Below, piece by piece: positions 1-64,000 of a stretch of DNA of 64,000 bases. Each line of letters opens with the position of its first letter. Position 1 is the first letter of the stretch. The translations under genes and the position numbers were made by a program. The notes below the pieces were generated by a model. The model was not told the origin of the DNA. It did not search any database and was given only the letters and a program-made list of their open reading frames with translations. Source of the stretch: Mesorhizobium australicum WSM2073 (GTDB lineage Bacteria; Pseudomonadota; Alphaproteobacteria; Rhizobiales; Rhizobiaceae); contig NC_019973.1 in NCBI RefSeq assembly GCF_000230995.2, forward strand, positions 1,364,001 to 1,428,000, read 5' to 3'.

Positions 1-41
1 GTGGGACGGGATCGCCGGCATCATGTAGCGCTCCAGCCGCG

Positions 42-593
42 TCAGGCGGCGCTGGGCACCATGCGTCTTGGCCGGCTGAGCGCCATTGTGGCACCGGCGG
101 CAAGGACCACCACCATGCCGGCGAGAATCCCGACGTCGTGCTGGGTAGGCTTCAGAACCATGTCGGTGATGATGATGAGCATGACCGCATAGTCGAAGCG
201 CGCCGCCCGCAGGATGCGCTGTCCATAGCCAAGTGCCGCAGGCGTCACGCCATCCCTGGCGATCATCGCGCCCATGCGGTCGGCGGTCGGCTTGAAGACG
301 AACATGCCAATGCAAAAGGTCGTGGCGTAGCCGGCAAGCCCGATCAGGACCCAGAGATCGGAGAAGCCGACCCAGAACGAGCACATGATCAATCCGAAGA
401 CCAATGTCAGCATCGACATCGGAGCGAAGAAGCGGTTGCCCAGTTCGCCAGTGGCGCGCATCGCCTGCAGCGTTCCCTGGATGTTGCCGGCGCGATCCGC
501 CAGCGTCGCCAGCACCATCAGAGTGAAGCCGCCGCCGACCCAAAGCATCGCCGAAAGGATGTGCAGCAATTTGATGATGGAATACCAATCCAT
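42..593 (-). CDS. DUF2269-type integral membrane protein
   Basis: A 183-residue protein that is almost entirely hydrophobic, with about four or five membrane segments. The N-terminus MDWYSIIKLLHILSAMLW and the conserved WVGGGF and FDYAVMLIIITDMVLKPT stretches are typical of the DUF2269 family of predicted inner-membrane proteins, whose function is unknown. I place the start at the ATG before DWYS because the family begins there; the frame stays open further upstream but that part is arginine/proline-rich and unlike a membrane protein. The C-terminus ends in a short basic tail (SRPRRM). The gene faces away from the small oxidase-like gene at 920. Family call good, function unknown. Confidence 0.8.
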   Translation of the reverse strand: MDWYSIIKLLHILSAMLWVGGGFTLMVLATLADRAGNIQGTLQAMRATGELGNRFFAPMSMLTLVFGLIMCSFWVGFSDLWVLIGLAGYATTFCIGMFVFKPTADRMGAMIARDGVTPAALGYGQRILRAARFDYAVMLIIITDMVLKPTQHDVGILAGMVVVLAAGATMALSRPRRMVPSAA

Positions 594-919
594 GGCTTTT
601 CCCCGATGTCCAATGGTTGCTGGCGAGGCCGCGCCATTGCCCGCCCGCCGCTTCGATGCCGCAGCGTTTAGCGCCGCGGCTGTTTCAGGACGATGTCGTG
701 GAAAAACCGGCTGTGTTTCAGGCTGTCGGCTAACGAAAGGAGAGACTAATATGATGAACCCACCGCCCGGTTTTCTGCTATCGTCGGCAGCGTCGGGGAG
801 CGACATCGTCCGGAAACACTGCCGATGCTAGTGCCGACGCCGGAAGTCCGGCGGCGACAGCGCTCGCCTGACGATCAACCCATTCCCAGCTTGGGAAAAA
901 GGCAATTCGGGGGACTAAT
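594..919. other. Intergenic region between divergent membrane-protein genes
   Basis: About 326 bases with no convincing gene. It must hold the promoters of the two divergent genes. The only clear signal is the GGGGGA ribosome binding site just upstream of the ATG at 920. Confidence 0.5.
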
Positions 920-1312
920 ATGCAAGGGGTAGCACGGAATTTCTTCACGCTGGCGATCATCTACGCGTTGTGCGGCATGGCGCTCGGCATCCACATGGCG
1001 ATCAGCGAAGACCACGGCCAGATGCCGACCCACGCCCACACGATGGTGGCCGGTTGGTTGATGTCGGCGGTTTTCGCGTTCTTTTACCACCTGTTTCCGG
1101 CTGCCGGGCAAAAGACGCTGGCCCTTGTCCATTTCTGGCTGACGGCAATCAGCGGCATCGGGCTGATGATCGGCCTTTATATACTGCTTGCCGGAAATCC
1201 GGGGATCGAGCCGTTGCTGGGGATATCTTCGATCGGCTTCTACGCAGGCATGCTGCTGTTTGCCTTCATCGCCTTGCCGGTGGTGTGGAAAAAAAGCCTG
1301 AGTGAAGGCTGA
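920..1312 (+). CDS. Small four-helix membrane protein resembling a fragment of haem-copper oxidase subunit I
   Basis: The protein has 130 residues and four predicted membrane helices. The segment around residues 38-50 (THAHTMVAGW), followed by FFYHLFP, resembles the histidine-bearing helix of NorB/CcoN-type haem-copper oxidase subunit I (HxHxxxxGW...YYLFP). The protein is far too short to be a complete oxidase, which needs at least twelve helices. Such mini proteins exist as stand-alone genes in rhizobia and are often annotated as oxidase-like; whether they bind haem is not established as far as I know. The ATG has a strong GGGGGA ribosome binding site. Homology to oxidases is inferred from the motif only. 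Confidence 0.65.
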   Translation: MQGVARNFFTLAIIYALCGMALGIHMAISEDHGQMPTHAHTMVAGWLMSAVFAFFYHLFPAAGQKTLALVHFWLTAISGIGLMIGLYILLAGNPGIEPLLGISSIGFYAGMLLFAFIALPVVWKKSLSEG

Positions 1313-1381
1313 AACCCAGCCGGTGCGGCTGTGTTGTTACGGCACAGGAGCACGGTGTTGGGTAAAAAAACATCAGAGCCG

Positions 1382-1396
1382 TTAAGGGTTCATTAA
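1382..1396 (+). promoter_or_regulatory. CtrA box, perfect TTAA-N7-TTAA (distal)
   Basis: TTAA, seven bases, TTAA. This is the full consensus for the cell-cycle regulator CtrA. It lies about 45 bases before the candidate sRNA and about 290 bases before the RcdA-like gene, so it could serve either. Confidence 0.65.
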
Positions 1397-1436
1397 GCTT
1401 TACAGGCGTTTACTATGTCCATCCAGTGATCTGGAT

Positions 1437-1519
1437 TCTTACCGAGTGGTTGGAGCCACTTTGTTTGACGCCTCCCTGTTAAACTCCTGAGAGCCGCCTT
1501 ATCCGCGGCTCTTTTTTTG
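1437..1519 (+). ncRNA. mmgR: Candidate suhB/MmgR (alpha-r8)-type small RNA
   Basis: A compact transcript-like unit. A first hairpin AGTGG...CCACT lies at about 1445-1460. It is followed by a single-stranded-looking stretch containing TTTGTTTGACGCCTCCC, and then a Rho-independent terminator with stem AGAGCCGC/GCGGCTCT (1490-1497 with 1505-1512) and seven T. This two-hairpin layout of about 80 nt, with a CU-rich linker, matches my recollection of the alphaproteobacterial suhB motif (MmgR in Sinorhizobium, linked to polyhydroxybutyrate control). The 5' end is not determined. The terminator is certain; the family assignment rests on memory of the motif. Confidence 0.55.
1490..1519 (+). terminator. 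Rho-independent terminator of the candidate sRNA
   Basis: Perfect 8-bp stem AGAGCCGC/GCGGCTCT with a 7-base loop, followed by a run of seven T. Confidence 0.85.
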
Positions 1520-1556
1520 TCCGCACCCAGGCGGCATTCCGCACGGCCGAACGCCG

Positions 1557-1571
1557 TTAACCTTCTGTTAA
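1557..1571 (+). promoter_or_regulatory. CtrA box, perfect TTAA-N7-TTAA (proximal to RcdA-like gene)
   Basis: TTAA, CCTTCTG, TTAA, about 115 bases upstream of the RcdA-like start codon. This fits direct CtrA control of that gene, which has been reported for rcdA in Caulobacter. The site is directly visible; regulation is inferred. Confidence 0.7.
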
Positions 1572-1685
1572 ACATGTGCTTGCCTTCACCCCGGACGAAG
1601 CGCATTTTCAAGCTTCAGTTTTATAGGGTCACGGGTGTATCGGCAGAGAGCCGAATCGGCCGGTCGCAAGTGCAGGGGCGTATCA

Positions 1686-2219
1686 ATGAACGAGCCTTCG
1701 AAGGGCATTGCGAAAACCGTCAAGCTGGCGGAACGCCGGGTGTTTTCGCACTCCTTCAAACCGCTTTACCAGGAAGGCATGGGCCTAGTCGAACAGGCGG
1801 CGGAATATCTCGACGGCAAAGGCCGGGCAGAGGCCAAGAAACTGTCGCGGCTGGCGGCCACGCTCTACGCGGCCGAATCGATGCGGCTGACCACCAGGCT
1901 GATGCAGGTTGCCTCGTGGCTGCTTTTGCAGCGTGCGGCGAATTCCGGCGAGATGACGCGCGATCAGGTCGCTTCGGAAAAATCCAAGGTGCGTCTCGAC
2001 ACCGCTTCCGCCCATGACGAGGCGGCCGGCTGGGCCGAACTGCCGACCGATTTCCTCGATCTCGTCAACCGGTCGTTGCGCCTGCAGGCATTGGTGCGCC
2101 GCATGGACGAAGAGATCTATGGCGCAGGCGCCGTGGTCGACATGCAGCCCGTGGCTCGCCGGCCCAATCCGGTGTCGGACCAGATCAGCTTGCTCAACAC
2201 GGCGTTCGCCCGAAACTGA
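1686..2219 (+). CDS. rcdA: RcdA-like regulator of CtrA degradation (DUF1465 family)
   Basis: A 177-residue, mostly helical, soluble protein. The segment [21 protein letters not shown] and the later [16 protein letters not shown] and [17 protein letters not shown] segments are typical of DUF1465, the family of Caulobacter RcdA. RcdA is an adaptor that helps deliver CtrA and other substrates to the ClpXP protease during the cell cycle. I start at the ATG before NEPSKG; a more upstream in-frame start would add an unconserved basic extension. Two perfect CtrA boxes lie upstream, consistent with a feedback loop in which CtrA drives the gene for its own degradation factor. It is followed after about 90 bases by ruvC, a neighbour seen in other rhizobia. 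Confidence 0.82.
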
Positions 2220-2311
2220 GAACGTCGAGGCCTTCCCGGTTGGTCGGGCAAACGTTTCCGGTTTGTTCACTTTTCGCTGGCATCGCTGTCCGCCGGAGGT
2301 ACACTCACGGC

Positions 2312-2821
2312 ATGGGGGACGCGATTCGCATCATCGGGATCGATCCGGGGCTCAGGCGCACCGGCTGGGGCATCGTCGAGAGCCTCGGCAATTCCTTGCG
2401 CTTTGTTGCTGCGGGCACCGTGCGCTCGGAGGACAAGGCGGCGCTGGCGACGCGGCTTTGCCAGCTGCATGACGGGCTTGCCGAGATCCTGCATCGGGCC
2501 ATGCCGCATGAAGCCGCGGTCGAACAGACCTTCGTCAACAAGGATGCCGTGGCGACGCTGAAGCTCGGCCAGGCGCGCGGCATCGCCATGCTGGTGCCGG
2601 CGCGCGCCGGCCTCGTCGTCGCCGAATATGCGCCGAACGCGGTGAAGAAAGCGGTGATCGGCGTCGGTCACGGCGACAAGAAGCAGATCCACATGATGGT
2701 GAAGGTGCTGTTGCCGAAAGCGATCTTCGACACCGAACATGCCGCCGACGCTCTGGCCATCGCGATTTGTCACGTGCATCACCGGCAAAGTGCCGCTTAC
2801 CGGATGGCGCTTGCCGAATAG
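2312..2821 (+). CDS. ruvC: Crossover junction endodeoxyribonuclease RuvC
   Basis: This 169-residue Holliday-junction resolvase has normal family length. The RNase H-like fold starts with [14 protein letters not shown], carrying the first catalytic Asp (about residue 11). [23 protein letters not shown] carries the Glu, and the C-terminal [12 protein letters not shown] carries the last acidic pair. It cuts junctions made during recombination after RuvAB branch migration. The start is set by GGAGGT 11 bases upstream of the ATG. Normally ruvC runs straight into ruvA; here a toxin-antitoxin pair separates them by about 750 bases. Confidence 0.97.
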
Positions 2822-2828
2822 CAATGTT

Positions 2829-2875
2829 CTTGACTTGTTCACGCTGCGCGCGTAGTAATACCCTAGAGGTATTAC
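2829..2875 (+). promoter_or_regulatory. vapBC promoter with palindromic operator
   Basis: TTGACT (2830-2835), 17 bases, TAGTAA (2853-2858) forms a plausible sigma-70 promoter. Overlapping the predicted start of transcription is a perfect 8-bp inverted repeat, GTAATACC (2855-2862) and GGTATTAC (2868-2875) around CTAGA. It ends one base before the vapB ATG and encloses the ribosome binding sequence AGAGG. This is the expected arrangement for autorepression by the antitoxin-toxin complex. Confidence 0.75.
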
Positions 2876-2876
2876 C

Positions 2877-3146
2877 ATGCGCGTGACCACCAAGGGCCAA
2901 GTCACAATCCCCAAGCCGATAAGGGACCATCTGGGCATCGGACCGGGCTCCGAGGTTGAGTTCGTGGCCACCGAGGAAGGGGCTCGGCTCGTTGCCGTCA
3001 ATGAAAACCTGTCCGATGAAGAAGTCGCGCGCAGGTTCAGGAATATTCTCCACGGCATGGCGGGCACACTGGATCTGGGAGGCATGACCGCCGACGCTTA
3101 CATGGAGTGGTTGAGAGGCCCGCGTGAAGATCTCGACGTTGATTGA
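2877..3146 (+). CDS. vapB: AbrB/SpoVT-type antitoxin (VapB-like)
   Basis: The 89-residue protein opens with MRVTTKGQVTIPKPIRDHLGI and continues GSEVEFV, the swapped-hairpin SpoVT-AbrB DNA-binding fold of VapB/MazE-like antitoxins, in residues 1-45. The C-terminal part is acidic and helical (LSDEEVARRFRNILHG) and would bind and neutralise the toxin. Its last 23 bases overlap the start of the PIN-domain toxin gene, indicating translational coupling. The operator palindrome directly upstream is probably its own binding site. The pair lies inside the ruvC-ruvA interval and looks like an insertion into a core operon. Confidence 0.88.
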   Translation: MRVTTKGQVTIPKPIRDHLGIGPGSEVEFVATEEGARLVAVNENLSDEEVARRFRNILHGMAGTLDLGGMTADAYMEWLRGPREDLDVD

Positions 3147-3543
3147 CACCAATGTCCTCATCGACGTTTGGGGGCCAACCGGGCCCCTGACGGAATGGTC
3201 AGCGTCTGCAATCGTTTCATGCCGTAGCGACGGCGCATTGGTCGTCAATACAATCGTCTGGTCTGAGCTCGCGCCGCTGATCCCGACGGAGACGGCGCTT
3301 CGAAGAGCCGTCGACATGCTCGAAATGGATCGCGAACTTGTACCTTGGGAGGCGGCATTCCTTGCGGGCGTCACGCATTCCCGCTATCGCCGGGCCGGCG
3401 GCGTTCGGGAACGCATCTTGCCTGATTTCTTTATTGGTGCTCATGCGGCTGTTGCCGGACATCGTCTTTTGACCCGCGACGCCGCGCGCTATCGCAGTTA
3501 TTTCCCCGATCTCGATATCATCTCTCCCGAAACGCACCCATGA
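3124..3543 (+). CDS. vapC: PIN-domain ribonuclease toxin (VapC-like)
   Basis: The gene starts at a GTG inside the antitoxin gene and encodes 139 residues. All acidic residues expected of a PIN nuclease are present: D8 in [12 protein letters not shown]48 in VWSEL, D101 in [10 protein letters not shown] and D119 in [17 protein letters not shown] toxins cleave RNA, often initiator or other tRNAs, in a metal-dependent way. Nothing suggests decay, so the toxin is probably active and held by the upstream antitoxin. ruvA follows after 28 bases, so ruvA transcription may partly depend on this module's promoter. Confidence 0.9.
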
Positions 3544-3571
3544 GGGGCTTATCTCCCATGAAAGATCTGGC

Positions 3572-4192
3572 ATGATCGGCAAGCTCAAGGGTACGCTCGA
3601 CGAGGTCGACGAAGACCATTGTCTCGTCGATATCCACGGCGTCGGCTACGTCGCGTACTGCTCGACCCGCACGCTTGCCGCGCTGCCTTCGCCTGGCGAA
3701 GCGGTGGTGCTGTTCATCGAGACCTATGTGCGAGAGGACATGATCCGGCTCTATGGTTTCCAGTCGCAGCTCGAGCGCGAATGGTTTCGGCTGCTGATGA
3801 ACAATGTGCCGGGTGTCGGCGCCAAGGTGGCGCTGGCCATCCTGTCGACGCTGGCGCCGGCTGACCTTGCCAATGCCATTGCACTGCGCGACATCGCCAT
3901 GGTTTCCCGCGCGCCCGGCGTCGGCAAGAAGGTGGCCGAGCGCATCGTCACCGAATTGAAGGCCAAGGCGCCGGCCTATGCGGGCACCGCCACCGGCACC
4001 ATTGGGCTCAAGCAGGAACTCGGCGAAGGCGTAGCGCCGGCGCCGATCACCGACGCCGTCTCGGCGCTGGTCAATCTCGGCTATTCCCGCGACACCGCCG
4101 CCAATGCGGTGTCAGCAGCGCTGAAGACGGCGGGCGAGGGCGCCGATGCGTCCAAACTGATCCGTTTTGGGTTGAAGGAACTGGCACGGTGA
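3572..4192 (+). CDS. ruvA: Holliday junction branch migration protein RuvA
   Basis: A 206-residue protein with the N-terminal OB fold ([12 protein letters not shown]...GVGYVAYCS), central helix-hairpin-helix motifs ([15 protein letters not shown] and [15 protein letters not shown]) and a C-terminal RuvB-contact domain ([14 protein letters not shown]...AANAV). It binds the four-way junction and loads RuvB. ruvB follows after 43 bases on the same strand. Confidence 0.97.
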
Positions 4193-4235
4193 GCCATCGC
4201 TTGTCCGGGGCGCTGCCCTGTGCAAGGAAGGTCCC

Positions 4236-5273
4236 ATGAGCCTTTCCCCCCGCCTCATTGCACCGGAAAAGCGCGGCGAGGATGCCGAGCAGACCCTGCG
4301 GCCGCAAACGCTTGACGATTTCGTCGGCCAAGCGGCGGTGCGGGCCAATCTCAAGGTCTTCATAGAGGCCGCCAAGGGCCGCAAGGAAGCGCTCGACCAT
4401 GTGCTGTTCGTCGGACCGCCGGGGCTGGGCAAGACGACGCTGGCGCAGATCATGGCGCGCGAACTCGGTGTCAATTTCCGCTCGACCTCCGGGCCGGTCA
4501 TCGCCAAGGCCGGCGATCTCGCGGCATTGCTTACCAATCTCGAAGAAGGCGACGTGCTGTTCATCGACGAGATCCACAGGCTCAACCCGGCGGTGGAGGA
4601 AATCCTTTATCCGGCGATGGAGGATTTCCAGCTCGACCTGATCATCGGCGAGGGTCCGGCGGCGCGTTCGGTGAAGATCGACCTAGCGCACTTCACGCTG
4701 GTCGCCGCCACCACGCGGCTCGGCCTGCTCACCAATCCGCTGCGCGACCGCTTCGGCATCCCGGTGCGGCTCAACTTCTACACCGTCGAGGAGTTGGAGC
4801 AGATCGTGCGGCGCGGCGCGCGCATCCTGCAGATGCCACTCGGCGACGACGGTGCGCTGGAAATCGCGCGGCGCGCGCGCGGCACGCCACGCATTGCCGG
4901 ACGGCTGCTGCGGCGCGTGCGCGATTTCGCCTCGGTGGCCGGCGACGGCCATGTCGACCGCCTGATCGCCGACGAGGCCTTGACCCGGCTCGAAGTCGAC
5001 GCGCTTGGCCTCGACGCCCTCGACCGCCGCTATCTCAGCATGATCGCCCGTAATTTCGGCGGCGGTCCGGTCGGCATCGAGACCATCGCCGCCGGCCTGT
5101 CCGAGCCGCGCGATGCCATCGAGGACATCATCGAGCCCTATCTGATCCAGCAGGGGTTCATCCAGCGCACACCACGCGGACGCATGCTGACCGCCAATGC
5201 CTGGCGCCATCTCGGCCTCGATGCGCCGAAGGATTTGGCGCAGCAGCAGATCAATCTGTTCCAGGAAGAATAG
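4236..5273 (+). CDS. ruvB: Holliday junction DNA helicase RuvB
   Basis: The 345 residues carry Walker [13 protein letters not shown] near residue 60, Walker [10 protein letters not shown], sensor-1 [18 protein letters not shown] and the winged-helix C-terminus ([16 protein letters not shown]...[15 protein letters not shown]). It is an AAA+ motor that drives branch migration with RuvA. AAGGAAGG upstream of the ATG gives a strong ribosome binding site. Length is normal for the family. Confidence 0.97.
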
Positions 5274-5402
5274 CCACGCAAGCGATCAGGCGCGGGTTTC
5301 GCGGACTAGCGATCAAGCATCAGTGAACGGGCCTGCGCAAATTCTCCTCATCTTCGCCGGCTTACCGGCGTATTGCTGGATTTTGTCGGGTTCGCTGCAT
5401 CC

Positions 5403-5448
5403 ATGCATGTCCTCCTCCCGACCGAGATCGCTTTTGGGCGACATGTAG
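5403..5448. repeat. Degenerate copy of a rhizobial palindromic intergenic repeat
   Basis: The right half CTTTTGGGCGACATG is well kept; the left half ATGCATGTCCTCCTCCCG has drifted. It matches the element seen at 14627, 18182 and 23891. It sits between ruvB and the phosphoesterase gene. Confidence 0.55.
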
Positions 5449-5483
5449 CAGCGCATGCCGAAATGAGGTGCCGGAGCCACTTG

Positions 5484-6380
5484 ATGATAACCAGACGCGG
5501 GTTCCTGCGCTTTATCGGCGGGTCGTTCCTGTCGGTCGCCTCCTTCAGCGCCTACGCCGTCGGTATCGAGCCGATGCTGCTGACGCATGTGAAGCGCTAT
5601 GCGCTGACGCCACCGCATTGGCCGGCCGGATTGAAGCTGCGCGTCGTCGCGCTCGCCGACATCCATGCTTGCCGGCCGTGGATGACGCCGGAGCGGATCG
5701 CTTCGCTTGCCGAAGAGGCGAATGCCTTGCAGCCGGACCTGATCGTGCTGCTCGGCGACTACATAGCCGGCATGCGCCTGGTGTCGCAAAGGGTGACGCC
5801 GCCGGAATGGGCTGGCGCCCTGTCGGGCCTCAAGGCGCCGCTCGGCGTGGTGTCGATCCTCGGCAATCACGACTGGTGGGCCGACGGCTTTGCGCAGCGT
5901 GCCGAAGTCGGCCCGACGATCGCGCGCAAGGCTCTGGAGAAAGCCGGCATCCCGGTGCTGGAGAACGACGCCGTGCGTCTGGAAAAGGACGGACATGGCG
6001 TCTGGATCGCGGGCCTCGCCGATCAGTTGGCGCTGTTGCCGAAAAAGAAGCACGAGCCTCCCAGGGGATTGGACGATCTCGACGGCACGCTGGCCAAGAT
6101 CAGCGACGCCGCGCCCGTCATCCTGCTGGCGCACGAACCGGACATTTTTCCAAAAATGCCGTGGCGTGTGTCGCTGACGCTATCGGGACACACCCATGGT
6201 GGGCAGGTGCGGCTGTTCGGCTATTCGCCGATCGTGCCATCCCAGTTCGGCAATCGCTACGCCTATGGCCATGTCGTCGAGAACGACCGCAACCTCATCG
6301 TCTCGGGCGGGCTTGGCTTCAGCAATTTGCCGATCCGTTTCGGAATGCGTCCGGAAATCCTGCAGATCGACCTCGGCTGA
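5484..6380 (+). CDS. Tat-exported metallophosphoesterase
   Basis: The product has 298 residues. The N-terminus MITRRGFLRFIGGSFL is a twin-arginine signal, which fixes the start at this ATG. The body carries the calcineurin-like set of metal ligands in order: ADIHA (D, H), LGDYIAG (GD), GNHDWW (GNHD), AHEPD and the C-terminal GHTHGGQVRLFG. Together these identify a binuclear-metal phosphoesterase of the YkuE/UDP-sugar or lipid phosphodiesterase type, acting at the periplasmic face. The substrate cannot be told from sequence. It converges on the GH5 gene with only 8 bases between stop codons. Confidence 0.88.
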   Translation: MITRRGFLRFIGGSFLSVASFSAYAVGIEPMLLTHVKRYALTPPHWPAGLKLRVVALADIHACRPWMTPERIASLAEEANALQPDLIVLLGDYIAGMRLVSQRVTPPEWAGALSGLKAPLGVVSILGNHDWWADGFAQRAEVGPTIARKALEKAGIPVLENDAVRLEKDGHGVWIAGLADQLALLPKKKHEPPRGLDDLDGTLAKISDAAPVILLAHEPDIFPKMPWRVSLTLSGHTHGGQVRLFGYSPIVPSQFGNRYAYGHVVENDRNLIVSGGLGFSNLPIRFGMRPEILQIDLG

Positions 6381-6388
6381 CTGGCGCG

Positions 6389-7648
6389 TCATGGCAGGCT
6401 TCGGATTGCGTCCAGCACGTCAGGCTCGGCCTTGTCGCCATTGAATGCGTCGACGATGCCGAAAGCCCCGCCATAGCTCCACACCGACCATGAGAAGCCA
6501 TGCGCTTCGGCCCGAGCGATCATGTCCCTGACATAGGCGGCCCGATATTCGGCCGGCATCACGTAGGCATTGCCATACTCCTGGCGGATCATGCCGAACT
6601 CGCCCAGCGTGATGTCTTCCGGCTTGATGCCGTTGGCCCTCGCCCAAGCCTCGACAGCCTTGAACGGCGCATCCATCAAGCCAAGCAGCTTGTCGGCGCT
6701 GTCCATGCTGGCGACCTGCTCGTCGAGGTAGGCAAGCAGGCCATGCTGCCGTGTCCACGGCGCCTCGGCCTTGATCCGGGCGCGGATGGTGTCCAGCGTC
6801 ACATCAAGCTGCGCCTTCGGCACCGCGGTCAAAGGATAGGGCAGGCCGGTCACATAGGGAATGAAGTCGCCGGCCCAGGTCGCGCCCTGATGGGTGAGCA
6901 GGAACGGGTCATAGGAGTGGAAGGTCCAGATGACGTTGTCGTCGGGGATCGTCTTCGGGTCGATCTTTTCCAGAGACGAAGCAGCGGAATAGCAAGCTCC
7001 GGTCAGGACCAGCGTCAGTTTCGTCGCCGAGGCGCGCGCCGCCGCGAACAGCTTGCGCTGGCGGTCAGGCCACAGGCTGGTGCCGTCGCTGCCGCAATCG
7101 ACGATCGGCTCGTTCATGGGTTCGAAAGCGACCTTCTCGGGATCTTCGGCGGCCAGCGTGCGCGCCATGCCGCGAACCACCTCGACATAGCGGTCGAAGG
7201 TCGCGGGGTCGTCCATCACTTCGCCCATGCCGATCTTGCGGCCGCCGCCGGCCGGGATCAGGTGCATGTCGACGATGACCTTCAGTCCGGCGCGATTGAT
7301 CATGCGCGCCGAGTCCAGCACGCTGGCATTGAGTTGGTCACGAAGGTCCGTTGTCTTGTCCGAGAGAAAAGGCGACGGATCGACCGGCATGCGCAGGAAA
7401 TCGAAGCCGGCATCCTTCAGCGCCTTGAGGTCGTCCTCGTTGAGGAATTTGCGCCATTCCGGGTAGGGCAGGATGGCCTTGGCATCACCCCACTGGTCCT
7501 CGCCGGGCCAGGTGACCCACTGGTCGAGATTGAGACCGCGCTTCATCGTGAAGGTCGCCGCCTCACCCGACAGTGTGGAAGCGGCCAGCGCCAGCACGAC
7601 CGCCATCAAGGTCTTGATCATCGTCGTTAACAGTGCCATCGGGTTCAT
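6389..7648 (-). CDS. Secreted glycoside hydrolase family 5 (cellulase-like)
   Basis: A 419-residue protein with a signal peptide (MIKTLMAVVLALAASTLSGEA). The barrel shows GH5 hallmarks: RGLNLDQW at strand 1, FDFLRMPVDP, the acid/base Glu in FEPMNEP, HSYDPF, and the nucleophile Glu in LGEFG near the C-terminus, then WSVWSYGG. GH5 enzymes cut beta-glucans such as cellulose, mannan or bacterial exopolysaccharide; the actual substrate is unknown. The start could also be the ATG three codons downstream. It is divergent from ybgC, with only 44 bases between the start codons. Confidence 0.88.
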   Translation of the reverse strand: MNPMALLTTMIKTLMAVVLALAASTLSGEAATFTMKRGLNLDQWVTWPGEDQWGDAKAILPYPEWRKFLNEDDLKALKDAGFDFLRMPVDPSPFLSDKTTDLRDQLNASVLDSARMINRAGLKVIVDMHLIPAGGGRKIGMGEVMDDPATFDRYVEVVRGMARTLAAEDPEKVAFEPMNEPIVDCGSDGTSLWPDRQRKLFAAARASATKLTLVLTGACYSAASSLEKIDPKTIPDDNVIWTFHSYDPFLLTHQGATWAGDFIPYVTGLPYPLTAVPKAQLDVTLDTIRARIKAEAPWTRQHGLLAYLDEQVASMDSADKLLGLMDAPFKAVEAWARANGIKPEDITLGEFGMIRQEYGNAYVMPAEYRAAYVRDMIARAEAHGFSWSVWSYGGAFGIVDAFNGDKAEPDVLDAIRSLP

Positions 7649-7692
7649 GCGCCAAAAATACCTGCCGCGTCGGCATCCAAAAGGGAAGCGCA

Positions 7693-8172
7693 ATGGGCGA
7701 TCATGGTGAATCCGCGGCATTGCTGGCAGGGCTTTCCGGTGCGCTGACCGCGTTCGGCCACCGGCTGATGGCGCGGGTCTATTATGCCGATACCGATTTC
7801 TCGGGTGTCGTCTATCACGCGCGCTATCTGGAATTCCTCGAGCGCGGCCGATCCGACTATCTCAGGCTCACCGGCGTGCATCACACCGAACTCGCCGACG
7901 GCAAGCACGGCGAGAAGATCGTGTGGGTGGTGCGCCGCATGGAGATCGACTTCCGCATCCCCGCCCGTATCGATGACATCCTGACCGTCGACACCCGCAC
8001 CGAGACCATTTCCGGCGCGCGTATCTTCATGGCGCAGCAGCTCAAGCGCGGCGAAGAGGTGCTGGTCGAGGCCAAGGTCGAGGCGGCGATCATCGGCGAA
8101 AACGGCCGGCCGAGGCGTTTTCCCAGGGAATGGGTGGCGGCGTTCATGCCCAAGGTCGTTCCCCAGGACTGA
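7693..8172 (+). CDS. ybgC: Tol-Pal associated acyl-CoA thioesterase YbgC
   Basis: The product is a 159-residue hot-dog fold thioesterase. The motif YYADTDFSGVVYHARYLEFLERGRSDYLR holds the catalytic Asp (4-hydroxybenzoyl-CoA thioesterase type), followed by VVRRMEIDFRIPARIDD. YbgC is the conserved first gene of tol-pal clusters; it hydrolyses acyl-CoAs and has been linked to phospholipid metabolism. The start follows AAGGGAAG. About 270 bases separate it from tolQ, so tolQ may have its own promoter. Confidence 0.93.
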   Translation: MGDHGESAALLAGLSGALTAFGHRLMARVYYADTDFSGVVYHARYLEFLERGRSDYLRLTGVHHTELADGKHGEKIVWVVRRMEIDFRIPARIDDILTVDTRTETISGARIFMAQQLKRGEEVLVEAKVEAAIIGENGRPRRFPREWVAAFMPKVVPQD

Positions 8173-8442
8173 TTGGACGGATCGCGTGCTGACTTCGCCG
8201 GCGGCGGTGCCGGGGCGCGGCAATGCGCCGCGCCTTATGGACTAACCCATCCTTAACCATAACGGTTCATGAAGAGATTGGTGAAGATTGGCGTTATCGA
8301 GCGCCTTCCTTTCACCAATATTTGCCCCGAAAAGGCCGCTAACGGCACGGTTTGGGGTGTCCGGTAGCTTCGTGCGAACCGACCACAAGGGATGCCATGG
8401 GCCAGCCGCCAGCTTCGCCCGGAAAATCTTAAGGACGTAACG
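8173..8442 (+). promoter_or_regulatory. ybgC-tolQ intergenic region
   Basis: The region is AT-richer than its flanks. It holds a half-matching CtrA-like site (TTAA-N7-GGTT near 8252) and probably a tolQ promoter; no gene is visible. The AAGGA ribosome site for tolQ is at its right end. Confidence 0.35.
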
Positions 8443-9153
8443 ATGGAAAATATCGCACTCGCCGAACCGGGCGCGCAATTGTCGATTTGGGCCTTGTTCA
8501 TGCAGGCCAGCTGGGTGGTCAAGCTGGTCATGATCGGGCTGCTCTGCGCCTCGGTGTGGACCTGGGCGATCATCGTCGACAAGCTGGTTGCCTATGGCCG
8601 CATGCGCCTGGCGCTGAACCGCTTCGAGCAGGTTTTCTGGTCCGGGCAGTCGCTGGAGGAGCTCTATCGCACCCTTGCCGACCGCAAGACGACAGGCATG
8701 GGCGCCATCTTCGTCGCCGCCATGCGCGAATGGAAGAAGAGTTTCGAGAAAGGCGCCAAGTCGCCGCTCGGCCTGCAGACCCGCATCGACAAGGCCATGG
8801 ACCTGGCGCTGACCCGTGAGATGGAAAAGCTGGAGGGCCGCCTCGGCTTTCTCGCCACCACCGGCTCGGCGGCACCTTTCATCGGCCTGTTCGGCACCGT
8901 CATCGGCATCATGACCTCGTTCCAGGCCATCGCCGGCTCAAAGAACACCAGTCTCGCGGTGGTCGCGCCCGGCATCGCCGAGGCGCTGCTGGCGACGGCC
9001 ATCGGCCTGCTCGCCGCCATTCCGGCGGTCATCGCCTATAACAAGCTGTCATCGGATGCGAGCAAGATCGCCGTGCGGATGGAGGGGTTCTCCGACGAGT
9101 TCTCCGCCATACTCTCGCGCCAAATCGATGAAAAAGTCGCGCCGAAGGCCTGA
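8443..9153 (+). CDS. tolQ: Tol-Pal system proton channel subunit TolQ
   Basis: The 236-residue ExbB/TolQ-family inner-membrane protein has three helices: residues about 20-45 ([21 protein letters not shown]) and two C-terminal ones ([24 protein letters not shown] and [21 protein letters not shown]). TolQ and TolR form a proton-driven motor that powers TolA and outer-membrane constriction at division. I chose the ATG after AAGGACGTAACG; it gives the usual N-terminus. Confidence 0.96.
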
Positions 9154-9162
9154 GGGACGATC

Positions 9163-9618
9163 ATGGGAATGTCTGTAGGCGCAGGTGGTGGACGTGGCGG
9201 CAGGGGTCATCGACGGCGCGGCCGTCACCATGCATTGATGTCGGAGATCAATGTTACGCCGATGGTCGACGTGATGCTGGTGCTGCTGATCATCTTCATG
9301 GTCGCCGCACCGATGCTGACGGTCGGCGTGCCGATCGACCTGCCCGACACGCAGGCCAAGGCGATGAATGCCGACACCCAGCCGATCACCGTCTCGATCG
9401 ATGCGACCGGCAAGATCTTCCTGCAGGAAACCGAGATTCCGATCGAGGAGCTGGTGGCCAAGCTGCAGGCGATTTCGAAGACCGGCTATGAAGAGCGCAT
9501 CTTCATCCGCGGCGACAGGTCGACGGACTACGGCACGGCGATGAAGGTGATGGCCCGCATTTCGGCCGCTGGCTACAAGAACATCGGCCTGGTTTCACTG
9601 CAGGAACAGGATCAATAG
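9163..9618 (+). CDS. tolR: Tol-Pal system protein TolR
   Basis: The 151-residue protein begins with a glycine/arginine-rich cytoplasmic tail (residues 2-25). A single membrane helix (MVDVMLVLLIIFMVAAPML) follows, with the essential Asp in PMVDVML, then a periplasmic ExbD/TolR domain ending KVMARISAAGYKNIGLVS. It pairs with TolQ as the stator/motor. The start is 9 bases after the tolQ stop; the tolA start is 7 bases after its own. Confidence 0.96.
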   Translation: MGMSVGAGGGRGGRGHRRRGRHHALMSEINVTPMVDVMLVLLIIFMVAAPMLTVGVPIDLPDTQAKAMNADTQPITVSIDATGKIFLQETEIPIEELVAKLQAISKTGYEERIFIRGDRSTDYGTAMKVMARISAAGYKNIGLVSLQEQDQ

Positions 9619-9625
9619 ACACACG

Positions 9626-10783
9626 ATGAGGACCGGCCTCACCACATCGGTGATCTTGCATACGGCGGTGCTGGCCTTCGGCCTGTTCACGCTGTCGGCG
9701 CCGGCCGCGCTTCCGTCCGCCGATGTCGAGTCCGTCGCGGTCGATATCGTGCCGATGGAAGCCATTGCGCAGACCCTGCAGGGCGACAAGAAGGCCGTGA
9801 TGCATGAAAAGCCGGCGCCGTTGCCGACGCAGCGTCCCGATATCGTGCCGAATGCACAGAAGGTCGGCGAAAACAGCGTCGACACCGACAAGCCGATAAC
9901 GCCTGAAGCCAAGCCGAAACCCGTCGACACGACCTCGGCTCCGGCGCCAGCACCGACCCCGAAGGAAATCCCGAAGACCGAGGACGTGCCGAAGCCGCAG
10001 GAAAAGCCCAAGCCCATTCCGGCGACGGAAGTGGCGCCAGCGCCGACGCCCAAGGAAGAGGTCAAGCCTGAGCCGGTCAAGCAGACCGAGCCAAAGCCCA
10101 CTCCGGCAAAGCCCGCGCCGACACCGCCGCCGCAGGACAAGACCGCCGCCATCGATCCGACGCCCGAGGTCAAGCCCGACGCCGTCGCCGAGGCCATAGC
10201 CAAGGACCCGCCCACCGAGGAGACGCAGTTGCCGAATTCGGCGCCCGCGCCGGAGGCCCGGCCGAAGCCGCAGCCGGCACAGGCCGAAAGCGCCAAGGCG
10301 CCGGAACGCAAGGATGCCGACAAGCCAGTCAAGGAAGCCTCGTCCAAACCAAAGTCGGACGACAAGCAGTTCAACGCCAACGAGATATCGGCGCTGCTCG
10401 ACAAGCAGAAGCCGTCCGGCGGCGGCGCCAAGCGCTCGACGCAGCAAGCGTCGCTCGGCGGCGACAAGGATCAGGGCCAGAAGCTGTCGAAGTCGGAGCA
10501 GGGCGCCCTGGAAAGCCAGCTCGGCGGTTGCTGGACCTTGCCGGCCGGGCTTGAAGGTTCGGAGAATTTCGTCGTCGTCGTCCGTTTCAACCTGAACAAC
10601 TCCGGCAAGCTCGACGGCCGTCCTTCCGTTGAAACGTCGAGCGGCAACAGGCAGTTCGACGAGAGCGCGGTGCGCGCGGTTCAGAAATGCGACATGGCCG
10701 GCCTGCAGGTTCCCGCCGGCAAGCAGGACATCTGGAACGACATCCGGGTCACATTCGACCCAAGGGAGATGCTCGGCCTCTAG
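9626..10783 (+). CDS. tolA: TolA-like inner-membrane energy transducer
   Basis: The 385-residue protein has one N-terminal membrane helix (TSVILHTAVLAFGLFTLS), then about 230 residues rich in proline, lysine and alanine that would span the periplasm, and a globular C-terminal domain (LESQLGGCWTLPAGLEGSENFVV...DESAVRAVQKCDMAGL) resembling the TolA/TonB C-terminus with a conserved cysteine pair. It links TolQR to TolB/Pal. The proline-rich linker replaces the long alanine/lysine helix of enterobacterial TolA, as is usual in alphaproteobacteria. Confidence 0.92.
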   Translation: MRTGLTTSVILHTAVLAFGLFTLSAPAALPSADVESVAVDIVPMEAIAQTLQGDKKAVMHEKPAPLPTQRPDIVPNAQKVGENSVDTDKPITPEAKPKPVDTTSAPAPAPTPKEIPKTEDVPKPQEKPKPIPATEVAPAPTPKEEVKPEPVKQTEPKPTPAKPAPTPPPQDKTAAIDPTPEVKPDAVAEAIAKDPPTEETQLPNSAPAPEARPKPQPAQAESAKAPERKDADKPVKEASSKPKSDDKQFNANEISALLDKQKPSGGGAKRSTQQASLGGDKDQGQKLSKSEQGALESQLGGCWTLPAGLEGSENFVVVVRFNLNNSGKLDGRPSVETSSGNRQFDESAVRAVQKCDMAGLQVPAGKQDIWNDIRVTFDPREMLGL

Positions 10784-10822
10784 GCCCTGATATCCGAAGA
10801 TCAGTATGAGAAGCGAGAAGAC

Positions 10823-12133
10823 ATGAAATCAATCCTCAAGCCGCTCCTGACGATTGCAGCCATGGCGCTGGGCATGACGGCCATCGTTCCGATGCCTGCC
10901 TGGGCGCTGGTCGAACTCAACGTCAACAAGGGCAATGTCGAGCCGTTGCCGATCGCCATCACCGATTTCCAGGGCGGCGACGCACTTGGCGCGCAGATTT
11001 CCCAGATCGTCACCGCCGACTTGAAGCGCTCCGGCCTGTTCGCGCCGATCGACAAGAGCGCCTTCATCGAGAAGATCGCCAATCCGGACGCAACCCCCCG
11101 CTTCGACGACTGGAAGGTGATCAATGCGCAGGCTCTGGTCACCGGCAGCGTCAGCAAGGAAGCAGACGGCCGCATCCGCGCCCAGTACCGGCTGTGGGAC
11201 ACATTCGCGGGGCAGCAGATGGCCGGTGAGCAGTTCTTCGCCAACGACGCCAATCAGCGCCGCGTCGCCCATATCATCGCCGACGCCATCTATGAGCGGC
11301 TGACCGGCGAGAAGGGCTATTTCGACACGCGTGTCGTGTTCATCGACGAGTCCGGCGCCAAGAACGCGCGCAAGAAGCGCCTCGCCATCATGGACCAGGA
11401 CGGCGCCAACGTCCGCTACCTTTCGGACGGCAGGTCGATCGTGCTGACGCCGCGCTTCTCGCCGAACCGGCAGGAAATCACCTACATGTCCTACGAGAGC
11501 GGCCAGCCCAGGGTCTATCTCCTGCAGATCGAGACCGGGCAGCGTGAACTGGTAGGCAATTTTCCAGGCATGACCTTTGCACCGCGCTTCTCGCCCGACG
11601 GCCAGAAGGTGATCATGAGCCTGCTGCGCGACGACGGCAATTCCAACATCTTCGCCATGGACCTGCGCAGCCGTTCGACGACGCGGCTGACCAACTCGAC
11701 CGCCATCGACACCTCGCCTTCCTACTCGCCCGACGGCAGCAAGGTGGTGTTCACCTCCGACCGTGGCGGTCGCGCGCAGATCTACGTCATGGGCGCCGAC
11801 GGATCGGGCCAGACCCGCATCTCGTTCGGCGACGGCGTCTATTCGACGCCGGTGTGGTCGCCGCGCGGCGACCTCATCGCCTTCACCAAGCAGAGCGGCG
11901 GCGAATTCCAGATCGGCGTCATGAAGACCGACGGCTCGGGCGAGCGCATACTGTCGTCCGGCTTCCAGCAGGAAGGCCCGACCTGGGCGCCGAACGGCCG
12001 CGTGCTGATGTTCTTCCGCGACGCCAATGGCGGCCCGAAACTGGTTTCCGTCGATCTCACCGGCCGCAACGAGCAGCCGATCCCGACGACGAACTTTGCT
12101 TCGGATCCGGCCTGGTCGCCGCTGCTGGAATAG
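10823..12133 (+). CDS. tolB: Tol-Pal system periplasmic protein TolB
   Basis: A 436-residue protein with a signal peptide ([21 protein letters not shown]). An N-terminal TolB domain ([28 protein letters not shown]) precedes a six-bladed propeller with repeated SPDG-type turns ([49 protein letters not shown]). It interacts with Pal and TolA in the periplasm. The stop is followed immediately by the left arm of the inverted-repeat element that separates tolB from pal. Confidence 0.97.
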
Positions 12134-12136
12134 AAC

Positions 12137-12586
12137 GGGAATTGGCGAACTGAAGAATTGAAGAGATGGTGAAAGCAGAGGGCTACGTTAAGCGAGCAAA
12201 GGATCTAGAGGTCTACAAGCGCGCTTACGTGGTCTCTCTGGCGGTTCACAAGGCCACCCTCGCTTTTCCCAAGATAGAGCAATACGCGCTGGCCGATCAG
12301 TTGCGGCGTTCCAGCAAAGGGATTTGCGCCAATCTGGCTGAGGGATTTGCCAAACAGAGCCACTCCAAAGCCGAATTTGGCCGGTTCATTTCGATGGCCA
12401 TAGGATCGTGCAGTGAAGTGGAGACGTGGATTTCATACGCGTTCGATCTCGAATACATCTCGCAGGCGCAACGGGACGAGTGGCTACAATCGTATGGCCA
12501 GGTGTACGGAATGCTGGTGAACCTCAGAGTGAAGCTAGGGTGACCATCCTTCTTCAATTCTTCAGTTCTCCAACTCTTCAATTCCC
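12137..12586. mobile_element. Inverted-repeat-bounded element carrying a four-helix-bundle gene, between tolB and pal
   Basis: An 18-bp perfect inverted repeat (12147-12164 with 12551-12568) is extended outward by GGGAATTG/CAATTCCC (12137-12144 with 12579-12586) and inward by GATGG/CCATC (12165-12169 with 12544-12548). Together these give about 31 paired bases around a loop holding the whole gene. The right arm contains an 8-base insertion relative to the left. This matches the architecture of intervening sequences in bacterial 23S rRNA, which also carry a four-helix-bundle gene in a long stem, but here the element sits between protein genes. Mobility is inferred; no transposase is present. 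Confidence 0.6.
12166..12543 (+). CDS. Four-helix bundle protein (S23/23S rRNA intervening-sequence family)
   Basis: The product has 125 residues. LEVYKRAYVVSLAVHKATLAFPKIEQYALADQLRRSSKGICANLAEGF followed by KAEFGRFISMAIGSCSEVETWISYAFDLEYIS is the classic S23/Avd-like four-helix bundle signature (DL..Y..A......FP..E.y.L..QlRRs..Si..NiaEG). The fold forms pentamers. In retroelements of the DGR type it is an accessory to reverse transcriptase; in rRNA intervening sequences its role is unknown. No reverse transcriptase is nearby. Start and stop lie inside the inverted-repeat arms. It interrupts the usual tolB-pal junction, and its less GC-rich, less biased codons than its neighbours suggest acquisition. 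Confidence 0.88.
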   Translation: MVKAEGYVKRAKDLEVYKRAYVVSLAVHKATLAFPKIEQYALADQLRRSSKGICANLAEGFAKQSHSKAEFGRFISMAIGSCSEVETWISYAFDLEYISQAQRDEWLQSYGQVYGMLVNLRVKLG

Positions 12587-12802
12587 CTCTTACATTCCCC
12601 TTTTCCATGCCTTCGTCGCGTTTTGGCCGCATTTCCGCCTAGGGTCCGCGCCAACTGTGGCCTATGACAAAACAGCTGCGGACGGGCAGCCTAAACCAAA
12701 TTTTAACCGTGTTTCTTGAATGCCGGTTAACCCAAACGTGGTTACTGGGTGATCAACGAAATCACTCGAAACATGATCACTCGAATACGAAGGAGAGGCG
12801 GC

Positions 12803-13309
12803 ATGGGCCGTATCGCAGCACTGACCAGAAACCCGGCCATGATCGCGCTGGTGGCGATGCTCGCCATCACCGGTTGCGCTTCGAAGAAGACCCCGAACAG
12901 CGCCGCTGACCTTGGCCTCAATGGCGCGGGTGCCGCAACACCCGGCTCGGCACAGGACTTCACCGTCAACATCGGCGACCGTATCTTCTTCGATACGGAC
13001 TCGACCTCGATCCGTGCCGACGCACAGACGACGCTGTCGCGCCAGGCACAGTGGCTGAACCAGTACAAGCAGTATGCCATCGTCGTCGAAGGCCATGCCG
13101 ACGAACGCGGCACGCGCGAATACAATCTGGCGCTCGGTGCCCGCCGTGCCGCCGCCACGCGCGACTTCCTGGTTTCCAAGGGCGTTTCGGCGAGCCGTCT
13201 CAAGACGATTTCCTACGGCAAGGAACGTCCGGTCGCCGTATGCGACGACATCTCCTGCTGGTCGCAGAATCGCCGCGCCGTCACCACGCTCAGCGGCGCT
13301 GGTTCCTGA
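12803..13309 (+). CDS. pal: Peptidoglycan-associated lipoprotein Pal
   Basis: The 168-residue precursor has a lipoprotein signal (MIALVAMLAITGC; the lipobox Cys is acylated). Its OmpA-like peptidoglycan-binding domain contains FFDTDSTSI, VVEGHADERGTREYNLALGARRA and SYGKERPVA. It anchors the outer membrane to the wall and binds TolB. AAGGAG seven bases before the ATG sets the start. About 215 bases separate it from the four-helix-bundle element, probably with its own promoter. Confidence 0.97.
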   Translation: MGRIAALTRNPAMIALVAMLAITGCASKKTPNSAADLGLNGAGAATPGSAQDFTVNIGDRIFFDTDSTSIRADAQTTLSRQAQWLNQYKQYAIVVEGHADERGTREYNLALGARRAAATRDFLVSKGVSASRLKTISYGKERPVAVCDDISCWSQNRRAVTTLSGAGS

Positions 13310-13315
13310 GGCGTC

Positions 13316-13395
13316 GCGCGCCGAAAGGCGCGCACGGCACAGATGGCAAAAATACAACACCTCTTTGCGAAAGGCGGTCCTCGGGCCGCCTTTTT
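13316..13395 (+). terminator. Tandem hairpins after pal
   Basis: First stem GCGCGCC/GGCGCGC around GAAA (13316-13333). Second stem AAGGCGG/CCGCCTT followed by TTT (13371-13395), a typical Rho-independent terminator. They mark a probable transcription end or attenuation between pal and cpoB. Confidence 0.8.
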
Positions 13396-13521
13396 CATGT
13401 CCTGACACCCGAAACAAAATTTGGCCGAAGTCTCGCGCCCTGCTATGAGCCGAGGGCGCTTGGCTGGTCTCACATCGATTGGAAGGCGCGAACAAGCTAA
13501 CGATTGGACGGCGAGAGACAC

Positions 13522-14616
13522 ATGCATTTGAGATCGGTTCTAAGCGGCACGCTGGCGCTGCTGCTCCTATCAGGCGTAACCGCTTCGGCGAGCGGTACAG
13601 GGCAAACAGCCGAGACCGGCTTTTCCTTCCATCTGCCGACACTCGAGTTGCCCAGCCTTTTCGGCGAGAAGAAAAAGCAAGATCAGGTCCAGCTCGCCCA
13701 GTCGAGCGGCGCCGGCGTGACCGGGCTCGAGGACAAAATGCGGCAGCTGACCGGCAAGGTCGAGGAACTCAATTTCCAGATCCTGCAGATGCAGGAGCAG
13801 ATCCGCAAACAGCAGGAAGACAACGAGTTCCGCTTCCAGCAGCTTGAAGGCGGCTCGCAAGGTGGACAACCGCCGGCGCAGAAGAAATCAGATGCCACCA
13901 CCGGAACCAACACCGACGTGGCCTCGGCCCCGGCAACCCAGGCGCCGGCCGATGCCGGGGCCGCGCCGGGCGGCGATCAATCCACAGGCGGCAAGACGGT
14001 CGAGGACGTCATCGTCGAATCACCCGACGGTGACCCCGGCAAGGTGATCCCCGGCAAGGGAGCGCCCGAAAAGACCTTTGGGTCCATCACTGTCGACAAG
14101 AATGGCAATGTGATCGATGCTGGCGGCAGCACGCAGGCAACCGCGCCGGCACAGGACACGGCACCAGCCGCCAGCGCGCCGGCCAAGGCCGGCAAGGCCG
14201 GCGGCACGGTGGTCGCGGCGCTGCCCGCGACCAACAATCCCGAAGAGCTTTATCGCAACTCCTACCAGTTCATCCTGTCGGGTGACTACGGCACCGCCGA
14301 ACAGGGTTTCCGCGATCATATCTCGCGCTTCCCCAAGGACGCGAAGGCGGCGGACGCGCATTACTGGCTGGGGGAATCGCTGCTTGGCCAGCAGAAATAC
14401 CGCGATGCGGCGGAAGTGTTCCTCGCCGCCAGCAAGGATTATCCCAAAGCCAAGAAGGCGCCCGACATGCTGTTGAAGCTGGGCGTGTCGCTGGTCGGTC
14501 TCAAGCAGCACGATGTTGCCTGCGCCACCTTCAGCGAGGTCGGCAAGCGCTATCCCGATATTTCCAGCACACTCAAGGAACGCGTCAAGCAGGAGAAGGC
14601 CCTGGCTGCGTGCTGA
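13522..14616 (+). CDS. cpoB: Tol-Pal associated TPR protein CpoB (YbgF)
   Basis: A 364-residue periplasmic protein with a signal peptide (LRSVLSGTLALLLLSGVTASAS). A coiled coil at about residues 65-110 (LEDKMRQLTGKVEELNFQILQMQEQIRKQ) precedes a low-complexity Ala/Pro/Gly linker. C-terminal TPR repeats follow (ELYRNSYQFILSGDYGTAEQGFRDHISRFPKD, AADAHYWLGESLLGQQKYRDAAEVF). CpoB coordinates outer-membrane constriction with septal wall synthesis. I use the ATG before HLRSV, preceded by GCGAGAG; a TTG six codons earlier is possible. Confidence 0.93.
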   Translation: MHLRSVLSGTLALLLLSGVTASASGTGQTAETGFSFHLPTLELPSLFGEKKKQDQVQLAQSSGAGVTGLEDKMRQLTGKVEELNFQILQMQEQIRKQQEDNEFRFQQLEGGSQGGQPPAQKKSDATTGTNTDVASAPATQAPADAGAAPGGDQSTGGKTVEDVIVESPDGDPGKVIPGKGAPEKTFGSITVDKNGNVIDAGGSTQATAPAQDTAPAASAPAKAGKAGGTVVAALPATNNPEELYRNSYQFILSGDYGTAEQGFRDHISRFPKDAKAADAHYWLGESLLGQQKYRDAAEVFLAASKDYPKAKKAPDMLLKLGVSLVGLKQHDVACATFSEVGKRYPDISSTLKERVKQEKALAAC

Positions 14617-14626
14617 TTTTTTCTGG

Positions 14627-14670
14627 GGGTCTCGTAGTCCCAAAACCGGGACCGCTTTTTGGCGACATGG
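14627..14670. repeat. Palindromic intergenic repeat copy between cpoB and tilS
   Basis: Contains CGTAGTCCCAAAACC...CTTTTTGGCGACATGG, the same core as the copies at 18182 and 23891. Its left outer arm is degraded. It ends four bases before the tilS start codon, so it forms most of the tilS leader. Confidence 0.65.
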
Positions 14671-14674
14671 ATTG

Positions 14675-16042
14675 ATGCTCGATACGGGGCCTGATCTTTC
14701 GACCGGACTCTTTTCGCATATCGATTTTTCCAACGGCGCCGTAGCGGCCGTATCCGGGGGCAGCGACTCGACTGCGCTCCTTCTCCTTCTCAAACAGCAT
14801 CTCGACAAAACCGCACCGTCCGCGAAGCTGCTCGCGGTCACAATCGACCACGGCTTGCGGCAAGGTTCGGCTGATGAGGCGCGGACCGTGGCGAAGCTTT
14901 GCGCGGATCGCGACATCGCCCACCGCATGCTGGCCTGGTCCGGCGCCAAGCCGTCGACCGGCCTGCCGGCGGCGGCGCGCGAGGCGCGCTACCAGCTGCT
15001 GGCCAGCGCCGCCCGGGCGGAAGGCATCGGCCTGATCGTGACCGGACATACAGCGGACGACCAGGCCGAGACGGTGCTGATGCGGCGCGATCGCAACGAT
15101 GCGACCCGCGACGAGGGACGGGGCCTCGCCGGCATGGCGCCCGCCACCCTGCATGACTGGCGCGACTGGATCGTGCGACCGCTTCTTGGCGTGCGGCGCG
15201 ATGCGCTGCGCGATTTCCTGCGGCGCCAACAGGTCGGCTGGGCCGAGGACCCGACCAATGCCGATGAAGCTTTCGAGCGCACGCGCATGCGCGCAGCCCT
15301 TGCCGGGGAGGCCGGCGCGCAGCGCATGAACGACGCGCTGGCGTTGGCCGCGCGGCAGGCCGGCGACCGGACGCGGCTTGGCGGTGAGGCCGCCCGTCTG
15401 ATCGAGCGCTTTGCCAGCCAGCCGGCGGCGGGCCTCATCCGGCTCGATCCGGCCCTGCTCGGCGCCGGCGCCGATCGGGCGGCCGTATACGCACTGCGCG
15501 TGCTCCTGGCGACGTCAGGCGGGATTGCCTTCCTGCCGGACCAGGCCCGCGGCGAGGCGTTGTTCGCCCGGCTGAAAGCCGGATTTCTTTGCGCCACATT
15601 GTCGCGGACAGTGGTCGACTTCCGGCGCGCCGGCATCTTCCTGCGTCGGGAGATGCGCGGTTTGCCGGCGGCGGCGGCAACGATCGACGGCGCCATCTGG
15701 GATGGGCGCCGCCAAATCACATTGAACGACGCCGGCGGCGCATTGTTGATCGCGCCATTCGGGGCAATGGCGGCGAAGCGGCTGGCTGTAGGCCGGGACG
15801 AAACCCCGCCAAGCCTGCTGCGTGCCGCATTGGCGGCGGAACCAGGATGGCTGCAAGCCGTCGAGAAGGTGGGTCCGGAGCCTGATTGGCCGACATCGCA
15901 AGGGTTCGCGGCCTCGCCGGTCGTTGCTCCCTTTGCCCGCTTCCTGCCGTCCTTCGACCTGGCCCCGGCGCGCGCCGTCGCCGGGTTGATCGGCGCGGCG
16001 CCGCTTCCCGCCCTGCCATTGCGTGGCCCTAGTGCCGGTTGA
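14675..16042 (+). CDS. tilS: tRNA(Ile)-lysidine synthase
   Basis: The 455-residue enzyme shows the PP-loop ATPase motif VSGGSDSTALLLLL near residue 30, TIDHGLRQGSADEA and VTGHTADDQAETVLMR, all diagnostic for TilS. The enzyme adds lysine to C34 of tRNA-Ile(CAU) so that it reads AUA. The N-terminal catalytic half is well conserved; the C-terminal part is alanine-rich and divergent, as usual in rhizobia. The tilS-ftsH-glmM order is common in this group. Confidence 0.95.
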   Translation: MLDTGPDLSTGLFSHIDFSNGAVAAVSGGSDSTALLLLLKQHLDKTAPSAKLLAVTIDHGLRQGSADEARTVAKLCADRDIAHRMLAWSGAKPSTGLPAAAREARYQLLASAARAEGIGLIVTGHTADDQAETVLMRRDRNDATRDEGRGLAGMAPATLHDWRDWIVRPLLGVRRDALRDFLRRQQVGWAEDPTNADEAFERTRMRAALAGEAGAQRMNDALALAARQAGDRTRLGGEAARLIERFASQPAAGLIRLDPALLGAGADRAAVYALRVLLATSGGIAFLPDQARGEALFARLKAGFLCATLSRTVVDFRRAGIFLRREMRGLPAAAATIDGAIWDGRRQITLNDAGGALLIAPFGAMAAKRLAVGRDETPPSLLRAALAAEPGWLQAVEKVGPEPDWPTSQGFAASPVVAPFARFLPSFDLAPARAVAGLIGAAPLPALPLRGPSAG

Positions 16043-16164
16043 TGCTGGGCGAAAGCTTAACCCAGACATGCTGTTCTGCTTGGCAAGGGGGTACGCTCTC
16101 CCTATGTTAGGCCCAAGTTTCCTCTCATGATGCTGTCCGCTCGCGGACGCCAACGGGACAATTG

Positions 16165-18093
<1,929 letters not shown>

Positions 18094-18096
18094 ACC

Positions 18097-18134
18097 AGAG
18101 CGGTTCACCGTTTCACGGAACGCAGAACCGCTCT
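18097..18134. repeat. Palindromic repeat/hairpin after ftsH
   Basis: Perfect 10-bp arms AGAGCGGTTC (18097-18106) and GAACCGCTCT (18125-18134) around CACCGTTTCACGG. This is a common rhizobial intergenic palindrome. Only four bases after the ftsH stop and followed by a T-rich stretch, it may also end ftsH transcripts. Confidence 0.75.
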
Positions 18135-18181
18135 GTTCTTTGACGCTATCCCCGACGCGCTTTAAGTCTTTGCTTCTAAGT

Positions 18182-18215
18182 ATGTCGTCGCCCCCAAACC
18201 ACCTTTGGGCGACAT
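18182..18215. repeat. Palindromic intergenic repeat copy (ATGTCG...CGACAT)
   Basis: Outer arms ATGTCG and CGACAT with inner CGCCC and CAAA paired to TTTG and GGGCG. Same family as the copies at 5403, 14627 and 23891. Confidence 0.75.
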
Positions 18216-18255
18216 CGCATCAGGAGGCTGGCCGGACGTACATTTGGAACGTCAA

Positions 18256-18315
18256 CCTCAGGCTAGCCCGAGGTCCAGATGTCGCCCGACAGCAGATCCT
18301 CGGGACAGCCTGAGG
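18256..18315. repeat. Nested palindrome, 60 bases
   Basis: Arms CCTCAGGCT (18256-18264) with AGCCTGAGG (18307-18315), and inside them CCCGAGG (18267-18273) with CCTCGGG (18298-18304). Folded, this is a long two-step hairpin. Its sequence differs from the other repeat families here. Confidence 0.7.
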
Positions 18316-18365
18316 ATAACGGCCACGTCTGCGGGAAAAACGGTGAACCGCTTTCCGCCGTTATC
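18315..18365. repeat. Palindromic repeat abutting the nested palindrome
   Basis: Arms GATAACGG (18315-18322) and CCGTTATC (18358-18365), with inner GCGGGAAA and TTTCCGC. The middle contains GGTGAACCGC, related to the repeat at 18097. It lies directly at the 3' end of the next gene, which reads toward it. Confidence 0.65.
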
Positions 18366-18370
18366 GCTTT

Positions 18371-18829
18371 TTATGATTCAGCTTTCAGCCGCGCATTGCA
18401 CAGGCTGTAATAACCACCGCCCTTCTGGATCCAGCGAAGGCCGTTCAACGTACCTGCCTCCTTGTTGCCATGGTAACCCTGCAGGCAGGTCTTCATCCGT
18501 GCCTTCGCGGGCTTTTCGGTCTCGAACTCGGCGGCGAGGGTGGTCGGGAATGTTACGCCCGCTGGCGCTACGGTGGGGGCAAGTGCCGCGCTGGTTTCCT
18601 TTTTCGGCTGCGGTGCGGTTTCGACCTTATCCGCGCTGACACTCTCCGCAGCCGACGTCGCGCATTTCTCCTTGCGGAAAGCGGCCCAGTCCATGCCATT
18701 CAGAGTGCCGCTCTCCTTGGCTGTCCGATAGGTCTCGCCACATTCCTTCATCGTCAATGCGCTTGCAGGGGCGACGCCGCAAGCAACCAATGCCGTCACA
18801 GCCAATACCGCCAATTTTAAACTGGGCAT
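18371..18829 (-). CDS. Exported cysteine-repeat protein, two-repeat form
   Basis: The 152-residue protein has a signal peptide (LKLAVLAVTALVACGVAPASA). Two copies of a repeat follow in which paired cysteines frame a GTLNGxxW core: C30 to C56 (TMKEC...YRTAKESGTLNGMDWAAFRKEKC) and a C-terminal variant C115 to C144 (TCLQGYHGNKEAGTLNGLRWIQKGGGYYSLC). The linker is proline/alanine-rich. The repeat faintly resembles the PsiF repeat, but I do not recognise a named family. The start follows a perfect AGGAGG. It is a paralogue of the larger protein encoded at 19124. Probably periplasmic with one disulphide per repeat (inference). Confidence 0.75.
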   Translation of the reverse strand: MPSLKLAVLAVTALVACGVAPASALTMKECGETYRTAKESGTLNGMDWAAFRKEKCATSAAESVSADKVETAPQPKKETSAALAPTVAPAGVTFPTTLAAEFETEKPAKARMKTCLQGYHGNKEAGTLNGLRWIQKGGGYYSLCNARLKAES

Positions 18830-19123
18830 AAGATCCTCCTGGTTGATGACAAGTTCAGACGTCTTTTGTATACTTTTTGTTCCTGATATGTTCAATCAGA
18901 ATTTTCATGAGTTACCAATCAGCCTCGCGGCGAGAGTGTAAGCGAATTGATGATGCAGGCAGCTTCCGCGATATGCAGACGCGAGCAAGACCCTGGCGTC
19001 TTCGTGCGCAACAAAAGGCCCGCGAAGCAGATGCATCGCGGGCCTTTGCCTGGCCTTGCCAGATTTCATCTAATTCAATTCACCGTCATGCCCCATCGAT
19101 CCCGGGGGGATGCTATGCGCGGC
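18830..19123. other. Intergenic region between the two cysteine-repeat genes
   Basis: The region holds the promoter of the downstream two-repeat gene and the terminator of the larger paralogue. Bases 18850-18910 are AT-rich (TTTTGTATACTTTTTG) and are the best promoter candidate. No gene seen. Confidence 0.5.
19014..19047 (-). terminator. Strong terminator of the larger cysteine-repeat gene
   Basis: Perfect 12-bp stem AAAGGCCCGCGA/TCGCGGGCCTTT around a 10-base loop. On the minus strand it is followed by a T run. Confidence 0.85.
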
Positions 19124-19981
19124 TCAGCCCTTCAGCTTGGCATTGCAGAGGCTGTAGAAGCCGCCGCCCTTCTGGATCCACTTCAGACCGCCGAGTGCGT
19201 TGGCGTCCTTGAGGACATAGTACTGGTCAAGGCAGGTATGCATGCGGCCTTTTCCGGGGGTCTCGCTGGCATATTTCGCCGAGATCGCGGACGGGAAGGT
19301 GACGCCCTTGGGGGCAACCGTCGTCGGCTTTGCGGGTTCCTTGGTGTAGCTCGCCTCGCTTGGAGCGGGCACGCTGTCGTCATCCGAGGCACTGGCGCCG
19401 CATTCGGCCTTGCGGAAGTCGTTCCACTTCATGCCCTTCAGCGTGTTCGCCGTCTTGGCAGCCTGGTACTTGGTGCTGCATTCGGCCATGCTCAGGCCCT
19501 TGCCAGAAGCTGCGGCCGTCGTGGTCGCAGCCTTGGTGGTCGCCGGCTTGACGGTGTCGGCGGCGGCGGATGCGCCAGCGGCGCATTCGGCCTTGCGGAA
19601 GTCGTTCCACTTCATGCCGTTCAATGTGCCGGCGGCCTTGGCCGCCTGGTACTTGGTGCTGCATTCCTTGGCGGTCAGGCCCTTGGCCGTGCTGTCGCTG
19701 GCCGCTGCGGCGGCCTTGGTGGTCTTGGCCGGCTTGGCTTCGGCCGGCTTGGTTTCAGCAGCCTTGGTCGTGGCCGCCTTGGTGTCGGTGGTGGCGGCAG
19801 CGTCAGTGCCGCACTGTGCCTTGCGGAACTGGTTCCAGGTCGCCCCGGCAAGTGTCCCAGCGTCCTTGGCGGCGTTGTACTTCGTGCTGCACTCGGCCAT
19901 CGTCAGCGCGTTGGCTGGCGCGGCCAGGAACAACGTCGCGACCGCAAGGCCGGTCAGAGTAGCAATTCGGTGGATGAGCAT
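19124..19981 (-). CDS. Exported cysteine-repeat protein, four-repeat form
   Basis: The 285-residue protein has a signal peptide (LTGLAVATLFLAAPANA). It contains three near-identical repeats with cysteines exactly 26 residues apart (C31-C57, C107-C133, C168-C194; consensus ECSTKYQAAKxAGTLxGMKW then FRKAEC) and a C-terminal variant (C250-C279, spacing 29). Alanine/threonine/lysine linkers separate the repeats. Compared with its neighbour at 18371, the N-terminal repeat has been multiplied. Not a family I can name; probably a periplasmic or surface protein with disulphide-locked helical hairpins. GGAG precedes the ATG. Confidence 0.78.
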   Translation of the reverse strand: MLIHRIATLTGLAVATLFLAAPANALTMAECSTKYNAAKDAGTLAGATWNQFRKAQCGTDAAATTDTKAATTKAAETKPAEAKPAKTTKAAAAASDSTAKGLTAKECSTKYQAAKAAGTLNGMKWNDFRKAECAAGASAAADTVKPATTKAATTTAAASGKGLSMAECSTKYQAAKTANTLKGMKWNDFRKAECGASASDDDSVPAPSEASYTKEPAKPTTVAPKGVTFPSAISAKYASETPGKGRMHTCLDQYYVLKDANALGGLKWIQKGGGFYSLCNAKLKG

Positions 19982-20348
19982 AGCGTTTCTCCGTGGCTGC
20001 AGCCCATTATACGTCCCAGCGAATCAATAACGCTCAACGGTCGGTTGCGCCAGATGCCAGGCGGCTTATATATCGCCGAAATCGCTTTCTAACGACAAGG
20101 TGATGAAATCATTCGGCCTGACTGCCGCCGAGGCAAGAATTCTCGGGATGTATCCGCGCCGAATGGCTGGCAAAACTGGTATATGTGACGCCACAGCGTC
20201 TCCGTGCTAGGCTGCGGCCATGTTGTGTGCAACGCACAACAATGATTTTCTAAGGATTGGTAACATATAATCACACAATGTGATCGAGGCACGACGGCCA
20301 ATTGTGGCATGACGTGCCGGCTAAGGACAACCAAGGAAACTGACTGGC
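19982..20348 (+). promoter_or_regulatory. glmM upstream region with two palindromes
   Basis: The region contains two candidate operators. One is TGTTGTG-N7-CACAACA (20221-20241). The other is ATCACA-CAA-TGTGAT (20270-20284), which overlaps a perfect TATAAT (20266-20271) that could be the glmM -10 element. The regulator is unknown. No gene seen. Confidence 0.5.
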
Positions 20349-21704
20349 ATGGCAGGGAATTACTTCGGCACGGACGGCATTCGCGGGCGCGCCAACAAGT
20401 TTCCGATGACCGCGGAAATCGCCATGCGGGTCGGCATGGCCGCCGGCCTTTCGTTCCAGCGCGGCAGCCATCGCCATCGTGTCGTGCTCGGCAAGGACAC
20501 CAGGCTGTCCGGCTATATGATCGAAAACGCGATGGTGGCCGGCCTTTGCGCCGCCGGCATGGACGTGTTTCTGCTCGGCCCGATCCCGACCCCGGCGGTT
20601 GCCATGCTGGTGCGCTCGCTGCGCGCCGACATTGGCGTCATGATCTCGGCCTCTCACAATCCCTACTACGACAACGGCATCAAGCTGTTCGGCCCAGACG
20701 GCTACAAGCTGTCCGACGAGATCGAAGAGCGCATCGAGAGCATGCTCGACAAGGATATCGAACTGGCGCTCGCCGATTCCGACGGGCTTGGCCGCGCCAA
20801 GCGCGTCGACGGCGTGCATGACCGTTACATCGAATTCGCCAAGCGCACCTTGCCGCGCTCGATGTCGCTTTCGGGTCTGCGGATCGTCGTCGACTGTGCC
20901 AATGGCGCGGCCTACAAGGTGGCGCCCGAGGCGCTGTGGGAACTGGGCGCCGAAGTCGTGGCCATCAATGTCGAACCCAATGGCTTCAACATCAACAAGG
21001 AATGCGGCTCGACCCATCCCGCCGATCTGCAGAAAAAGGTGCACGAAGTGCGCGCCGACATCGGCATCGCGCTTGATGGCGATGCGGACCGGGTCGTCAT
21101 CGTCGACGAGAACGGCGCCATCGTCGACGGCGACCAGATCATGGCGCTGATTGCCGAGTCCTGGCACCAGAGCGGGCGGCTGGCTGGCGGTGGCGTCGTT
21201 TCGACGGTAATGTCCAATCTCGGCCTCGAGCGCTTTCTCGGCGACATGAAGCTGCAGTTGCACCGCACCAAGGTCGGCGACCGCTATGTCGTGGAGCATA
21301 TGCGCGCGCATGGGCTCAATGTCGGCGGTGAGCAGTCGGGCCACATCGTGCTGTCCGACTTCTCGACCACAGGTGACGGGCTGGTCTCGGCACTGCAGGT
21401 GCTGGCCTGCATCAAGCGGCAAGGCCGCCCGGTCAGCGAACTGTCGAAGAAGTTCGAGCCGGTGCCGCAATTGCTGAAGAACGTTCGCATCGCCGGCGGC
21501 AAACCGTTGGAGGAAGCCCCGGTCAAGGCCGCGATCGAGGACGCCCGCCATCGTCTCGGCAAGGCTGGGCGGCTGGTCATCCGTCCATCCGGCACCGAGC
21601 CGCTGATCCGTGTGATGGCCGAGGGCGACGATCCGCAACTGGTCGAGGCCGTCGTCAACGACATCGTCGGGGTCATCTCGGAAACCCGCAGCAGCGCCGC
21701 CTGA
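20349..21704 (+). CDS. glmM: Phosphoglucosamine mutase GlmM
   Basis: The 451-residue enzyme converts glucosamine-6-phosphate to glucosamine-1-phosphate for peptidoglycan and lipopolysaccharide precursors. [11 protein letters not shown] lies near the N-terminus. The phosphoserine loop [16 protein letters not shown] places the catalytic Ser at residue 102. The metal loop is [12 protein letters not shown], the sugar loop GGEQSGH and the phosphate loop [14 protein letters not shown]. Full length. The terminator directly downstream suggests a monocistronic unit. Confidence 0.98.
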
Positions 21705-21747
21705 TCCCCGCCAGCCCCGAAGGCGTCACGCCGCCTTTATTGCATCG

Positions 21748-21774
21748 AAGCCCGCCCCTCCGGCGGGCTTTTTT
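21748..21774 (+). terminator. Rho-independent terminator after glmM
   Basis: Stem AAGCCCGCC/GGCGGGCTT around CCTCC, followed by TTTT. Confidence 0.9.
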
Positions 21775-21854
21775 GTTGGCAAAGGATCGGCTCTTTCTGT
21801 CGAAATCCTTGCCAGATCTCCGGGATTCTGGAGATTCGTGGTTAATCGATAGGG

Positions 21855-21870
21855 TTAAACGCCTTTTAAC
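21855..21870 (+). promoter_or_regulatory. CtrA box upstream of outer membrane protein gene
   Basis: TTAA-ACGCCTT-TTAAC is a full consensus site, 82 bases before the ATG of the barrel protein. Confidence 0.7.
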
Positions 21871-21951
21871 TTTTGCAATTCATTATCCACGCCTGAAAGC
21901 CAATCTTATTCGGACACGATCGCCGTTCCGAGGTTTCTAGGGGTAACAAGC

Positions 21952-22812
21952 ATGTTCAATACAGCAAGAAAGGCCCTGTTCGCGCTGCTGTTCGCGGGCT
22001 TGGCCTGGCCGGTGTTCGCAGCTGACCTGCCCGAGCCGCAAGTCGAAGAAGCGCCGCCGCCGGTCTATGAGCAACCGGTCGATGTCGGCGGCTGGTATAT
22101 CCGTGGCGACCTCGACTATCACAAGTCGAAGGTCGGTGACATCGACTACATCACCTACGGCGCCGCGCCTTGCCCGTGCGGGCCTCCTGTCGGGGTCGCC
22201 GGGAGCAAGTCCTTCGACTATGGCAAGCTCAAGGGCGGCTTCTCGCTTGGCGGCGGCGTCGGCTACAAGATCAATGAACACTTCCGCACCGACCTGACCG
22301 CCGACTACTGGTTCAAGTCGAACTTCAACGGCGGCACCTCGGATCTCACCACGGTCTCGGTCGAGTCGTCGAAGATGAGCGCCTTGCTGCTTCTGGCAAA
22401 TGCCTATGTCGATATCGGCACCTGGCACGGCATCACGCCCTATGTCGGCGCCGGTATCGGCGGAGCGCGCGTCAAATGGGATACTGTCTACGACCCGACC
22501 CCGGGCGCAACCGAGTCCAACCCCGGAACATCCAGCTGGCGCTTCGCGTACGCGGTAATGGCCGGCGCCTCCTACTGCTTGACCGACAAAGTCATCCTCG
22601 ATGCTGGTTACCGTTTCTCCCATATTCAAGGCGGTCGCATGTTCGAGTATGGTCCAGCCGGCGCCACGCCGGGCGCCGGGCCGGGCTTCGATCACGGCTT
22701 CAACACCCACGAGGTGCGCGGCGGTCTGCGTTACCAGTTCGGCGGCAACAACGGTTGCGCCGCGCCGGTGGTGGCCTATCAGCCGGAGCCCGAGCCGATC
22801 TACACCAAGTAA
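21952..22812 (+). CDS. Outer membrane beta-barrel protein, Omp25/RopB-like
   Basis: The 286-residue precursor has a signal peptide (ALFALLFAGLAWPVFAADLPEP). GGWYIRGDLDYHKSK then opens an eight-stranded barrel with alternating hydrophobic residues (SLGGGVGYKINEHFRTDLTADYWF, AYVDIGTWHGITPYVGAGIGGARV, LDAGYRFSHIQGG, THEVRGGLRYQF). This is the Omp25/Omp31-RopB family of abundant rhizobial and Brucella outer-membrane proteins. A short Pro/Glu-rich C-terminal tail follows the barrel. It has a perfect CtrA box upstream and its own terminator. Confidence 0.87.
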   Translation: MFNTARKALFALLFAGLAWPVFAADLPEPQVEEAPPPVYEQPVDVGGWYIRGDLDYHKSKVGDIDYITYGAAPCPCGPPVGVAGSKSFDYGKLKGGFSLGGGVGYKINEHFRTDLTADYWFKSNFNGGTSDLTTVSVESSKMSALLLLANAYVDIGTWHGITPYVGAGIGGARVKWDTVYDPTPGATESNPGTSSWRFAYAVMAGASYCLTDKVILDAGYRFSHIQGGRMFEYGPAGATPGAGPGFDHGFNTHEVRGGLRYQFGGNNGCAAPVVAYQPEPEPIYTK

Positions 22813-22840
22813 TCGCTTCGAAGTTTCCAGGAATTCGTCG

Positions 22841-22868
22841 ACCGCCCGGCATCAGCCGGGCGGTTTTC
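22841..22868 (+). terminator. Rho-independent terminator after first barrel gene
   Basis: 10-bp stem ACCGCCCGGC/GCCGGGCGGT around ATCA, followed by TTT. Confidence 0.88.
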
Positions 22869-22926
22869 GTTTGAGATGAGCCGAGGTCAGCCCGTTCGAA
22901 ATCAATTCGCTAACCCTCTGTTAGCC

Positions 22927-22943
22927 TTAACCGGCACTTAACC
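22927..22943 (+). promoter_or_regulatory. CtrA box upstream of second barrel gene
   Basis: TTAA-CCGGCAC-TTAACC is the full extended consensus, about 80 bases before the ATG. A further TTAACC...GGTTAAC inverted repeat overlaps its right end. Confidence 0.72.
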
Positions 22944-23020
22944 ACTATGGTTAACAATGGCTCATGAAACGTTGGCCGCCGTTGCTTGTTTGACGGCGCC
23001 GAATTCGGGAGCCGGGGACC

Positions 23021-23797
23021 ATGATACCAATATCGCGTATGGCGCTGGCGCTTGCCGCACTGCTGTTGCCGCTGGCGCCTGCAATCGCCGCCGACTACGA
23101 TCCGCCGATCTATGTCGACCAGGCGCCGGATTATGTGCCGGTCGAGGTCGGCTCCGGCTGGTACCTGCGCGGCGATGTTTCATACCTGGCGCAGAAGAGT
23201 TTCGAGAATGGGGATTTCACCTTCCCGTCGGCGATCAACAACGAAAACTTTAGCGAGAGCGAAGATGCAATTTTTGCGAGCGTCGGCTTCGGATATCATT
23301 TCAACGATTACCTCCGCGCCGATCTCAACTTCGGCTATTTGCCGGGTAACAAGGCAAGCTTCGGCTATGACGATACTGCTACCGCACCGGCTGGAACGTC
23401 GATCGTGGGATCGGGAAACCTGAAGAACTATGCGTTCTCAGGCATACTCAATGGCTATGTTGACCTTGGCACCTATGTTGGAATCACACCGTATGTCGGT
23501 GCGGGTGTCGGCGTCGTCCTGAGCAAACGCAGCCTCTCCGCCAGCTATGCCGACGAGGCCACCCCCGCCAACGATTTCACGCTTGATGACAGCAAGACGC
23601 AGTATTCCCTCGCCTATACGTTGAATGCCGGTCTTGCGTATCAAGTGTCCAAGAATGTTTCCGTAGATCTCGGCTATCAGTATTTTTCCGCGCCTAGCGT
23701 CGAATACGCGACCGCCGCGAGCCTGACTTCCTTTCCGGTCGAGAAAGGGATCAGCAATCACCAGATCAAGCTCGGGCTGCGCTACGATCTCTGGTAG
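23021..23797 (+). CDS. Outer membrane beta-barrel protein, second paralogue
   Basis: The 258-residue precursor has a signal peptide (MALALAALLLPLAPAIAADYDPP). GSGWYLRGDVSYLAQKSF and barrel strands follow, ending NHQIKLGLRYDLW with the terminal aromatic typical of outer-membrane insertion. It has the same organisation as the upstream protein, including the phrase YVDLGTYVGITPYVGAGVGVVL, so the two are tandem paralogues with divergent loops. Its codon usage is somewhat less GC-biased than its neighbours. It has its own CtrA box and terminator. Confidence 0.85.
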   Translation: MIPISRMALALAALLLPLAPAIAADYDPPIYVDQAPDYVPVEVGSGWYLRGDVSYLAQKSFENGDFTFPSAINNENFSESEDAIFASVGFGYHFNDYLRADLNFGYLPGNKASFGYDDTATAPAGTSIVGSGNLKNYAFSGILNGYVDLGTYVGITPYVGAGVGVVLSKRSLSASYADEATPANDFTLDDSKTQYSLAYTLNAGLAYQVSKNVSVDLGYQYFSAPSVEYATAASLTSFPVEKGISNHQIKLGLRYDLW

Positions 23798-23817
23798 ACT
23801 GGGCACACCAGCTCTTG

Positions 23818-23845
23818 ACGGCGGATCTCTCGGGTCCGCCGTTTG
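23818..23845 (+). terminator. Terminator after second barrel gene
   Basis: Stem ACGGCGGA/TCCGCCGT followed by TTGCATTT; a moderate Rho-independent terminator. Confidence 0.7.
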
Positions 23846-23890
23846 CATTTGAAGTCACGCGATCCTGATCGCGGCGCTTTCCTGTTTGAC

Positions 23891-23935
23891 GCATGTCGTA
23901 GCCCCAAAACCGCCGCGCACCTTTTGGCGACATGC
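23891..23935. repeat. Best-preserved copy of the palindromic intergenic repeat
   Basis: Outer arms GCATGTCG (23891-23898) and CGACATGC (23928-23935), inner CCAAAA (23904-23909) and TTTTGG (23922-23927). Other copies are at 5403, 14627 and 18182. Confidence 0.8.
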
Positions 23936-24002
23936 ATCCGGTATCCCGGCAGCGACAAAAACTTTCCTCTTGACGCCCGATGCCTGAACGCATATCGCCG
24001 TC

Positions 24003-24049
24003 CGTGGGCCACCCCTCCCCAACGAGGGGCCACTATCTGGAAGGATAGA
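24003..24049 (+). promoter_or_regulatory. serC-type RNA leader
   Basis: Two adjacent stem-loops precede serC. The first has CCCCTC/GAGGGG (24012-24017, 24024-24029) extended by GTGG/CCAC. The second, CTATC/GATAG (24033-24037, 24044-24048), carries the ribosome binding site AAGGA in its loop and 3' arm. This is the arrangement of the alphaproteobacterial serC RNA motif, a putative cis-regulator of serC-serA whose ligand is unknown. Opening or closing the second stem would control serC translation. Confidence 0.7.
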
Positions 24050-24054
24050 CCACG

Positions 24055-25230
24055 ATGACGACGCTTACGAAGCCCGGACTCCGTCCGGCAAATCCCAATT
24101 TTTCCTCTGGTCCCTGCGCAAAACGTCCCGGCTGGTCGGTCGAGGCGCTGAAAGCTGCCGCGCTCGGCCGTTCCCACCGCGCCAAGATCGGCAAGACCAA
24201 GCTCGAGCAGGCGATCGCGTTGACGCGCGAGATACTCAAGGTCCCGGCCGACTACCGGATCGGCATCGTGCCGGCTTCCGACACAGGTGCCGTCGAGATG
24301 GCGCTGTGGTCTCTTCTCGGCGAACGCGGCGTCGACATGGTCGCCTGGGAAAGCTTCGGCTCCGGCTGGGTCACCGACGTGGTCAAGCAGCTGAAACTCG
24401 CCGATATCAGAAAGATCGAGGCCGGTTATGGCGCGCTGCCTGATCTGACCAAGATCGATTTCGATCGCGACGTGGTCTTCACTTGGAACGGCACGACCTC
24501 GGGCGTGCGCGTGCCGGACGGTGACTTCATTCCCGCCGATCGCAAGGGCCTGACCATTTGCGACGCTACTTCAGCGGCCTTCGCGCAAAGGCTCGACTTC
24601 GAGAAGCTCGATGTCGTGACCTTCTCCTGGCAGAAGGTGCTGGGCGGTGAGGGTGCGCATGGCATGCTGATCCTGTCGCCGCGTGCCGTAGCGCGGCTGG
24701 AGAGCTACAAGCCTTCATGGCCGCTGCCGAAAATCTTCCGCCTGACCTCGGGCGGCAAGCTGATCGAGGGCATTTTCAAGGGCGAAACCATCAACACGCC
24801 GTCGATGCTTTGCGTCGAGGATTATCTCGACGCGTTGAACTGGGCTAAGTCGGTCGGCGGCCTCGATGCGCTGATTGCCAGGGCGGATGCCAATGCCGCC
24901 GTGCTCGACCGGTTCGTGGAAAGATCATCCTGGCTCGGCCATCTTGCGGTGGCCCCGGCGACACGCTCGAACACGTCGGTCTGTCTGTCCTTCACCGACC
25001 CCGATATCGCGGCGCTCGACGCTGATGGACAGGCGGCGTTTGCCAAGGGTCTGGTCTCGACGCTCGACAAGGAAGGCGTCGCCTACGACATCGGTTCTTA
25101 TCGCGATGCCCCGCCGGGATTGCGCATCTGGTGCGGCGCAACCGTCGAGACCTCCGATCTCGAAGCGCTGCTGCCTTGGCTCGACTGGGCCTTTGCCAGC
25201 CAGAAGGCGTCGCTCAAAGCGGCCGCCTGA
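24055..25230 (+). CDS. serC: Phosphoserine aminotransferase
   Basis: The 391-residue PLP enzyme belongs to the proteobacterial SerC subgroup that begins [17 protein letters not shown]. The lysine that binds PLP lies in [35 protein letters not shown] is also characteristic. It makes phosphoserine from 3-phosphohydroxypyruvate in serine biosynthesis. serA follows after 65 bases, so the two form an operon behind the RNA leader. Confidence 0.96.
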
Positions 25231-25295
25231 GAGTTTCCGTGGCGGCCCCGAGGGCCGTCCGTTCCCGGATCAATTTCATTTTCAAGGAGGCCGCC

Positions 25296-26897
25296 ATGGC
25301 GCCCCGCGTTCTCGTCTCTGACAAACTCTCTCCCACCGCCGTGCAGATCTTCAAGGATCGCGGCGTCGAGGTCGACTATCTGCCCGACCTCGGCAAGGAC
25401 AAGGAAAAGCTGCTCGAAGTGATCGGCAAGTATGACGGTCTCGCCATCCGTTCGGCGACCAAGGTCACCGAGAAGCTGATCAACGCGGCCACCAATCTCA
25501 AGGTCGTCGGTCGCGCCGGCATCGGCGTCGACAATGTCGATATCCCGGCGGCAAGCCGCAAGGGTATCATCGTGATGAACACGCCCTTCGGCAATTCGAT
25601 CACGACGGCCGAACACGCCGTGGCGATGATCTTCGCGCTCGCCCGCCAGATCCCGGAAGCCAACGCTTCGACCCATGCCGGCAAATGGGAGAAAAACCGC
25701 TTCATGGGCGTCGAGATCACCGGCAAGACGCTGGGCGTCATCGGCTGCGGCAATATCGGTTCGATCGTCGCCACACGCGGCGTCGGGCTGAAGATGCACG
25801 TCGTCGCCTTTGATCCGTTCCTGTCGGACAAGCGCGCCGAGGAGCTCGGCGTCGACAAGGTGGAACTGGACGAACTCTTCGCCCGCGCCGACTTCATCAC
25901 GCTGCACACGCCGTTGACCGACAAGACCCGCAACATCATCGATGCGGCGGCGATCGCCAAGATGAAGAATGGCGTGCGTATCATCAACTGCGCGCGTGGC
26001 GGGCTGGTGGTCGAGGCCGACCTGGTTGCGGCGCTGAAGAGCGGCAAGGTGGCAGGCGCCGGCATCGATGTGTTCGAGGTCGAACCGGCGGAGCAGAATG
26101 CGCTGTTCGGCATGGAGAACGTGGTGGCGACACCACACCTTGGCGCCTCGACGGCGGAAGCGCAGGAGAATGTCGCGCTGCAGGTCGCCGAGCAGATGGC
26201 CGACTACCTGATCAAGGGCGCGGTCTCCAACGCCATCAACATGCCCTCGATCACGGCGGAAGAGGCGCCGCGGCTGAAGCCGTTCGTCAAGCTCGCCGAA
26301 GTGTTGGGCGCCTTTGTCGGCCAGGTCACCGAGGATCCGATCAGCGAGGTCGAGATCCTGTTCGACGGCTCGACCGCGACGATGAACACGCGGGCGCTGA
26401 TCAGTGCCGCCCTGGCCGGACTGATCCGGCCGCAGGTCGCCGACGTCAACATGGTGTCGGCGCCGATCATGGTGAAGGAGCGCGGCATCATCGTCGCCGA
26501 AGTCAAGCGCGACAAATCGGGCGTCTTCGACGGTTACATCAAGCTGACCGTCAAGACCGAGCACATGACGCGCTCGATCGCCGGTACCTGCTTTTCGGAC
26601 GGCAAGCCGCGCTTCATTCAGATCAAGGGCATCAATCTCGACGCCGAGGTCGGCCAGCACATGCTGTATACGACCAATGCCGATGCGCCCGGCATTATTG
26701 GCCTGCTCGGCACTGTCTGCGGCGAGAACGACGTCAACATCGCCAACTTCCAGCTTGGCCGCAACCGGCCGGGCGGTGACGCTATCGCACTGCTCTATCT
26801 CGACGCCCCGTTCCCCGAGAAGGTGCTGGAGCAGGTGCGCGGCCACAAGTCGATCGATTCGGCAAAGCGGCTGCGGTTCGACGTGGGCGGGATCTAG
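25296..26897 (+). CDS. serA: D-3-phosphoglycerate dehydrogenase
   Basis: The 533-residue long form has an N-terminal catalytic and NAD-binding region (GVIGCGNIGSIVATRGVG; GRAGIGVDNVDIPAAS; the His of ATPHLGASTAEAQENVA), an intervening ASB domain, and a C-terminal ACT domain (MLYTTNADAPGIIGLLGTVCGENDVNIANFQLGR). It performs the first committed step of serine synthesis; the ACT domain suggests serine feedback. The start is set by AAGGAGG five bases before the ATG. Confidence 0.97.
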   Translation: MAPRVLVSDKLSPTAVQIFKDRGVEVDYLPDLGKDKEKLLEVIGKYDGLAIRSATKVTEKLINAATNLKVVGRAGIGVDNVDIPAASRKGIIVMNTPFGNSITTAEHAVAMIFALARQIPEANASTHAGKWEKNRFMGVEITGKTLGVIGCGNIGSIVATRGVGLKMHVVAFDPFLSDKRAEELGVDKVELDELFARADFITLHTPLTDKTRNIIDAAAIAKMKNGVRIINCARGGLVVEADLVAALKSGKVAGAGIDVFEVEPAEQNALFGMENVVATPHLGASTAEAQENVALQVAEQMADYLIKGAVSNAINMPSITAEEAPRLKPFVKLAEVLGAFVGQVTEDPISEVEILFDGSTATMNTRALISAALAGLIRPQVADVNMVSAPIMVKERGIIVAEVKRDKSGVFDGYIKLTVKTEHMTRSIAGTCFSDGKPRFIQIKGINLDAEVGQHMLYTTNADAPGIIGLLGTVCGENDVNIANFQLGRNRPGGDAIALLYLDAPFPEKVLEQVRGHKSIDSAKRLRFDVGGI

Positions 26898-27265
26898 CCC
26901 CCACACCCTCTGAGGTGACAAGCCATACATCAGACGCCCCGTTTGCCGGCATGCATGCGGGGCGTTTCCATGACCGCTGGCGCCGCCCGACGGTTTGCGT
27001 CGTTGCGGGCGCCGCCGCAGGCGTCGCGCCAACGGCGTCCTTGCGTCAAGCTGCTGCAAGATATCCTTTTTTGCCGCCAGTACATTAGCGGATTTAGATA
27101 AGCATAAGGTCTGGCCCAATCTAACGATTTTGTGATCTGCTTGACGATCCCGGTTTCTTTCCGCACGCTGCGGTCAATTGATGGATGCGATCTAAACTTA
27201 ACTGAGTTGGTCATGATTTTGCGCGCAACATCCGGCGCGCTTCTGTTGCTGTCGGGGTGCCTTCG
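26898..27265. other. Intergenic region serA to dehydrogenase cluster, with terminator
   Basis: About 370 bases. A hairpin ACGCCCCG/CGGGGCGT with TT (26934-26967) likely ends serC-serA. The rest becomes AT-rich (27050-27235) and must hold the promoter of the dehydrogenase operon. No gene seen. Confidence 0.6.
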
Positions 27266-28018
27266 ATGGATCATCGCAATACTGTCCGACTGAGCCGGCG
27301 TCTTTTTCTGTCTTCGGCTGCGATGTTTACAGTGACGGCAACATCGGCAGGTTTTGCCCGATCCTTGTCCGGCTCGCTGCCCTGGGCGCCGCTGTCTTCC
27401 GATCCTCCGATGCAGGTGGTGTCCGGCGGCTGGCAGTTCTTCACGCCGCAGGAGGCCGCGCTGGTCGAGGCTATCGTCGACCGCATCATCCCCGCCGACG
27501 ATCTGTCGATGGGCGGCAAGGAGGCCGGCTGCGCCGTCTATATAGACCGTCAGTTGACGGGCGCGTTCGGAACGTCGAGCCGGCTCTACACAAAAGGACC
27601 GTTTCTGCCGGGATTGCCCACGCAGGGCTACCAGGGCGAGGCAAGCCCCGCCCAGCGCTACCGCTCCGGCCTCGCCGCCATCGACGCTTTCCTGAAGCAG
27701 CGCGATGGCAAGGCATTCACCGAACTCCAGCCGGCCGATCAGGATACGTTCCTGGCGGCGATGGAGGCTGGAAAGGTCGACTTGCCCAATGGAGTCGAGG
27801 CTGCCGGCTTCTTCGGACTTCTGCTGCAGAACACGATGGAAGGGTTCTTTGCCGATCCGGTCTATGGCGGCAACAAGGACATGGTGTCGTGGCGCATGCT
27901 TGGTTTCCCCGGCGCGCGCTATGACTACCGGGATCACGTCAGCAAGCACAATCAGCCCTATCCGCGGCCGCCCGTCTCGATCGAGGGCAGCCCGGAATGG
28001 CTCGTGAAAAGGAGCTGA
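27266..28018 (+). CDS. Gluconate 2-dehydrogenase-type small subunit (subunit 3 family)
   Basis: The 250-residue protein has an N-terminal twin-arginine signal (RLSRRLFLSSAAMFTVTATSAGFA). The domain FFTPQEAALVEAIVDRIIPADD and the later FFGLLLQNTMEGFFADPVYGGNKDMVSWRMLGFPG are hallmarks of the gluconate 2-dehydrogenase subunit 3 family. It is co-exported with the flavoprotein, which lacks its own signal. A GTG three codons earlier is an alternative start. It is first gene of a three-gene operon. Confidence 0.87.
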   Translation: MDHRNTVRLSRRLFLSSAAMFTVTATSAGFARSLSGSLPWAPLSSDPPMQVVSGGWQFFTPQEAALVEAIVDRIIPADDLSMGGKEAGCAVYIDRQLTGAFGTSSRLYTKGPFLPGLPTQGYQGEASPAQRYRSGLAAIDAFLKQRDGKAFTELQPADQDTFLAAMEAGKVDLPNGVEAAGFFGLLLQNTMEGFFADPVYGGNKDMVSWRMLGFPGARYDYRDHVSKHNQPYPRPPVSIEGSPEWLVKRS

Positions 28019-28020
28019 CC

Positions 28021-29787
28021 ATGACGACGATACTGCCCCGCAAGGACGTCGTGATCGTCGGCCTCGGCTGGACGGGGTCCATCCTTGCACATGAACTGAC
28101 CGATCAAGGCCTGGACGTGCTGGCCATCGAGCGTGGTCCCTGGCGCGACACGGCGACCGATTTCAACATCGGCTATGCGCAGGACGAGTTGCGCTACAGC
28201 GTGCGGCGCGACCTGTTCCTGCAGCCAGCCGTCGAAACCATGACGATGCGCAACGACCCTTCGCAGACGGCGCTGCCGATGCGCGATTTCGGCTCGTTCC
28301 TGCCCGGCAACGGCGTCGGCGGCGCAGGCGTCCATTGGAACGGCCACACCTGGCGGTTCTGGGACTCCGACTTCCAGATCAAGACCAACCTGACCAAGAA
28401 GTATGGCGCGGCGCGGATCGCCGATCTCCAGGTCGAGGACTGGGGCGTGACCGGCGCCGAGATGGAGCCGTATTACGACCAGTTCGAATATCTGGCGGGA
28501 ATCTCGGGCAAGGCCGGCAATATCAAGGGGCAGATACAGGAAGGTGGCAACCCGTTCGAGGATCCGAGGTCCCGGGATTACCCAAATCCGCCAATGGAGA
28601 TGACCTACGCGCCGACCCTGTTCGCCAATGCCGGCCGGTCCATGGGACTGCACCCGTTCCCGACACCGTCCGCCAACATGTCGCGGACCTATGTCAATCC
28701 GCTCGGCATCACCATGGGGCAGTGCACCTACTGCGGATTCTGCGAGCGGTTCGGCTGCGCCAACTACTCCAAATCCAGCGCCCAGACCACCATCCTTCCC
28801 GTGCTGATGAAGAAGGCCAATTTCGAGGTGCGGACCGACAGCGAGGTGCTGCATGTCGATCTCGCCGCCGGCGGCAAGTCCGCGCGAGGTGTCACTTACG
28901 TCGATACGTCGGGGCAGGAATTCTTCCAGCCGGCCGATCTCGTGCTTCTGTGCGCCTACGGCCTCCACAATGCCCGGCTGATGATGCTGTCGGGCATCGG
29001 CAAGATCTACGATCCCGCTACCGGCGAGGGCACCGTCGGGCGCAATTATTGCTACCAGACCAATGCCGGCGTGCAGGTGTTCTTCGACGACAAGAACTTC
29101 AACCCATTCATTGCCGCGGGCGCGCTCGGACAGACGATCGATGACTATAATGGCGACGCTTTCGACCATGGCGGCCTCGATTTCGTCGGCGGCGCGGGCA
29201 TCAACTGCATTCCCACCAATGGACGTCCGATCGGGACGAGGCCGACGCTGCCCGGCACGCCGAAGTGGGGTAGCGCCTGGAAGAAGGCGACCGTCGCGGG
29301 CTACAAAAGCACGCTCGGCTTCTCCTCGCAGGGCAGCAGCTACGCGACGCGCACCAACTACCTCGACCTCGATCCGACCTACAAGGATCGCTTCGGCCGG
29401 CCGCTCATGCGCATGACCTTCGATTTTCCCGACAATGATATCCGAATGTCGAATTATCTCTGCGACCGGATGGAGGAGATCGCGAAGACGCTTGGGGGCA
29501 AGCAGTACAATGTCGGCCGCCGCAAGAAGGGCTGGGACAGCGTCCCTTATCAAAGCACCCATAATACGGGCGGCGCCATCATGGGAACGGACCCTAGGAA
29601 GAGTGCGGTCAACAGCTTCCTGCAAAGCTGGGATGTGCCCAACGTCTTCGTCATCGGCGCCTCGGCCTTTCCGCAGAATGCCGGCAAGAATCCGACGGGA
29701 ACGGTCGGCGCGCTCGCCTACCGCGCCGCTGACGGCATCCGCAATCACTATTTGCGCAATCCCGGCGCCCCCTTGGTGCAGGCATGA
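28021..29787 (+). CDS. GMC-type FAD dehydrogenase large subunit
   Basis: The 588-residue protein has an FAD dinucleotide motif at the N-terminus (VVIVGLGWTGSILAHELTDQG, then ERG), GNGVGGAGVHWNGHTWRFW, a cysteine-containing YCGFCERFGC segment that could hold a cluster or disulphides, and the C-terminal STHNTGGAIMG with the GMC active-site His, followed by GASAFPQNAGKNPTGTVGALAYRAAD. It would oxidise a sugar acid or polyol (gluconate, 2-ketogluconate or sorbitol) in the periplasm. AAAAGGAG precedes the ATG; the next gene overlaps by ATGA. Confidence 0.9.
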   Translation: MTTILPRKDVVIVGLGWTGSILAHELTDQGLDVLAIERGPWRDTATDFNIGYAQDELRYSVRRDLFLQPAVETMTMRNDPSQTALPMRDFGSFLPGNGVGGAGVHWNGHTWRFWDSDFQIKTNLTKKYGAARIADLQVEDWGVTGAEMEPYYDQFEYLAGISGKAGNIKGQIQEGGNPFEDPRSRDYPNPPMEMTYAPTLFANAGRSMGLHPFPTPSANMSRTYVNPLGITMGQCTYCGFCERFGCANYSKSSAQTTILPVLMKKANFEVRTDSEVLHVDLAAGGKSARGVTYVDTSGQEFFQPADLVLLCAYGLHNARLMMLSGIGKIYDPATGEGTVGRNYCYQTNAGVQVFFDDKNFNPFIAAGALGQTIDDYNGDAFDHGGLDFVGGAGINCIPTNGRPIGTRPTLPGTPKWGSAWKKATVAGYKSTLGFSSQGSSYATRTNYLDLDPTYKDRFGRPLMRMTFDFPDNDIRMSNYLCDRMEEIAKTLGGKQYNVGRRKKGWDSVPYQSTHNTGGAIMGTDPRKSAVNSFLQSWDVPNVFVIGASAFPQNAGKNPTGTVGALAYRAADGIRNHYLRNPGAPLVQA

Positions 29788-30995
29788 GGACGCTCGCCGC
29801 CGCCGCTGGCGCCGCTATGCTGGCGATCACGCCGGCGCTCGCCGCCGACCAGGCCGACCAGATCATCCGTGGCCAATATCAGGCCGTGCTCGGCGATTGC
29901 GCCGGCTGTCATACCAGGCCGGGCGGCAAGCCGCTGGCCGGCGGCCTGCCGCTCGAAACGCCTTTCGGCGCACTGGTGCCGCCCAACATCACACCCGACC
30001 ACGAGACGGGCATCGGCAATTGGTCGGAGGCCGATTTCCGCAACATGATGAAGACCGGCGTCGGCCACAATGGCGTGCGGCTCTATCCCGCCATGCCTTA
30101 CCCCGCCTATACCAGGATGAACGAGCAGGACATTTCCGACCTGTGGGCCTACATGACCACGGTCGACCCGGTCTCGAACAAGGTCGAAGCCAACCAGCTG
30201 CCGTTCCCGCTGAACATCCGGCTGGCGATGTGGGGGTGGAACCTCCTCAACTTCAGCGAGGCAAGCTTCCAGGCCGACCCCTCCAAATCGGCGGAATGGA
30301 ACCGCGGCGCCTATATCGTCCAGGGCGCCGGGCACTGCGGCACCTGCCACACGCCCAAATCGTTCCTTGGAGCGGACCAAGACAGCGGCTTCCTGCAAGG
30401 CGCCTCGCTGCAAGGCTGGTTTGCCCCCGACATCACCAACAATGCCCAATCCGGCCTGGGCAAATGGTCGCAAGACGATGTGGTCGCCTACCTCAGGACC
30501 GGCGTCAACGCGCATTCGATCGCATCCGGTCCGATGGCCGAGGCGATCGAGAACTCGACCTCCAAAATGACGGATCCCGACCTCAAGGCCGTGGCCGTCT
30601 ATCTCAAGAGCCTGGGGCCGGACACCGGCAATGCGCAGGCGCCCAAGCCCGACGAGGCGCGGATGGTGGCGGGCGCGGCGATCTATCGTGACAATTGCTC
30701 GGCCTGCCATGGCGGCGATGGCGCCGGGGCCGGAGCGCTTTTCCCAGCGCTTGTCGGCAACTCGATCGTCGCGCAGGGCAATCCCGAGACCCTGGCCCGC
30801 GTCGTTCTCGCCGGAAGCCAGGCGGTGCACACGGCCGGTGCGCCGACGACGCCTTCGATGCCCTCGCTGGCATGGCGGCTGAAGGACCAGGAAATCGCCG
30901 ACGTGCTGACCTATGTGCGCGGCAGCTGGGGCAATTCCGCTCCGGCGGTCTCGTCGGACGATATCGCGGCGGTGCGCAAGGAATTGGTGCAGTAA
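29784..30995 (+). CDS. Tri-haem cytochrome c subunit of the GMC dehydrogenase
   Basis: The 403-residue protein has a signal peptide and three CXXCH haem sites: CAGCH (C39), CGTCH (C185) and CSACH (C305). Repeats such as GGLPLETPFGALVPPNITPDHETGIGNWSEADFRNMMKTG are typical of alcohol/gluconate dehydrogenase cytochrome subunits. It passes electrons from the flavin subunit to ubiquinone or an oxidase. It overlaps the flavin subunit gene by four bases, indicating coupling. Confidence 0.93.
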   Translation: MRTLAAAAGAAMLAITPALAADQADQIIRGQYQAVLGDCAGCHTRPGGKPLAGGLPLETPFGALVPPNITPDHETGIGNWSEADFRNMMKTGVGHNGVRLYPAMPYPAYTRMNEQDISDLWAYMTTVDPVSNKVEANQLPFPLNIRLAMWGWNLLNFSEASFQADPSKSAEWNRGAYIVQGAGHCGTCHTPKSFLGADQDSGFLQGASLQGWFAPDITNNAQSGLGKWSQDDVVAYLRTGVNAHSIASGPMAEAIENSTSKMTDPDLKAVAVYLKSLGPDTGNAQAPKPDEARMVAGAAIYRDNCSACHGGDGAGAGALFPALVGNSIVAQGNPETLARVVLAGSQAVHTAGAPTTPSMPSLAWRLKDQEIADVLTYVRGSWGNSAPAVSSDDIAAVRKELVQ

Positions 30996-31007
30996 TTTAG
31001 GCGCGCG

Positions 31008-31904
31008 TTAAACGCCGGATGCCATCTTGCGCCCGCTGTATTCCGCGAGCCCGATGCCGCCCAGAACGAGAACCAGCGCCAGCGCCTGATAGAGCTGGAA
31101 GGTCTCGCCGACGATCAGCACCGAAAGCAGCGTGCCGAAGATCGGCACCAGATTGATGAACAGGCCGGCGCGATTGGCGCCGATCAGTTCGTTGCCCCTG
31201 ATATAGGTTATCTGCGAGATGACCGAAGCGCCGATCGCCGTGTAGACGATGACCGCCCAGCCGCGGGCGTCGGGCACGATCACCTTGCTGGCGGCGGCTT
31301 CCCACAGGAAGAAGGGCAGTGAGGTGATGAGCGCGGCGAACGACATGGCCAGCATCAGGCTTTGCCAGCGCATCGCCGGCTTCAGCCGTAACCCGACCGA
31401 ATAGCTGCTGTAGAGAACGACCGCGACCAGCATGATGGCGTCGCCGAAATTGAGCTCCAGCGTCAGCAGCCGGCGCGGATCGCCATGGCAGGCGGTCAGG
31501 ATGACGCCGAAGACGGTCAGCACCACGCCGGCGATCTGCGCCCAGTTCACGCGCAGGCGGAAGAAAACGAAATTGGCTGTCATGATCAGGATCGGCATCG
31601 CCGCCTGTTCGATCGAGACATTGATCGCCGTGGTGTAGTTGAGGGCGGTGTAGAAGATGGTGTTGAACAGGGTGAAGCCGCTGGCGCCAAGCGCCGCCAG
31701 CACGAGCCAGTGCCGGCGCACGACGGGCCAATCCTCCTGGATCGTGCGCCAGCCGATCGGCAGCAGGATCGCCACGGCCAGCATCCAGCGCAGGAAGACC
31801 AGCGTCATCGGCGAGACGTGGCCGACCGCCAGCTTGCCGGCCACCGAATTGCCGCCCCACAGCAAGGTGGTGAGCAGCAGGAACATGTAGGCGTTTCGAT
31901 GCAT
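31008..31904 (-). CDS. EamA/DMT-family transporter
   Basis: The 298-residue inner-membrane protein has ten hydrophobic segments in two EamA halves: N-terminal LLTTLLWGGNSVAGKLAVGHVSPMTLVFLRW, and a second half with FLWEAAASKVIVPDARGWAVIVYTAIGASVISQ through FINLVPIFGTLLSVLIVGE. These carriers export amino acids or other metabolites; the substrate is not evident. It converges with the cytochrome gene, 12 bases apart. Confidence 0.88.
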   Translation of the reverse strand: MHRNAYMFLLLTTLLWGGNSVAGKLAVGHVSPMTLVFLRWMLAVAILLPIGWRTIQEDWPVVRRHWLVLAALGASGFTLFNTIFYTALNYTTAINVSIEQAAMPILIMTANFVFFRLRVNWAQIAGVVLTVFGVILTACHGDPRRLLTLELNFGDAIMLVAVVLYSSYSVGLRLKPAMRWQSLMLAMSFAALITSLPFFLWEAAASKVIVPDARGWAVIVYTAIGASVISQITYIRGNELIGANRAGLFINLVPIFGTLLSVLIVGETFQLYQALALVLVLGGIGLAEYSGRKMASGV

Positions 31905-32115
31905 CGCTGGCTTCCGGCCGCGGGATGGGCCGCGGTGTTTGCCGGCCTATTGCCCCGGTCAGCCCAAGTAAATGATGTCAAAGCCGAAAATTGTTGTGCC
32001 TCAGGGCATTTTCGGCGGCAAAGAAAGGTCGCACTCGCGAGGTCTTGACGCTATAGAGGCCTGTCGTTTCGAACCATATCCAAGCCGCGCGGCGGCGTCT
32101 CAAGGGAAAAGAAAC

Positions 32116-33414
<1,299 letters not shown>

Positions 33415-33491
33415 TTTCTGAAGCCTTTCCGGGCATCGCGGCTGATTTGCGGGGGCCGGCGCGGAGGCAAAAAATACAGGTCGACTGAAGC

Positions 33492-35255
33492 ATGGCAGAT
33501 TTCGTTGCTGTTCTGAAAAACGCGTTCGAGAAGCACGGCGACGAGACGCCCGAGAAGCGTACGCGCATCTATAACAGCGTGCGCGCCATGCTGGCCAAGA
33601 AGCTGGCGGAATATTCGCCGCCGCTGGCTTCCGAGGCCATAGACAAACAGAAACGCGCGCTGGACGACGCCATTGCCGGCGTCGAGCGGGACTATGTCAA
33701 GAGTGTGCCCGAGCCGGATCCGCTCGCGGAACTGGAACACATCTTTTCCTCCATCGACCGCAACAAGAACCAGTCGAACCACGTCAAGCAGCCGGCCAAG
33801 GCGGAGGCTGCCGCAATTCCTGCTCCGTCTCCGTATCGGCCCGCCCCGGCCACGGTCAGGCCGGAGCCGTACAAGCCGGCACAGCCGGCGGCGAACCCCG
33901 AACCCTACCGGCCCGCTCCAGCCGCCAAGGTCGAGCCTGGCTGGCAAAGGCCGGCGCCGGTGCAGCCCGCTCCGGACTTTTCCGAGAAGACCTTGCCGGG
34001 GATGGACGCGGATCGGGACGACGACCAGGACGACGTCTTTGCCGATGACGAAGCGCCTGCCGCCACCGACACTTTCGAGCGTTTGCGGCCGGCCGAACGC
34101 AAGCGCAGCTATGGCGGGCTGATCGCCGCCGTCGTCGCACTGCTGGTCGTTGCCGGCGGCGGCTACGGCATCTGGCTGAACAAGGATGCCTTCGGCAAGA
34201 TGCTGGGCCTGGAGAGCAGCAAGGTTGTTGCCAAAACCGAGCCGGTGAAAACGACGCCGGCCAAGCCGGCGACCGATGCCGCGGCCACGCCGCCGGCGCC
34301 CGCGACCGGCGCGGAAGGCACGAAGTTCACGCAGCGGCTGACGCCTGAAGGCGGCGAGACCGACCCCGGCCCAGCCGGCGGGCAAAGCGGCGTAGGCGAG
34401 GGCGAATCCGTCGCCGCGCTGACGACACCGCCAACGGCAACGAATGCGCCGGCCACGGCAGCGCCGGCGGTTCCCGCGCCGGCTGCCAATACGCCGGCTG
34501 CCAATACGCCTGCTGCCGGTACGCCCGCGGCAGGCGCGCCAGCCGCGACCACGCCCGCGGCGGGCACCCCGCCCGCGACACCGCCCACCAACGGAACCGT
34601 GCCCGCGGCCCCGGCCGATGCCGCCGCCACGCCGCCGCCCGCACCGGCAGCCGCAACGCCGCCGGCGGCACCGGCTCCGGCCGTGGCGCCAACCTCGGTT
34701 CCGGTCGGCCAGAAGGCGATCTTCTATGAGGAGCGCACCAGCACCGCGCAGGGTTCAGCCGAGCCCGGCAGCATCGTCTGGTCGCTGGTGCAGGAATCGC
34801 CCGGCGGCGACCTGCCGCCAGAGCCTGCGATCCGTGCCGAGGCGACCATTCCCGGCAAGGACATCCAGTTGCGCATGACCATCCGTCGCAACACCGACCA
34901 GACCCTGCCGGCCAGCCATATCATCGAGATGATCTTCCTGACCCCAGACGGGTTCGAGGGCGGCGGCGTCGACAATATATTGCGCGTTGCCATGAAGAGT
35001 TCGGAACAGGACGCCGGCAGCCCGCTGATCGGCATCCCGGCCAAGATCGCCGACGGCTTCTTCCTCGTCGCGCTCAACGACACCAAGGCCGACGAAGACG
35101 CCAACATGACCCTGTTGCGCGGCCAGGACTGGATCGACGTGCCGGTCGTCTACAAGACCGGACGGCGGGCACTGCTGACCATGGAAAAGGGCATTCCCGG
35201 CGAGAAGGTGTTCGACGAGGCGATCAAGGCCTGGCAGGCCAAGACGGCGGGCTGA
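33492..35255 (+). CDS. Proline/alanine-rich single-pass membrane protein, unknown function
   Basis: The 587-residue protein has no family I can name. Residues 1-85 are helical and charged (MADFVAVLKNAFEKHGDETPEKRTRIYNSVRAMLAKKLAEY). Residues about 100-200 are a Pro/Glu-rich cytoplasmic stretch. One membrane helix lies near residues 207-228 (LIAAVVALLVVAGGGYGIWL). Then comes a low-complexity Pro/Ala/Thr region with short tandem AANTP/AAGTP units, and a folded C-terminal domain of about 190 residues (QKAIFYEERTSTAQGSAEPGSIVWSLV...). The layout suggests a sensor or wall-spanning anchor. It lies downstream of purA by 77 bases. Confidence 0.8.
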   Translation: MADFVAVLKNAFEKHGDETPEKRTRIYNSVRAMLAKKLAEYSPPLASEAIDKQKRALDDAIAGVERDYVKSVPEPDPLAELEHIFSSIDRNKNQSNHVKQPAKAEAAAIPAPSPYRPAPATVRPEPYKPAQPAANPEPYRPAPAAKVEPGWQRPAPVQPAPDFSEKTLPGMDADRDDDQDDVFADDEAPAATDTFERLRPAERKRSYGGLIAAVVALLVVAGGGYGIWLNKDAFGKMLGLESSKVVAKTEPVKTTPAKPATDAAATPPAPATGAEGTKFTQRLTPEGGETDPGPAGGQSGVGEGESVAALTTPPTATNAPATAAPAVPAPAANTPAANTPAAGTPAAGAPAATTPAAGTPPATPPTNGTVPAAPADAAATPPPAPAAATPPAAPAPAVAPTSVPVGQKAIFYEERTSTAQGSAEPGSIVWSLVQESPGGDLPPEPAIRAEATIPGKDIQLRMTIRRNTDQTLPASHIIEMIFLTPDGFEGGGVDNILRVAMKSSEQDAGSPLIGIPAKIADGFFLVALNDTKADEDANMTLLRGQDWIDVPVVYKTGRRALLTMEKGIPGEKVFDEAIKAWQAKTAG

Positions 35256-35295
35256 GACGGCGGGTTGAGACGGGCGGCGTGACGGTCGCCTCCGT

Positions 35296-35595
35296 TCAGA
35301 ATCCTTGGAACAGCATGTCGAGCGCGGCAACGATGTCATCGTGATGCTTCGCCAGGTTCAGCCGACTTTCAACCAATTCGCTTGCGGGAACGGTGGCGAT
35401 CAGGTGTGTCGCCATGACCAGCTTCCGTCCATTGATCTCGAAGATCGGATGAAGCTTTCGCATTGGCGGCGGCACCGTTGCGACCGGCAGAAGCGGAACG
35501 ACAACCCGCGTCTTGAAATTGTCGAGCAGGTCGGATTGGACGTCGAGCAAATAGTTGTCTTCAACGCGACCGGCGAAGACATCATAGCGGGGCAT
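35296..35595 (-). CDS. ccdB: CcdB-family toxin
   Basis: The 99-residue protein begins MPRYDVFAGRVEDNYLLDVQSDLLDNFKTRVVVPLLPV, the typical CcdB N-terminus, and continues LHPIFEINGRKLVMATHLIATVPASEL. CcdB poisons DNA gyrase. Its ATG shares one base with the antitoxin stop codon (TGATG), so translation is coupled. The C-terminal end (HHDDIVAALDMLFQGF) differs from the WGI ending of F-plasmid CcdB, so gyrase targeting is not assured. Confidence 0.9.
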   Translation of the reverse strand: MPRYDVFAGRVEDNYLLDVQSDLLDNFKTRVVVPLLPVATVPPPMRKLHPIFEINGRKLVMATHLIATVPASELVESRLNLAKHHDDIVAALDMLFQGF

Positions 35596-35837
35596 CAGAA
35601 CTGCCGATACTCTTCCAACGGGATGCCGTTCTTGTCGATGTAGTCGTTCCACGCATCCATCGTGGTACGGTTCTCAAGCTTCCACAGCCGCCCCTTTTCA
35701 GCTGCCACCGCCTCCGCGATGCCGGCTTCCGCAGCGCGCGAGACATTCACGTCAAGCCCCTTGGCTTCCCGCATGAGGTTCGAGTCGATCGACAGATTTG
35801 CTGGCTGACGGATCGCATTCAAGGCAATCTTACGCAT
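35595..35837 (-). CDS. ccdA: CcdA-family antitoxin
   Basis: This is an 80-residue antitoxin. The N-terminal ribbon-helix-helix part (ANLSIDSNLMREAKGLDVNVSRAAEAGIAEAV) binds DNA. The C-terminal ENRTTMDAWNDYIDKNGIPLEEYRQF is the toxin-binding tail, matching the conserved W..Y...G.PL..YR.F of F-plasmid CcdA. It precedes ccdB with a one-base overlap. A 21-bp palindromic operator lies just upstream. Confidence 0.92.
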   Translation of the reverse strand: MRKIALNAIRQPANLSIDSNLMREAKGLDVNVSRAAEAGIAEAVAAEKGRLWKLENRTTMDAWNDYIDKNGIPLEEYRQF

Positions 35838-35852
35838 AATGGCCTCCGCAAC

Positions 35853-35873
35853 ATGCGCATAATGTATGCGCAT
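35853..35873 (-). promoter_or_regulatory. ccdAB operator palindrome
   Basis: Perfect 9-bp arms ATGCGCATA and TATGCGCAT around ATG, 15 bases upstream of ccdA. This is the likely CcdA/CcdB autoregulatory site and overlaps the promoter. Confidence 0.72.
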
Positions 35874-35988
35874 TCCGATGTGGAGGCAATGCTCAGGCGC
35901 AGCAAGGAGCGCCCCACTATGGCTCCGGGCGCTCGTCGCTTCAGTCGACAAATCGTTGTCAATCGATCGGCCTACGGCCGACCGCTCT

Positions 35989-37809
35989 TCACCCTTCCAT
36001 CTCCTCGCGCAGCATCTCCAGTTCCAGCCATTCTTCCTCGAGCGCGGCCAGCGTCGCACGCTCCTTGTCGAGGGCGGCGATCGTCTTCTGGAACGAGGCC
36101 GGGTCGCGTTCGTAATAGGCCGGGTCGGCGATGTTGTTCTCCAGCCGCGAGATCGACGCGGTCACTGCCTCGATCTTCTTGGGCAGGGACTCCAGCGCGA
36201 ACTTCTGCTTGAACGACAATTTCTTCGCCGGCCCTTTTGGCGCCGCCGGATCGCTCTTGCCCGGTGCCGGCGCATCGCCGGCTTCCGCCTTGGCGCGCGC
36301 CTTGCGGTCGTCAAGCCTGGTGCCGCCGCGCTGCGCCAGCATGTCGGAATAGCCGCCGGCATATTCGACCCAGCGGCCGCCGCCGTCCGGCGCGATGATG
36401 CTGGTGACTGTGCGGTCGAGGAAATCGCGGTCGTGGCTGACCAGGATGACGGTGCCGGCAAAACCGGCGACCAGTTCCTGCAGCAGTTCCAGCGTCTCCA
36501 TGTCGAGATCATTGGTCGGCTCATCGAGAACCAGGAGGTTTGCTGGCCGTGCCAGCACGCGCGCCAGGATCAGCCGCGCCCGTTCGCCGCCGGACAGCTC
36601 GCGCACCGGCGTGCGGGCCTGTTCCGGCTTGAACAGGAAATCCTTCATATAGGACACGACATGGCGCTGCTCGCCATTGATGACGAGGTTCTCGCCGCGC
36701 CCGTCGGTCAGATATTGCGCCAGCGTCTCTTGCGGGTCGACCGCCTCGCGCTTCTGGTCGAGCGTGGCGATCTCCAGATTGGTGCCAAGCCGTATCGAAC
36801 CCGCGTCCGGCGCCAATTCGCCGGTCAGCATCTTCAGAAGTGTCGTCTTGCCGGCGCCGTTCGGCCCGACAAGGCCGACGCGGTCGCCGCGCTGGATGCG
36901 GGTCGAGAACCCCTTGACGACGGTGAGGTCGCCAAAGCTCTTCTCGATGTTCTTGGCCTCGATCACCAGCTTGCCGGATTCGGCGGCGTCGCTTGCCACC
37001 ATTATCGCGGTGCCTTCGGCGCCGCGATGGCCGCGAAAACGCTGGCGCATGGTCTGCAACTCGCCTAGGCGCCGCATGTTGCGCTTGCGCCGCGCCGTCA
37101 CCCCGTAGCGCAGCCAGTGCTCCTCGCGCACGATCTGGCGGCCGAGCTTGTGCTGTTCGCGCTCTTCCTCTTCCAGCACCAGGTCGCGCCATTCCTCGAA
37201 ATGGCCAAAGCCCTTGTCCAGCCTGCGCGTCTGGCCGCGATCGAGCCAGACTGTGGCGCGCGACACGCGCTCGAGGAAGCGGCGGTCATGCGAGATGACG
37301 ATGAGCGCCGAGGAGGTCCGGACGAGCTCTTCTTCCAGCCATTCGATGACAGATAAATCAAGATGGTTAGTCGGCTCATCAAGAAGCAGGATGTCGGGCT
37401 CCGGCGCCATGACGCGGGCAAGCGCGGCGCGCCTGGCCTCTCCGCCGGACAGGTCGCCAGGCCGTTCTTCGCCCGACAGGCCGAGATGCTCCATCAGATA
37501 GCTGGCGCGGTAGGGATCGTCGGCGGGCCCGAGCCCGGCCTCCACATAGGCGCGCACGGTTGCAAAGCCGTCCATGTCGGGCATTTGCGGCAGATAACGC
37601 ACCGTCGCCGAAGGCTGGCGGAACACCTCGCCGTCCTGTGGTTCGATCAGGCCGGCGGCGATCTTGAGCAGCGTCGACTTGCCGGACCCGTTGCGGCCGA
37701 CCAGCGCGATCTTGTCGCCGGCCGAAGCGGTCAAGGCGGCGCCGTCGAGCAGCGGCGCGCCGCCGAAGGTCAGTCTTATCCCGTCGAGATTGAGAAGAGG
37801 CGGGGCCAT
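35989..37809 (-). CDS. ABC-F family ATPase, Uup-like
   Basis: A 606-residue protein with two ABC cassettes and no membrane segments. Walker A motifs are [13 protein letters not shown] and VGPNGAGKTTLLK, signature motifs LSGGEARRAALARV and LSGGERARLILARV, and Walker B motifs LLLDEPTNHLDL and LVLDEPTNDLDM. A linker and a lysine-rich C-terminal coiled coil (KKLSFKQKFALESLPKKIEAVTASISRLE) match Uup-type ABC-F proteins. These act on ribosomes or branched DNA. It starts one base after the thiamine pyrophosphokinase stop. Confidence 0.92.
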   Translation of the reverse strand: MAPPLLNLDGIRLTFGGAPLLDGAALTASAGDKIALVGRNGSGKSTLLKIAAGLIEPQDGEVFRQPSATVRYLPQMPDMDGFATVRAYVEAGLGPADDPYRASYLMEHLGLSGEERPGDLSGGEARRAALARVMAPEPDILLLDEPTNHLDLSVIEWLEEELVRTSSALIVISHDRRFLERVSRATVWLDRGQTRRLDKGFGHFEEWRDLVLEEEEREQHKLGRQIVREEHWLRYGVTARRKRNMRRLGELQTMRQRFRGHRGAEGTAIMVASDAAESGKLVIEAKNIEKSFGDLTVVKGFSTRIQRGDRVGLVGPNGAGKTTLLKMLTGELAPDAGSIRLGTNLEIATLDQKREAVDPQETLAQYLTDGRGENLVINGEQRHVVSYMKDFLFKPEQARTPVRELSGGERARLILARVLARPANLLVLDEPTNDLDMETLELLQELVAGFAGTVILVSHDRDFLDRTVTSIIAPDGGGRWVEYAGGYSDMLAQRGGTRLDDRKARAKAEAGDAPAPGKSDPAAPKGPAKKLSFKQKFALESLPKKIEAVTASISRLENNIADPAYYERDPASFQKTIAALDKERATLAALEEEWLELEMLREEMEG

Positions 37810-37810
37810 G

Positions 37811-38470
37811 TCAGCTTTCGGGCAATGGATAGGGATGGGCGAGCAGCAGCGCGCGGCCATGGCCGAGCGCGATGTCGAGGCGGCCCCCGGTCTTGCCGAA
37901 CTTGACCTCGTTGGAAATGGTCAGCGACGAACCGAACGCCACCTCGACCTTGTCGAGCGGCCATTTGGCGCCGGTGACGGTCAGGCCGGAGAGTTCGGAG
38001 AAGCCGAGAATCGAGAACAGCGTGCCGTCGGCATAATCGAAGCCGGCCCTGCCGGGCAGCAAGGGAACACCTTCCTGGGCGCCGCTGGTCAGAAACACAT
38101 CCATTCCGGCTTCGGCCAGCCGCAGGCCAAGCGCCAGATGCAGGAAGGCGTGGTCGGCGCGCTTGCCGCCGAAGGCGCCCGCCAGCACAAGGCGGGTCGC
38201 CCCGCGCTCCAGTGCGGCCGCGATCGCCAGTTCTCCGTCGGTCTTGTCCTTTTCCGCCGGGAAGGTTTGCCGCGGCACGGCGGCGAGGTCGGCGGGCAGA
38301 TCAGCCGGGACCGAGTCGAAATCACCCACCCACAGTTCCGGCACGAGGCCCAGCATCTGCGCATGGCCGATGCCGGCGTCGGCAGCGATGACGCGCGAGC
38401 CTTCGACCTGGCGGTCGAGCCGAGGCGTGCGGATGAGGTCGCCGCCAAGCAGGATGGTGAATGTGCTCAT
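37811..38470 (-). CDS. thiN: Thiamine pyrophosphokinase
   Basis: The 219-residue enzyme makes thiamine diphosphate from thiamine and ATP. Diagnostic motifs are [24 protein letters not shown] (D50) and [18 protein letters not shown], then [14 protein letters not shown] and the C-terminal [13 protein letters not shown]...SLTISNEV. It lies divergent from the thiamine transporter operon, so uptake and activation genes share one intergenic region. Confidence 0.93.
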
Positions 38471-38553
38471 ATCCCGTCGCCTTACCAGCCCGGCACGGGA
38501 AACGGAAGGCGGCAAAGTCCCACTTGCGCGGGTCATCGGCCCGGCCTATGTGT

Positions 38554-38666
38554 CGAAACGCTCTAACGGGGTGCCGGACGCGAATTTCGCGGGCCGGCTG
38601 AGAGGCAGTCTCGCCAACCCGCTGAACCTGATCCGGTTTGTACCGGCGGAGGGATTAGACGTTTCG
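38554..38666 (+). promoter_or_regulatory. TPP riboswitch (THI element)
   Basis: The region contains the conserved core ACGGGGTGC, CTGAGAGG, ACCCGCTGAACCTGATCCGG and GGCGGAGGGATTAGA in the correct order. It is closed by a P1 extension CGAAACG (38554-38560) with CGTTTCG (38660-38666). It lies in the thiB leader, with the ribosome site GAAGGAG about 35 bases downstream, consistent with repression of thiBPQ by thiamine diphosphate. Confidence 0.97.
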
Positions 38667-38714
38667 GACACTCCGACGCCTCAATTCCTTTCAACGCAAA
38701 CGAAGGAGGCGCCG

Positions 38715-39713
38715 ATGCGCACGTTTTTATATTCTCTGGTCGCCGCCACGGCAGTAACCCTGTCCGGGCCGGCCTTGGCCAAGGACAAGCTGACCGTCTA
38801 CACCTATGAGAGCTTCACCGCCGACTGGGGTCCAGGTCCCGTGGTGAAGAAGGAATTCGAGGCAGAATGCGGCTGCGATCTCGAGTTCGTCTCGGTCGCC
38901 GATGGCGTGGCGCTGCTCAACCGCGTCAAGCTGGAAGGCGCTTCGACCAAGGCCGACATCGTGCTCGGCCTCGACACCAATCTCACCGCCGATGCCAAGG
39001 CCTCGGGCCTGTTCGCGCCACATGGCGCAATAACGGACGTCAACGTGCCGGGCGGCTGGACCGACGACACTTTTGTCCCGTTCGATTACGGCTACTTCGC
39101 CGTCGTCTACGACACTGAAAAGCTGAAGAGCCCACCCAAGAGCTTGAAGGATTTGGTGGAGGGTAGCGCCGACGACAAGATCGTCATCCAGGACCCGCGC
39201 ACATCGACGCCCGGTCTCGGCCTGCTGTTGTGGGTGAAGTCGGTCTACGGCGACAAGGCGCCGGAGGCCTGGGCCAAGCTCAAGACCAAGGTGCTGACCG
39301 TGACGCCGGGCTGGAGCGAGGCCTATGGCCTGTTCACCAAGGGCGAGGCGCCGATGGTGCTGTCCTACACCACCTCGCCGGCCTACCACATGGTCGCCGA
39401 GAACACCGAGCGCTATCAGGCGGCGTCGTTCGAGGAAGGCGAATATCTGCAGATCGAGGTCGCGGGCATCACCACGACCGGCGCCAAGAATCCGCTGGCG
39501 GAAAAGTTCATGGCCTTCATGACTGGGCCGAAATTCCAGGACGCCATCCCCGAGACCAACTGGATGTTCCCGGCCGGGAAGACCGACAAGCCGCTCAACC
39601 CCGCCTTCGACAAGCTGGTCAAGCCGACCAAGACCTTGCTGTTCAGCCCGGAGGAGGTCGCGGCCAACCGCAAAGCCTGGGTCGATGAATGGCTGGCGGT
39701 GATGAGCAAGTAG
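38715..39713 (+). CDS. thiB: Thiamine ABC transporter periplasmic binding protein
   Basis: The 332-residue precursor has a signal peptide ([19 protein letters not shown]). The mature part begins [53 protein letters not shown], diagnostic of ThiB/TbpA, with [17 protein letters not shown] and [11 protein letters not shown]. It binds thiamine and its phosphates. First gene of thiBPQ under the TPP riboswitch. Confidence 0.96.
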
Positions 39714-39736
39714 GTTTTGTGGGCTAATCTCGTGAG

Positions 39737-41410
39737 ATGAACGCTCTCCGGCGATGCTCCCTAAGCTTCACCCAATCGTTGATGTGCGGTGTGCAAACCC
39801 GCTCTGATCCCCGCATCACAGCCGGCGTGATAGGGCTCGCCGCCATCGCCATTTTGATCGGCGGAGCGTTTGCGGGGCTGCTTGTCGAAGGTGCTCGCGA
39901 TTTTTCCGGCGCTTGGGCTGCGTTCGATCTCTACCTGTTCCGGGTCGTGCGCTTCACGCTCTGGCAGGCGGCCCTGTCGACGCTGCTCTCGGTCGGGCCG
40001 GCCCTGCTCGTGGCGCGGGCGCTGTCGCGGCATCCACGGTTTTTCGGCCGTGCCTTCATCCTGCAGCTCTTCGCCGTGCCGCTGGCGCTGCCGGGCATCG
40101 TCGCGGCGCTCGGTATCCTGGCGCTCTATGGCCGCGCCGGCTATTTCTCCGGCTTTCTCAGCGCCGTCGGCGGCCAGGGTTGGCCGGGCATCTATGGCCT
40201 GTCCGGCATTCTCGTCGCCCATGTCTTCTTCAACCTGCCGCTGGCCACACGTCTGCTCCTCGAGGCGCTGCGGACCATTCCCTCCGACCAGTGGCGGCTG
40301 GCGAGCCAGCTCGGCATGGGGGCGCGGCCGGCATTCCGGCTGATCGAGTGGCCGACGCTGCGTGCCGCGCTGCCCGGGGTCGCCGGACTTGTCTTCATGC
40401 TGTGCGTCACATCCTTCACCATCGTGCTGACGCTCGGCGGCGGGCCGGCCGCGACGACGCTCGAAGTCGGCATCTATCAGGCATTGCGCTTCGATTTCGA
40501 TCCCGCGAGGGCTGTCGCGCTGACAACGCTGCAGATCGCCTTGACCCTCATCGTGGTGCTGGCGTTGACCCGACTCGGAGCCGACGTCGTCGCCGACGTC
40601 AACCTGCCGGTCGCGCCGCGCCGCTACCTCTCCGTCAACAGGACCGAAGCCTGGCTGAACGCGACGCTCATCGTGTTGGCCTTGCTCTTCGTTGCCGGGC
40701 CGATGGCGGCGACCGTGGCGGCCGGCCTTGGCGCCGACCTCGGCCGGCTTGCAGGCGAGGCCACTGTCCGTCAGGCGACGCTGACCAGTGCCGTGCTCGC
40801 TTTCCTTTCGGCATTGCTTTCGGTGATGCTTTCGCTGGCATTGACCATGGCGCGCAGGGCGCTGGCGTCGAACCGCCGCTTCGGGGCAAGGACACTGCTC
40901 GAACATGCCACCGATACCGGCGCCGGGTTTGTCCTGGTCGTGCCGCCGATCGTCGTCGGCGCCGGCTGGTTCCTGTTGCTGCGCCATGTCGGCGATGTGT
41001 TAGCCATCGCCCCGCTCATGGTCGTCACCGTCAACGCTGTCATGGCGATGCCTTTTGCGCTGCGCGCCATCCGTCCCGCCTATGATGCGGCAAGCGAGCG
41101 TCACGAGCGGCTTTGCGCGCAGCTTGGAATTTCCGGCTGGTCAAGACTGTGGCTGGTCGACTGGCCGACGTTGCGGCGGCCGCTGGCCACCGCTTTTGCC
41201 TTCGCCATGGCACTGTCGCTCGGCGATCTCGGCGTCATCGCCCTGTTCGGCAGTGATTCCGTGCAGACCTTGCCCTACCTTCTCCTGGCGCGCATGGGCA
41301 GCTACCGAACCGAGGACGCCGCCGGCTTGGCGCTGCTGCTCGGCCTTGTCTGCCTGGCACTGGTGCTGGCAGCGGACCGGCTGGGAAAGGAGACGGCCCG
41401 CAATGTCTGA
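39737..41410 (+). CDS. thiP: Thiamine ABC transporter permease
   Basis: The 557-residue inner-membrane protein contains two fused permease halves with about twelve helices. EAA-type loops are [25 protein letters not shown] and [35 protein letters not shown]. This fused organisation is normal for ThiP. The end overlaps thiQ by eight bases. Confidence 0.95.
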
Positions 41411-42179
41411 CGGGGCGGCTGGCGGCAAAGGGGTTTCGGTGCGGCTGGACAAGGTTTCGTTCAGCTATGGCGAGGCGTCGTTCGCCTTCGATGCCGAGTT
41501 CACGGCGGGGCAAATCACCGCCATCATGGGACCGAGCGGCTCCGGAAAGTCGACGCTGCTCAATCTGGTGGCCGGGTTCGAGCCGCCGCGATCCGGCCGC
41601 GTGCTGATCGGCGGGGCCGATGTCAGCACCGCGCCACCGGCGGCGCGGCCAGTGTCGGTGGTTTTTCAGGAAAACAACCTTTTCGCGCATCTTTCCGTCG
41701 AGCAGAATGTCGGGCTCGGCCGTTCGCCATCGTTGCGGCTGGCCGAAGCCGATCGCGCTGCGATCGCCGATGCGCTTGCGCGCACCGGTCTTGCCGGCAA
41801 GGAGAAGCGGCTGCCGCGCGAACTTTCCGGCGGCGAGCGCCAGCGCGTCGCCCTGGCTCGCGTGCTGGTGCGTGACCGCCCGGTGCTGCTGCTCGATGAG
41901 CCCTTCGCTTCGCTTGGGCCCGCCTTGCGAGACGATATGCTCGACCTGGTTGCCGGCCTGCATGCCGAGCGTGGCATGACGGTGCTGTTCGTCACGCATC
42001 AGCCGCAAGATGCCCGCCGCATCGGTCAGAGGCTGGTGTTTCTCGAGAACGGCGCCGTCGCCGCTATCGGCACGGCGGATGATTTCTTTGCCGGGGCTGG
42101 TCCGGAGGCATTCCGGCGCTATATCGGAGCCGGTGCCGGGGATTCCTTATCACGAGATATTGCCCGGAAGCGGACATAA
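41403..42179 (+). CDS. thiQ: Thiamine ABC transporter ATPase
   Basis: The 258-residue ABC ATPase has Walker [15 protein letters not shown], signature [15 protein letters not shown], Walker [17 protein letters not shown] and switch VTHQPQDA. It powers ThiBP. Its start lies inside the thiP end. Confidence 0.96.
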
Positions 42180-42408
42180 TTTACGCTCAAACCGGCCCGA
42201 TGCGATGTGGCGCTTGCTTGCCATGACTGGAGTAGTGTGGCTAGGTCCGCTCGATACCGGTCCGGCACAGGCCGTGATTTGCCTACAGCTTCCGCCGCAT
42301 GCTCCGAGGGGCGCGTGACGGATACTGTAGCAGTTTGTTTTGCGCATGTGGTCATGTGCAGGGACCTGAAAGGAAGCCGTTCTGGCGATCGGCGTTGACA
42401 GGCTACGA

Positions 42409-43878
42409 ATGAACTCGCTGGCGCGCTTTCTGGCGCTGGCCGGCTTTGCCGTGGCGCTGGCGAGCTGCCAGATGTTCACGCCTCCAGAAGTCCAGGAATC
42501 AGGCTTTCAGCCATCCGACAAGCCGATCACGGTCGACAATGTCGCCGCCAACAACAAGCTCGCGGAACTCGCCAAGGCGCAGCATCCGCGCATCCTGGCG
42601 ACCTATGGCGGCGAATATTCCGATCCCAAGCTCGAACGCATGGTCGCCAAGGTGGTCGGCAATCTGACCGTGGTGTCGGCGAACCCAACCCAGACCTATC
42701 GCATCACCATCCTCAATTCGCCCAACGTCAACGCCTTCGCGCTGCCGGGCGGCTATCTCTACATAACGCGCGGCCTCTTGGCGCTGGCCAATGATTCGTC
42801 CGAGCTCGCCGCCGTCATCGCGCATGAGATGGGCCACGTCACCGCCAATCATGGGCTGCAGCGCCAGCAGCTGGAGGCCGAGGAAGGTCTGGCGACCAAG
42901 GTCGTTTCCGATGTGCTTGGCGACAGCCCGACCGCCAAGGCTGCACTCATCCGCGGCAAGCTCAGGCTGGCGCAGTTCTCGCGCAACCAGGAGCTTGAGG
43001 CTGACGCCATCGGCATCAAGTCGATCGGCGAAGCCGGCTACGATCCCTATGCCGCCGGCCGCTTCCTGCAGTCGATGTCGGCCTATACCGATTTCCGCTC
43101 GATCAGCGGCGCCACCGACGCCAGCCTCGACTTCCTGGCGACGCACCCCAACACGCCGCAACGCATCGATTTGGCACAGCGGCACGCCCGCCAGTTCGGT
43201 GCGCCCGGCTTCGGTACACGCGACCGCGATTCCTTCCTCGCCGGCATAGACGGCCTGCTTTACGGCGACACGCCGGAAGAAGGCTATGTGCGCGGCGAAA
43301 CCTTCCTGCATCCAGGCTTGGGCGTGTCGTTCACGGTGCCGGACGGTTTCATCATCGACAATTCGGCGGCGGCGGTGACGGCGACCGGTCCCGGCGACAT
43401 AGCGATCCGCTTCGACGGCGTTTCGATCGACAAGAACCGCGCCCTGACCGACTATATCAGAAGCGGCTGGGTGGCCGGCCTCGACGACAGCACCGTCAAG
43501 CAGGAAACCATCAACGGCAATGAGGCGGCGACCGCCCATGCAGGCGCCGAAGGCTGGCAGTTCGATATCGCTGTGATCCGCGCCGGCGGCCAGGTTTACC
43601 GATTGCTGACCGCGGCCCCCTCGGCCAGCACCTCGCTTGAAACGGTAGCGCGCTCGGTCAGCGGCTCCTTCCGCATCCTCAGCCCCGCCGAGAAGGCGGC
43701 ACTGAAGCCACTGCATATTCGTGTGCTCACCGTGCAGCCGGGACAGACCATGGGGTCGCTTGCCGCGCAGATGGTTGGCGTCGACCGCAAGCTCGACCTG
43801 TTCCGCGTGCTCAATGCGCTGTCGCCGGGGGCCGCGGTTTCGGCCGGCGACAAGGTCAAGATCGTCACCGACAAATAA
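42409..43878 (+). CDS. M48 family metalloprotease lipoprotein with C-terminal LysM-like domain
   Basis: A 489-residue protein with lipoprotein signal FAVALASC. The protease domain has NAFALPGGYLYITRGLLAL, the zinc motif HEMGHVTANHG with His139, Glu140 and His143, and the third ligand in NQELEADAIGIK. A middle domain of unknown role follows. The last 60 residues (RVLTVQPGQTMGSLAAQM...FRVLNALSPGAAVSAGDKVKIV) resemble a LysM-like wall-binding module. The family includes BepA/YfgC and LoiP, which maintain outer-membrane proteins. It converges with the sigma factor gene. Confidence 0.9.
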   Translation: MNSLARFLALAGFAVALASCQMFTPPEVQESGFQPSDKPITVDNVAANNKLAELAKAQHPRILATYGGEYSDPKLERMVAKVVGNLTVVSANPTQTYRITILNSPNVNAFALPGGYLYITRGLLALANDSSELAAVIAHEMGHVTANHGLQRQQLEAEEGLATKVVSDVLGDSPTAKAALIRGKLRLAQFSRNQELEADAIGIKSIGEAGYDPYAAGRFLQSMSAYTDFRSISGATDASLDFLATHPNTPQRIDLAQRHARQFGAPGFGTRDRDSFLAGIDGLLYGDTPEEGYVRGETFLHPGLGVSFTVPDGFIIDNSAAAVTATGPGDIAIRFDGVSIDKNRALTDYIRSGWVAGLDDSTVKQETINGNEAATAHAGAEGWQFDIAVIRAGGQVYRLLTAAPSASTSLETVARSVSGSFRILSPAEKAALKPLHIRVLTVQPGQTMGSLAAQMVGVDRKLDLFRVLNALSPGAAVSAGDKVKIVTDK

Positions 43879-43894
43879 AAGCCCGAGCGGGAGA

Positions 43895-44758
43895 TCAGGC
43901 GGCGGTCGCCATGAATTCCGGATTCTGCTTCACCAGCGCGACCTTGAGCTTTTCCATGGCGCGCGCCTCGATCTGGCGGACACGTTCCTTGGAGATGCCG
44001 AGCGTCTCGCCGAGCGCCTCGAGCGTGGCCCCCTCGTCATTCAGCCGGCGTTCCTCGATGATCCTGAGTTCACGCGCGTTGAGCGCGTGAAGCGCTTCCT
44101 TCAGCCAAAGCGAGCGGCGCGCGACATCGATCTTGTCGCCGACAATTTCGTCCGGCAAGGGATCGTCCGAGACCAGGAAATCCATCCGCTCGGTGCCGCC
44201 CGCGTCGTCGGCCAGCGGTACGTTCAGCGAAGAATCCGGAGCCGACAGTCGTGAATCCATCATTGCGACATCAGCCTCGGATACACCAAGCGCAACCGAA
44301 ACCTCGCGGTAGAGATTTGTGTTGGAGAGCGGCTCGGCGCCGTTCGCGAGACGCGCACGCAAGCGTCTGAGATTGAAGAACAGGGCCTTTTGCGCCGAAC
44401 TGGTGCCACCGCGCACGATCGACCAGTTGCGCAGGATGTAGTCCTGCATCGATGCGCGGATCCACCACGTCGCGTAGGTCGAGAACCGCACCTCGCGCTC
44501 CGGTTCGAAACGGGCGGCGGCCTCGAGCAGTCCGACATGGCCCTCTTGAACCAGATCGCCGAGCGGCAGCCCGTAATGGCGGAATTTCGAGGCCATGGAA
44601 ATAACCAGCCGCATGTGGGCGACGGTGATGCTGTGCAGCGCGTTCTGGTCGTTGTCTTCCTTCCAGAGCAATGCCAGCCGATGCTCCTCCTCGCGCTCGA
44701 GATAGGGTGCCTTCATTGCCGCGCGGACCATGATCCGTCCTGCCGTGTCTTCCATCAT
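43895..44758 (-). CDS. rpoH: RNA polymerase sigma-32 type factor (RpoH2-like)
   Basis: The 287-residue sigma-70 family member has region 2 (ALHSITVAHMRLVISMASKFRHYGLPLGDLVQEGHVGLLEAAARFEPEREVRFSTYATWWIRASMQDYILRNWSIVRGGTSSAQKALFFNLRR), in which the RpoH box QKALFFNLRR is present, and region 4 (LEALGETLGISKERVRQIEARAMEKLK). RpoH factors direct heat-shock and stress genes. Rhizobia usually have two; the lower similarity to canonical RpoH suggests RpoH2, but this is not certain. Confidence 0.9.
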   Translation of the reverse strand: MMEDTAGRIMVRAAMKAPYLEREEEHRLALLWKEDNDQNALHSITVAHMRLVISMASKFRHYGLPLGDLVQEGHVGLLEAAARFEPEREVRFSTYATWWIRASMQDYILRNWSIVRGGTSSAQKALFFNLRRLRARLANGAEPLSNTNLYREVSVALGVSEADVAMMDSRLSAPDSSLNVPLADDAGGTERMDFLVSDDPLPDEIVGDKIDVARRSLWLKEALHALNARELRIIEERRLNDEGATLEALGETLGISKERVRQIEARAMEKLKVALVKQNPEFMATAA

Positions 44759-45059
44759 AAGGCGCTCCGTGGCTCGGCGAGGCGAATGGCAGACACCGGC
44801 TTGAAATGACGGCGGCGTGCCCTACAACAGCCAAAACTGTCATGCGGGAGAAAGGTTCCGCCGGTGCGGGCAGGGCAAGCGCTAGCGTCCGCGCAGCTGT
44901 CTGGAACTTCCGGGCCTGCGAGTGAATTCCTTCCGGAGAATTTGATTTCCGGAAGACGCTCTGTTTGAAATTTCATTCCTTATTTTTTCGACGTGCATCT
45001 GTCATTTTCCAGCCCTCACAACATGCCGGGTTACCGGCCAAGGACGGGATCACAGAAAA
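44759..45059. other. Intergenic region between rpoH and amino-acid transporter genes
   Basis: About 300 bases holding divergent promoters for the sigma factor and the ABC transporter. I see no gene and no clear motif. Confidence 0.4.
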
Positions 45060-45833
45060 ATGAAATGGCTCAAGTCACTCATCATCGCCGGAACGTTGCA
45101 GGCCCTGGCCGTCGCATCGGGCCACGCCGGCGCCAATCTCGACCAGATCAAGCAGGCCGGAATCATCAAGGTCGGTACGGAGGGCACCTACGCTCCCTTC
45201 ACCTACCATGACGCTTCCGGCGCGCTGGTTGGCTTCGATGTGGAGATCGCGAAGGCGATCGCCGATAAGCTCGGCGTCAAGGCTGAGTTCCTCGAAGGCA
45301 AGTGGGACGGGCTGATCGCCGGCCTCGACGTCAACCGTTATGATGCCGTCATCAACGAAGTCGGCATCACCGACGCCCGCAAGGCCAAGTACGACTTTTC
45401 CGATCCCTATATCGCCTCCAAGGCAGTGCTGATCGTGCGCGGCGACAACACCGACATCAAGGCCTTCGCCGACCTCAAGGGCAAGAAGTCGGCGCAGTCG
45501 CTGACATCCAATTTCGGCAAGCTGGCCGAGTCCAATGGCGCCGAACTGGTCGGCACCGACGGCTTCGACCAGTCGATCCAGCTGCTTTTGACCGGCCGTG
45601 CGGACGCTACCATCAATGACAGCCTGTCGTTCCTCGACTTCAAGAAGCACAAGCCCGACGCCAATGTGAAGATCGCCGCCCAGGAAGAGAATGCCGATTA
45701 CTCCGGCGTCATCGTGCGCAAGGGCGATCCGGAGCTGGTCGCGGCCATCAACAAGGCGCTGGCCGACATCAAGGCGGACGGCACCTACCAGAAGATCGCC
45801 AACACCTATTTCGGCCAGGACGTCTCGAAGTAA
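45060..45833 (+). CDS. Polar amino-acid ABC transporter substrate-binding protein
   Basis: A 257-residue precursor with a signal peptide (LKSLIIAGTLQALAVASGHAGA). The mature fold starts LDQIKQAGIIKVGTEGTYAPFTYHDASGALVGFDVEIAKAIADKLGVKAEFLEGKWDGLIAGL, the classic family 3 binding-protein signature (glutamine/cystine/histidine type), and ends ADIKADGTYQKIANTYFGQDV. It captures the amino acid in the periplasm; the exact substrate is unclear, with cystine-type most similar in my judgement. Confidence 0.92.
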   Translation: MKWLKSLIIAGTLQALAVASGHAGANLDQIKQAGIIKVGTEGTYAPFTYHDASGALVGFDVEIAKAIADKLGVKAEFLEGKWDGLIAGLDVNRYDAVINEVGITDARKAKYDFSDPYIASKAVLIVRGDNTDIKAFADLKGKKSAQSLTSNFGKLAESNGAELVGTDGFDQSIQLLLTGRADATINDSLSFLDFKKHKPDANVKIAAQEENADYSGVIVRKGDPELVAAINKALADIKADGTYQKIANTYFGQDVSK

Positions 45834-45872
45834 TTCACCAAGCGGGGCCGGCTGTCGCCCTGTGACGTATCC

Positions 45873-45907
45873 AGCGGCGAGTCGTTTTTGACGGCTCGCC
45901 GCTTTTG
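45873..45907 (+). terminator. Intercistronic hairpin between binding protein and permease genes
   Basis: Stem AGCGGCGAG/CTCGCCGCT followed by TTT. It probably acts as a partial terminator or mRNA stabiliser, so that more binding protein than permease is made. Confidence 0.75.
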
Positions 45908-45970
45908 TCGTGATATGGCTGGCGCATTCGCGCTTGGATGACGCTCCCCGTCCATTCCGGAGGATCTTTC

Positions 45971-46651
45971 GTGCCGCACTGGCTGCAACTGATGCTGGAC
46001 TCGCTGCCCTCGCTGCTGTGGGCAGCGTTGATCTTTACCGTGCCGCTGACGTTGCTGTCCTTCGTGCTCGGCCTGACGGTAGGGCTGGGCGCGGCGCTCG
46101 GCAGGCTGTTCGGCCCGAAGCCGCTGGTGGCGCTCGTGCGCTTCTATGTCTGGATCTTCCGCGGCACGCCGCTCCTTGTGCAGCTTTTCCTGATCTTCTA
46201 CGGCCTGCCGTCGGTCGGCATCCTGCTTGACGCCTTCACCGCGGCGCTGATCGGCTTCACGCTCAACATCGGGGCCTACACGTCGGAAATCATCCGGGCG
46301 GCCATCGGCTCGGTGCCCAAGGGCCAGTGGGAGGCCGCCTATTCGATCGGGATGACCTGGAGGCAGGCGATGCGGCGCACCATTCTGCCGCAAGCCGGAC
46401 GGGTGGCGGTACCGCCGCTCTCCAACACCTTCATCTCGCTGGTCAAGGACACGTCGCTGGCCGCCGCCATCACCGTGCCGGAAATGTTCCAGGCGGCGCA
46501 ACGCATCGTCGCCACCACCTATGAGCCGCTCATCCTCTATGTCGAGGCGGCGATCCTCTATCTGGCGATGAGTTCGGTACTGTCGGCCTTGCAGACGCGA
46601 CTGGAGGAGCGGCTCAACCGCTATGGCGGCTTCCTGGAGGCACGCTCATGA
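45971..46651 (+). CDS. Polar amino-acid ABC transporter permease
   Basis: A 226-residue HisM/GlnP-type permease with five helices and the EAA loop KGQWEAAYSIGMTWRQAMRRTILPQA. The region FYVWIFRGTPLLVQLFLIFYGLPS is typical. I start at the GTG because GGAGGA lies six bases before it; an upstream in-frame ATG (45938) has no good site. The stop overlaps the ATPase start (ATGA). Confidence 0.92.
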   Translation: MPHWLQLMLDSLPSLLWAALIFTVPLTLLSFVLGLTVGLGAALGRLFGPKPLVALVRFYVWIFRGTPLLVQLFLIFYGLPSVGILLDAFTAALIGFTLNIGAYTSEIIRAAIGSVPKGQWEAAYSIGMTWRQAMRRTILPQAGRVAVPPLSNTFISLVKDTSLAAAITVPEMFQAAQRIVATTYEPLILYVEAAILYLAMSSVLSALQTRLEERLNRYGGFLEARS

Positions 46652-47418
46652 TCAGCCTCACCAACATCGAAAAGCGTTTCGGCGACAATCTCGTGCTGAA
46701 GGGGGTGACTGTCGCCATCGCCGAAGGCAGCGTCACCGCGCTTGTCGGCCCTTCCGGCGGGGGGAAAAGCACGCTGCTGCGCTGCATCAACCTGCTGGAG
46801 ATCCCAACTTCGGGCACGGTGCGGATCGGCGACGAGACGCTTGAGTTCCGCCCGGGCGGGAAGGTGCCGGCGGCGGACATAAGGCGTCTGCGCCTGCAGA
46901 CCGGCATGGTGTTCCAGAATTTCCAGTTGTTTCCGCATCGCACAGCCATCGAAAATGTCATGGAAGGCTTGGTTACGGTGCTCAAATGGTCGCCGCAGAA
47001 GGCACATGAGCGGGCACTCGCGCTGCTGGAGAAGGTCGGCATGGTGCATAAGGCCGATGCCTGGCCGGCGACGCTGTCGGGCGGCCAGCAGCAGCGCGTG
47101 GCGATCGCCCGTGCGCTGGCGCCGTCGCCGAAGGTGCTGCTGTGCGACGAACCGACTTCGGCGCTCGACCCGGAGCTGGCTCAGGAGGTGGTCGATGTGC
47201 TGGGTCAGCTCGCCAGCGAGGGAACGACCATGGTGATGGCGACGCATGATTTGCGCCTGGCCTCCAAGATCGCCCAGGAGGCGGTGTTCCTCGACGCCGG
47301 CGTCATCGTCGAGCAGGGGGCATCCGCCAAGCTGTTCGGCAATCCGGAGCGCGAACGCACCAAGCGGTTTATCGCCACGCTGAAGCAGGAGGCGGCGGAG
47401 GAAGAGGGAGGCGCATAG
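46648..47418 (+). CDS. Polar amino-acid ABC transporter ATP-binding protein
   Basis: A 256-residue GlnQ-type ATPase. Walker A GPSGGGKSTLLRC, the Q loop GMVFQNFQLFPHRTAIENVMEG, signature LSGGQQQRVAIARAL, Walker B VLLCDEPTSALDPELAQEV and switch MATHDLRLA are all present. It completes the uptake system with the two preceding genes. Confidence 0.95.
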   Translation: MISLTNIEKRFGDNLVLKGVTVAIAEGSVTALVGPSGGGKSTLLRCINLLEIPTSGTVRIGDETLEFRPGGKVPAADIRRLRLQTGMVFQNFQLFPHRTAIENVMEGLVTVLKWSPQKAHERALALLEKVGMVHKADAWPATLSGGQQQRVAIARALAPSPKVLLCDEPTSALDPELAQEVVDVLGQLASEGTTMVMATHDLRLASKIAQEAVFLDAGVIVEQGASAKLFGNPERERTKRFIATLKQEAAEEEGGA

Positions 47419-47448
47419 GCGCGACAATCGCGGCCTTCCCCAAAAACA

Positions 47449-47473
47449 AAAACCCGGCGCGAGGCCGGGTTTT
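47449..47473. terminator. Bidirectional terminator between ABC transporter and carD
   Basis: Stem AAAACCCGGC/GCCGGGTTTT lies between convergent genes, so each direction reads a T run. Confidence 0.88.
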
Positions 47474-47496
47474 CGTCAACTTGAATGCGAAAAAGC

Positions 47497-48078
47497 TCAG
47501 GCAGCTTCTTCCTGCTCGGCTTCCTCATTGTCGGCCTTGGCGCCACGCTTGGGGCCTTTGTTGAGGTTGACCTCGATCAGGCGCACGGCTTCGGTTTCCG
47601 ACATGCGGTTGACGGCCGCGATCTCGCGGGCCATGCGGTCGAGTGCCGCCTCGTAGAGCTGGCGTTCGGAATAGGACTGCTCCGGCTGGTTGTCGGCGCG
47701 ATAGAGGTCGCGCACGACTTCCGAGATCGAGATCAGGTCGCCCGAATTGATCTTGGCATCATATTCCTGGGCGCGGCGCGACCACATGGTGCGCTTGACG
47801 CGGGCGCGGCCCTGCACGACCTTCAGCGCGCGCTCGACATAATCCTCTTCCGACAGCTTGCGCATGCCGATAGAGGTCGCCTTGGCGACCGGCACTTTCA
47901 GGCGCATCTTGTCCTTCTGGAAGTCGATGACGAACAGTTCCAGCTTGTGGCCGGCCACTTCCTGCTCGTCGATCGAGACGATCTGGCCGACGCCATGCGC
48001 CGGATAGACGATGAACTCGCCGGTCTTGAAACCGTGACGTGCAGCTGTGGACTTCTTCTGCGGGGTGATCGTTGCCAT
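47497..48078 (-). CDS. carD: CarD family transcriptional regulator
   Basis: The 193-residue protein has an N-terminal CarD/TRCF RNA-polymerase interaction domain (FKTGEFIVYPAHGVGQIVSIDEQEVAGHKLELFVIDFQKDKMRLKVPVAKATSIGMR). A helical DNA-contacting C-terminal domain follows (VKRTMWSRRAQEYDAKINSGDLISISEVVRDLYR), and then an acidic tail ending EEAEQEEAA. CarD stabilises the open promoter complex, notably at rRNA promoters. The start follows AAGGAG. Confidence 0.93.
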   Translation of the reverse strand: MATITPQKKSTAARHGFKTGEFIVYPAHGVGQIVSIDEQEVAGHKLELFVIDFQKDKMRLKVPVAKATSIGMRKLSEEDYVERALKVVQGRARVKRTMWSRRAQEYDAKINSGDLISISEVVRDLYRADNQPEQSYSERQLYEAALDRMAREIAAVNRMSETEAVRLIEVNLNKGPKRGAKADNEEAEQEEAA

Positions 48079-48446
48079 TACGCCCTGAACTCCTTGTTGT
48101 GGGCCGGCGGCGGTGCCGGCTGAACTCACGTGATCGGGGTCACCGATCATTAGCCGCACAACAGATGAACCCACCGGAAAGCCGGGACCGGCAAACCGCA
48201 AGAATTGCGACCGCCTGGCCCAGATCGCTCTGGTCCGGAATGGGATTTTCACCTTTCAGTGATTTGGGGCGTCTGCGCCATAAATCGACGTTGTGTCACC
48301 GGCATGTTTCGCTGATGTAACACAAAAAGTCGGAAGAATCAAGGTTTTGCTGCGTAAGCGAAGGCCACAACCAATCGCCGCCTGTCAAGCCGGTTAATCC
48401 GGCGTGCCTGTTACGCTGCGTCATACAAGCCTTTGCAGCGGTGTTG
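48079..48446. other. Intergenic region downstream of fdxA and upstream of carD
   Basis: About 370 bases containing the carD promoter (minus strand) and the fdxA 3' end. A short inverted repeat AAGCCGGTTAATCCGGCGT sits near 48390. No gene seen. Confidence 0.45.
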
Positions 48447-48785
48447 TCAATCGCCTTCGCCGGGCTCGGCGGAGAAGTATTTCTCGAATTTGCCGGCCTC
48501 GCCGTCGAAGCTCTTGGCGTCGGCCGGCGGCTCCTTCTTGGCGGTGATGTTGGGCCATTTATCGGCATATTCGGTGTTGATCTGCAGCCATTTGTCGAGG
48601 CCCGACTCGGTGTCGGGCTTGATCGCGTCGGCCGGGCATTCCGGCTCGCAGACGCCGCAGTCGATGCACTCGTCGGGATGGATGACGAGCATGTTCTCGC
48701 CTTCGTAGAAACAGTCGACCGGACAGACCTCGATGCAGTCCATGTATTTGCATTTGATGCAGTTGTCGGTCACGACATAGGTCAT
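48447..48785 (-). CDS. fdxA: Seven-iron ferredoxin FdxA
   Basis: A 112-residue protein with two cluster motifs: [29 protein letters not shown] and [16 protein letters not shown]. The extended C-terminus ([29 protein letters not shown]) is characteristic of the alphaproteobacterial 3Fe-4S/4Fe-4S FdxA. It is a general electron carrier in the cytoplasm. It lies about 230 bases after the S4 gene on the same strand. Confidence 0.96.
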
Positions 48786-49014
48786 CGGTCGGCTCCGGGA
48801 CGTCCCGTTTTTGTTGGCTTTTTCCGTGAGGTAACGCCTTTATGGGCTGCTTGCAAGGGTAGCCATTCCCAGCGGCGCCAGAGTTTGGGAATTGAATTTT
48901 CAGGTCGGCGGTGCCGCGACGGTCCCGCATCCCTCACCGACGTTGGTTTGCCGGTGCAAAATTCGCTTTGGTTGCCGTTGCCGCGGGAGCGCACATCTGC
49001 GTCGATCGGCAGGC

Positions 49015-49401
49015 TCAATCTTCGTCGCGCAATCGGTCGGTCTGGCGACGCTCTTTTTTGGTCGGGCGGCCGCTGCCTGCCTCGCGCAGCGCCGCGATAG
49101 CGTCGGGCGGGGCGTCGCCCTTTGGTGCGGGCGGAGGCGACATGTCTTGATAAAGAGTGCGGGCTTCCTCGGACGGGCCGCGCCGCGCGCCAGCGCCGAG
49201 CACCTTCCAGACGAAGATACGCCGGTCGAGCGTGATGGTCAGCACGTCGCCTGGCTTGACCAGATCGGAGGCCTGCGCCGCTTTGTCGCGATTGATGCGC
49301 ACGCGGCCGGCGACCACCAATTTGGCCGCCAGCGAGCGCGATTTCACCGCGCGCGAGAAGAACAGCCATTTGTCGATGCGCTGACGGCCTTCAGCAACCA
49401 T
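49015..49401 (-). CDS. S4-domain RNA-binding protein (Hsp15-like)
   Basis: A 128-residue protein. The S4 fold RQRIDKWLFFSRAVKSRSLAAKLVVAGRVRINRDKAAQASDLVKPGDVLTITL occupies residues 6-60, as in Hsp15/HslR, which recycles stalled 50S subunits with attached peptidyl-tRNA. A basic C-terminal tail follows (RPTKKERRQTDRLRDED). It starts 10 bases after the helicase stop, so they are co-transcribed. Confidence 0.9.
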   Translation of the reverse strand: MVAEGRQRIDKWLFFSRAVKSRSLAAKLVVAGRVRINRDKAAQASDLVKPGDVLTITLDRRIFVWKVLGAGARRGPSEEARTLYQDMSPPPAPKGDAPPDAIAALREAGSGRPTKKERRQTDRLRDED

Positions 49402-49411
49402 CGAAGCGAGT

Positions 49412-52400
49412 TTACTTCTTCAATTGGTCGCGCAAGGCGGCGAGCTTGGCGAAGGGTGAGTCCGGATCGAAACGCACCGGGCGCTCCTCGCGCGGCTTGG
49501 GCTGGAAAGCGGGCTTTCCGCCGCGATCGGCACCCTTGCCTTCCGGCCTGCCGCCCTTCCAGTCTGGCCGGCCTTCGCGGCGCTCGGGACGCTCGCCCTG
49601 CGGGCGGCCGTCGCGGCGCTCAGCACCCTCAGCTTGCGGCTTGGGCTTGAACTTCGAGCGGTCGAAGCGCGGCTTTCCGGCGCCGTCGCGGCGTCCTTCG
49701 TGTGTGGGACGGTCCGCGGGCGCGGCTGTTGCTTGTTCACCGCCGGCCGGCGCGTTGCTTCGGCCGCGCGCCTGTCCGTTTTGCGGCCGGTTGTTGCGGC
49801 CGTCGCGATGACGCGGACGCTGGTCGAAGCGACCTTGGCGCCACAGCAGGATCGGCTTTGGCGCTTCGGCTTCCGGCACGGGTTCGCCGGCGGCTTCCGC
49901 CACTGCAGCCGGTTCGGCGGCTTCAGTCGACGCGGAGGCTTCGACGGCGGGCTCCGCCGCTGCGGTTTCCTCGGTGGGCTCGGCAGTTTCAGGTTCGGCC
50001 CGCGGCTCAACCGGCGCCGGCTCGGCGGCTTCAACAGCGGCTTCGGCTACAGGTTCCTCCGCAACTTCAGCGGTGGCTTCCGCCTGCTCTTGCGCGACAG
50101 CTTCCACCGGCGCGTCGGCGGCGACTTCGGCTGGAACCTCCGTCTCCACGTCGGTTGCCGCATCCGGCACCAGTTCAACTCCCTCGGCGGCCGCCTCTTC
50201 CGCCGCCTTGGCTTGTTCCGCGCGGGCTGCTTCTTCGGCTGCCTGCCTGGCCGCGGCGGCTTCCCGCGCGGCATTGTCCTGCGCTTCCAGCCGTGCCTTG
50301 ACTTCCGCGGCCGGCTTCGGCTCGGCGCGATAGCCAAGACCCTTGAGGATCTCTTCCATGTCGTCGGCGGTGGCGCCAAGGATCGACATCATCGGCGGCG
50401 TCACCATGAAGGACTGGCCGTCATAGGCGCCGTCCGGACGCTGGCCAAGGCCGGGCTTCCAGTTGGTCGCCGGGCGGATCAGGTCGGCCAGCCGCTCCAG
50501 AATGTCGATGCGCACGGCGCGGCGGCCGAGATTGCGGTAGCCAGCGAGCTTGTAGAAGGCCTTGTCGAAGGCCGGGTCGATGACAACAGAGGTGCGGCCC
50601 GAGGCCAGCGCGTGGACGACGTCGCCGAAGCCTGGCTTGTCCTTGCCGTCGTTCTTCAACGCCCACAGCAGCGTCACCAGCCCGGCGGGTGCCGGCTTGA
50701 TCAGCGCGGGCACGAACACGTGGTAGGCGCCGAAGCGGACGCCAAGCCGGCGCAGCGCCGCGCGGCCTTCCTGGTCCAAGGATTTCATCTCTTCGGCGAT
50801 GTCACGACGGTTGATGAGGCCGAAATTCTCGACCAGCTGGAAAGCGATGCCACGGCCGATGCCGGAAATCTGCTCGGCGTTCTTCAGATCGACCAGCGGC
50901 TTCAACAACGACTCGATCTGGAAATTGACGAAGCGTTCGGCGCGCGCCGCGACCTTGTCGCGCGCCGGGCCCGTCAGCTGTTCGTCAGTCAGCAACACCA
51001 GGCGCGGCTTCAGCGCGTCTTCGCCCGAGACCAGCGTGCCTATCGGCGCGCCGATCCAGCGCAGCGTGCCGTCCGAACCGAGCGCGAGATCGCCATTGGC
51101 GCAGGCGCCGAAGCGCTCCGCGCGTGCCTCGAACTCGGCGGCAAGCGCCTTTTGCGCGGCAGTGCGCACGGCCTTGGCGTCTTCGCCGCCGGCGGTCTGG
51201 TCGGCGGTGAAGCGGAACCCTTGCAACTCGCCGACATGATGGCCTTCGACAAGGACGGTTCCGGTAGGACTGATTTCGGCTTCAGGCATGGTATTTTCTC
51301 TAAGGCGCCGCATGAGGACGGAAGTCCTGCGGTCTACGAAGCGTTTCGTCAACCGCTCATGCAGCGCATCCGACAATCTGTCTTCGATTTCGCGCGTCTT
51401 TTCCTGCCAGTGTGCCTGATCGGCCAGCCAGCCGGGCCGGTTCGACACGAATGTCCAGGTGCGGATCTGGGCGATGCGGTGCGACAGCGTGTCGATGTCG
51501 CCCTCGGTGGTGTCGGCGCGGCGCACCTGTTCGGCCATGTAGTTCTCGTCGACATGGCCCTGCCGGGCGAGGTCCATGTAGATCGAGGCGATGAGGTCGG
51601 CATGCTGGGCAGGCGCGATCTTGCGATAGTCGGGCAGGGCGCAGGCTTCCCACAGCAGCGCCACGCGCTTGGCGTTGGTGGCGAGCGCGCGGATGTCTTC
51701 GTCGCGGGAGAGATGTTCGAGCGCTTGCGCATCGACGGCCGGCAGCGCGCGTGTCAGGCCCTCGACCGGAGCGTTGGTTTCGATCGAGCGCTTCAGCGCA
51801 TCGAGGCTGGCGAAATCGAATTGGGCGGTGCGCCACTGCAGCACCTTCACTGGGTCGAAGTCATGGCCCTCTATCTTCTGGACCAGGTCCTCGTCCAGCG
51901 GATCGACCTGGCCGGTGACGCCGAACGTGCCATCGCGCAGATGCCGGCCGGCGCGGCCGGCGATCTGGCCGAGTTCGGCCGCCGTCAGATTGCGGTACTG
52001 GTAGCCGTCGAACTTGCGGTTCTGGGCGAAGGCGACATGGTCGAGGTCGAGGTTGAGGCCCATGCCAATCGCATCGGTGGCAATGAGATAGTCGACATCG
52101 CCCGATTGGAACAGCGCCACCTGAGCATTGCGGGTGCGGGGCGACAGCGCCCCGAGCACGACGGCCGCACCACCCTGCTGGCGGCGGATGAGTTCGGCGA
52201 TGGCATAGACCTCGTCGGCGGAGAAGGCAACGATCGCGGTGCGCCTGGGCAAGCGGGTCAGTTTCTTGGAGCCGGCATAGGCCAGATGCGACAGCCGCGG
52301 CCGCGTCACTACCGAGACGCCTTTCAGCAAGCGCTGCAGGATACCGTGCATGGTGGCGGCACCAAGCAGCAGCGTCTCCTGACGGCCGCGCAGATGCAGG

Positions 52401-52768
52401 ATGCGATCGGTGAAGATATGGCCGCGTTCGAGGTCGCCGGCCAGTTGCACCTCGTCGATGGCAACAAAGGCGGCGTCGGTTTCACGCGGCATGGCTTCGA
52501 CGGTGCAGACCGAATATCTGGCGCCCGGCGGCTGGATCTTCTCCTCGCCGGTGATCAGCGCCACTTTGTTGGCACCGACCTTTTCGCAGACGCGCGTGTA
52601 GACCTCGCGGGCCAGCAGCCTCAGCGGCAGGCCGATGATACCGGTTTCGTGCGCCACCATGCGCTCGATGGCGAGATGGGTCTTGCCGGTATTGGTCGGC
52701 CCAAGCACGGCGGTCACGTCGCGGCCCGACAGGATCAGCGGCTCGGTGTGTTTCGGCTGGATGTTCAT
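49412..52768 (-). CDS. Suv3-like DExH RNA/DNA helicase with long low-complexity tail
   Basis: A 1118-residue protein. The N-terminal motor has motif I GPTNTGKTHLAIERM, a DExH-like IDEVQLAGD and motif VI QIAGRAGRH. A Suv3 C-terminal-like region follows (residues about 350-800). Residues about 830-1000 are Ala/Glu/Val-rich and acidic; the last 110 are Arg/Gly/Lys-rich. Homologues include mitochondrial Suv3, a degradosome helicase. Here the basic tail probably binds RNA. It is first gene of an operon with the S4 protein, suggesting a role in RNA or ribosome quality control. The start is at the ATG before NIQPKH. Confidence 0.88.
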   Translation of the reverse strand: MNIQPKHTEPLILSGRDVTAVLGPTNTGKTHLAIERMVAHETGIIGLPLRLLAREVYTRVCEKVGANKVALITGEEKIQPPGARYSVCTVEAMPRETDAAFVAIDEVQLAGDLERGHIFTDRILHLRGRQETLLLGAATMHGILQRLLKGVSVVTRPRLSHLAYAGSKKLTRLPRRTAIVAFSADEVYAIAELIRRQQGGAAVVLGALSPRTRNAQVALFQSGDVDYLIATDAIGMGLNLDLDHVAFAQNRKFDGYQYRNLTAAELGQIAGRAGRHLRDGTFGVTGQVDPLDEDLVQKIEGHDFDPVKVLQWRTAQFDFASLDALKRSIETNAPVEGLTRALPAVDAQALEHLSRDEDIRALATNAKRVALLWEACALPDYRKIAPAQHADLIASIYMDLARQGHVDENYMAEQVRRADTTEGDIDTLSHRIAQIRTWTFVSNRPGWLADQAHWQEKTREIEDRLSDALHERLTKRFVDRRTSVLMRRLRENTMPEAEISPTGTVLVEGHHVGELQGFRFTADQTAGGEDAKAVRTAAQKALAAEFEARAERFGACANGDLALGSDGTLRWIGAPIGTLVSGEDALKPRLVLLTDEQLTGPARDKVAARAERFVNFQIESLLKPLVDLKNAEQISGIGRGIAFQLVENFGLINRRDIAEEMKSLDQEGRAALRRLGVRFGAYHVFVPALIKPAPAGLVTLLWALKNDGKDKPGFGDVVHALASGRTSVVIDPAFDKAFYKLAGYRNLGRRAVRIDILERLADLIRPATNWKPGLGQRPDGAYDGQSFMVTPPMMSILGATADDMEEILKGLGYRAEPKPAAEVKARLEAQDNAAREAAAARQAAEEAARAEQAKAAEEAAAEGVELVPDAATDVETEVPAEVAADAPVEAVAQEQAEATAEVAEEPVAEAAVEAAEPAPVEPRAEPETAEPTEETAAAEPAVEASASTEAAEPAAVAEAAGEPVPEAEAPKPILLWRQGRFDQRPRHRDGRNNRPQNGQARGRSNAPAGGEQATAAPADRPTHEGRRDGAGKPRFDRSKFKPKPQAEGAERRDGRPQGERPERREGRPDWKGGRPEGKGADRGGKPAFQPKPREERPVRFDPDSPFAKLAALRDQLKK

Positions 52769-53498
52769 CGGCTCGGAAATAAGGCTTTCTGGCCTCTCGT
52801 GGTCGGGAGCGTGCCAGGACGGCGCGTATGACAGCCGACACATAGGGATTTCGGGCGCGAAGCGAAAGCAGAATGTTCCGGCAGGGTTCCGGAGACGCCC
52901 GCCTCACTCCGCAAATCAGCCCCTGCTTAACAGTTGGAACGAGTCTGGAACGAATCAGCGACGAATCGGCGACTCCGTAAGATTCAGCTTTTGTTCACGG
53001 CTAGATATGGATTTCGTGACCACGAGTCTCACCACATGCTGAATCACCGAACTGGCCCGTTTTATGCTGGGCGGGTCCTGCCGTTAACTTTCGCCGGGAA
53101 CGATGAGGGCGATTCGGTGCGCGCCCGTTAAACTTATGAAACTGTTAATCTTTCTAAACTCGACGTTAAAGAATAGCAGCTTATCCCAGCCATTAATCTT
53201 AACATTGGGCTCAAAGCCGGAACGAATCGGCGACAAAGCAGCGCCGGCCGTATTTTCTCTTTTTGTTCCCTCAATATCTTGTCTTGTGAACAGCTTATCC
53301 ACCGAGAATCCACAGGCTTAATCACAGGGTTCGCGCAGACGCGCCTACCGGCATTAACCTTTGCGTGCCGGATTGGGGCATTGCGTCACAGCGGCGTCTT
53401 CCAAGAGTCAGGCGCCATTTGGAAGCGGACCGATTTTCCGGTCCGCTTATCGCAGGGCACGCATGGATCCGCAGCGTTGGACTGCGCGAGCAGACGTC
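52769..53498. other. 730-base non-coding island with a dense cluster of GANTC sites
   Basis: No convincing gene. Bases 52941-53409 contain eleven GANTC sites (CcrM methylation targets), five of them in the first 45 bases. There is a tandem (GGAACGAATCAGCGAC then CGAATCGGCGAC) repeated at 53219. DnaA-box-like nonamers are TTATCCACC (53295-53303), GAATCCACA (53306-53314) and TTATCCCAG (53181-53189). Several TTAA motifs lie in AT-rich DNA. It probably contains the helicase promoter; see findings for other interpretations. Confidence 0.6.
53423..53448 (-). terminator. Hairpin after phbB
   Basis: 10-bp stem AAGCGGACCG/CGGTCCGCTT around ATTTTC lies about 50 bases past the phbB stop. It lacks a T run on the minus strand, so termination strength is uncertain. 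Confidence 0.6.
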
Positions 53499-54224
53499 TC
53501 AGACGAAGTATTGGCCGCCATTGGCGGTGAGGGTCGAGCCGGTGATGAAGCCGGCATCTTGCGAAGCGAGGAAGACCACGCAGCGCGCGATCTCTTCCGG
53601 TTCGCCAAGGCGGCCGACCGGAATTTGCGGGATGATGCGCTCGTTGAGCACCTTTTCGTCGATTGCCTTGACCATCTCGGTGGCGATGTAGCCAGGGCAG
53701 ATGACGTTGACGGTGATGCCCGCGCGGGCACCTTCCTGGGCGAGCGCCTTCGAGAAGCCGATGTCGCCGGCCTTGGCGGCGGAGTAATTGACCTGACCGG
53801 CCTGGCCCTTCTGGCCGTTGATCGAGGAGATGGTGATGACGCGGCCGAACTTGCGGTCGCGCATGCCGCCCCACAACGGATGGGTCATATTGAAGACACC
53901 GGACAGATTGGTATCGATCACCTCTTTCCACTGCTCGCGGGTGATCTTGTGGAACATGGCGTCGCGGGTGATGCCGGCATTGTTGACCAGCACCGAGACA
54001 GGGCCGAGGTCGGCCTCGACTTGTTTGATACCGGCCGCGCAAGCGTCATAGTCGGCGACCGACCATTTGTAGACCGGAATGCCGGTCTGCGCCTTGAACT
54101 TCGCCGCCGCCTCGTCGTTGCCGGCGTAGTTCGCGGCAACCGAATAGCCGGCGTTCTTCAAAGCGATCGAGATCGCCGCGCCGATGCCACGCGATCCACC
54201 CGTGACGATTGCAACCTTGGTCAT
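53499..54224 (-). CDS. phbB: Acetoacetyl-CoA reductase
   Basis: The 241-residue short-chain dehydrogenase has the NADP motif VTGGSRGIGAAI, NNAG, catalytic Ser134, Tyr147 and Lys151 (SSINGQKGQAGQVNYSAAK), and the PhaB-type ending GSTLTANGGQYFV. It reduces acetoacetyl-CoA to (R)-3-hydroxybutyryl-CoA for polyhydroxybutyrate. It sits 107 bases downstream of phbA, separated by a GC hairpin. Confidence 0.95.
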   Translation of the reverse strand: MTKVAIVTGGSRGIGAAISIALKNAGYSVAANYAGNDEAAAKFKAQTGIPVYKWSVADYDACAAGIKQVEADLGPVSVLVNNAGITRDAMFHKITREQWKEVIDTNLSGVFNMTHPLWGGMRDRKFGRVITISSINGQKGQAGQVNYSAAKAGDIGFSKALAQEGARAGITVNVICPGYIATEMVKAIDEKVLNERIIPQIPVGRLGEPEEIARCVVFLASQDAGFITGSTLTANGGQYFV

Positions 54225-54300
54225 GCATTTCCCCTTTTTGAAATTGCCCTGTTGTCGGGCTTGGCAGGCACTGGATTTGCTACAGGCACCACATGTGAAA

Positions 54301-54320
54301 CGGGCGGCTTGCGCCGCCCG
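54301..54320 (-). promoter_or_regulatory. Intercistronic hairpin between phbA and phbB
   Basis: Perfect stem CGGGCGGC/GCCGCCCG around TTGC. There is no T run, so it is more likely an mRNA stabiliser or weak attenuator than a terminator. Confidence 0.6.
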
Positions 54321-54331
54321 TCCAAAGTCTA

Positions 54332-55510
54332 TCAGAAAGCCTCCACGCACATGGCGACGCCCATGCCGCCGCCGATGCATAGGGTGGCCAGTCCCTTCTT
54401 GGCGCCGCGCCGGCGCATTTCGAAGACCAGCGTGTTGAAGATGCGGGCGCCCGAGGCGCCGATCGGGTGGCCGATGGCGATGGCGCCGCCATTGACATTG
54501 ACGATCGAGGGATCCCAGCCCATGTCCTTGTTGACGGCGCAGGCCTGTGCGGCGAACGCCTCATTGGCCTCGACAAGGTCGAGATCCCCTGCCGACCAAC
54601 CGGCCCGTTCCAAGGCCTTGCGTGAAGCGGGAATGGGTCCGGTGCCCATGATCGCCGGATCGACGCCGGCGGTCGCCCAGGAGGCGATGCGCGCCAGCGG
54701 GGTGATGCCACGCCTTGCGGCTTCCGCTTCGCTCATCAGCAGCGCGCCGGCGGCACCATCATTGATGCCGGAGGCATTGGCGGCGGTCACCGTGCCATCC
54801 TTGTCGAAGGCCGGCTTCAGCTTGGTCATGGCATCGATCGTGGCGCCGTGGCGGATGTATTCGTCCTGATCGACAACCGTATCGCCCTTCTTGCCCTTGA
54901 TGGTGAAGGCGACGATCTCGTCCTTGAACTTGCCCGCCTTCTGCGCGGCCTCGGCCTTGTTCTGGGAAGCCAGTGCGAACTGGTCCTGGTCGTCGCGGGT
55001 GATCTGGAACTGGCGGGCGACGTTCTCGGCGGTGTTGCCCATGTGGTAGCCATTGAAGGCGTCCCACAGCCCGTCCTTGATCATGGTGTCGATCATCTTG
55101 TAGTCGCCCATCTTGACGCCGGCGCGCAGGTGCTCGGCGTGCGGCGACAGCGACATCGATTCCTGGCCGCCGGCAATGATTACCTTGGCGTCGCCGGTGG
55201 CGATCTGCTGCATGCCGAGCGCGATGGCGCGCAGGCCCGAACCGCAAACCTGGTTGAGGCCCCAGGCGGTGGTCTCCTTGGGCAGTCCGGCAAGGATCGA
55301 GGCCTGGCGGGCCGGGTTCTGGCCTTGCGCCGCGGTCAGCACCTGGCCGAGGATGACCTCGTCGATCTCGGCCGGTTCGACCCCGGCACGCGCCAAAAGT
55401 TCCTGCACGACGACGGCGCCGAGCTCATGCGCGGGCGTGGCGGCGAAGGCGCCGTTGAAGGAGCCTACAGCCGTGCGCGCGGCGCTGGCAATGACAATGG
55501 AAGCGGACAT
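54332..55510 (-). CDS. phbA: Acetyl-CoA acetyltransferase (beta-ketothiolase)
   Basis: The 392-residue thiolase has nucleophile Cys89 in [21 protein letters not shown], His348 in [16 protein letters not shown] and Cys378 in CIGGGMG. It condenses two acetyl-CoA into acetoacetyl-CoA, the first step of polyhydroxybutyrate synthesis. Divergent from the regulator gene phaR. Confidence 0.97.
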
Positions 55511-55650
55511 TTTCTTCTCCAGACTTCAAGGGTGTTGTTGTGCCGTTGAGGACTTTTTTGCCCTTTCCCACCCCCAAGTCAAACCGGAAATCGGCATGGC
55601 GCCGATGCGCCGCAAGCGGGCCGCGCATCGTGGTGTCGGCGGTCCGGTCG

Positions 55651-55682
55651 CTGCCGCGCAGCATATTTTGCCTGCTATGCAG
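55651..55682. promoter_or_regulatory. Two PhaR-type operators in the phbA-phaR intergenic region
   Basis: CTGC-CGC-GCAG (55651-55661) and CTGC-TAT-GCAG (55672-55682) both match the PhaR operator consensus CTGC-N3-GCAG known from Paracoccus and Rhodobacter. Their centres are 21 bases apart, about two helical turns, which would put two PhaR molecules on the same face. A reversed GCAG-N8-CTGC follows near 55697-55712. Confidence 0.78.
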
Positions 55683-55805
55683 CATTATATGATCCCGCAG
55701 TGCACAAACTGCTTGGAATTGTAGGGCTTTTGCGCATATCCTCAAAAAGGGCGCAATCGTTACCGGCTGCTTACTCAGGCGTGCCGGGATCCGGGGAGGA
55801 TGCAG

Positions 55806-56414
55806 ATGGCCGCAAAAGACGACCCTATCATTATCAAGAAATACGCCAATCGCCGCCTCTATAATACGGGGACGAGTACGTATGTGACGCTCGAGGATCT
55901 GGCCGAGATGGTCAAGAAGGGCGAGGAGTTCACCGTCCAGGACGCCAAGACCGGCGACGACATCACGCATCCGGTGCTGACCCAGATCATCTTCGAGCTG
56001 GAGAACAAGGACGGGCAGAACATGCTGCCGATCCCGTTCCTGCGCCAGCTGATCGCCTTCTACGGCGACCAGATGCAGATGATCGTGCCGAGTTTCCTCG
56101 AGCAATCGATGATCGCCTTCTCCAAGGAACAAGAGCGGTTCCGCGAGCAGATGAAGGGCGCCATCGGCAAGTCGCCACTGGACGTGATGAAGATGGCGAC
56201 GCCGATCAAGGCGCTGGAAGAACAGACGCGCCGAAACATGGAAATGTTCCAGAACGCGATGCGGCTGTTCACGCCTTTTCCGCCCGCCGGCTCGGCACCG
56301 GCAGCGGCCCCCGCCGAGCCGGCCAGGAAGGAAGCGCCGGAGAAGTCCGACGATCTGCAGCAGTTGAAGGACCAGATCGCGGCCATGCAGCGCAAGCTCG
56401 ATACGATGTCGTGA
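55806..56414 (+). CDS. phaR: Polyhydroxyalkanoate synthesis repressor PhaR
   Basis: A 202-residue protein. The N-terminal PHB/PHA accumulation regulator DNA-binding domain, IIIKKYANRRLYNTGTSTYVTLEDLAEMVKKGEEFTVQDAKTG, is followed by THPVLTQIIFELE, the PHB-binding domain. PhaR represses phasin and its own gene until polymer granules titrate it away. I choose the second ATG because GGAGGA sits at the right distance from it. Two matching operators lie in the shared upstream region. Confidence 0.95.
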   Translation: MAAKDDPIIIKKYANRRLYNTGTSTYVTLEDLAEMVKKGEEFTVQDAKTGDDITHPVLTQIIFELENKDGQNMLPIPFLRQLIAFYGDQMQMIVPSFLEQSMIAFSKEQERFREQMKGAIGKSPLDVMKMATPIKALEEQTRRNMEMFQNAMRLFTPFPPAGSAPAAAPAEPARKEAPEKSDDLQQLKDQIAAMQRKLDTMS

Positions 56415-56429
56415 GCGCATAGCGCTCAC
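56411..56429. terminator. Hairpin at the phaR stop
   Basis: Stem GTGAGCGC/GCGCTCAC around ATA overlaps the phaR stop codon, between convergent genes. Confidence 0.55.
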
Positions 56430-56434
56430 GCGAT

Positions 56435-57577
56435 TTACGGCAGCAATCCCTCATAGCGGCCGCGCGGCCGGATGATGCTGCCGGTCACGATCTGTTCGAC
56501 CAGATGTGCCGCCCAGCCGACGCTGCGTCCAAGCGCGAAGAGGTGGAACGGTGCATCGCGCGGCAAGCCAAGGCTGCGCGCCAGCACGGCCAGGGCAAAA
56601 TCGATATTCGGTTGGGCGCCGGTCGCCGCCATGGCGGCGGTTTCCAGCGACCGCAATGTTTCATCGGTGTTGTCGAAGGCCGCCAGAAGCGCCGTGGCCC
56701 GGGGATCGCCCTCGGGATAGAGCTGGTGGCCGAATCCCGGCAGTGGCCGGTCGTGGCCAAGCCAGTGCCGGATCGCGGCATCGGCACCATGCCGTCCCGC
56801 GTCTTCGGCGAGTTGCATCACGGCTTCGCCGGCGCCGCCGTGGCGGGGACCTGACAGTGTCGTCAGGCCGGCCAGCAGACAAGCGGCGGGCGAGGCTCCG
56901 GTCGAGGCGGCGACGCGGGCCGCGAAGGTCGACGCGTTGAGTTCGTGATCGGCAAGCAGCACAAGCGCACGCCGGATCGCATCCGCGCCTTCATCGTCCA
57001 CCGACCAGCCCCGCGCCAATCGCTGGTGCACCGGTTCCGGCCCCGCCTCGGCACCGAGGGCGCTGGCCAGCACGCCGATCGCGTGTGCGGCATCAGTGCA
57101 CAGCGAGGCACCATTTCGTCCAAGCGAGGGCCGCGCCTGGCCGGCAAGCAAAGCGAGTTGCACGAACGCCTGGGCGCGGCCGGTCGGACGCGGCGCATCT
57201 GGAGGCGATGCTTCGAAATGGACCGGGCCGGGCAGAGCCCAGAGCAGTCCAGCGGTTTCTTCCAGCGTGGCATGGTCGGACAGCGCAACGGCATTCCGGC
57301 CCCGATAGATGAGGTTGCCGTGCCAGACGGTCGAAATCGCGGTGACGAGCGACGGCTCGCCCCAGGCGATCGCGCTTTCGGCGATGGCCGAGGGGCTGCG
57401 CCCGCGCGCCCTTCGCGTTGCCAGCGCCGCGATGTCGTCGGCGCGGTACTGGCTGCGGCGCGGATCGGCCCGATCCGGGCGCATGCCGATGCGGCCGCGG
57501 CTGACATAGGCATAGAGCGTCTGCGGCCTCACCCGGAGCCTTTCCAGCGCCTCTTCCCGCGACAACCATTCGGACAT
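56435..57577 (-). CDS. Citrate synthase family protein with N-terminal helix-turn-helix
   Basis: The 380-residue protein has a MerR-like DNA-binding start (WLSREEALERLRVRPQTLYAYVSRGRIGMRPD, then SQYRADDIAALATRRARGR). A citrate synthase fold follows, with LSGPRHGGAG (His), GFGHQLYPEGDPRA (His) and NIDFALAVL (Asp), so the catalytic triad is kept. These fused proteins occur in rhizobia paired with a second citrate-synthase-like gene; their product (citrate or methylcitrate) is not known to me. The paired divergent gene here is interrupted. Confidence 0.85.
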   Translation of the reverse strand: MSEWLSREEALERLRVRPQTLYAYVSRGRIGMRPDRADPRRSQYRADDIAALATRRARGRSPSAIAESAIAWGEPSLVTAISTVWHGNLIYRGRNAVALSDHATLEETAGLLWALPGPVHFEASPPDAPRPTGRAQAFVQLALLAGQARPSLGRNGASLCTDAAHAIGVLASALGAEAGPEPVHQRLARGWSVDDEGADAIRRALVLLADHELNASTFAARVAASTGASPAACLLAGLTTLSGPRHGGAGEAVMQLAEDAGRHGADAAIRHWLGHDRPLPGFGHQLYPEGDPRATALLAAFDNTDETLRSLETAAMAATGAQPNIDFALAVLARSLGLPRDAPFHLFALGRSVGWAAHLVEQIVTGSIIRPRGRYEGLLP

Positions 57578-57670
57578 ATCGAGCTCGGATATTGATTCTA
57601 TTGATCAAGATTGATGCTTGTGGCGCCCATCCTTATCTCCCACCCGGAAAAGCTCCAAGGAGATAAGGCC

Positions 57671-58759
57671 ATGGCGAATGGGCTCGATGATGTGGTGGCG
57701 GCCGAAACCGTGCTGTCCGACGTGGATGGCCTGGGCGGCCGCCTGACGATCCGAGGTCATTCGCTTGGGGACTTGGCTGGACGATGGAGTTACGCCCGGG
57801 TCGTCCGCCTGCTGCTGGACGGCTTCTTCGACGATCTGCCCGGTGACGCCGAACTGGCGGCAAAGTTGGGCTAGGCACGCGTCGAGGTCTTCGACCGGCT
57901 CGCGCCTTCGCTGCCCCTGCTGGCGCCGCTCGAAATCTACAGCACCATGCGCGCCGGCATGGCCTTGCTGCCGGATGGCGAAACGCTGGCGGACGCCCTG
58001 CGGCTGATCGCTGCGCCCGCGGTGCTGACGCCGGCCCTGCTGCGCCTGCGGCGCGGAGAGCAGCCGATCGCACCCGACGGTAAGGCGGATCATGCCACCG
58101 ACATGTTGAGGATGCTCAGGGGATCGGCCCCGTCGCCGGCATTGGCAAACGCGCTCGACACCTATCTGGTGACCGTTTGCGATCATGGCCTCAATGCCTC
58201 GACCTTCGCCACCCGCGTCGTCGCTTCGACCCTGGCGGGCCTGACATCGTCGGTGCTAGCCGGGCTTGGCGCGCTCAAGGGGCCGCTGCATGGCGGCGCG
58301 CCCGGCCCGGTCATCGAGATGCTCGACGCCATCGCCGCGCATGGCGATGCGGCCACCTGGCTGCGCGACGAGATCGCGCATGGCGAACGCATCATGGGCT
58401 TCGGTCACCGCATCTACCGCGTGCGCGATCCGCGTGCCGATGTCCTGAAAGCGTTGGTGCGCAAGCTTGGCGGTGAGGGCGACACCGGCAGGCGGCTGGC
58501 TTTCGCCGAGACGGTCGAGCAAACCGCGCTCGACGTGCTCCGGGTCGCCAAGCCGCAGCGTTCGCTGCAGACCAATGTCGAATTCTACACCGCACTGGTG
58601 CTGGAGGCGGCAGGGTTTCCGCCCGAGGCGTTCAGCAATGTCTTCGCAGCCGGACGCGTCGCCGGGTGGGTCGCGCACGCGCGCGAGCAGCAGACCACCG
58701 GACGGCTGATCCGTCCGCAGTCACGCTATATCGGGCCTGTGCCGGACCTCGTCGCCTAG
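57671..58759 (+). pseudogene. Citrate synthase-like gene interrupted by an in-frame amber codon
   Basis: The reading frame continues without frameshift through citrate synthase motifs (LKGPLHGGAPGPV, GFGHRIYRVRDPRADVLKAL, NVEFYTALVLEAAGFPPEAF). It carries TAG at 57872-57874, after AELAAKLG and before ARVEVFDRLAPSLPL. One C-to-T change from CAG (Gln) would explain it. The start ATG has AAGGAGA upstream. The NVEFY segment has Glu where citrate synthases have the catalytic Asp, so the intact ancestor may already have differed. It is either a recent pseudogene, a sequencing error, or has a restart at 57947. Confidence 0.8.
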
Positions 58760-58977
58760 CTCCCATGCCTGGCTTCATGTCTGTTTCGAAAGCCGCGGTC
58801 TCTCCGCATGCAGCGATTGGCTTTCGCACGACCGAAATTTCATGTGATCACGCGAGCGTGTTCGTGTTCTTGCCTTGGCCCATCCTTATATGCTGCACTG
58901 CAACATAAGCTGGCGATAGCTGCTTCCTTCGAATGACGTTGGGGGGCGGGCTGGCGTATCAGGATGACAGGAACGCC

Positions 58978-60108
58978 ATGACGAAGAACGGCAAGGCGGA
59001 GGAAAAGAAGAAGATCAACATCGCTCTCCAGGGTGGCGGCTCGCATGGCGCCTTTTCCTGGGGCGTGCTCGACCGGCTGCTGGAGGATGGCAGGCTGGAG
59101 ATATCGGCGGTGTCCGGTACCAGTGCCGGCGCGATGAACGCGGTGGCGCTGGCTGACGGTTTTGTCAGAGGCGGGGTCGAGGGCGCGCGCAAGAAGCTGG
59201 ACGATTTCTGGCGCGCGGTGGCGGCGAAGGGACGGTTCAGCCCGGTGCAACGCATGCCGTGGGATGTCGCCTGGGGCAATTGGTCGATCGAGAACACGCC
59301 GGGCTATGTCTTCTTCGACACCATGTCGCGGGTATTCTCGCCCTATGTCGCCAACCCGCTCGGCCTCAATCCGCTGCGCGACGTCGTCGCGCAGGAGATC
59401 GATTTCGGGAATGTCCATGCCTGCAAGCCGATGGAACTGTTCATCTCCGCCACCAATGTCGAGACAGGGCAGTTGCGAGTGTTTTCCGATGGCGAGATCG
59501 ATCTCGACACAGTGATGGCCTCGGCCTGCCTGCCGCAACTGTTCCGTGCTGTCGAGATCAAGGGCGTGCCCTATTGGGATGGCGGCTATGGCGGCAACCC
59601 GGCGCTCTATCCGTTCTTCAAGACGGCGGCGACCGAGGACGTGCTTCTGGTGCAGATCAACCCGGTGGTGCGCGAGGGAACACCAAGAAGCGCCAACGAG
59701 ATCCAGAACCGCATCGACGAGATCACCTTCAATGCCGGGCTGCTGCGCGAATTCCGCTCGATCGCCTTCGTCAAGGAGCTGATCGCCGCCGGGCGTCTGC
59801 CGCATGGCGAATACCGGGACATCCGCATGCACCGCATCGATGCCGACGAGGCGTTCAAGGATCTGTCGGCATCCTCGAAGGTCAATGCCGAATGGGCCTT
59901 CCTGACCTATCTGCGCGACCTCGGCCGCACCGCCGCCAGCGACTGGCTTGAAGAGAATTACGATGCCGTCGGCAAGCATGCCACGCTCGACCTCTCGGGC
60001 GAACTCGACGACGGTTTCAAGCCGGTCCGCGGTCCGGCACCGGGCCGTCGCGTGAAGGAGTTTCTCGCCGTTCGCAAGAATCCGGAGGCAGAGCGCCGTC
60101 GGGCCTGA
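58978..60108 (+). CDS. Patatin-like phospholipase
   Basis: A 376-residue protein. The oxyanion loop is ALQGGGSHGAFSWGVLDRLL, the serine hydrolase motif is GTSAGAMNAVAL and the dyad Asp is in WDGGYGGNPALYP. It probably hydrolyses phospholipids or polyhydroxybutyrate granule-associated esters; family members include rhizobial PHB-linked patatins. I start at the ATG before TKNGK because AGGA lies close upstream; a start 15 codons earlier is possible. Confidence 0.87.
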   Translation: MTKNGKAEEKKKINIALQGGGSHGAFSWGVLDRLLEDGRLEISAVSGTSAGAMNAVALADGFVRGGVEGARKKLDDFWRAVAAKGRFSPVQRMPWDVAWGNWSIENTPGYVFFDTMSRVFSPYVANPLGLNPLRDVVAQEIDFGNVHACKPMELFISATNVETGQLRVFSDGEIDLDTVMASACLPQLFRAVEIKGVPYWDGGYGGNPALYPFFKTAATEDVLLVQINPVVREGTPRSANEIQNRIDEITFNAGLLREFRSIAFVKELIAAGRLPHGEYRDIRMHRIDADEAFKDLSASSKVNAEWAFLTYLRDLGRTAASDWLEENYDAVGKHATLDLSGELDDGFKPVRGPAPGRRVKEFLAVRKNPEAERRRA

Positions 60109-60908
60109 GCCCGCCGGCGGCACGGCGGGGTCTCCGCAGCAGCGCGTAGTCCAGCGCTGCTGGCGTGACAGCAACCTTGGCGTGCGGAAGAGCCGTCATC
60201 ATGCTGACGCCTGTTGCCACCAACGGTCAGATGACGCCGGGCGGAAGACGTCCGAAGGGATCGGGCGCAATGCTCGATCCCGAATTGCGAATGGGACGAA
60301 ACACACCCGGTGTTCCCGCCCTGTCTCGTGCCGAGCCCTATGTCGCGCGTATCGCGACGCGATTGTCCAGGGCGTAAGAATGCGGGCGCGTCGAGTTTTT
60401 CAGCATCAGGTTCGACCTCGGGGCATTGGCGGCGGCAAGCCTGACCTGAAAGCTTTCCGTGCCTCTTTTTCGAGGGATTCCAGCGGCTTGGCCGAGTGTT
60501 GTGGTGTCTTTGTCATTGCCCATCGTAGACCGCACTGACGCGGGATCGTCGGTTTGTGCCTGCACTTCGATCCGCGACGCGATGCGGATCGCGGCTGTAT
60601 TCGGAGACGGCCGGACGGGCCTGTGGCGAGCCGCGCTGGTCTCCGGTGGACGATGTTTCAGAGCCGGATCGTGAGCCGGCGGCCGGCTTCACCAAGTAGC
60701 CTGGCAAGTCACGAAGAACCGTTTCATGGCGGCCACGCCTTGTTCGGCTACGCAATGCTGCTGCAACTTTGGGGCTATATTGCGATGCAACTTTGATGTA
60801 GAAGCGCGCTCGCCGATCACGGCAATTTGAACACGGTCGAGCGCGCACCCATATCGGCGACGCGCACGCGTCATCAGACGCGGTGCTGGCCGAACCCGCA
60901 GTGGAAAA
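60109..60908. other. 800-base region without a convincing gene, upstream of RND efflux genes
   Basis: Short open frames here have no recognisable motif. A TetR-type regulator, often found next to RND pumps, is not visible. Bases 60755-60800 contain a direct repeat GCAACTTTG...GCAACTTTGATG around GCTATATT, which could be the efflux promoter/operator. Confidence 0.5.
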
Positions 60909-62108
60909 ATGACGATGCCTAAAATCAGGTTTCACAAGCTTGCAGCCATTGTTGTGCTCATCGGTTTCGCGGCGTGGATGGCGACAGGCGAGTTCTCGTC
61001 GGTCGGCAGCTTCTCGTCGGTCGGCAGCGTAGCGGCGAACAAGGCCAAGGCAGCCGAAGCCGAGCAGGGCAAGACGCCGGACGCGAGCAAGCCGAAGACG
61101 GCGGAAGCCGAACCGAAAGCCCCGCTGCGTACCGTCGCTGTGGTGACGCCGCCGCGAAAGACCTATGCGCGCGCCATCCGCATTTCCGGGCTGACCGAAG
61201 CCGACAAGCGCGCGGTGCTGGCAACCCGCGTCGCCGGCGTCATCGACAAGCTGCCGGTCAAGCAGGGCGACCACGTCAAGACCGGCGACCTGGTGCTGAT
61301 GCTCGCCGCCGAGGAAAAGATCTCGATGGTCGACAACGCCAAGCAGCTTGTGGCGCAGCGCAAGGCCGAACTCGACGCCGCCGAGCGTCTGGCCAAGACA
61401 GGCAATTTGCCGAAGCTGCAGCTCGACACCGCCCGCTCCAACCTGACCCAGGCGCAATCCCAGCTGGACACCGCACAGGCCGAGCTCGACCGCAACGAAG
61501 TGAAGGCACCGTTCGACGGCGTCATCGACCGGGTGCCGGTGGAACTCGGCAGCTCCGTCATGCAGGGCGGCGAGGTGGCGACGATCCTCAAGCTCGACCC
61601 GGTGATCGCGCGCGGCGAAATCAGCGAGCGCGACCTCGGCTATCTCAAGATCGGCGACAAGGCCAGCGTTCGGCTGGTCAGCGGCCAGACCGTCGAAGGC
61701 ACCGTGCGCTATATCAGCCGCGACGCCTCGTCGGCGACCCGCACCTTCCGTGTCGAGATTGCCATCCCCAATGCCGATGGCTCGGTGCCGGCCGGCATGA
61801 CGGCCGAAATCCGGCTCAGCGCGCTGCCGACCGACGCGGTGCTTTTGCCGCGCTCGGTGGTGACGCTCGGCGACAAGGGCGACCTCGGCATCCGCGCCGT
61901 CGGAAAGGACAACAAGGTGGCGTTCTTCCCGATCGATCTGGTCGACGATACGCCGACCGGTCTCGTGCTTGGCGGCATCCCGGCCGATGCACGCATCATC
62001 GTTGCCGGCCAGGAACTGGTGAAGGAAGGCGACGAGGTCCATCCGGTCGAGGCCGATCAGGCGACCATCAAAAAACTGATCGGCGAAGCCACCGCCGGGA
62101 CGCAGTAG
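60909..62108 (+). CDS. RND efflux periplasmic adaptor subunit
   Basis: The 399-residue membrane-fusion protein has an N-terminal anchor (LAAIVVLIGFAAWMATG). Lipoyl halves (ATRVAGVIDKLPVKQGDHVKTGDLVLML and ELDRNEVKAPFDGVIDRVPVELGSSVMQGGEVATIL) flank a helical hairpin. Beta-barrel and membrane-proximal parts follow (VEIAIPNADGSVPAGMTAEIRL). It bridges the pump to an outer-membrane channel. The pump gene follows after 80 bases. Confidence 0.92.
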   Translation: MTMPKIRFHKLAAIVVLIGFAAWMATGEFSSVGSFSSVGSVAANKAKAAEAEQGKTPDASKPKTAEAEPKAPLRTVAVVTPPRKTYARAIRISGLTEADKRAVLATRVAGVIDKLPVKQGDHVKTGDLVLMLAAEEKISMVDNAKQLVAQRKAELDAAERLAKTGNLPKLQLDTARSNLTQAQSQLDTAQAELDRNEVKAPFDGVIDRVPVELGSSVMQGGEVATILKLDPVIARGEISERDLGYLKIGDKASVRLVSGQTVEGTVRYISRDASSATRTFRVEIAIPNADGSVPAGMTAEIRLSALPTDAVLLPRSVVTLGDKGDLGIRAVGKDNKVAFFPIDLVDDTPTGLVLGGIPADARIIVAGQELVKEGDEVHPVEADQATIKKLIGEATAGTQ

Positions 62109-62188
62109 CGCATGGGCGCCGGCGCCGGGCCTTGTCCGGCGACAGCATGTCCGTTCGCCACTCCCGAAAGCAACAGCAGGCATAAGTC

Positions 62189-64000
62189 ATGGATATCGTC
62201 AGACTCGCAATCAACAATGCCCGCCTGACCATCTCGGTCCTGGTCTTCCTGCTGATTGCAGGCTGGGTCGCCTATCAGTCGACACCGAAGGAAGCGGAAC
62301 CCGATGTTCCGATTCCGATGATGTATGTCAGCCTGATCTATCAAGGCATTTCGCCGGAGGATTCCGAGCGTCTTCTGCTGCGGCCGATGGAAAGCAAGTT
62401 GAAAAGCCTGAAGGGCCTCAAGGAGATGCGCTCGGCCGCCTTCCAGGGCGGCGGCTACGTTCTGGTCGAGTTCCAGCCGCAGACGAACCTGGCGACGGCA
62501 CTGCAGGACACACGCTCCAAGGTGCAGGACGGCAAGGCCGACCTGCCGCAGGCGGCCGAGGAGCCTGTCGTCACGGAGGTCAACATTTCCGAATTCCCGG
62601 TGCTCGTCGTCACGCTGTCCGGCGAATTGCCCGAACGCGTGCTGGCTGCCGCGGCGCGCGAACTGCGTGATCGCATCGAGGAAGTGCCCGGCGTGCTCGA
62701 AGGCTCGTTGCAGGGCTCGCGCGACGATCTGGTCGAGGTCGTCATCGATCCGATGAAGCTGTCGTCCTATGGCCTGCAGCTCGACCAGCTAATCGGCGCG
62801 GTCGGTGCTTCCAACAGCCTGGTCGCCGCCGGCAACATCGAGGGCTCGGAAGGCAAATATGCCGTCAAGGTGCCGTCGCTGATCGAGACACCCGAGGATG
62901 TGGCGGCACTTCCCGTGGTCGCCGGGCCCAATGCCGTGGTGCAGGCCAAGGACATCGCGACGATACGCTCGACCTTCGCCGACGCGACGACAATCACGCG
63001 CCTCAACGGCAAGCCGGCCATCGCCATCGAAGTCAAAAAGCGCATCGGCGCCAATCTGATCGATACGCTGACCAAGGTCAGGGAGGTGTCGGATGCCTTC
63101 GTCAAGACCATGCCCGAGGGCATGCACGTCACCTACACGCAGGACAAGTCGGTCTTCGTCAACCAGCTGCTGGGGGACTTGCAGAACCATGTGATGATCG
63201 CCGTCATCCTGGTGTTCATCGTCATCCTCTACGCGCTGTCCGGCCGTGCCTCGCTGCTGATTGGCCTGGCCATTCCGTCGTCCTTCCTAATCGGTATCCT
63301 GCTGCTTGCCATGATGGGCTACACGATCAACATGATCGTGCTGTTCAGCCTCATCCTGGCGGTCGGCATGCTGGTCGACGACGCCATCATCGTCACCGAG
63401 TTCGCCGAACGAAGGATGAGCGAAGGCATGCCGAAGCAGGAAGCCTTCGCGCTTGCCGCCAAGCGCATGGCCGGCCCGGTCATCGCCGCGACGATGACGC
63501 GTATCGCCGCCTTCTCGCCGCTGTTGTTCTGGCCCGGCATCATCGGCGATTTCATGAAGTACATGCCGATCACGCTGATCGTCACGCTGTCGGCCTCGAT
63601 GCTCTATGCGCTGGTCTTCGCGCCGACGCTGGGCGCTATATTCGCCAAGGCGCCGCAGCATCACGAGGATGGCAATCGCGACGGCTGGTACATGGCTGTC
63701 GTCAAGCAGGCGGTGCGCTTTCCCATCACCGTGATGGTGCTCACCGTCGTCTTGCTGACCGGTATTTTCGTTGGCTATTCAAAGTACGGTGCCGGCGTCG
63801 AGTTTTTCCCGAGCGTCGAACCTGACTACGGCCTGCTTTACGTGCATGCCCGCGGCAACCTTTCGCTGGCCGAAATGGATACGGCGACCAAGATCGCCGA
63901 GAGCCGGTTGCTCGGGTGGCCTGGCGTGAAGTCGGTCTACACCCGCGTCGGCAAGACGCAGGGCGGCGGCCAGGACGTGCCCGAGGACGTCGTCGGCGTC
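62189..64000 (+). CDS. RND efflux pump permease (partial, runs off the window)
   Basis: 604 codons are visible with no stop, beginning MDIVRLAINNARLTISVLVFLLIAGW. Features match an AcrB/HAE1-type pump: EADPxxP-like KEAEPDVPIP, periplasmic porter domains, and helix 4 LILAVGMLVDDAIIVTEFAERRM with the proton-relay Asp pair. A second half beginning at FPITVMVLTVVLLTGIFVGY has just started. The substrate is unknown. The adaptor upstream is its partner. Confidence 0.93.
   Translation, partial: MDIVRLAINNARLTISVLVFLLIAGWVAYQSTPKEAEPDVPIPMMYVSLIYQGISPEDSERLLLRPMESKLKSLKGLKEMRSAAFQGGGYVLVEFQPQTNLATALQDTRSKVQDGKADLPQAAEEPVVTEVNISEFPVLVVTLSGELPERVLAAAARELRDRIEEVPGVLEGSLQGSRDDLVEVVIDPMKLSSYGLQLDQLIGAVGASNSLVAAGNIEGSEGKYAVKVPSLIETPEDVAALPVVAGPNAVVQAKDIATIRSTFADATTITRLNGKPAIAIEVKKRIGANLIDTLTKVREVSDAFVKTMPEGMHVTYTQDKSVFVNQLLGDLQNHVMIAVILVFIVILYALSGRASLLIGLAIPSSFLIGILLLAMMGYTINMIVLFSLILAVGMLVDDAIIVTEFAERRMSEGMPKQEAFALAAKRMAGPVIAATMTRIAAFSPLLFWPGIIGDFMKYMPITLIVTLSASMLYALVFAPTLGAIFAKAPQHHEDGNRDGWYMAVVKQAVRFPITVMVLTVVLLTGIFVGYSKYGAGVEFFPSVEPDYGLLYVHARGNLSLAEMDTATKIAESRLLGWPGVKSVYTRVGKTQGGGQDVPEDVVGV

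Follow-up and report, generated by a model that had tools for sequence, protein, structure and literature searches.

S23 genes in the loop of tandem-repeat hairpins: an element between tolB and pal of Mesorhizobium australicum WSM2073 with the layout of a 23S rRNA intervening sequence

A discrete inverted-repeat element was found between tolB and pal of Mesorhizobium australicum WSM2073, in which a single S23 (four-helix-bundle) gene occupies the loop of a predicted hairpin whose arms repeat a short unit in tandem, in opposite orientation on the two sides. It is probably an element of the 23S intervening-sequence (IVS) type that is located in mRNA, gained repeatedly at favoured sites and decaying there to hairpins. 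The window is the whole stretch of DNA analysed (64,000 nt); its features at this junction are collected in Table 1, and positions given without a contig label refer to it.

Table 1. Features of the window at the tolB–pal junction.
Feature	Position	Strand	Basis
tolB, upstream host gene	10823..12133	+	ORF list; name from the initial annotation and by eye
5' arm, GAAYTGAR-type array	12137..12165	+	repeat search, comparison with empty junctions
S23 / 23S_rRNA_IVP four-helix-bundle gene, 125 aa	12166..12543	+	profile matches, AlphaFold model
3' arm, YTCARTTC array complementary to 5' arm, terminating in CAATTCCCC	12551..12587	+	
CCCCTTTTCC, kept 3' half and T tract of native terminator hairpin	12597..12606	+	
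Conserved block 5' of pal	12611..12668	+	common to filled and empty junctions
pal, downstream host gene	12803..13309	+	ORF list; name from the initial annotation and by eye

The initial annotation had described an 18-nt perfect inverted repeat bracketing a whole S23 gene, in the layout of a 23S intervening sequence. The repeat (GAACTGAAGAATTGAAGA) was confirmed at 12147-12164 and 12551-12568 and was extended by the repeat search to 26 nt (92% identity, 12139-12164/12551-12576); the start and stop codons of the gene lie at the inner ends of the arms, and the arm and family tests bore out a discrete element of this kind. In the predicted RNA fold the arms pair around the gene, which is left in the loop (−171.9 kcal/mol, z −3.29; 0 of 100 shuffles equally low). 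The arm-to-arm local score was 24.5, whereas no score above 15.0 arose from 2000 dinucleotide shuffles; none of the 52 other mechanically called ORFs of the window reached p < 0.01 in the arm test (200 shuffles each). Both arms are tandem arrays of an 8-nt unit, GAAYTGAR, a point absent from the initial annotation; across relatives, the 5' arm consists of tandem copies of the unit and the 3' arm of copies of its reverse complement, in varying number. The element begins 3 nt after the tolB stop codon (12131-12133). Over 12050-12820, no sigma-70 consensus match was obtained in a consensus scan and no plus-strand terminator was called in a scan restricted to loops of 3-8. The conserved block 5' of pal is a possible promoter region of that gene, for which an upstream GTG start (12749) is likewise open.

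The S23 ORF matched PF05635 (E 5.6e-30; 104.1 bits, cut-off 33.8) and TIGR02436 (98.2 bits, cut-off 24). The AlphaFold model (pLDDT 93.5) is made up of four long helices, i.e., a four-helix bundle, and its best PDB match was 2gsc (XCC0516); the entries 2gsc and 2rld contain five chains each, and the solved Xanthomonas member of the family is called a pentamer in a passage of PMC4990558. The four-helix-bundle fold is common to S23 and Avd of diversity-generating retroelements (4dwl, 8ub7 and kin; query-normalised TM 0.69-0.75, Foldseek E 0.03 or worse). Assignment of S23 as the accessory protein Avd itself was rejected (NCBIfam NF033474, 19.4 bits vs a cut-off of 80). Likeness of fold to Avd is a ground for expecting nucleic-acid binding, and by this analogy the S23 protein most likely binds nucleic acid. 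Median dN/dS of the intact copies was 0.089 (29 copies; 247 usable pairs of 406) at a median dS of 1.28, which places many pairs near saturation; the ratio indicates purifying selection on the gene for as long as the element stays intact, which implies some function of the protein during the life of the element.

For comparison of the junction, tolB of the window was used as tblastn query; pal was located in 145 of 146 genomes of the genus (G122 gave no pal match) and the tolB–pal gap was read in all 145. By script, 32 gaps contained an intact element, 19 broken gene pieces, 27 arms only, and 67 were empty; three of the last (L073, L112, L122) contain remnants by eye, leaving 64. An S23 gene or pieces of it are present at 51 of the 145 junctions, in the same 51 genomes whose best match, among the matches listed, is a close homologue. 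The presence and absence proposed for comparison in the initial annotation was thereby found, and not its opposite, a gene present in all relatives without the repeats: the 29 intact copies of 126 codons (stop included) all have significant inverted arms.

A terminator-like hairpin within 130 nt of the tolB stop was indicated in 58 of the 67 empty gaps (shuffle expectation 7.8), in 6 of the 27 arms-only gaps (expectation 1.7) and in 0 of the 51 filled gaps; nine empty junctions gave no hairpin by script. The type AGGGGCC-loop-GGCCCCT was seen in 7 of 8 empty examples inspected; the eighth (L043) is a different hairpin, so that the native terminator is present in at most 58. Parts of this hairpin recur around the element. 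In the window, the 5' arm opens with GGG, a match to the 5' half of the native stem, and 9 nt separate the end of the 3' arm from CCCCTTTTCC, which is also found 3' of the hairpin in empty relatives; filled gaps typically terminate on their 3' side in CAATTCCCC, followed by T, and at least 4 T are kept after the 3' arm in 40 of 51. The left boundary falls between GAAAAAGGGG and AATTGAAG in L067 (arms only), and between GCTGGAAGGGG and AATTGAGG in L130 and L125. Since the outer parts of the terminator are kept in filled gaps, the element is placed at the former terminator loop; it takes the place of the terminator and hence does not split a plain operon. The initial annotation had it dividing a tolB–pal operon, which was not supported, as 58 of 67 empty junctions already have a terminator-like hairpin behind tolB; to judge from this hairpin, the two genes would already be transcribed separately before any insertion. 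Target-site duplication, for which the initial annotation had suggested a search, was not seen by eye at tolB–pal, where the left flanks are altered and the boundaries inexact. Two further observations concern this gap. In L054 (G115) it measures 1823 nt, and the S23 element is interrupted by an ORF of 355 aa (acyltransferase-like by eye). Six empty junctions (L063, L074, L108, L088, L109, L114) contain an extra stretch 5' of the native terminator, partly palindromic by eye and possibly another small repeat family.

The two arms of a copy fit each other only modestly better than arms of different copies. In 30 intact copies, the mean fit of an arm to its own partner was 23.1 vs 20.7 to arms of other genomes (0 of 5000 permutations equally high), and the share of C-type units agreed between the arms (rho 0.45, p 0.013). 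Coordination of arm lengths was rejected (rho −0.35, p 0.06; 30 copies, the 3' lengths of L018 and L024 being inflated by a second remnant).

The layout was then compared in a broad set of 80 named loci from many phyla, one of them archaeal (75 testable; L198, L210, L215, L217 and L229 dropped). Inverted arms at p < 0.01 were obtained for 55 of 75 S23 genes vs 12 of 167 control genes of the same contigs (Fisher p 9e-26), and 5 of these 12 are S23 genes themselves; direct arms at that level were obtained for 12 of 75 vs 7 of 167, and 15 of the 75 loci had neither kind. The 5' arm fitted its own 3' arm above all 74 others in 36 of 75 loci. In a Pseudomonadota set, 20 of 26 loci had inverted arms (4 of 30 dropped, three truncated and one with an inner stop). 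The inverted-arm layout is general among S23 genes, a point that the initial annotation did not contain; its expectation that arms and gene would be found together elsewhere agrees with these counts. Periodic flanks were present in 49 of 75 S23 genes vs 20 of 167 controls, the latter mostly of 7 nt; among 68 periodic flanks, the period was 7 nt in 42, 8 nt in 11 and 14 nt in 9. The flanking 60-nt stretches are G-rich 5' of the gene and C-rich 3' of it (skew +0.26/−0.27, n = 76; controls 0.00/0.02, n = 164). Stops in all three frames occur within 45 nt 5' of the S23 start in 47 of 103 loci (expected 24.9; controls 29 of 165, expected 35.5) and within 45 nt 3' of the gene in 21 of 103 (expected 12.3); three-frame stops as a speciality of the 5' arm were rejected, the 3' side being above expectation as well. 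As the unit length is no multiple of three, the arrays could act as a translation stop; this is a tendency and not a rule.

Two single loci may be recorded here. The own genome contains a second, distant S23 gene (C1:2491920-2492243; L002, L166) with its own arms of a different unit (GGCAGTAG/GGCAGTAA 5', CTACTGCC 3'). At L195, heptamer arrays (CAGGCAA and CCCTGAT types) also separate non-S23 genes beside the S23 gene.

S23 genes lie between close co-directional ORFs (at least 100 codons) at 74 of 104 loci vs 45 of 103 controls (2 of 106 loci, L198 and L215, dropped); with a cruder way of calling genes the two sets hardly differed (50 of 71 vs 48 of 83). Several gaps recur (names by eye): nuoC–nuoD at six loci, a FadB-like gene and thiolase at four, with the thiolase side only at a fifth, the methylmalonyl-CoA mutase subunits at four, cysD–cysN at three, and downstream of carB at three. 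One example each of nuoC/nuoD, FadB-like/thiolase, cysD/cysN and mutase small/large subunit was confirmed by NCBIfam; at the carB gap carB alone was confirmed, the ORF taken as its upstream neighbour giving no match. Arm units differ among the members of most of these groups.

The nuoC–nuoD gap was read within one genus in the best 30 of 87 matched genomes, which are not a random sample: 19 were empty (gap −1 to 9 nt), 9 filled, and 2 (L341, L359) contained inserts of another kind (125 and 201 nt), by eye without S23 layout. All nine fills match S23, and three arm units are found among them: GTAGTGA-type (five fills, proteins 93-98% alike), GTGAATR-type (three fills, two of them 85% alike and L352 about 60% to these) and GCGAATA (L344); between arm-unit groups the proteins are 49-70% alike. 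L344 and L352 are frame-broken in appearance, and no target-site duplications were seen by eye. The fills are most simply read as independent arrivals at one site, the alternative being that arms and gene turned over in place. Hairpins as a universal target of insertion were rejected, because the gaps of the 19 empty cases are too short for a hairpin.

Arms are also found without a gene. The arm pattern GAAYTGARGAAYTGAR was present in 54 of 81 genomes of the genus (reversed control pattern, 0 of 81), and beyond tolB–pal in 46 of 80; by state of the junction the latter count was 16 of 17 (intact), 5 of 10 (broken), 11 of 16 (arms only) and 14 of 37 (empty). Among 29 pattern loci inspected, 16 are inverted pairs 22-64 nt apart, too small for a gene (one of them, L378, being the tolB–pal gap itself), and 13 have a single orientation or distant arms. 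The gene-less GAAYTGAR hairpins elsewhere are associated with tolB–pal elements overall (p 0.0009); among nearest pairs the association is weak (12 vs 4, p 0.077; 16 vs 5, p 0.027), and for intact vs decayed copies the pairs stand at 9 vs 6. A strong link of the S23 gene to the number of gene-less hairpins was rejected, only a weak one being left once relatives are paired. The own genome contains one such bare hairpin, a gene-less inverted pair of the GAAYTGAR-type unit (C1:1041414-1041492; L034, L303), apparently directly 3' of the stop codon of another gene.

Kinship with ribosomal insertions was indicated by the protein. At E ≤ 1e-16, matches among 397 genomes of the order came from two genomes of the genus and from L300, in which the S23 gene sits inside a 23S rRNA gene (RF02541, 2515 bits); by eye, 7-nt units (CAGTTGT/CAGTGGT) stand 5' of this gene and a short complementary stretch 3' of it. 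In a tree of 114 S23 proteins (few columns, rough bootstrap, unrooted), L300 and nine tolB–pal copies lie on one side of a branch with support 100/99. A search with L300 in 385 genomes of the class gave 16 matches in 8 genomes; of 15 loci checked, L395 and L398 are in 23S rRNA and 13 had no Rfam match. The 23S rRNA of the own genome gave four partial Rfam matches, from two regions. One 1.5-Mb genome (G1281) contains nine S23 copies of the subfamily related to rRNA IVSs (L396, L403-L410). By eye, seven of them have a tandem array 5' of the gene, the units differing, and L406 and L410 have none; significant inverted arms were obtained for one of nine (L405), which speaks against inverted arms as a fixed trait.

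The junction states are patchy on the tolB tree (143 rows; 2 of 145 dropped as short), in which the label "empty" requires 29 changes, at least 14 of them forced by well-supported branches. Short-tract recombination between strains could be the source of this presence and absence, and this is a point against the reading given at the outset. Carried to its end, it would mean one old insertion at tolB–pal, without mobility of its own, spread and lost only by short-tract homologous recombination, which is judged rather unlikely. Close S23 homologues, among the matches listed, are at tolB–pal in 51 of 51 genomes, as such an origin would have it and as would be surprising if the element were freely mobile; among the 397 genomes of the order (E ≤ 1e-16) the subfamily hardly occurs outside the genus, and the flanks are conserved enough to recombine. 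Thus, the broken L083 and the empty L051 differ by 1.4-2.1% in tolB windows and are identical at 208 of 214 bases downstream (filled and empty neighbours L031/L099: 0-4.1%; 202 of 212). Such matching of flanks on both sides also counts in favour of the IVS-type reading. What recombination alone does not account for is that S23 copies in tolB neighbours can diverge far beyond tolB or the immediate flanks (third-position distance of L001 and L009, 0.57 in S23 and 0.13 in tolB; S23 and tolB distances are weakly linked, Mantel r 0.13, 48 of 2000 permutations, 28 copies), nor that L018 and L024 have a two-round structure, in which the intact element is followed by a C-terminal piece of another S23 copy (34-35 residues; 71% like the neighbouring copy, 76-80% like the nearest other copies). 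The divergence among nuoC–nuoD proteins within one genus and the recurrent sites in other phyla argue in the same direction, and repeated gain would be preferred over exchange between strains.

The initial annotation had also raised the idea of an RNase III site that separates tolB from pal mRNA; as an alternative, gene and hairpin would belong to the host and would regulate or insulate tolB and pal, for example by setting their ratio through such a site. Purifying selection on the gene, the predicted stability of the stem and retention of arms after gene loss at 27 junctions are in line with it, but 67 of 145 relatives (64 by eye) are without the element and 46 have broken or gene-less forms, a terminator-like hairpin already follows tolB in most empty relatives, and the same layout is found elsewhere between unrelated operon genes; the idea is considered improbable. 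Hardly credible is a mere slippage of tandem repeats around an ordinary gene, with pairing of the arms as a by-product: direct instead of inverted arrays do occur in 12 of 75 S23 genes and periodic flanks in 20 of 167 control genes, yet inverted matching separates S23 genes from controls, and the own 3' arm is preferred to all 74 others in nearly half of the loci.

In the preferred reading, an IVS-type element in mRNA, the intrinsic-terminator hairpin of tolB would have received the element such that the outer GGGG and CCCC-T tract stayed and the small loop was replaced, in parallel to IVSs that replace tetraloops of 23S helices. From its position and orientation, the element is likely a passenger of the tolB transcript and, having no consensus promoter of its own, would be read as the tail of that transcript, in one unit with it. 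The 5' arm would supply stop codons and, for the start of S23, a purine-rich region for ribosome binding, and the 3' arm together with the kept T tract would close the transcript, as the native hairpin did. Cleavage by RNase III would be expected from the stem and by analogy with the Coxiella IVS, the stem of which is cut by this enzyme in vitro according to a passage of PMC4990558. Such elements would be gained repeatedly at a favoured site; after loss of the gene, the bare hairpin would persist.

A wider reading is put forward tentatively. S23 genes may mark a single, very widely distributed family of minimal selfish elements, represented in many bacterial phyla and on one archaeal contig. 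Its members would settle in tight gaps between co-transcribed genes or at the tips of hairpins, travel with the host transcript, spread by means of a nucleic-acid-binding ring of S23 and shed gene-less hairpins; the IVSs of 23S rRNA would be members that landed in rRNA. Arrays of 7-8-nt units would suit such elements, as they tend to give stops in all frames together with an RNA stem. The recurrence of the layout between operon genes of many phyla is relevant to the ribosomal inserts, whose origin is unexplained. If these are one line within a large group of hairpin elements seated between operon genes, their origin and spread and the role of S23 would become testable at non-ribosomal loci with clean empty sites. 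Some of the short tandem arrays that separate bacterial genes would then have a source in this group, and its members would be promoter-less parasites sheltered by conserved operons. Among the literature matches listed, none described S23 genes that form hairpin elements between genes for proteins, most subscription journals and bioRxiv lying outside their scope.

REPIN/RAYT systems and MITEs resemble the present element in that a copy of the gene and dispersed gene-less hairpins with the same arms are found in the same genomes. They differ from it in target-site duplication, of which none was seen by eye here, in the arms, which here are tandem arrays, and in the link between hairpin number and gene, which here is weak after pairing of relatives; S23 is not known as a transposase family. 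Intergenic tandem 7-mers are known from cyanobacteria as STRR heptamers. This link is a lead only, as the 80 named records include no cyanobacterium. The TAACTGA heptamers of Beggiatoaceae, cyanobacteria and Bacteroidetes are likewise intergenic tandem 7-mers, described as direct repeats and, in a Beggiatoaceae genome, as placed mostly 5' of start codons; the passages found of that account (PMC4679880) mention neither S23 nor a four-helix protein.

The closest known systems are the IVSs of 23S rRNA with an S23 ORF (Coxiella, Leptospira; helix 45). In passages of PMC4990558, such IVSs are said to have been known for more than 25 years, their origin and function being called unclear; the Coxiella IVS is described as an S23 ORF with a terminal stem and with tandem heptamers 5' of the S23 start, and its S23 as undergoing reductive evolution. 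The window element differs in its position behind a protein gene, between tolB and pal and not in a 23S rRNA gene, in its 8-nt unit, and in an S23 gene that is under purifying selection. With the 23S IVSs it has in common a terminal inverted repeat that forms a long stem with the S23 gene in its loop, short tandem units 5' of the S23 start, a patchy distribution, the taking of the small tip of an existing RNA hairpin (by analogy, the helix being here the tolB terminator hairpin and not an rRNA helix), and a protein that groups with that of the 23S-located L300.
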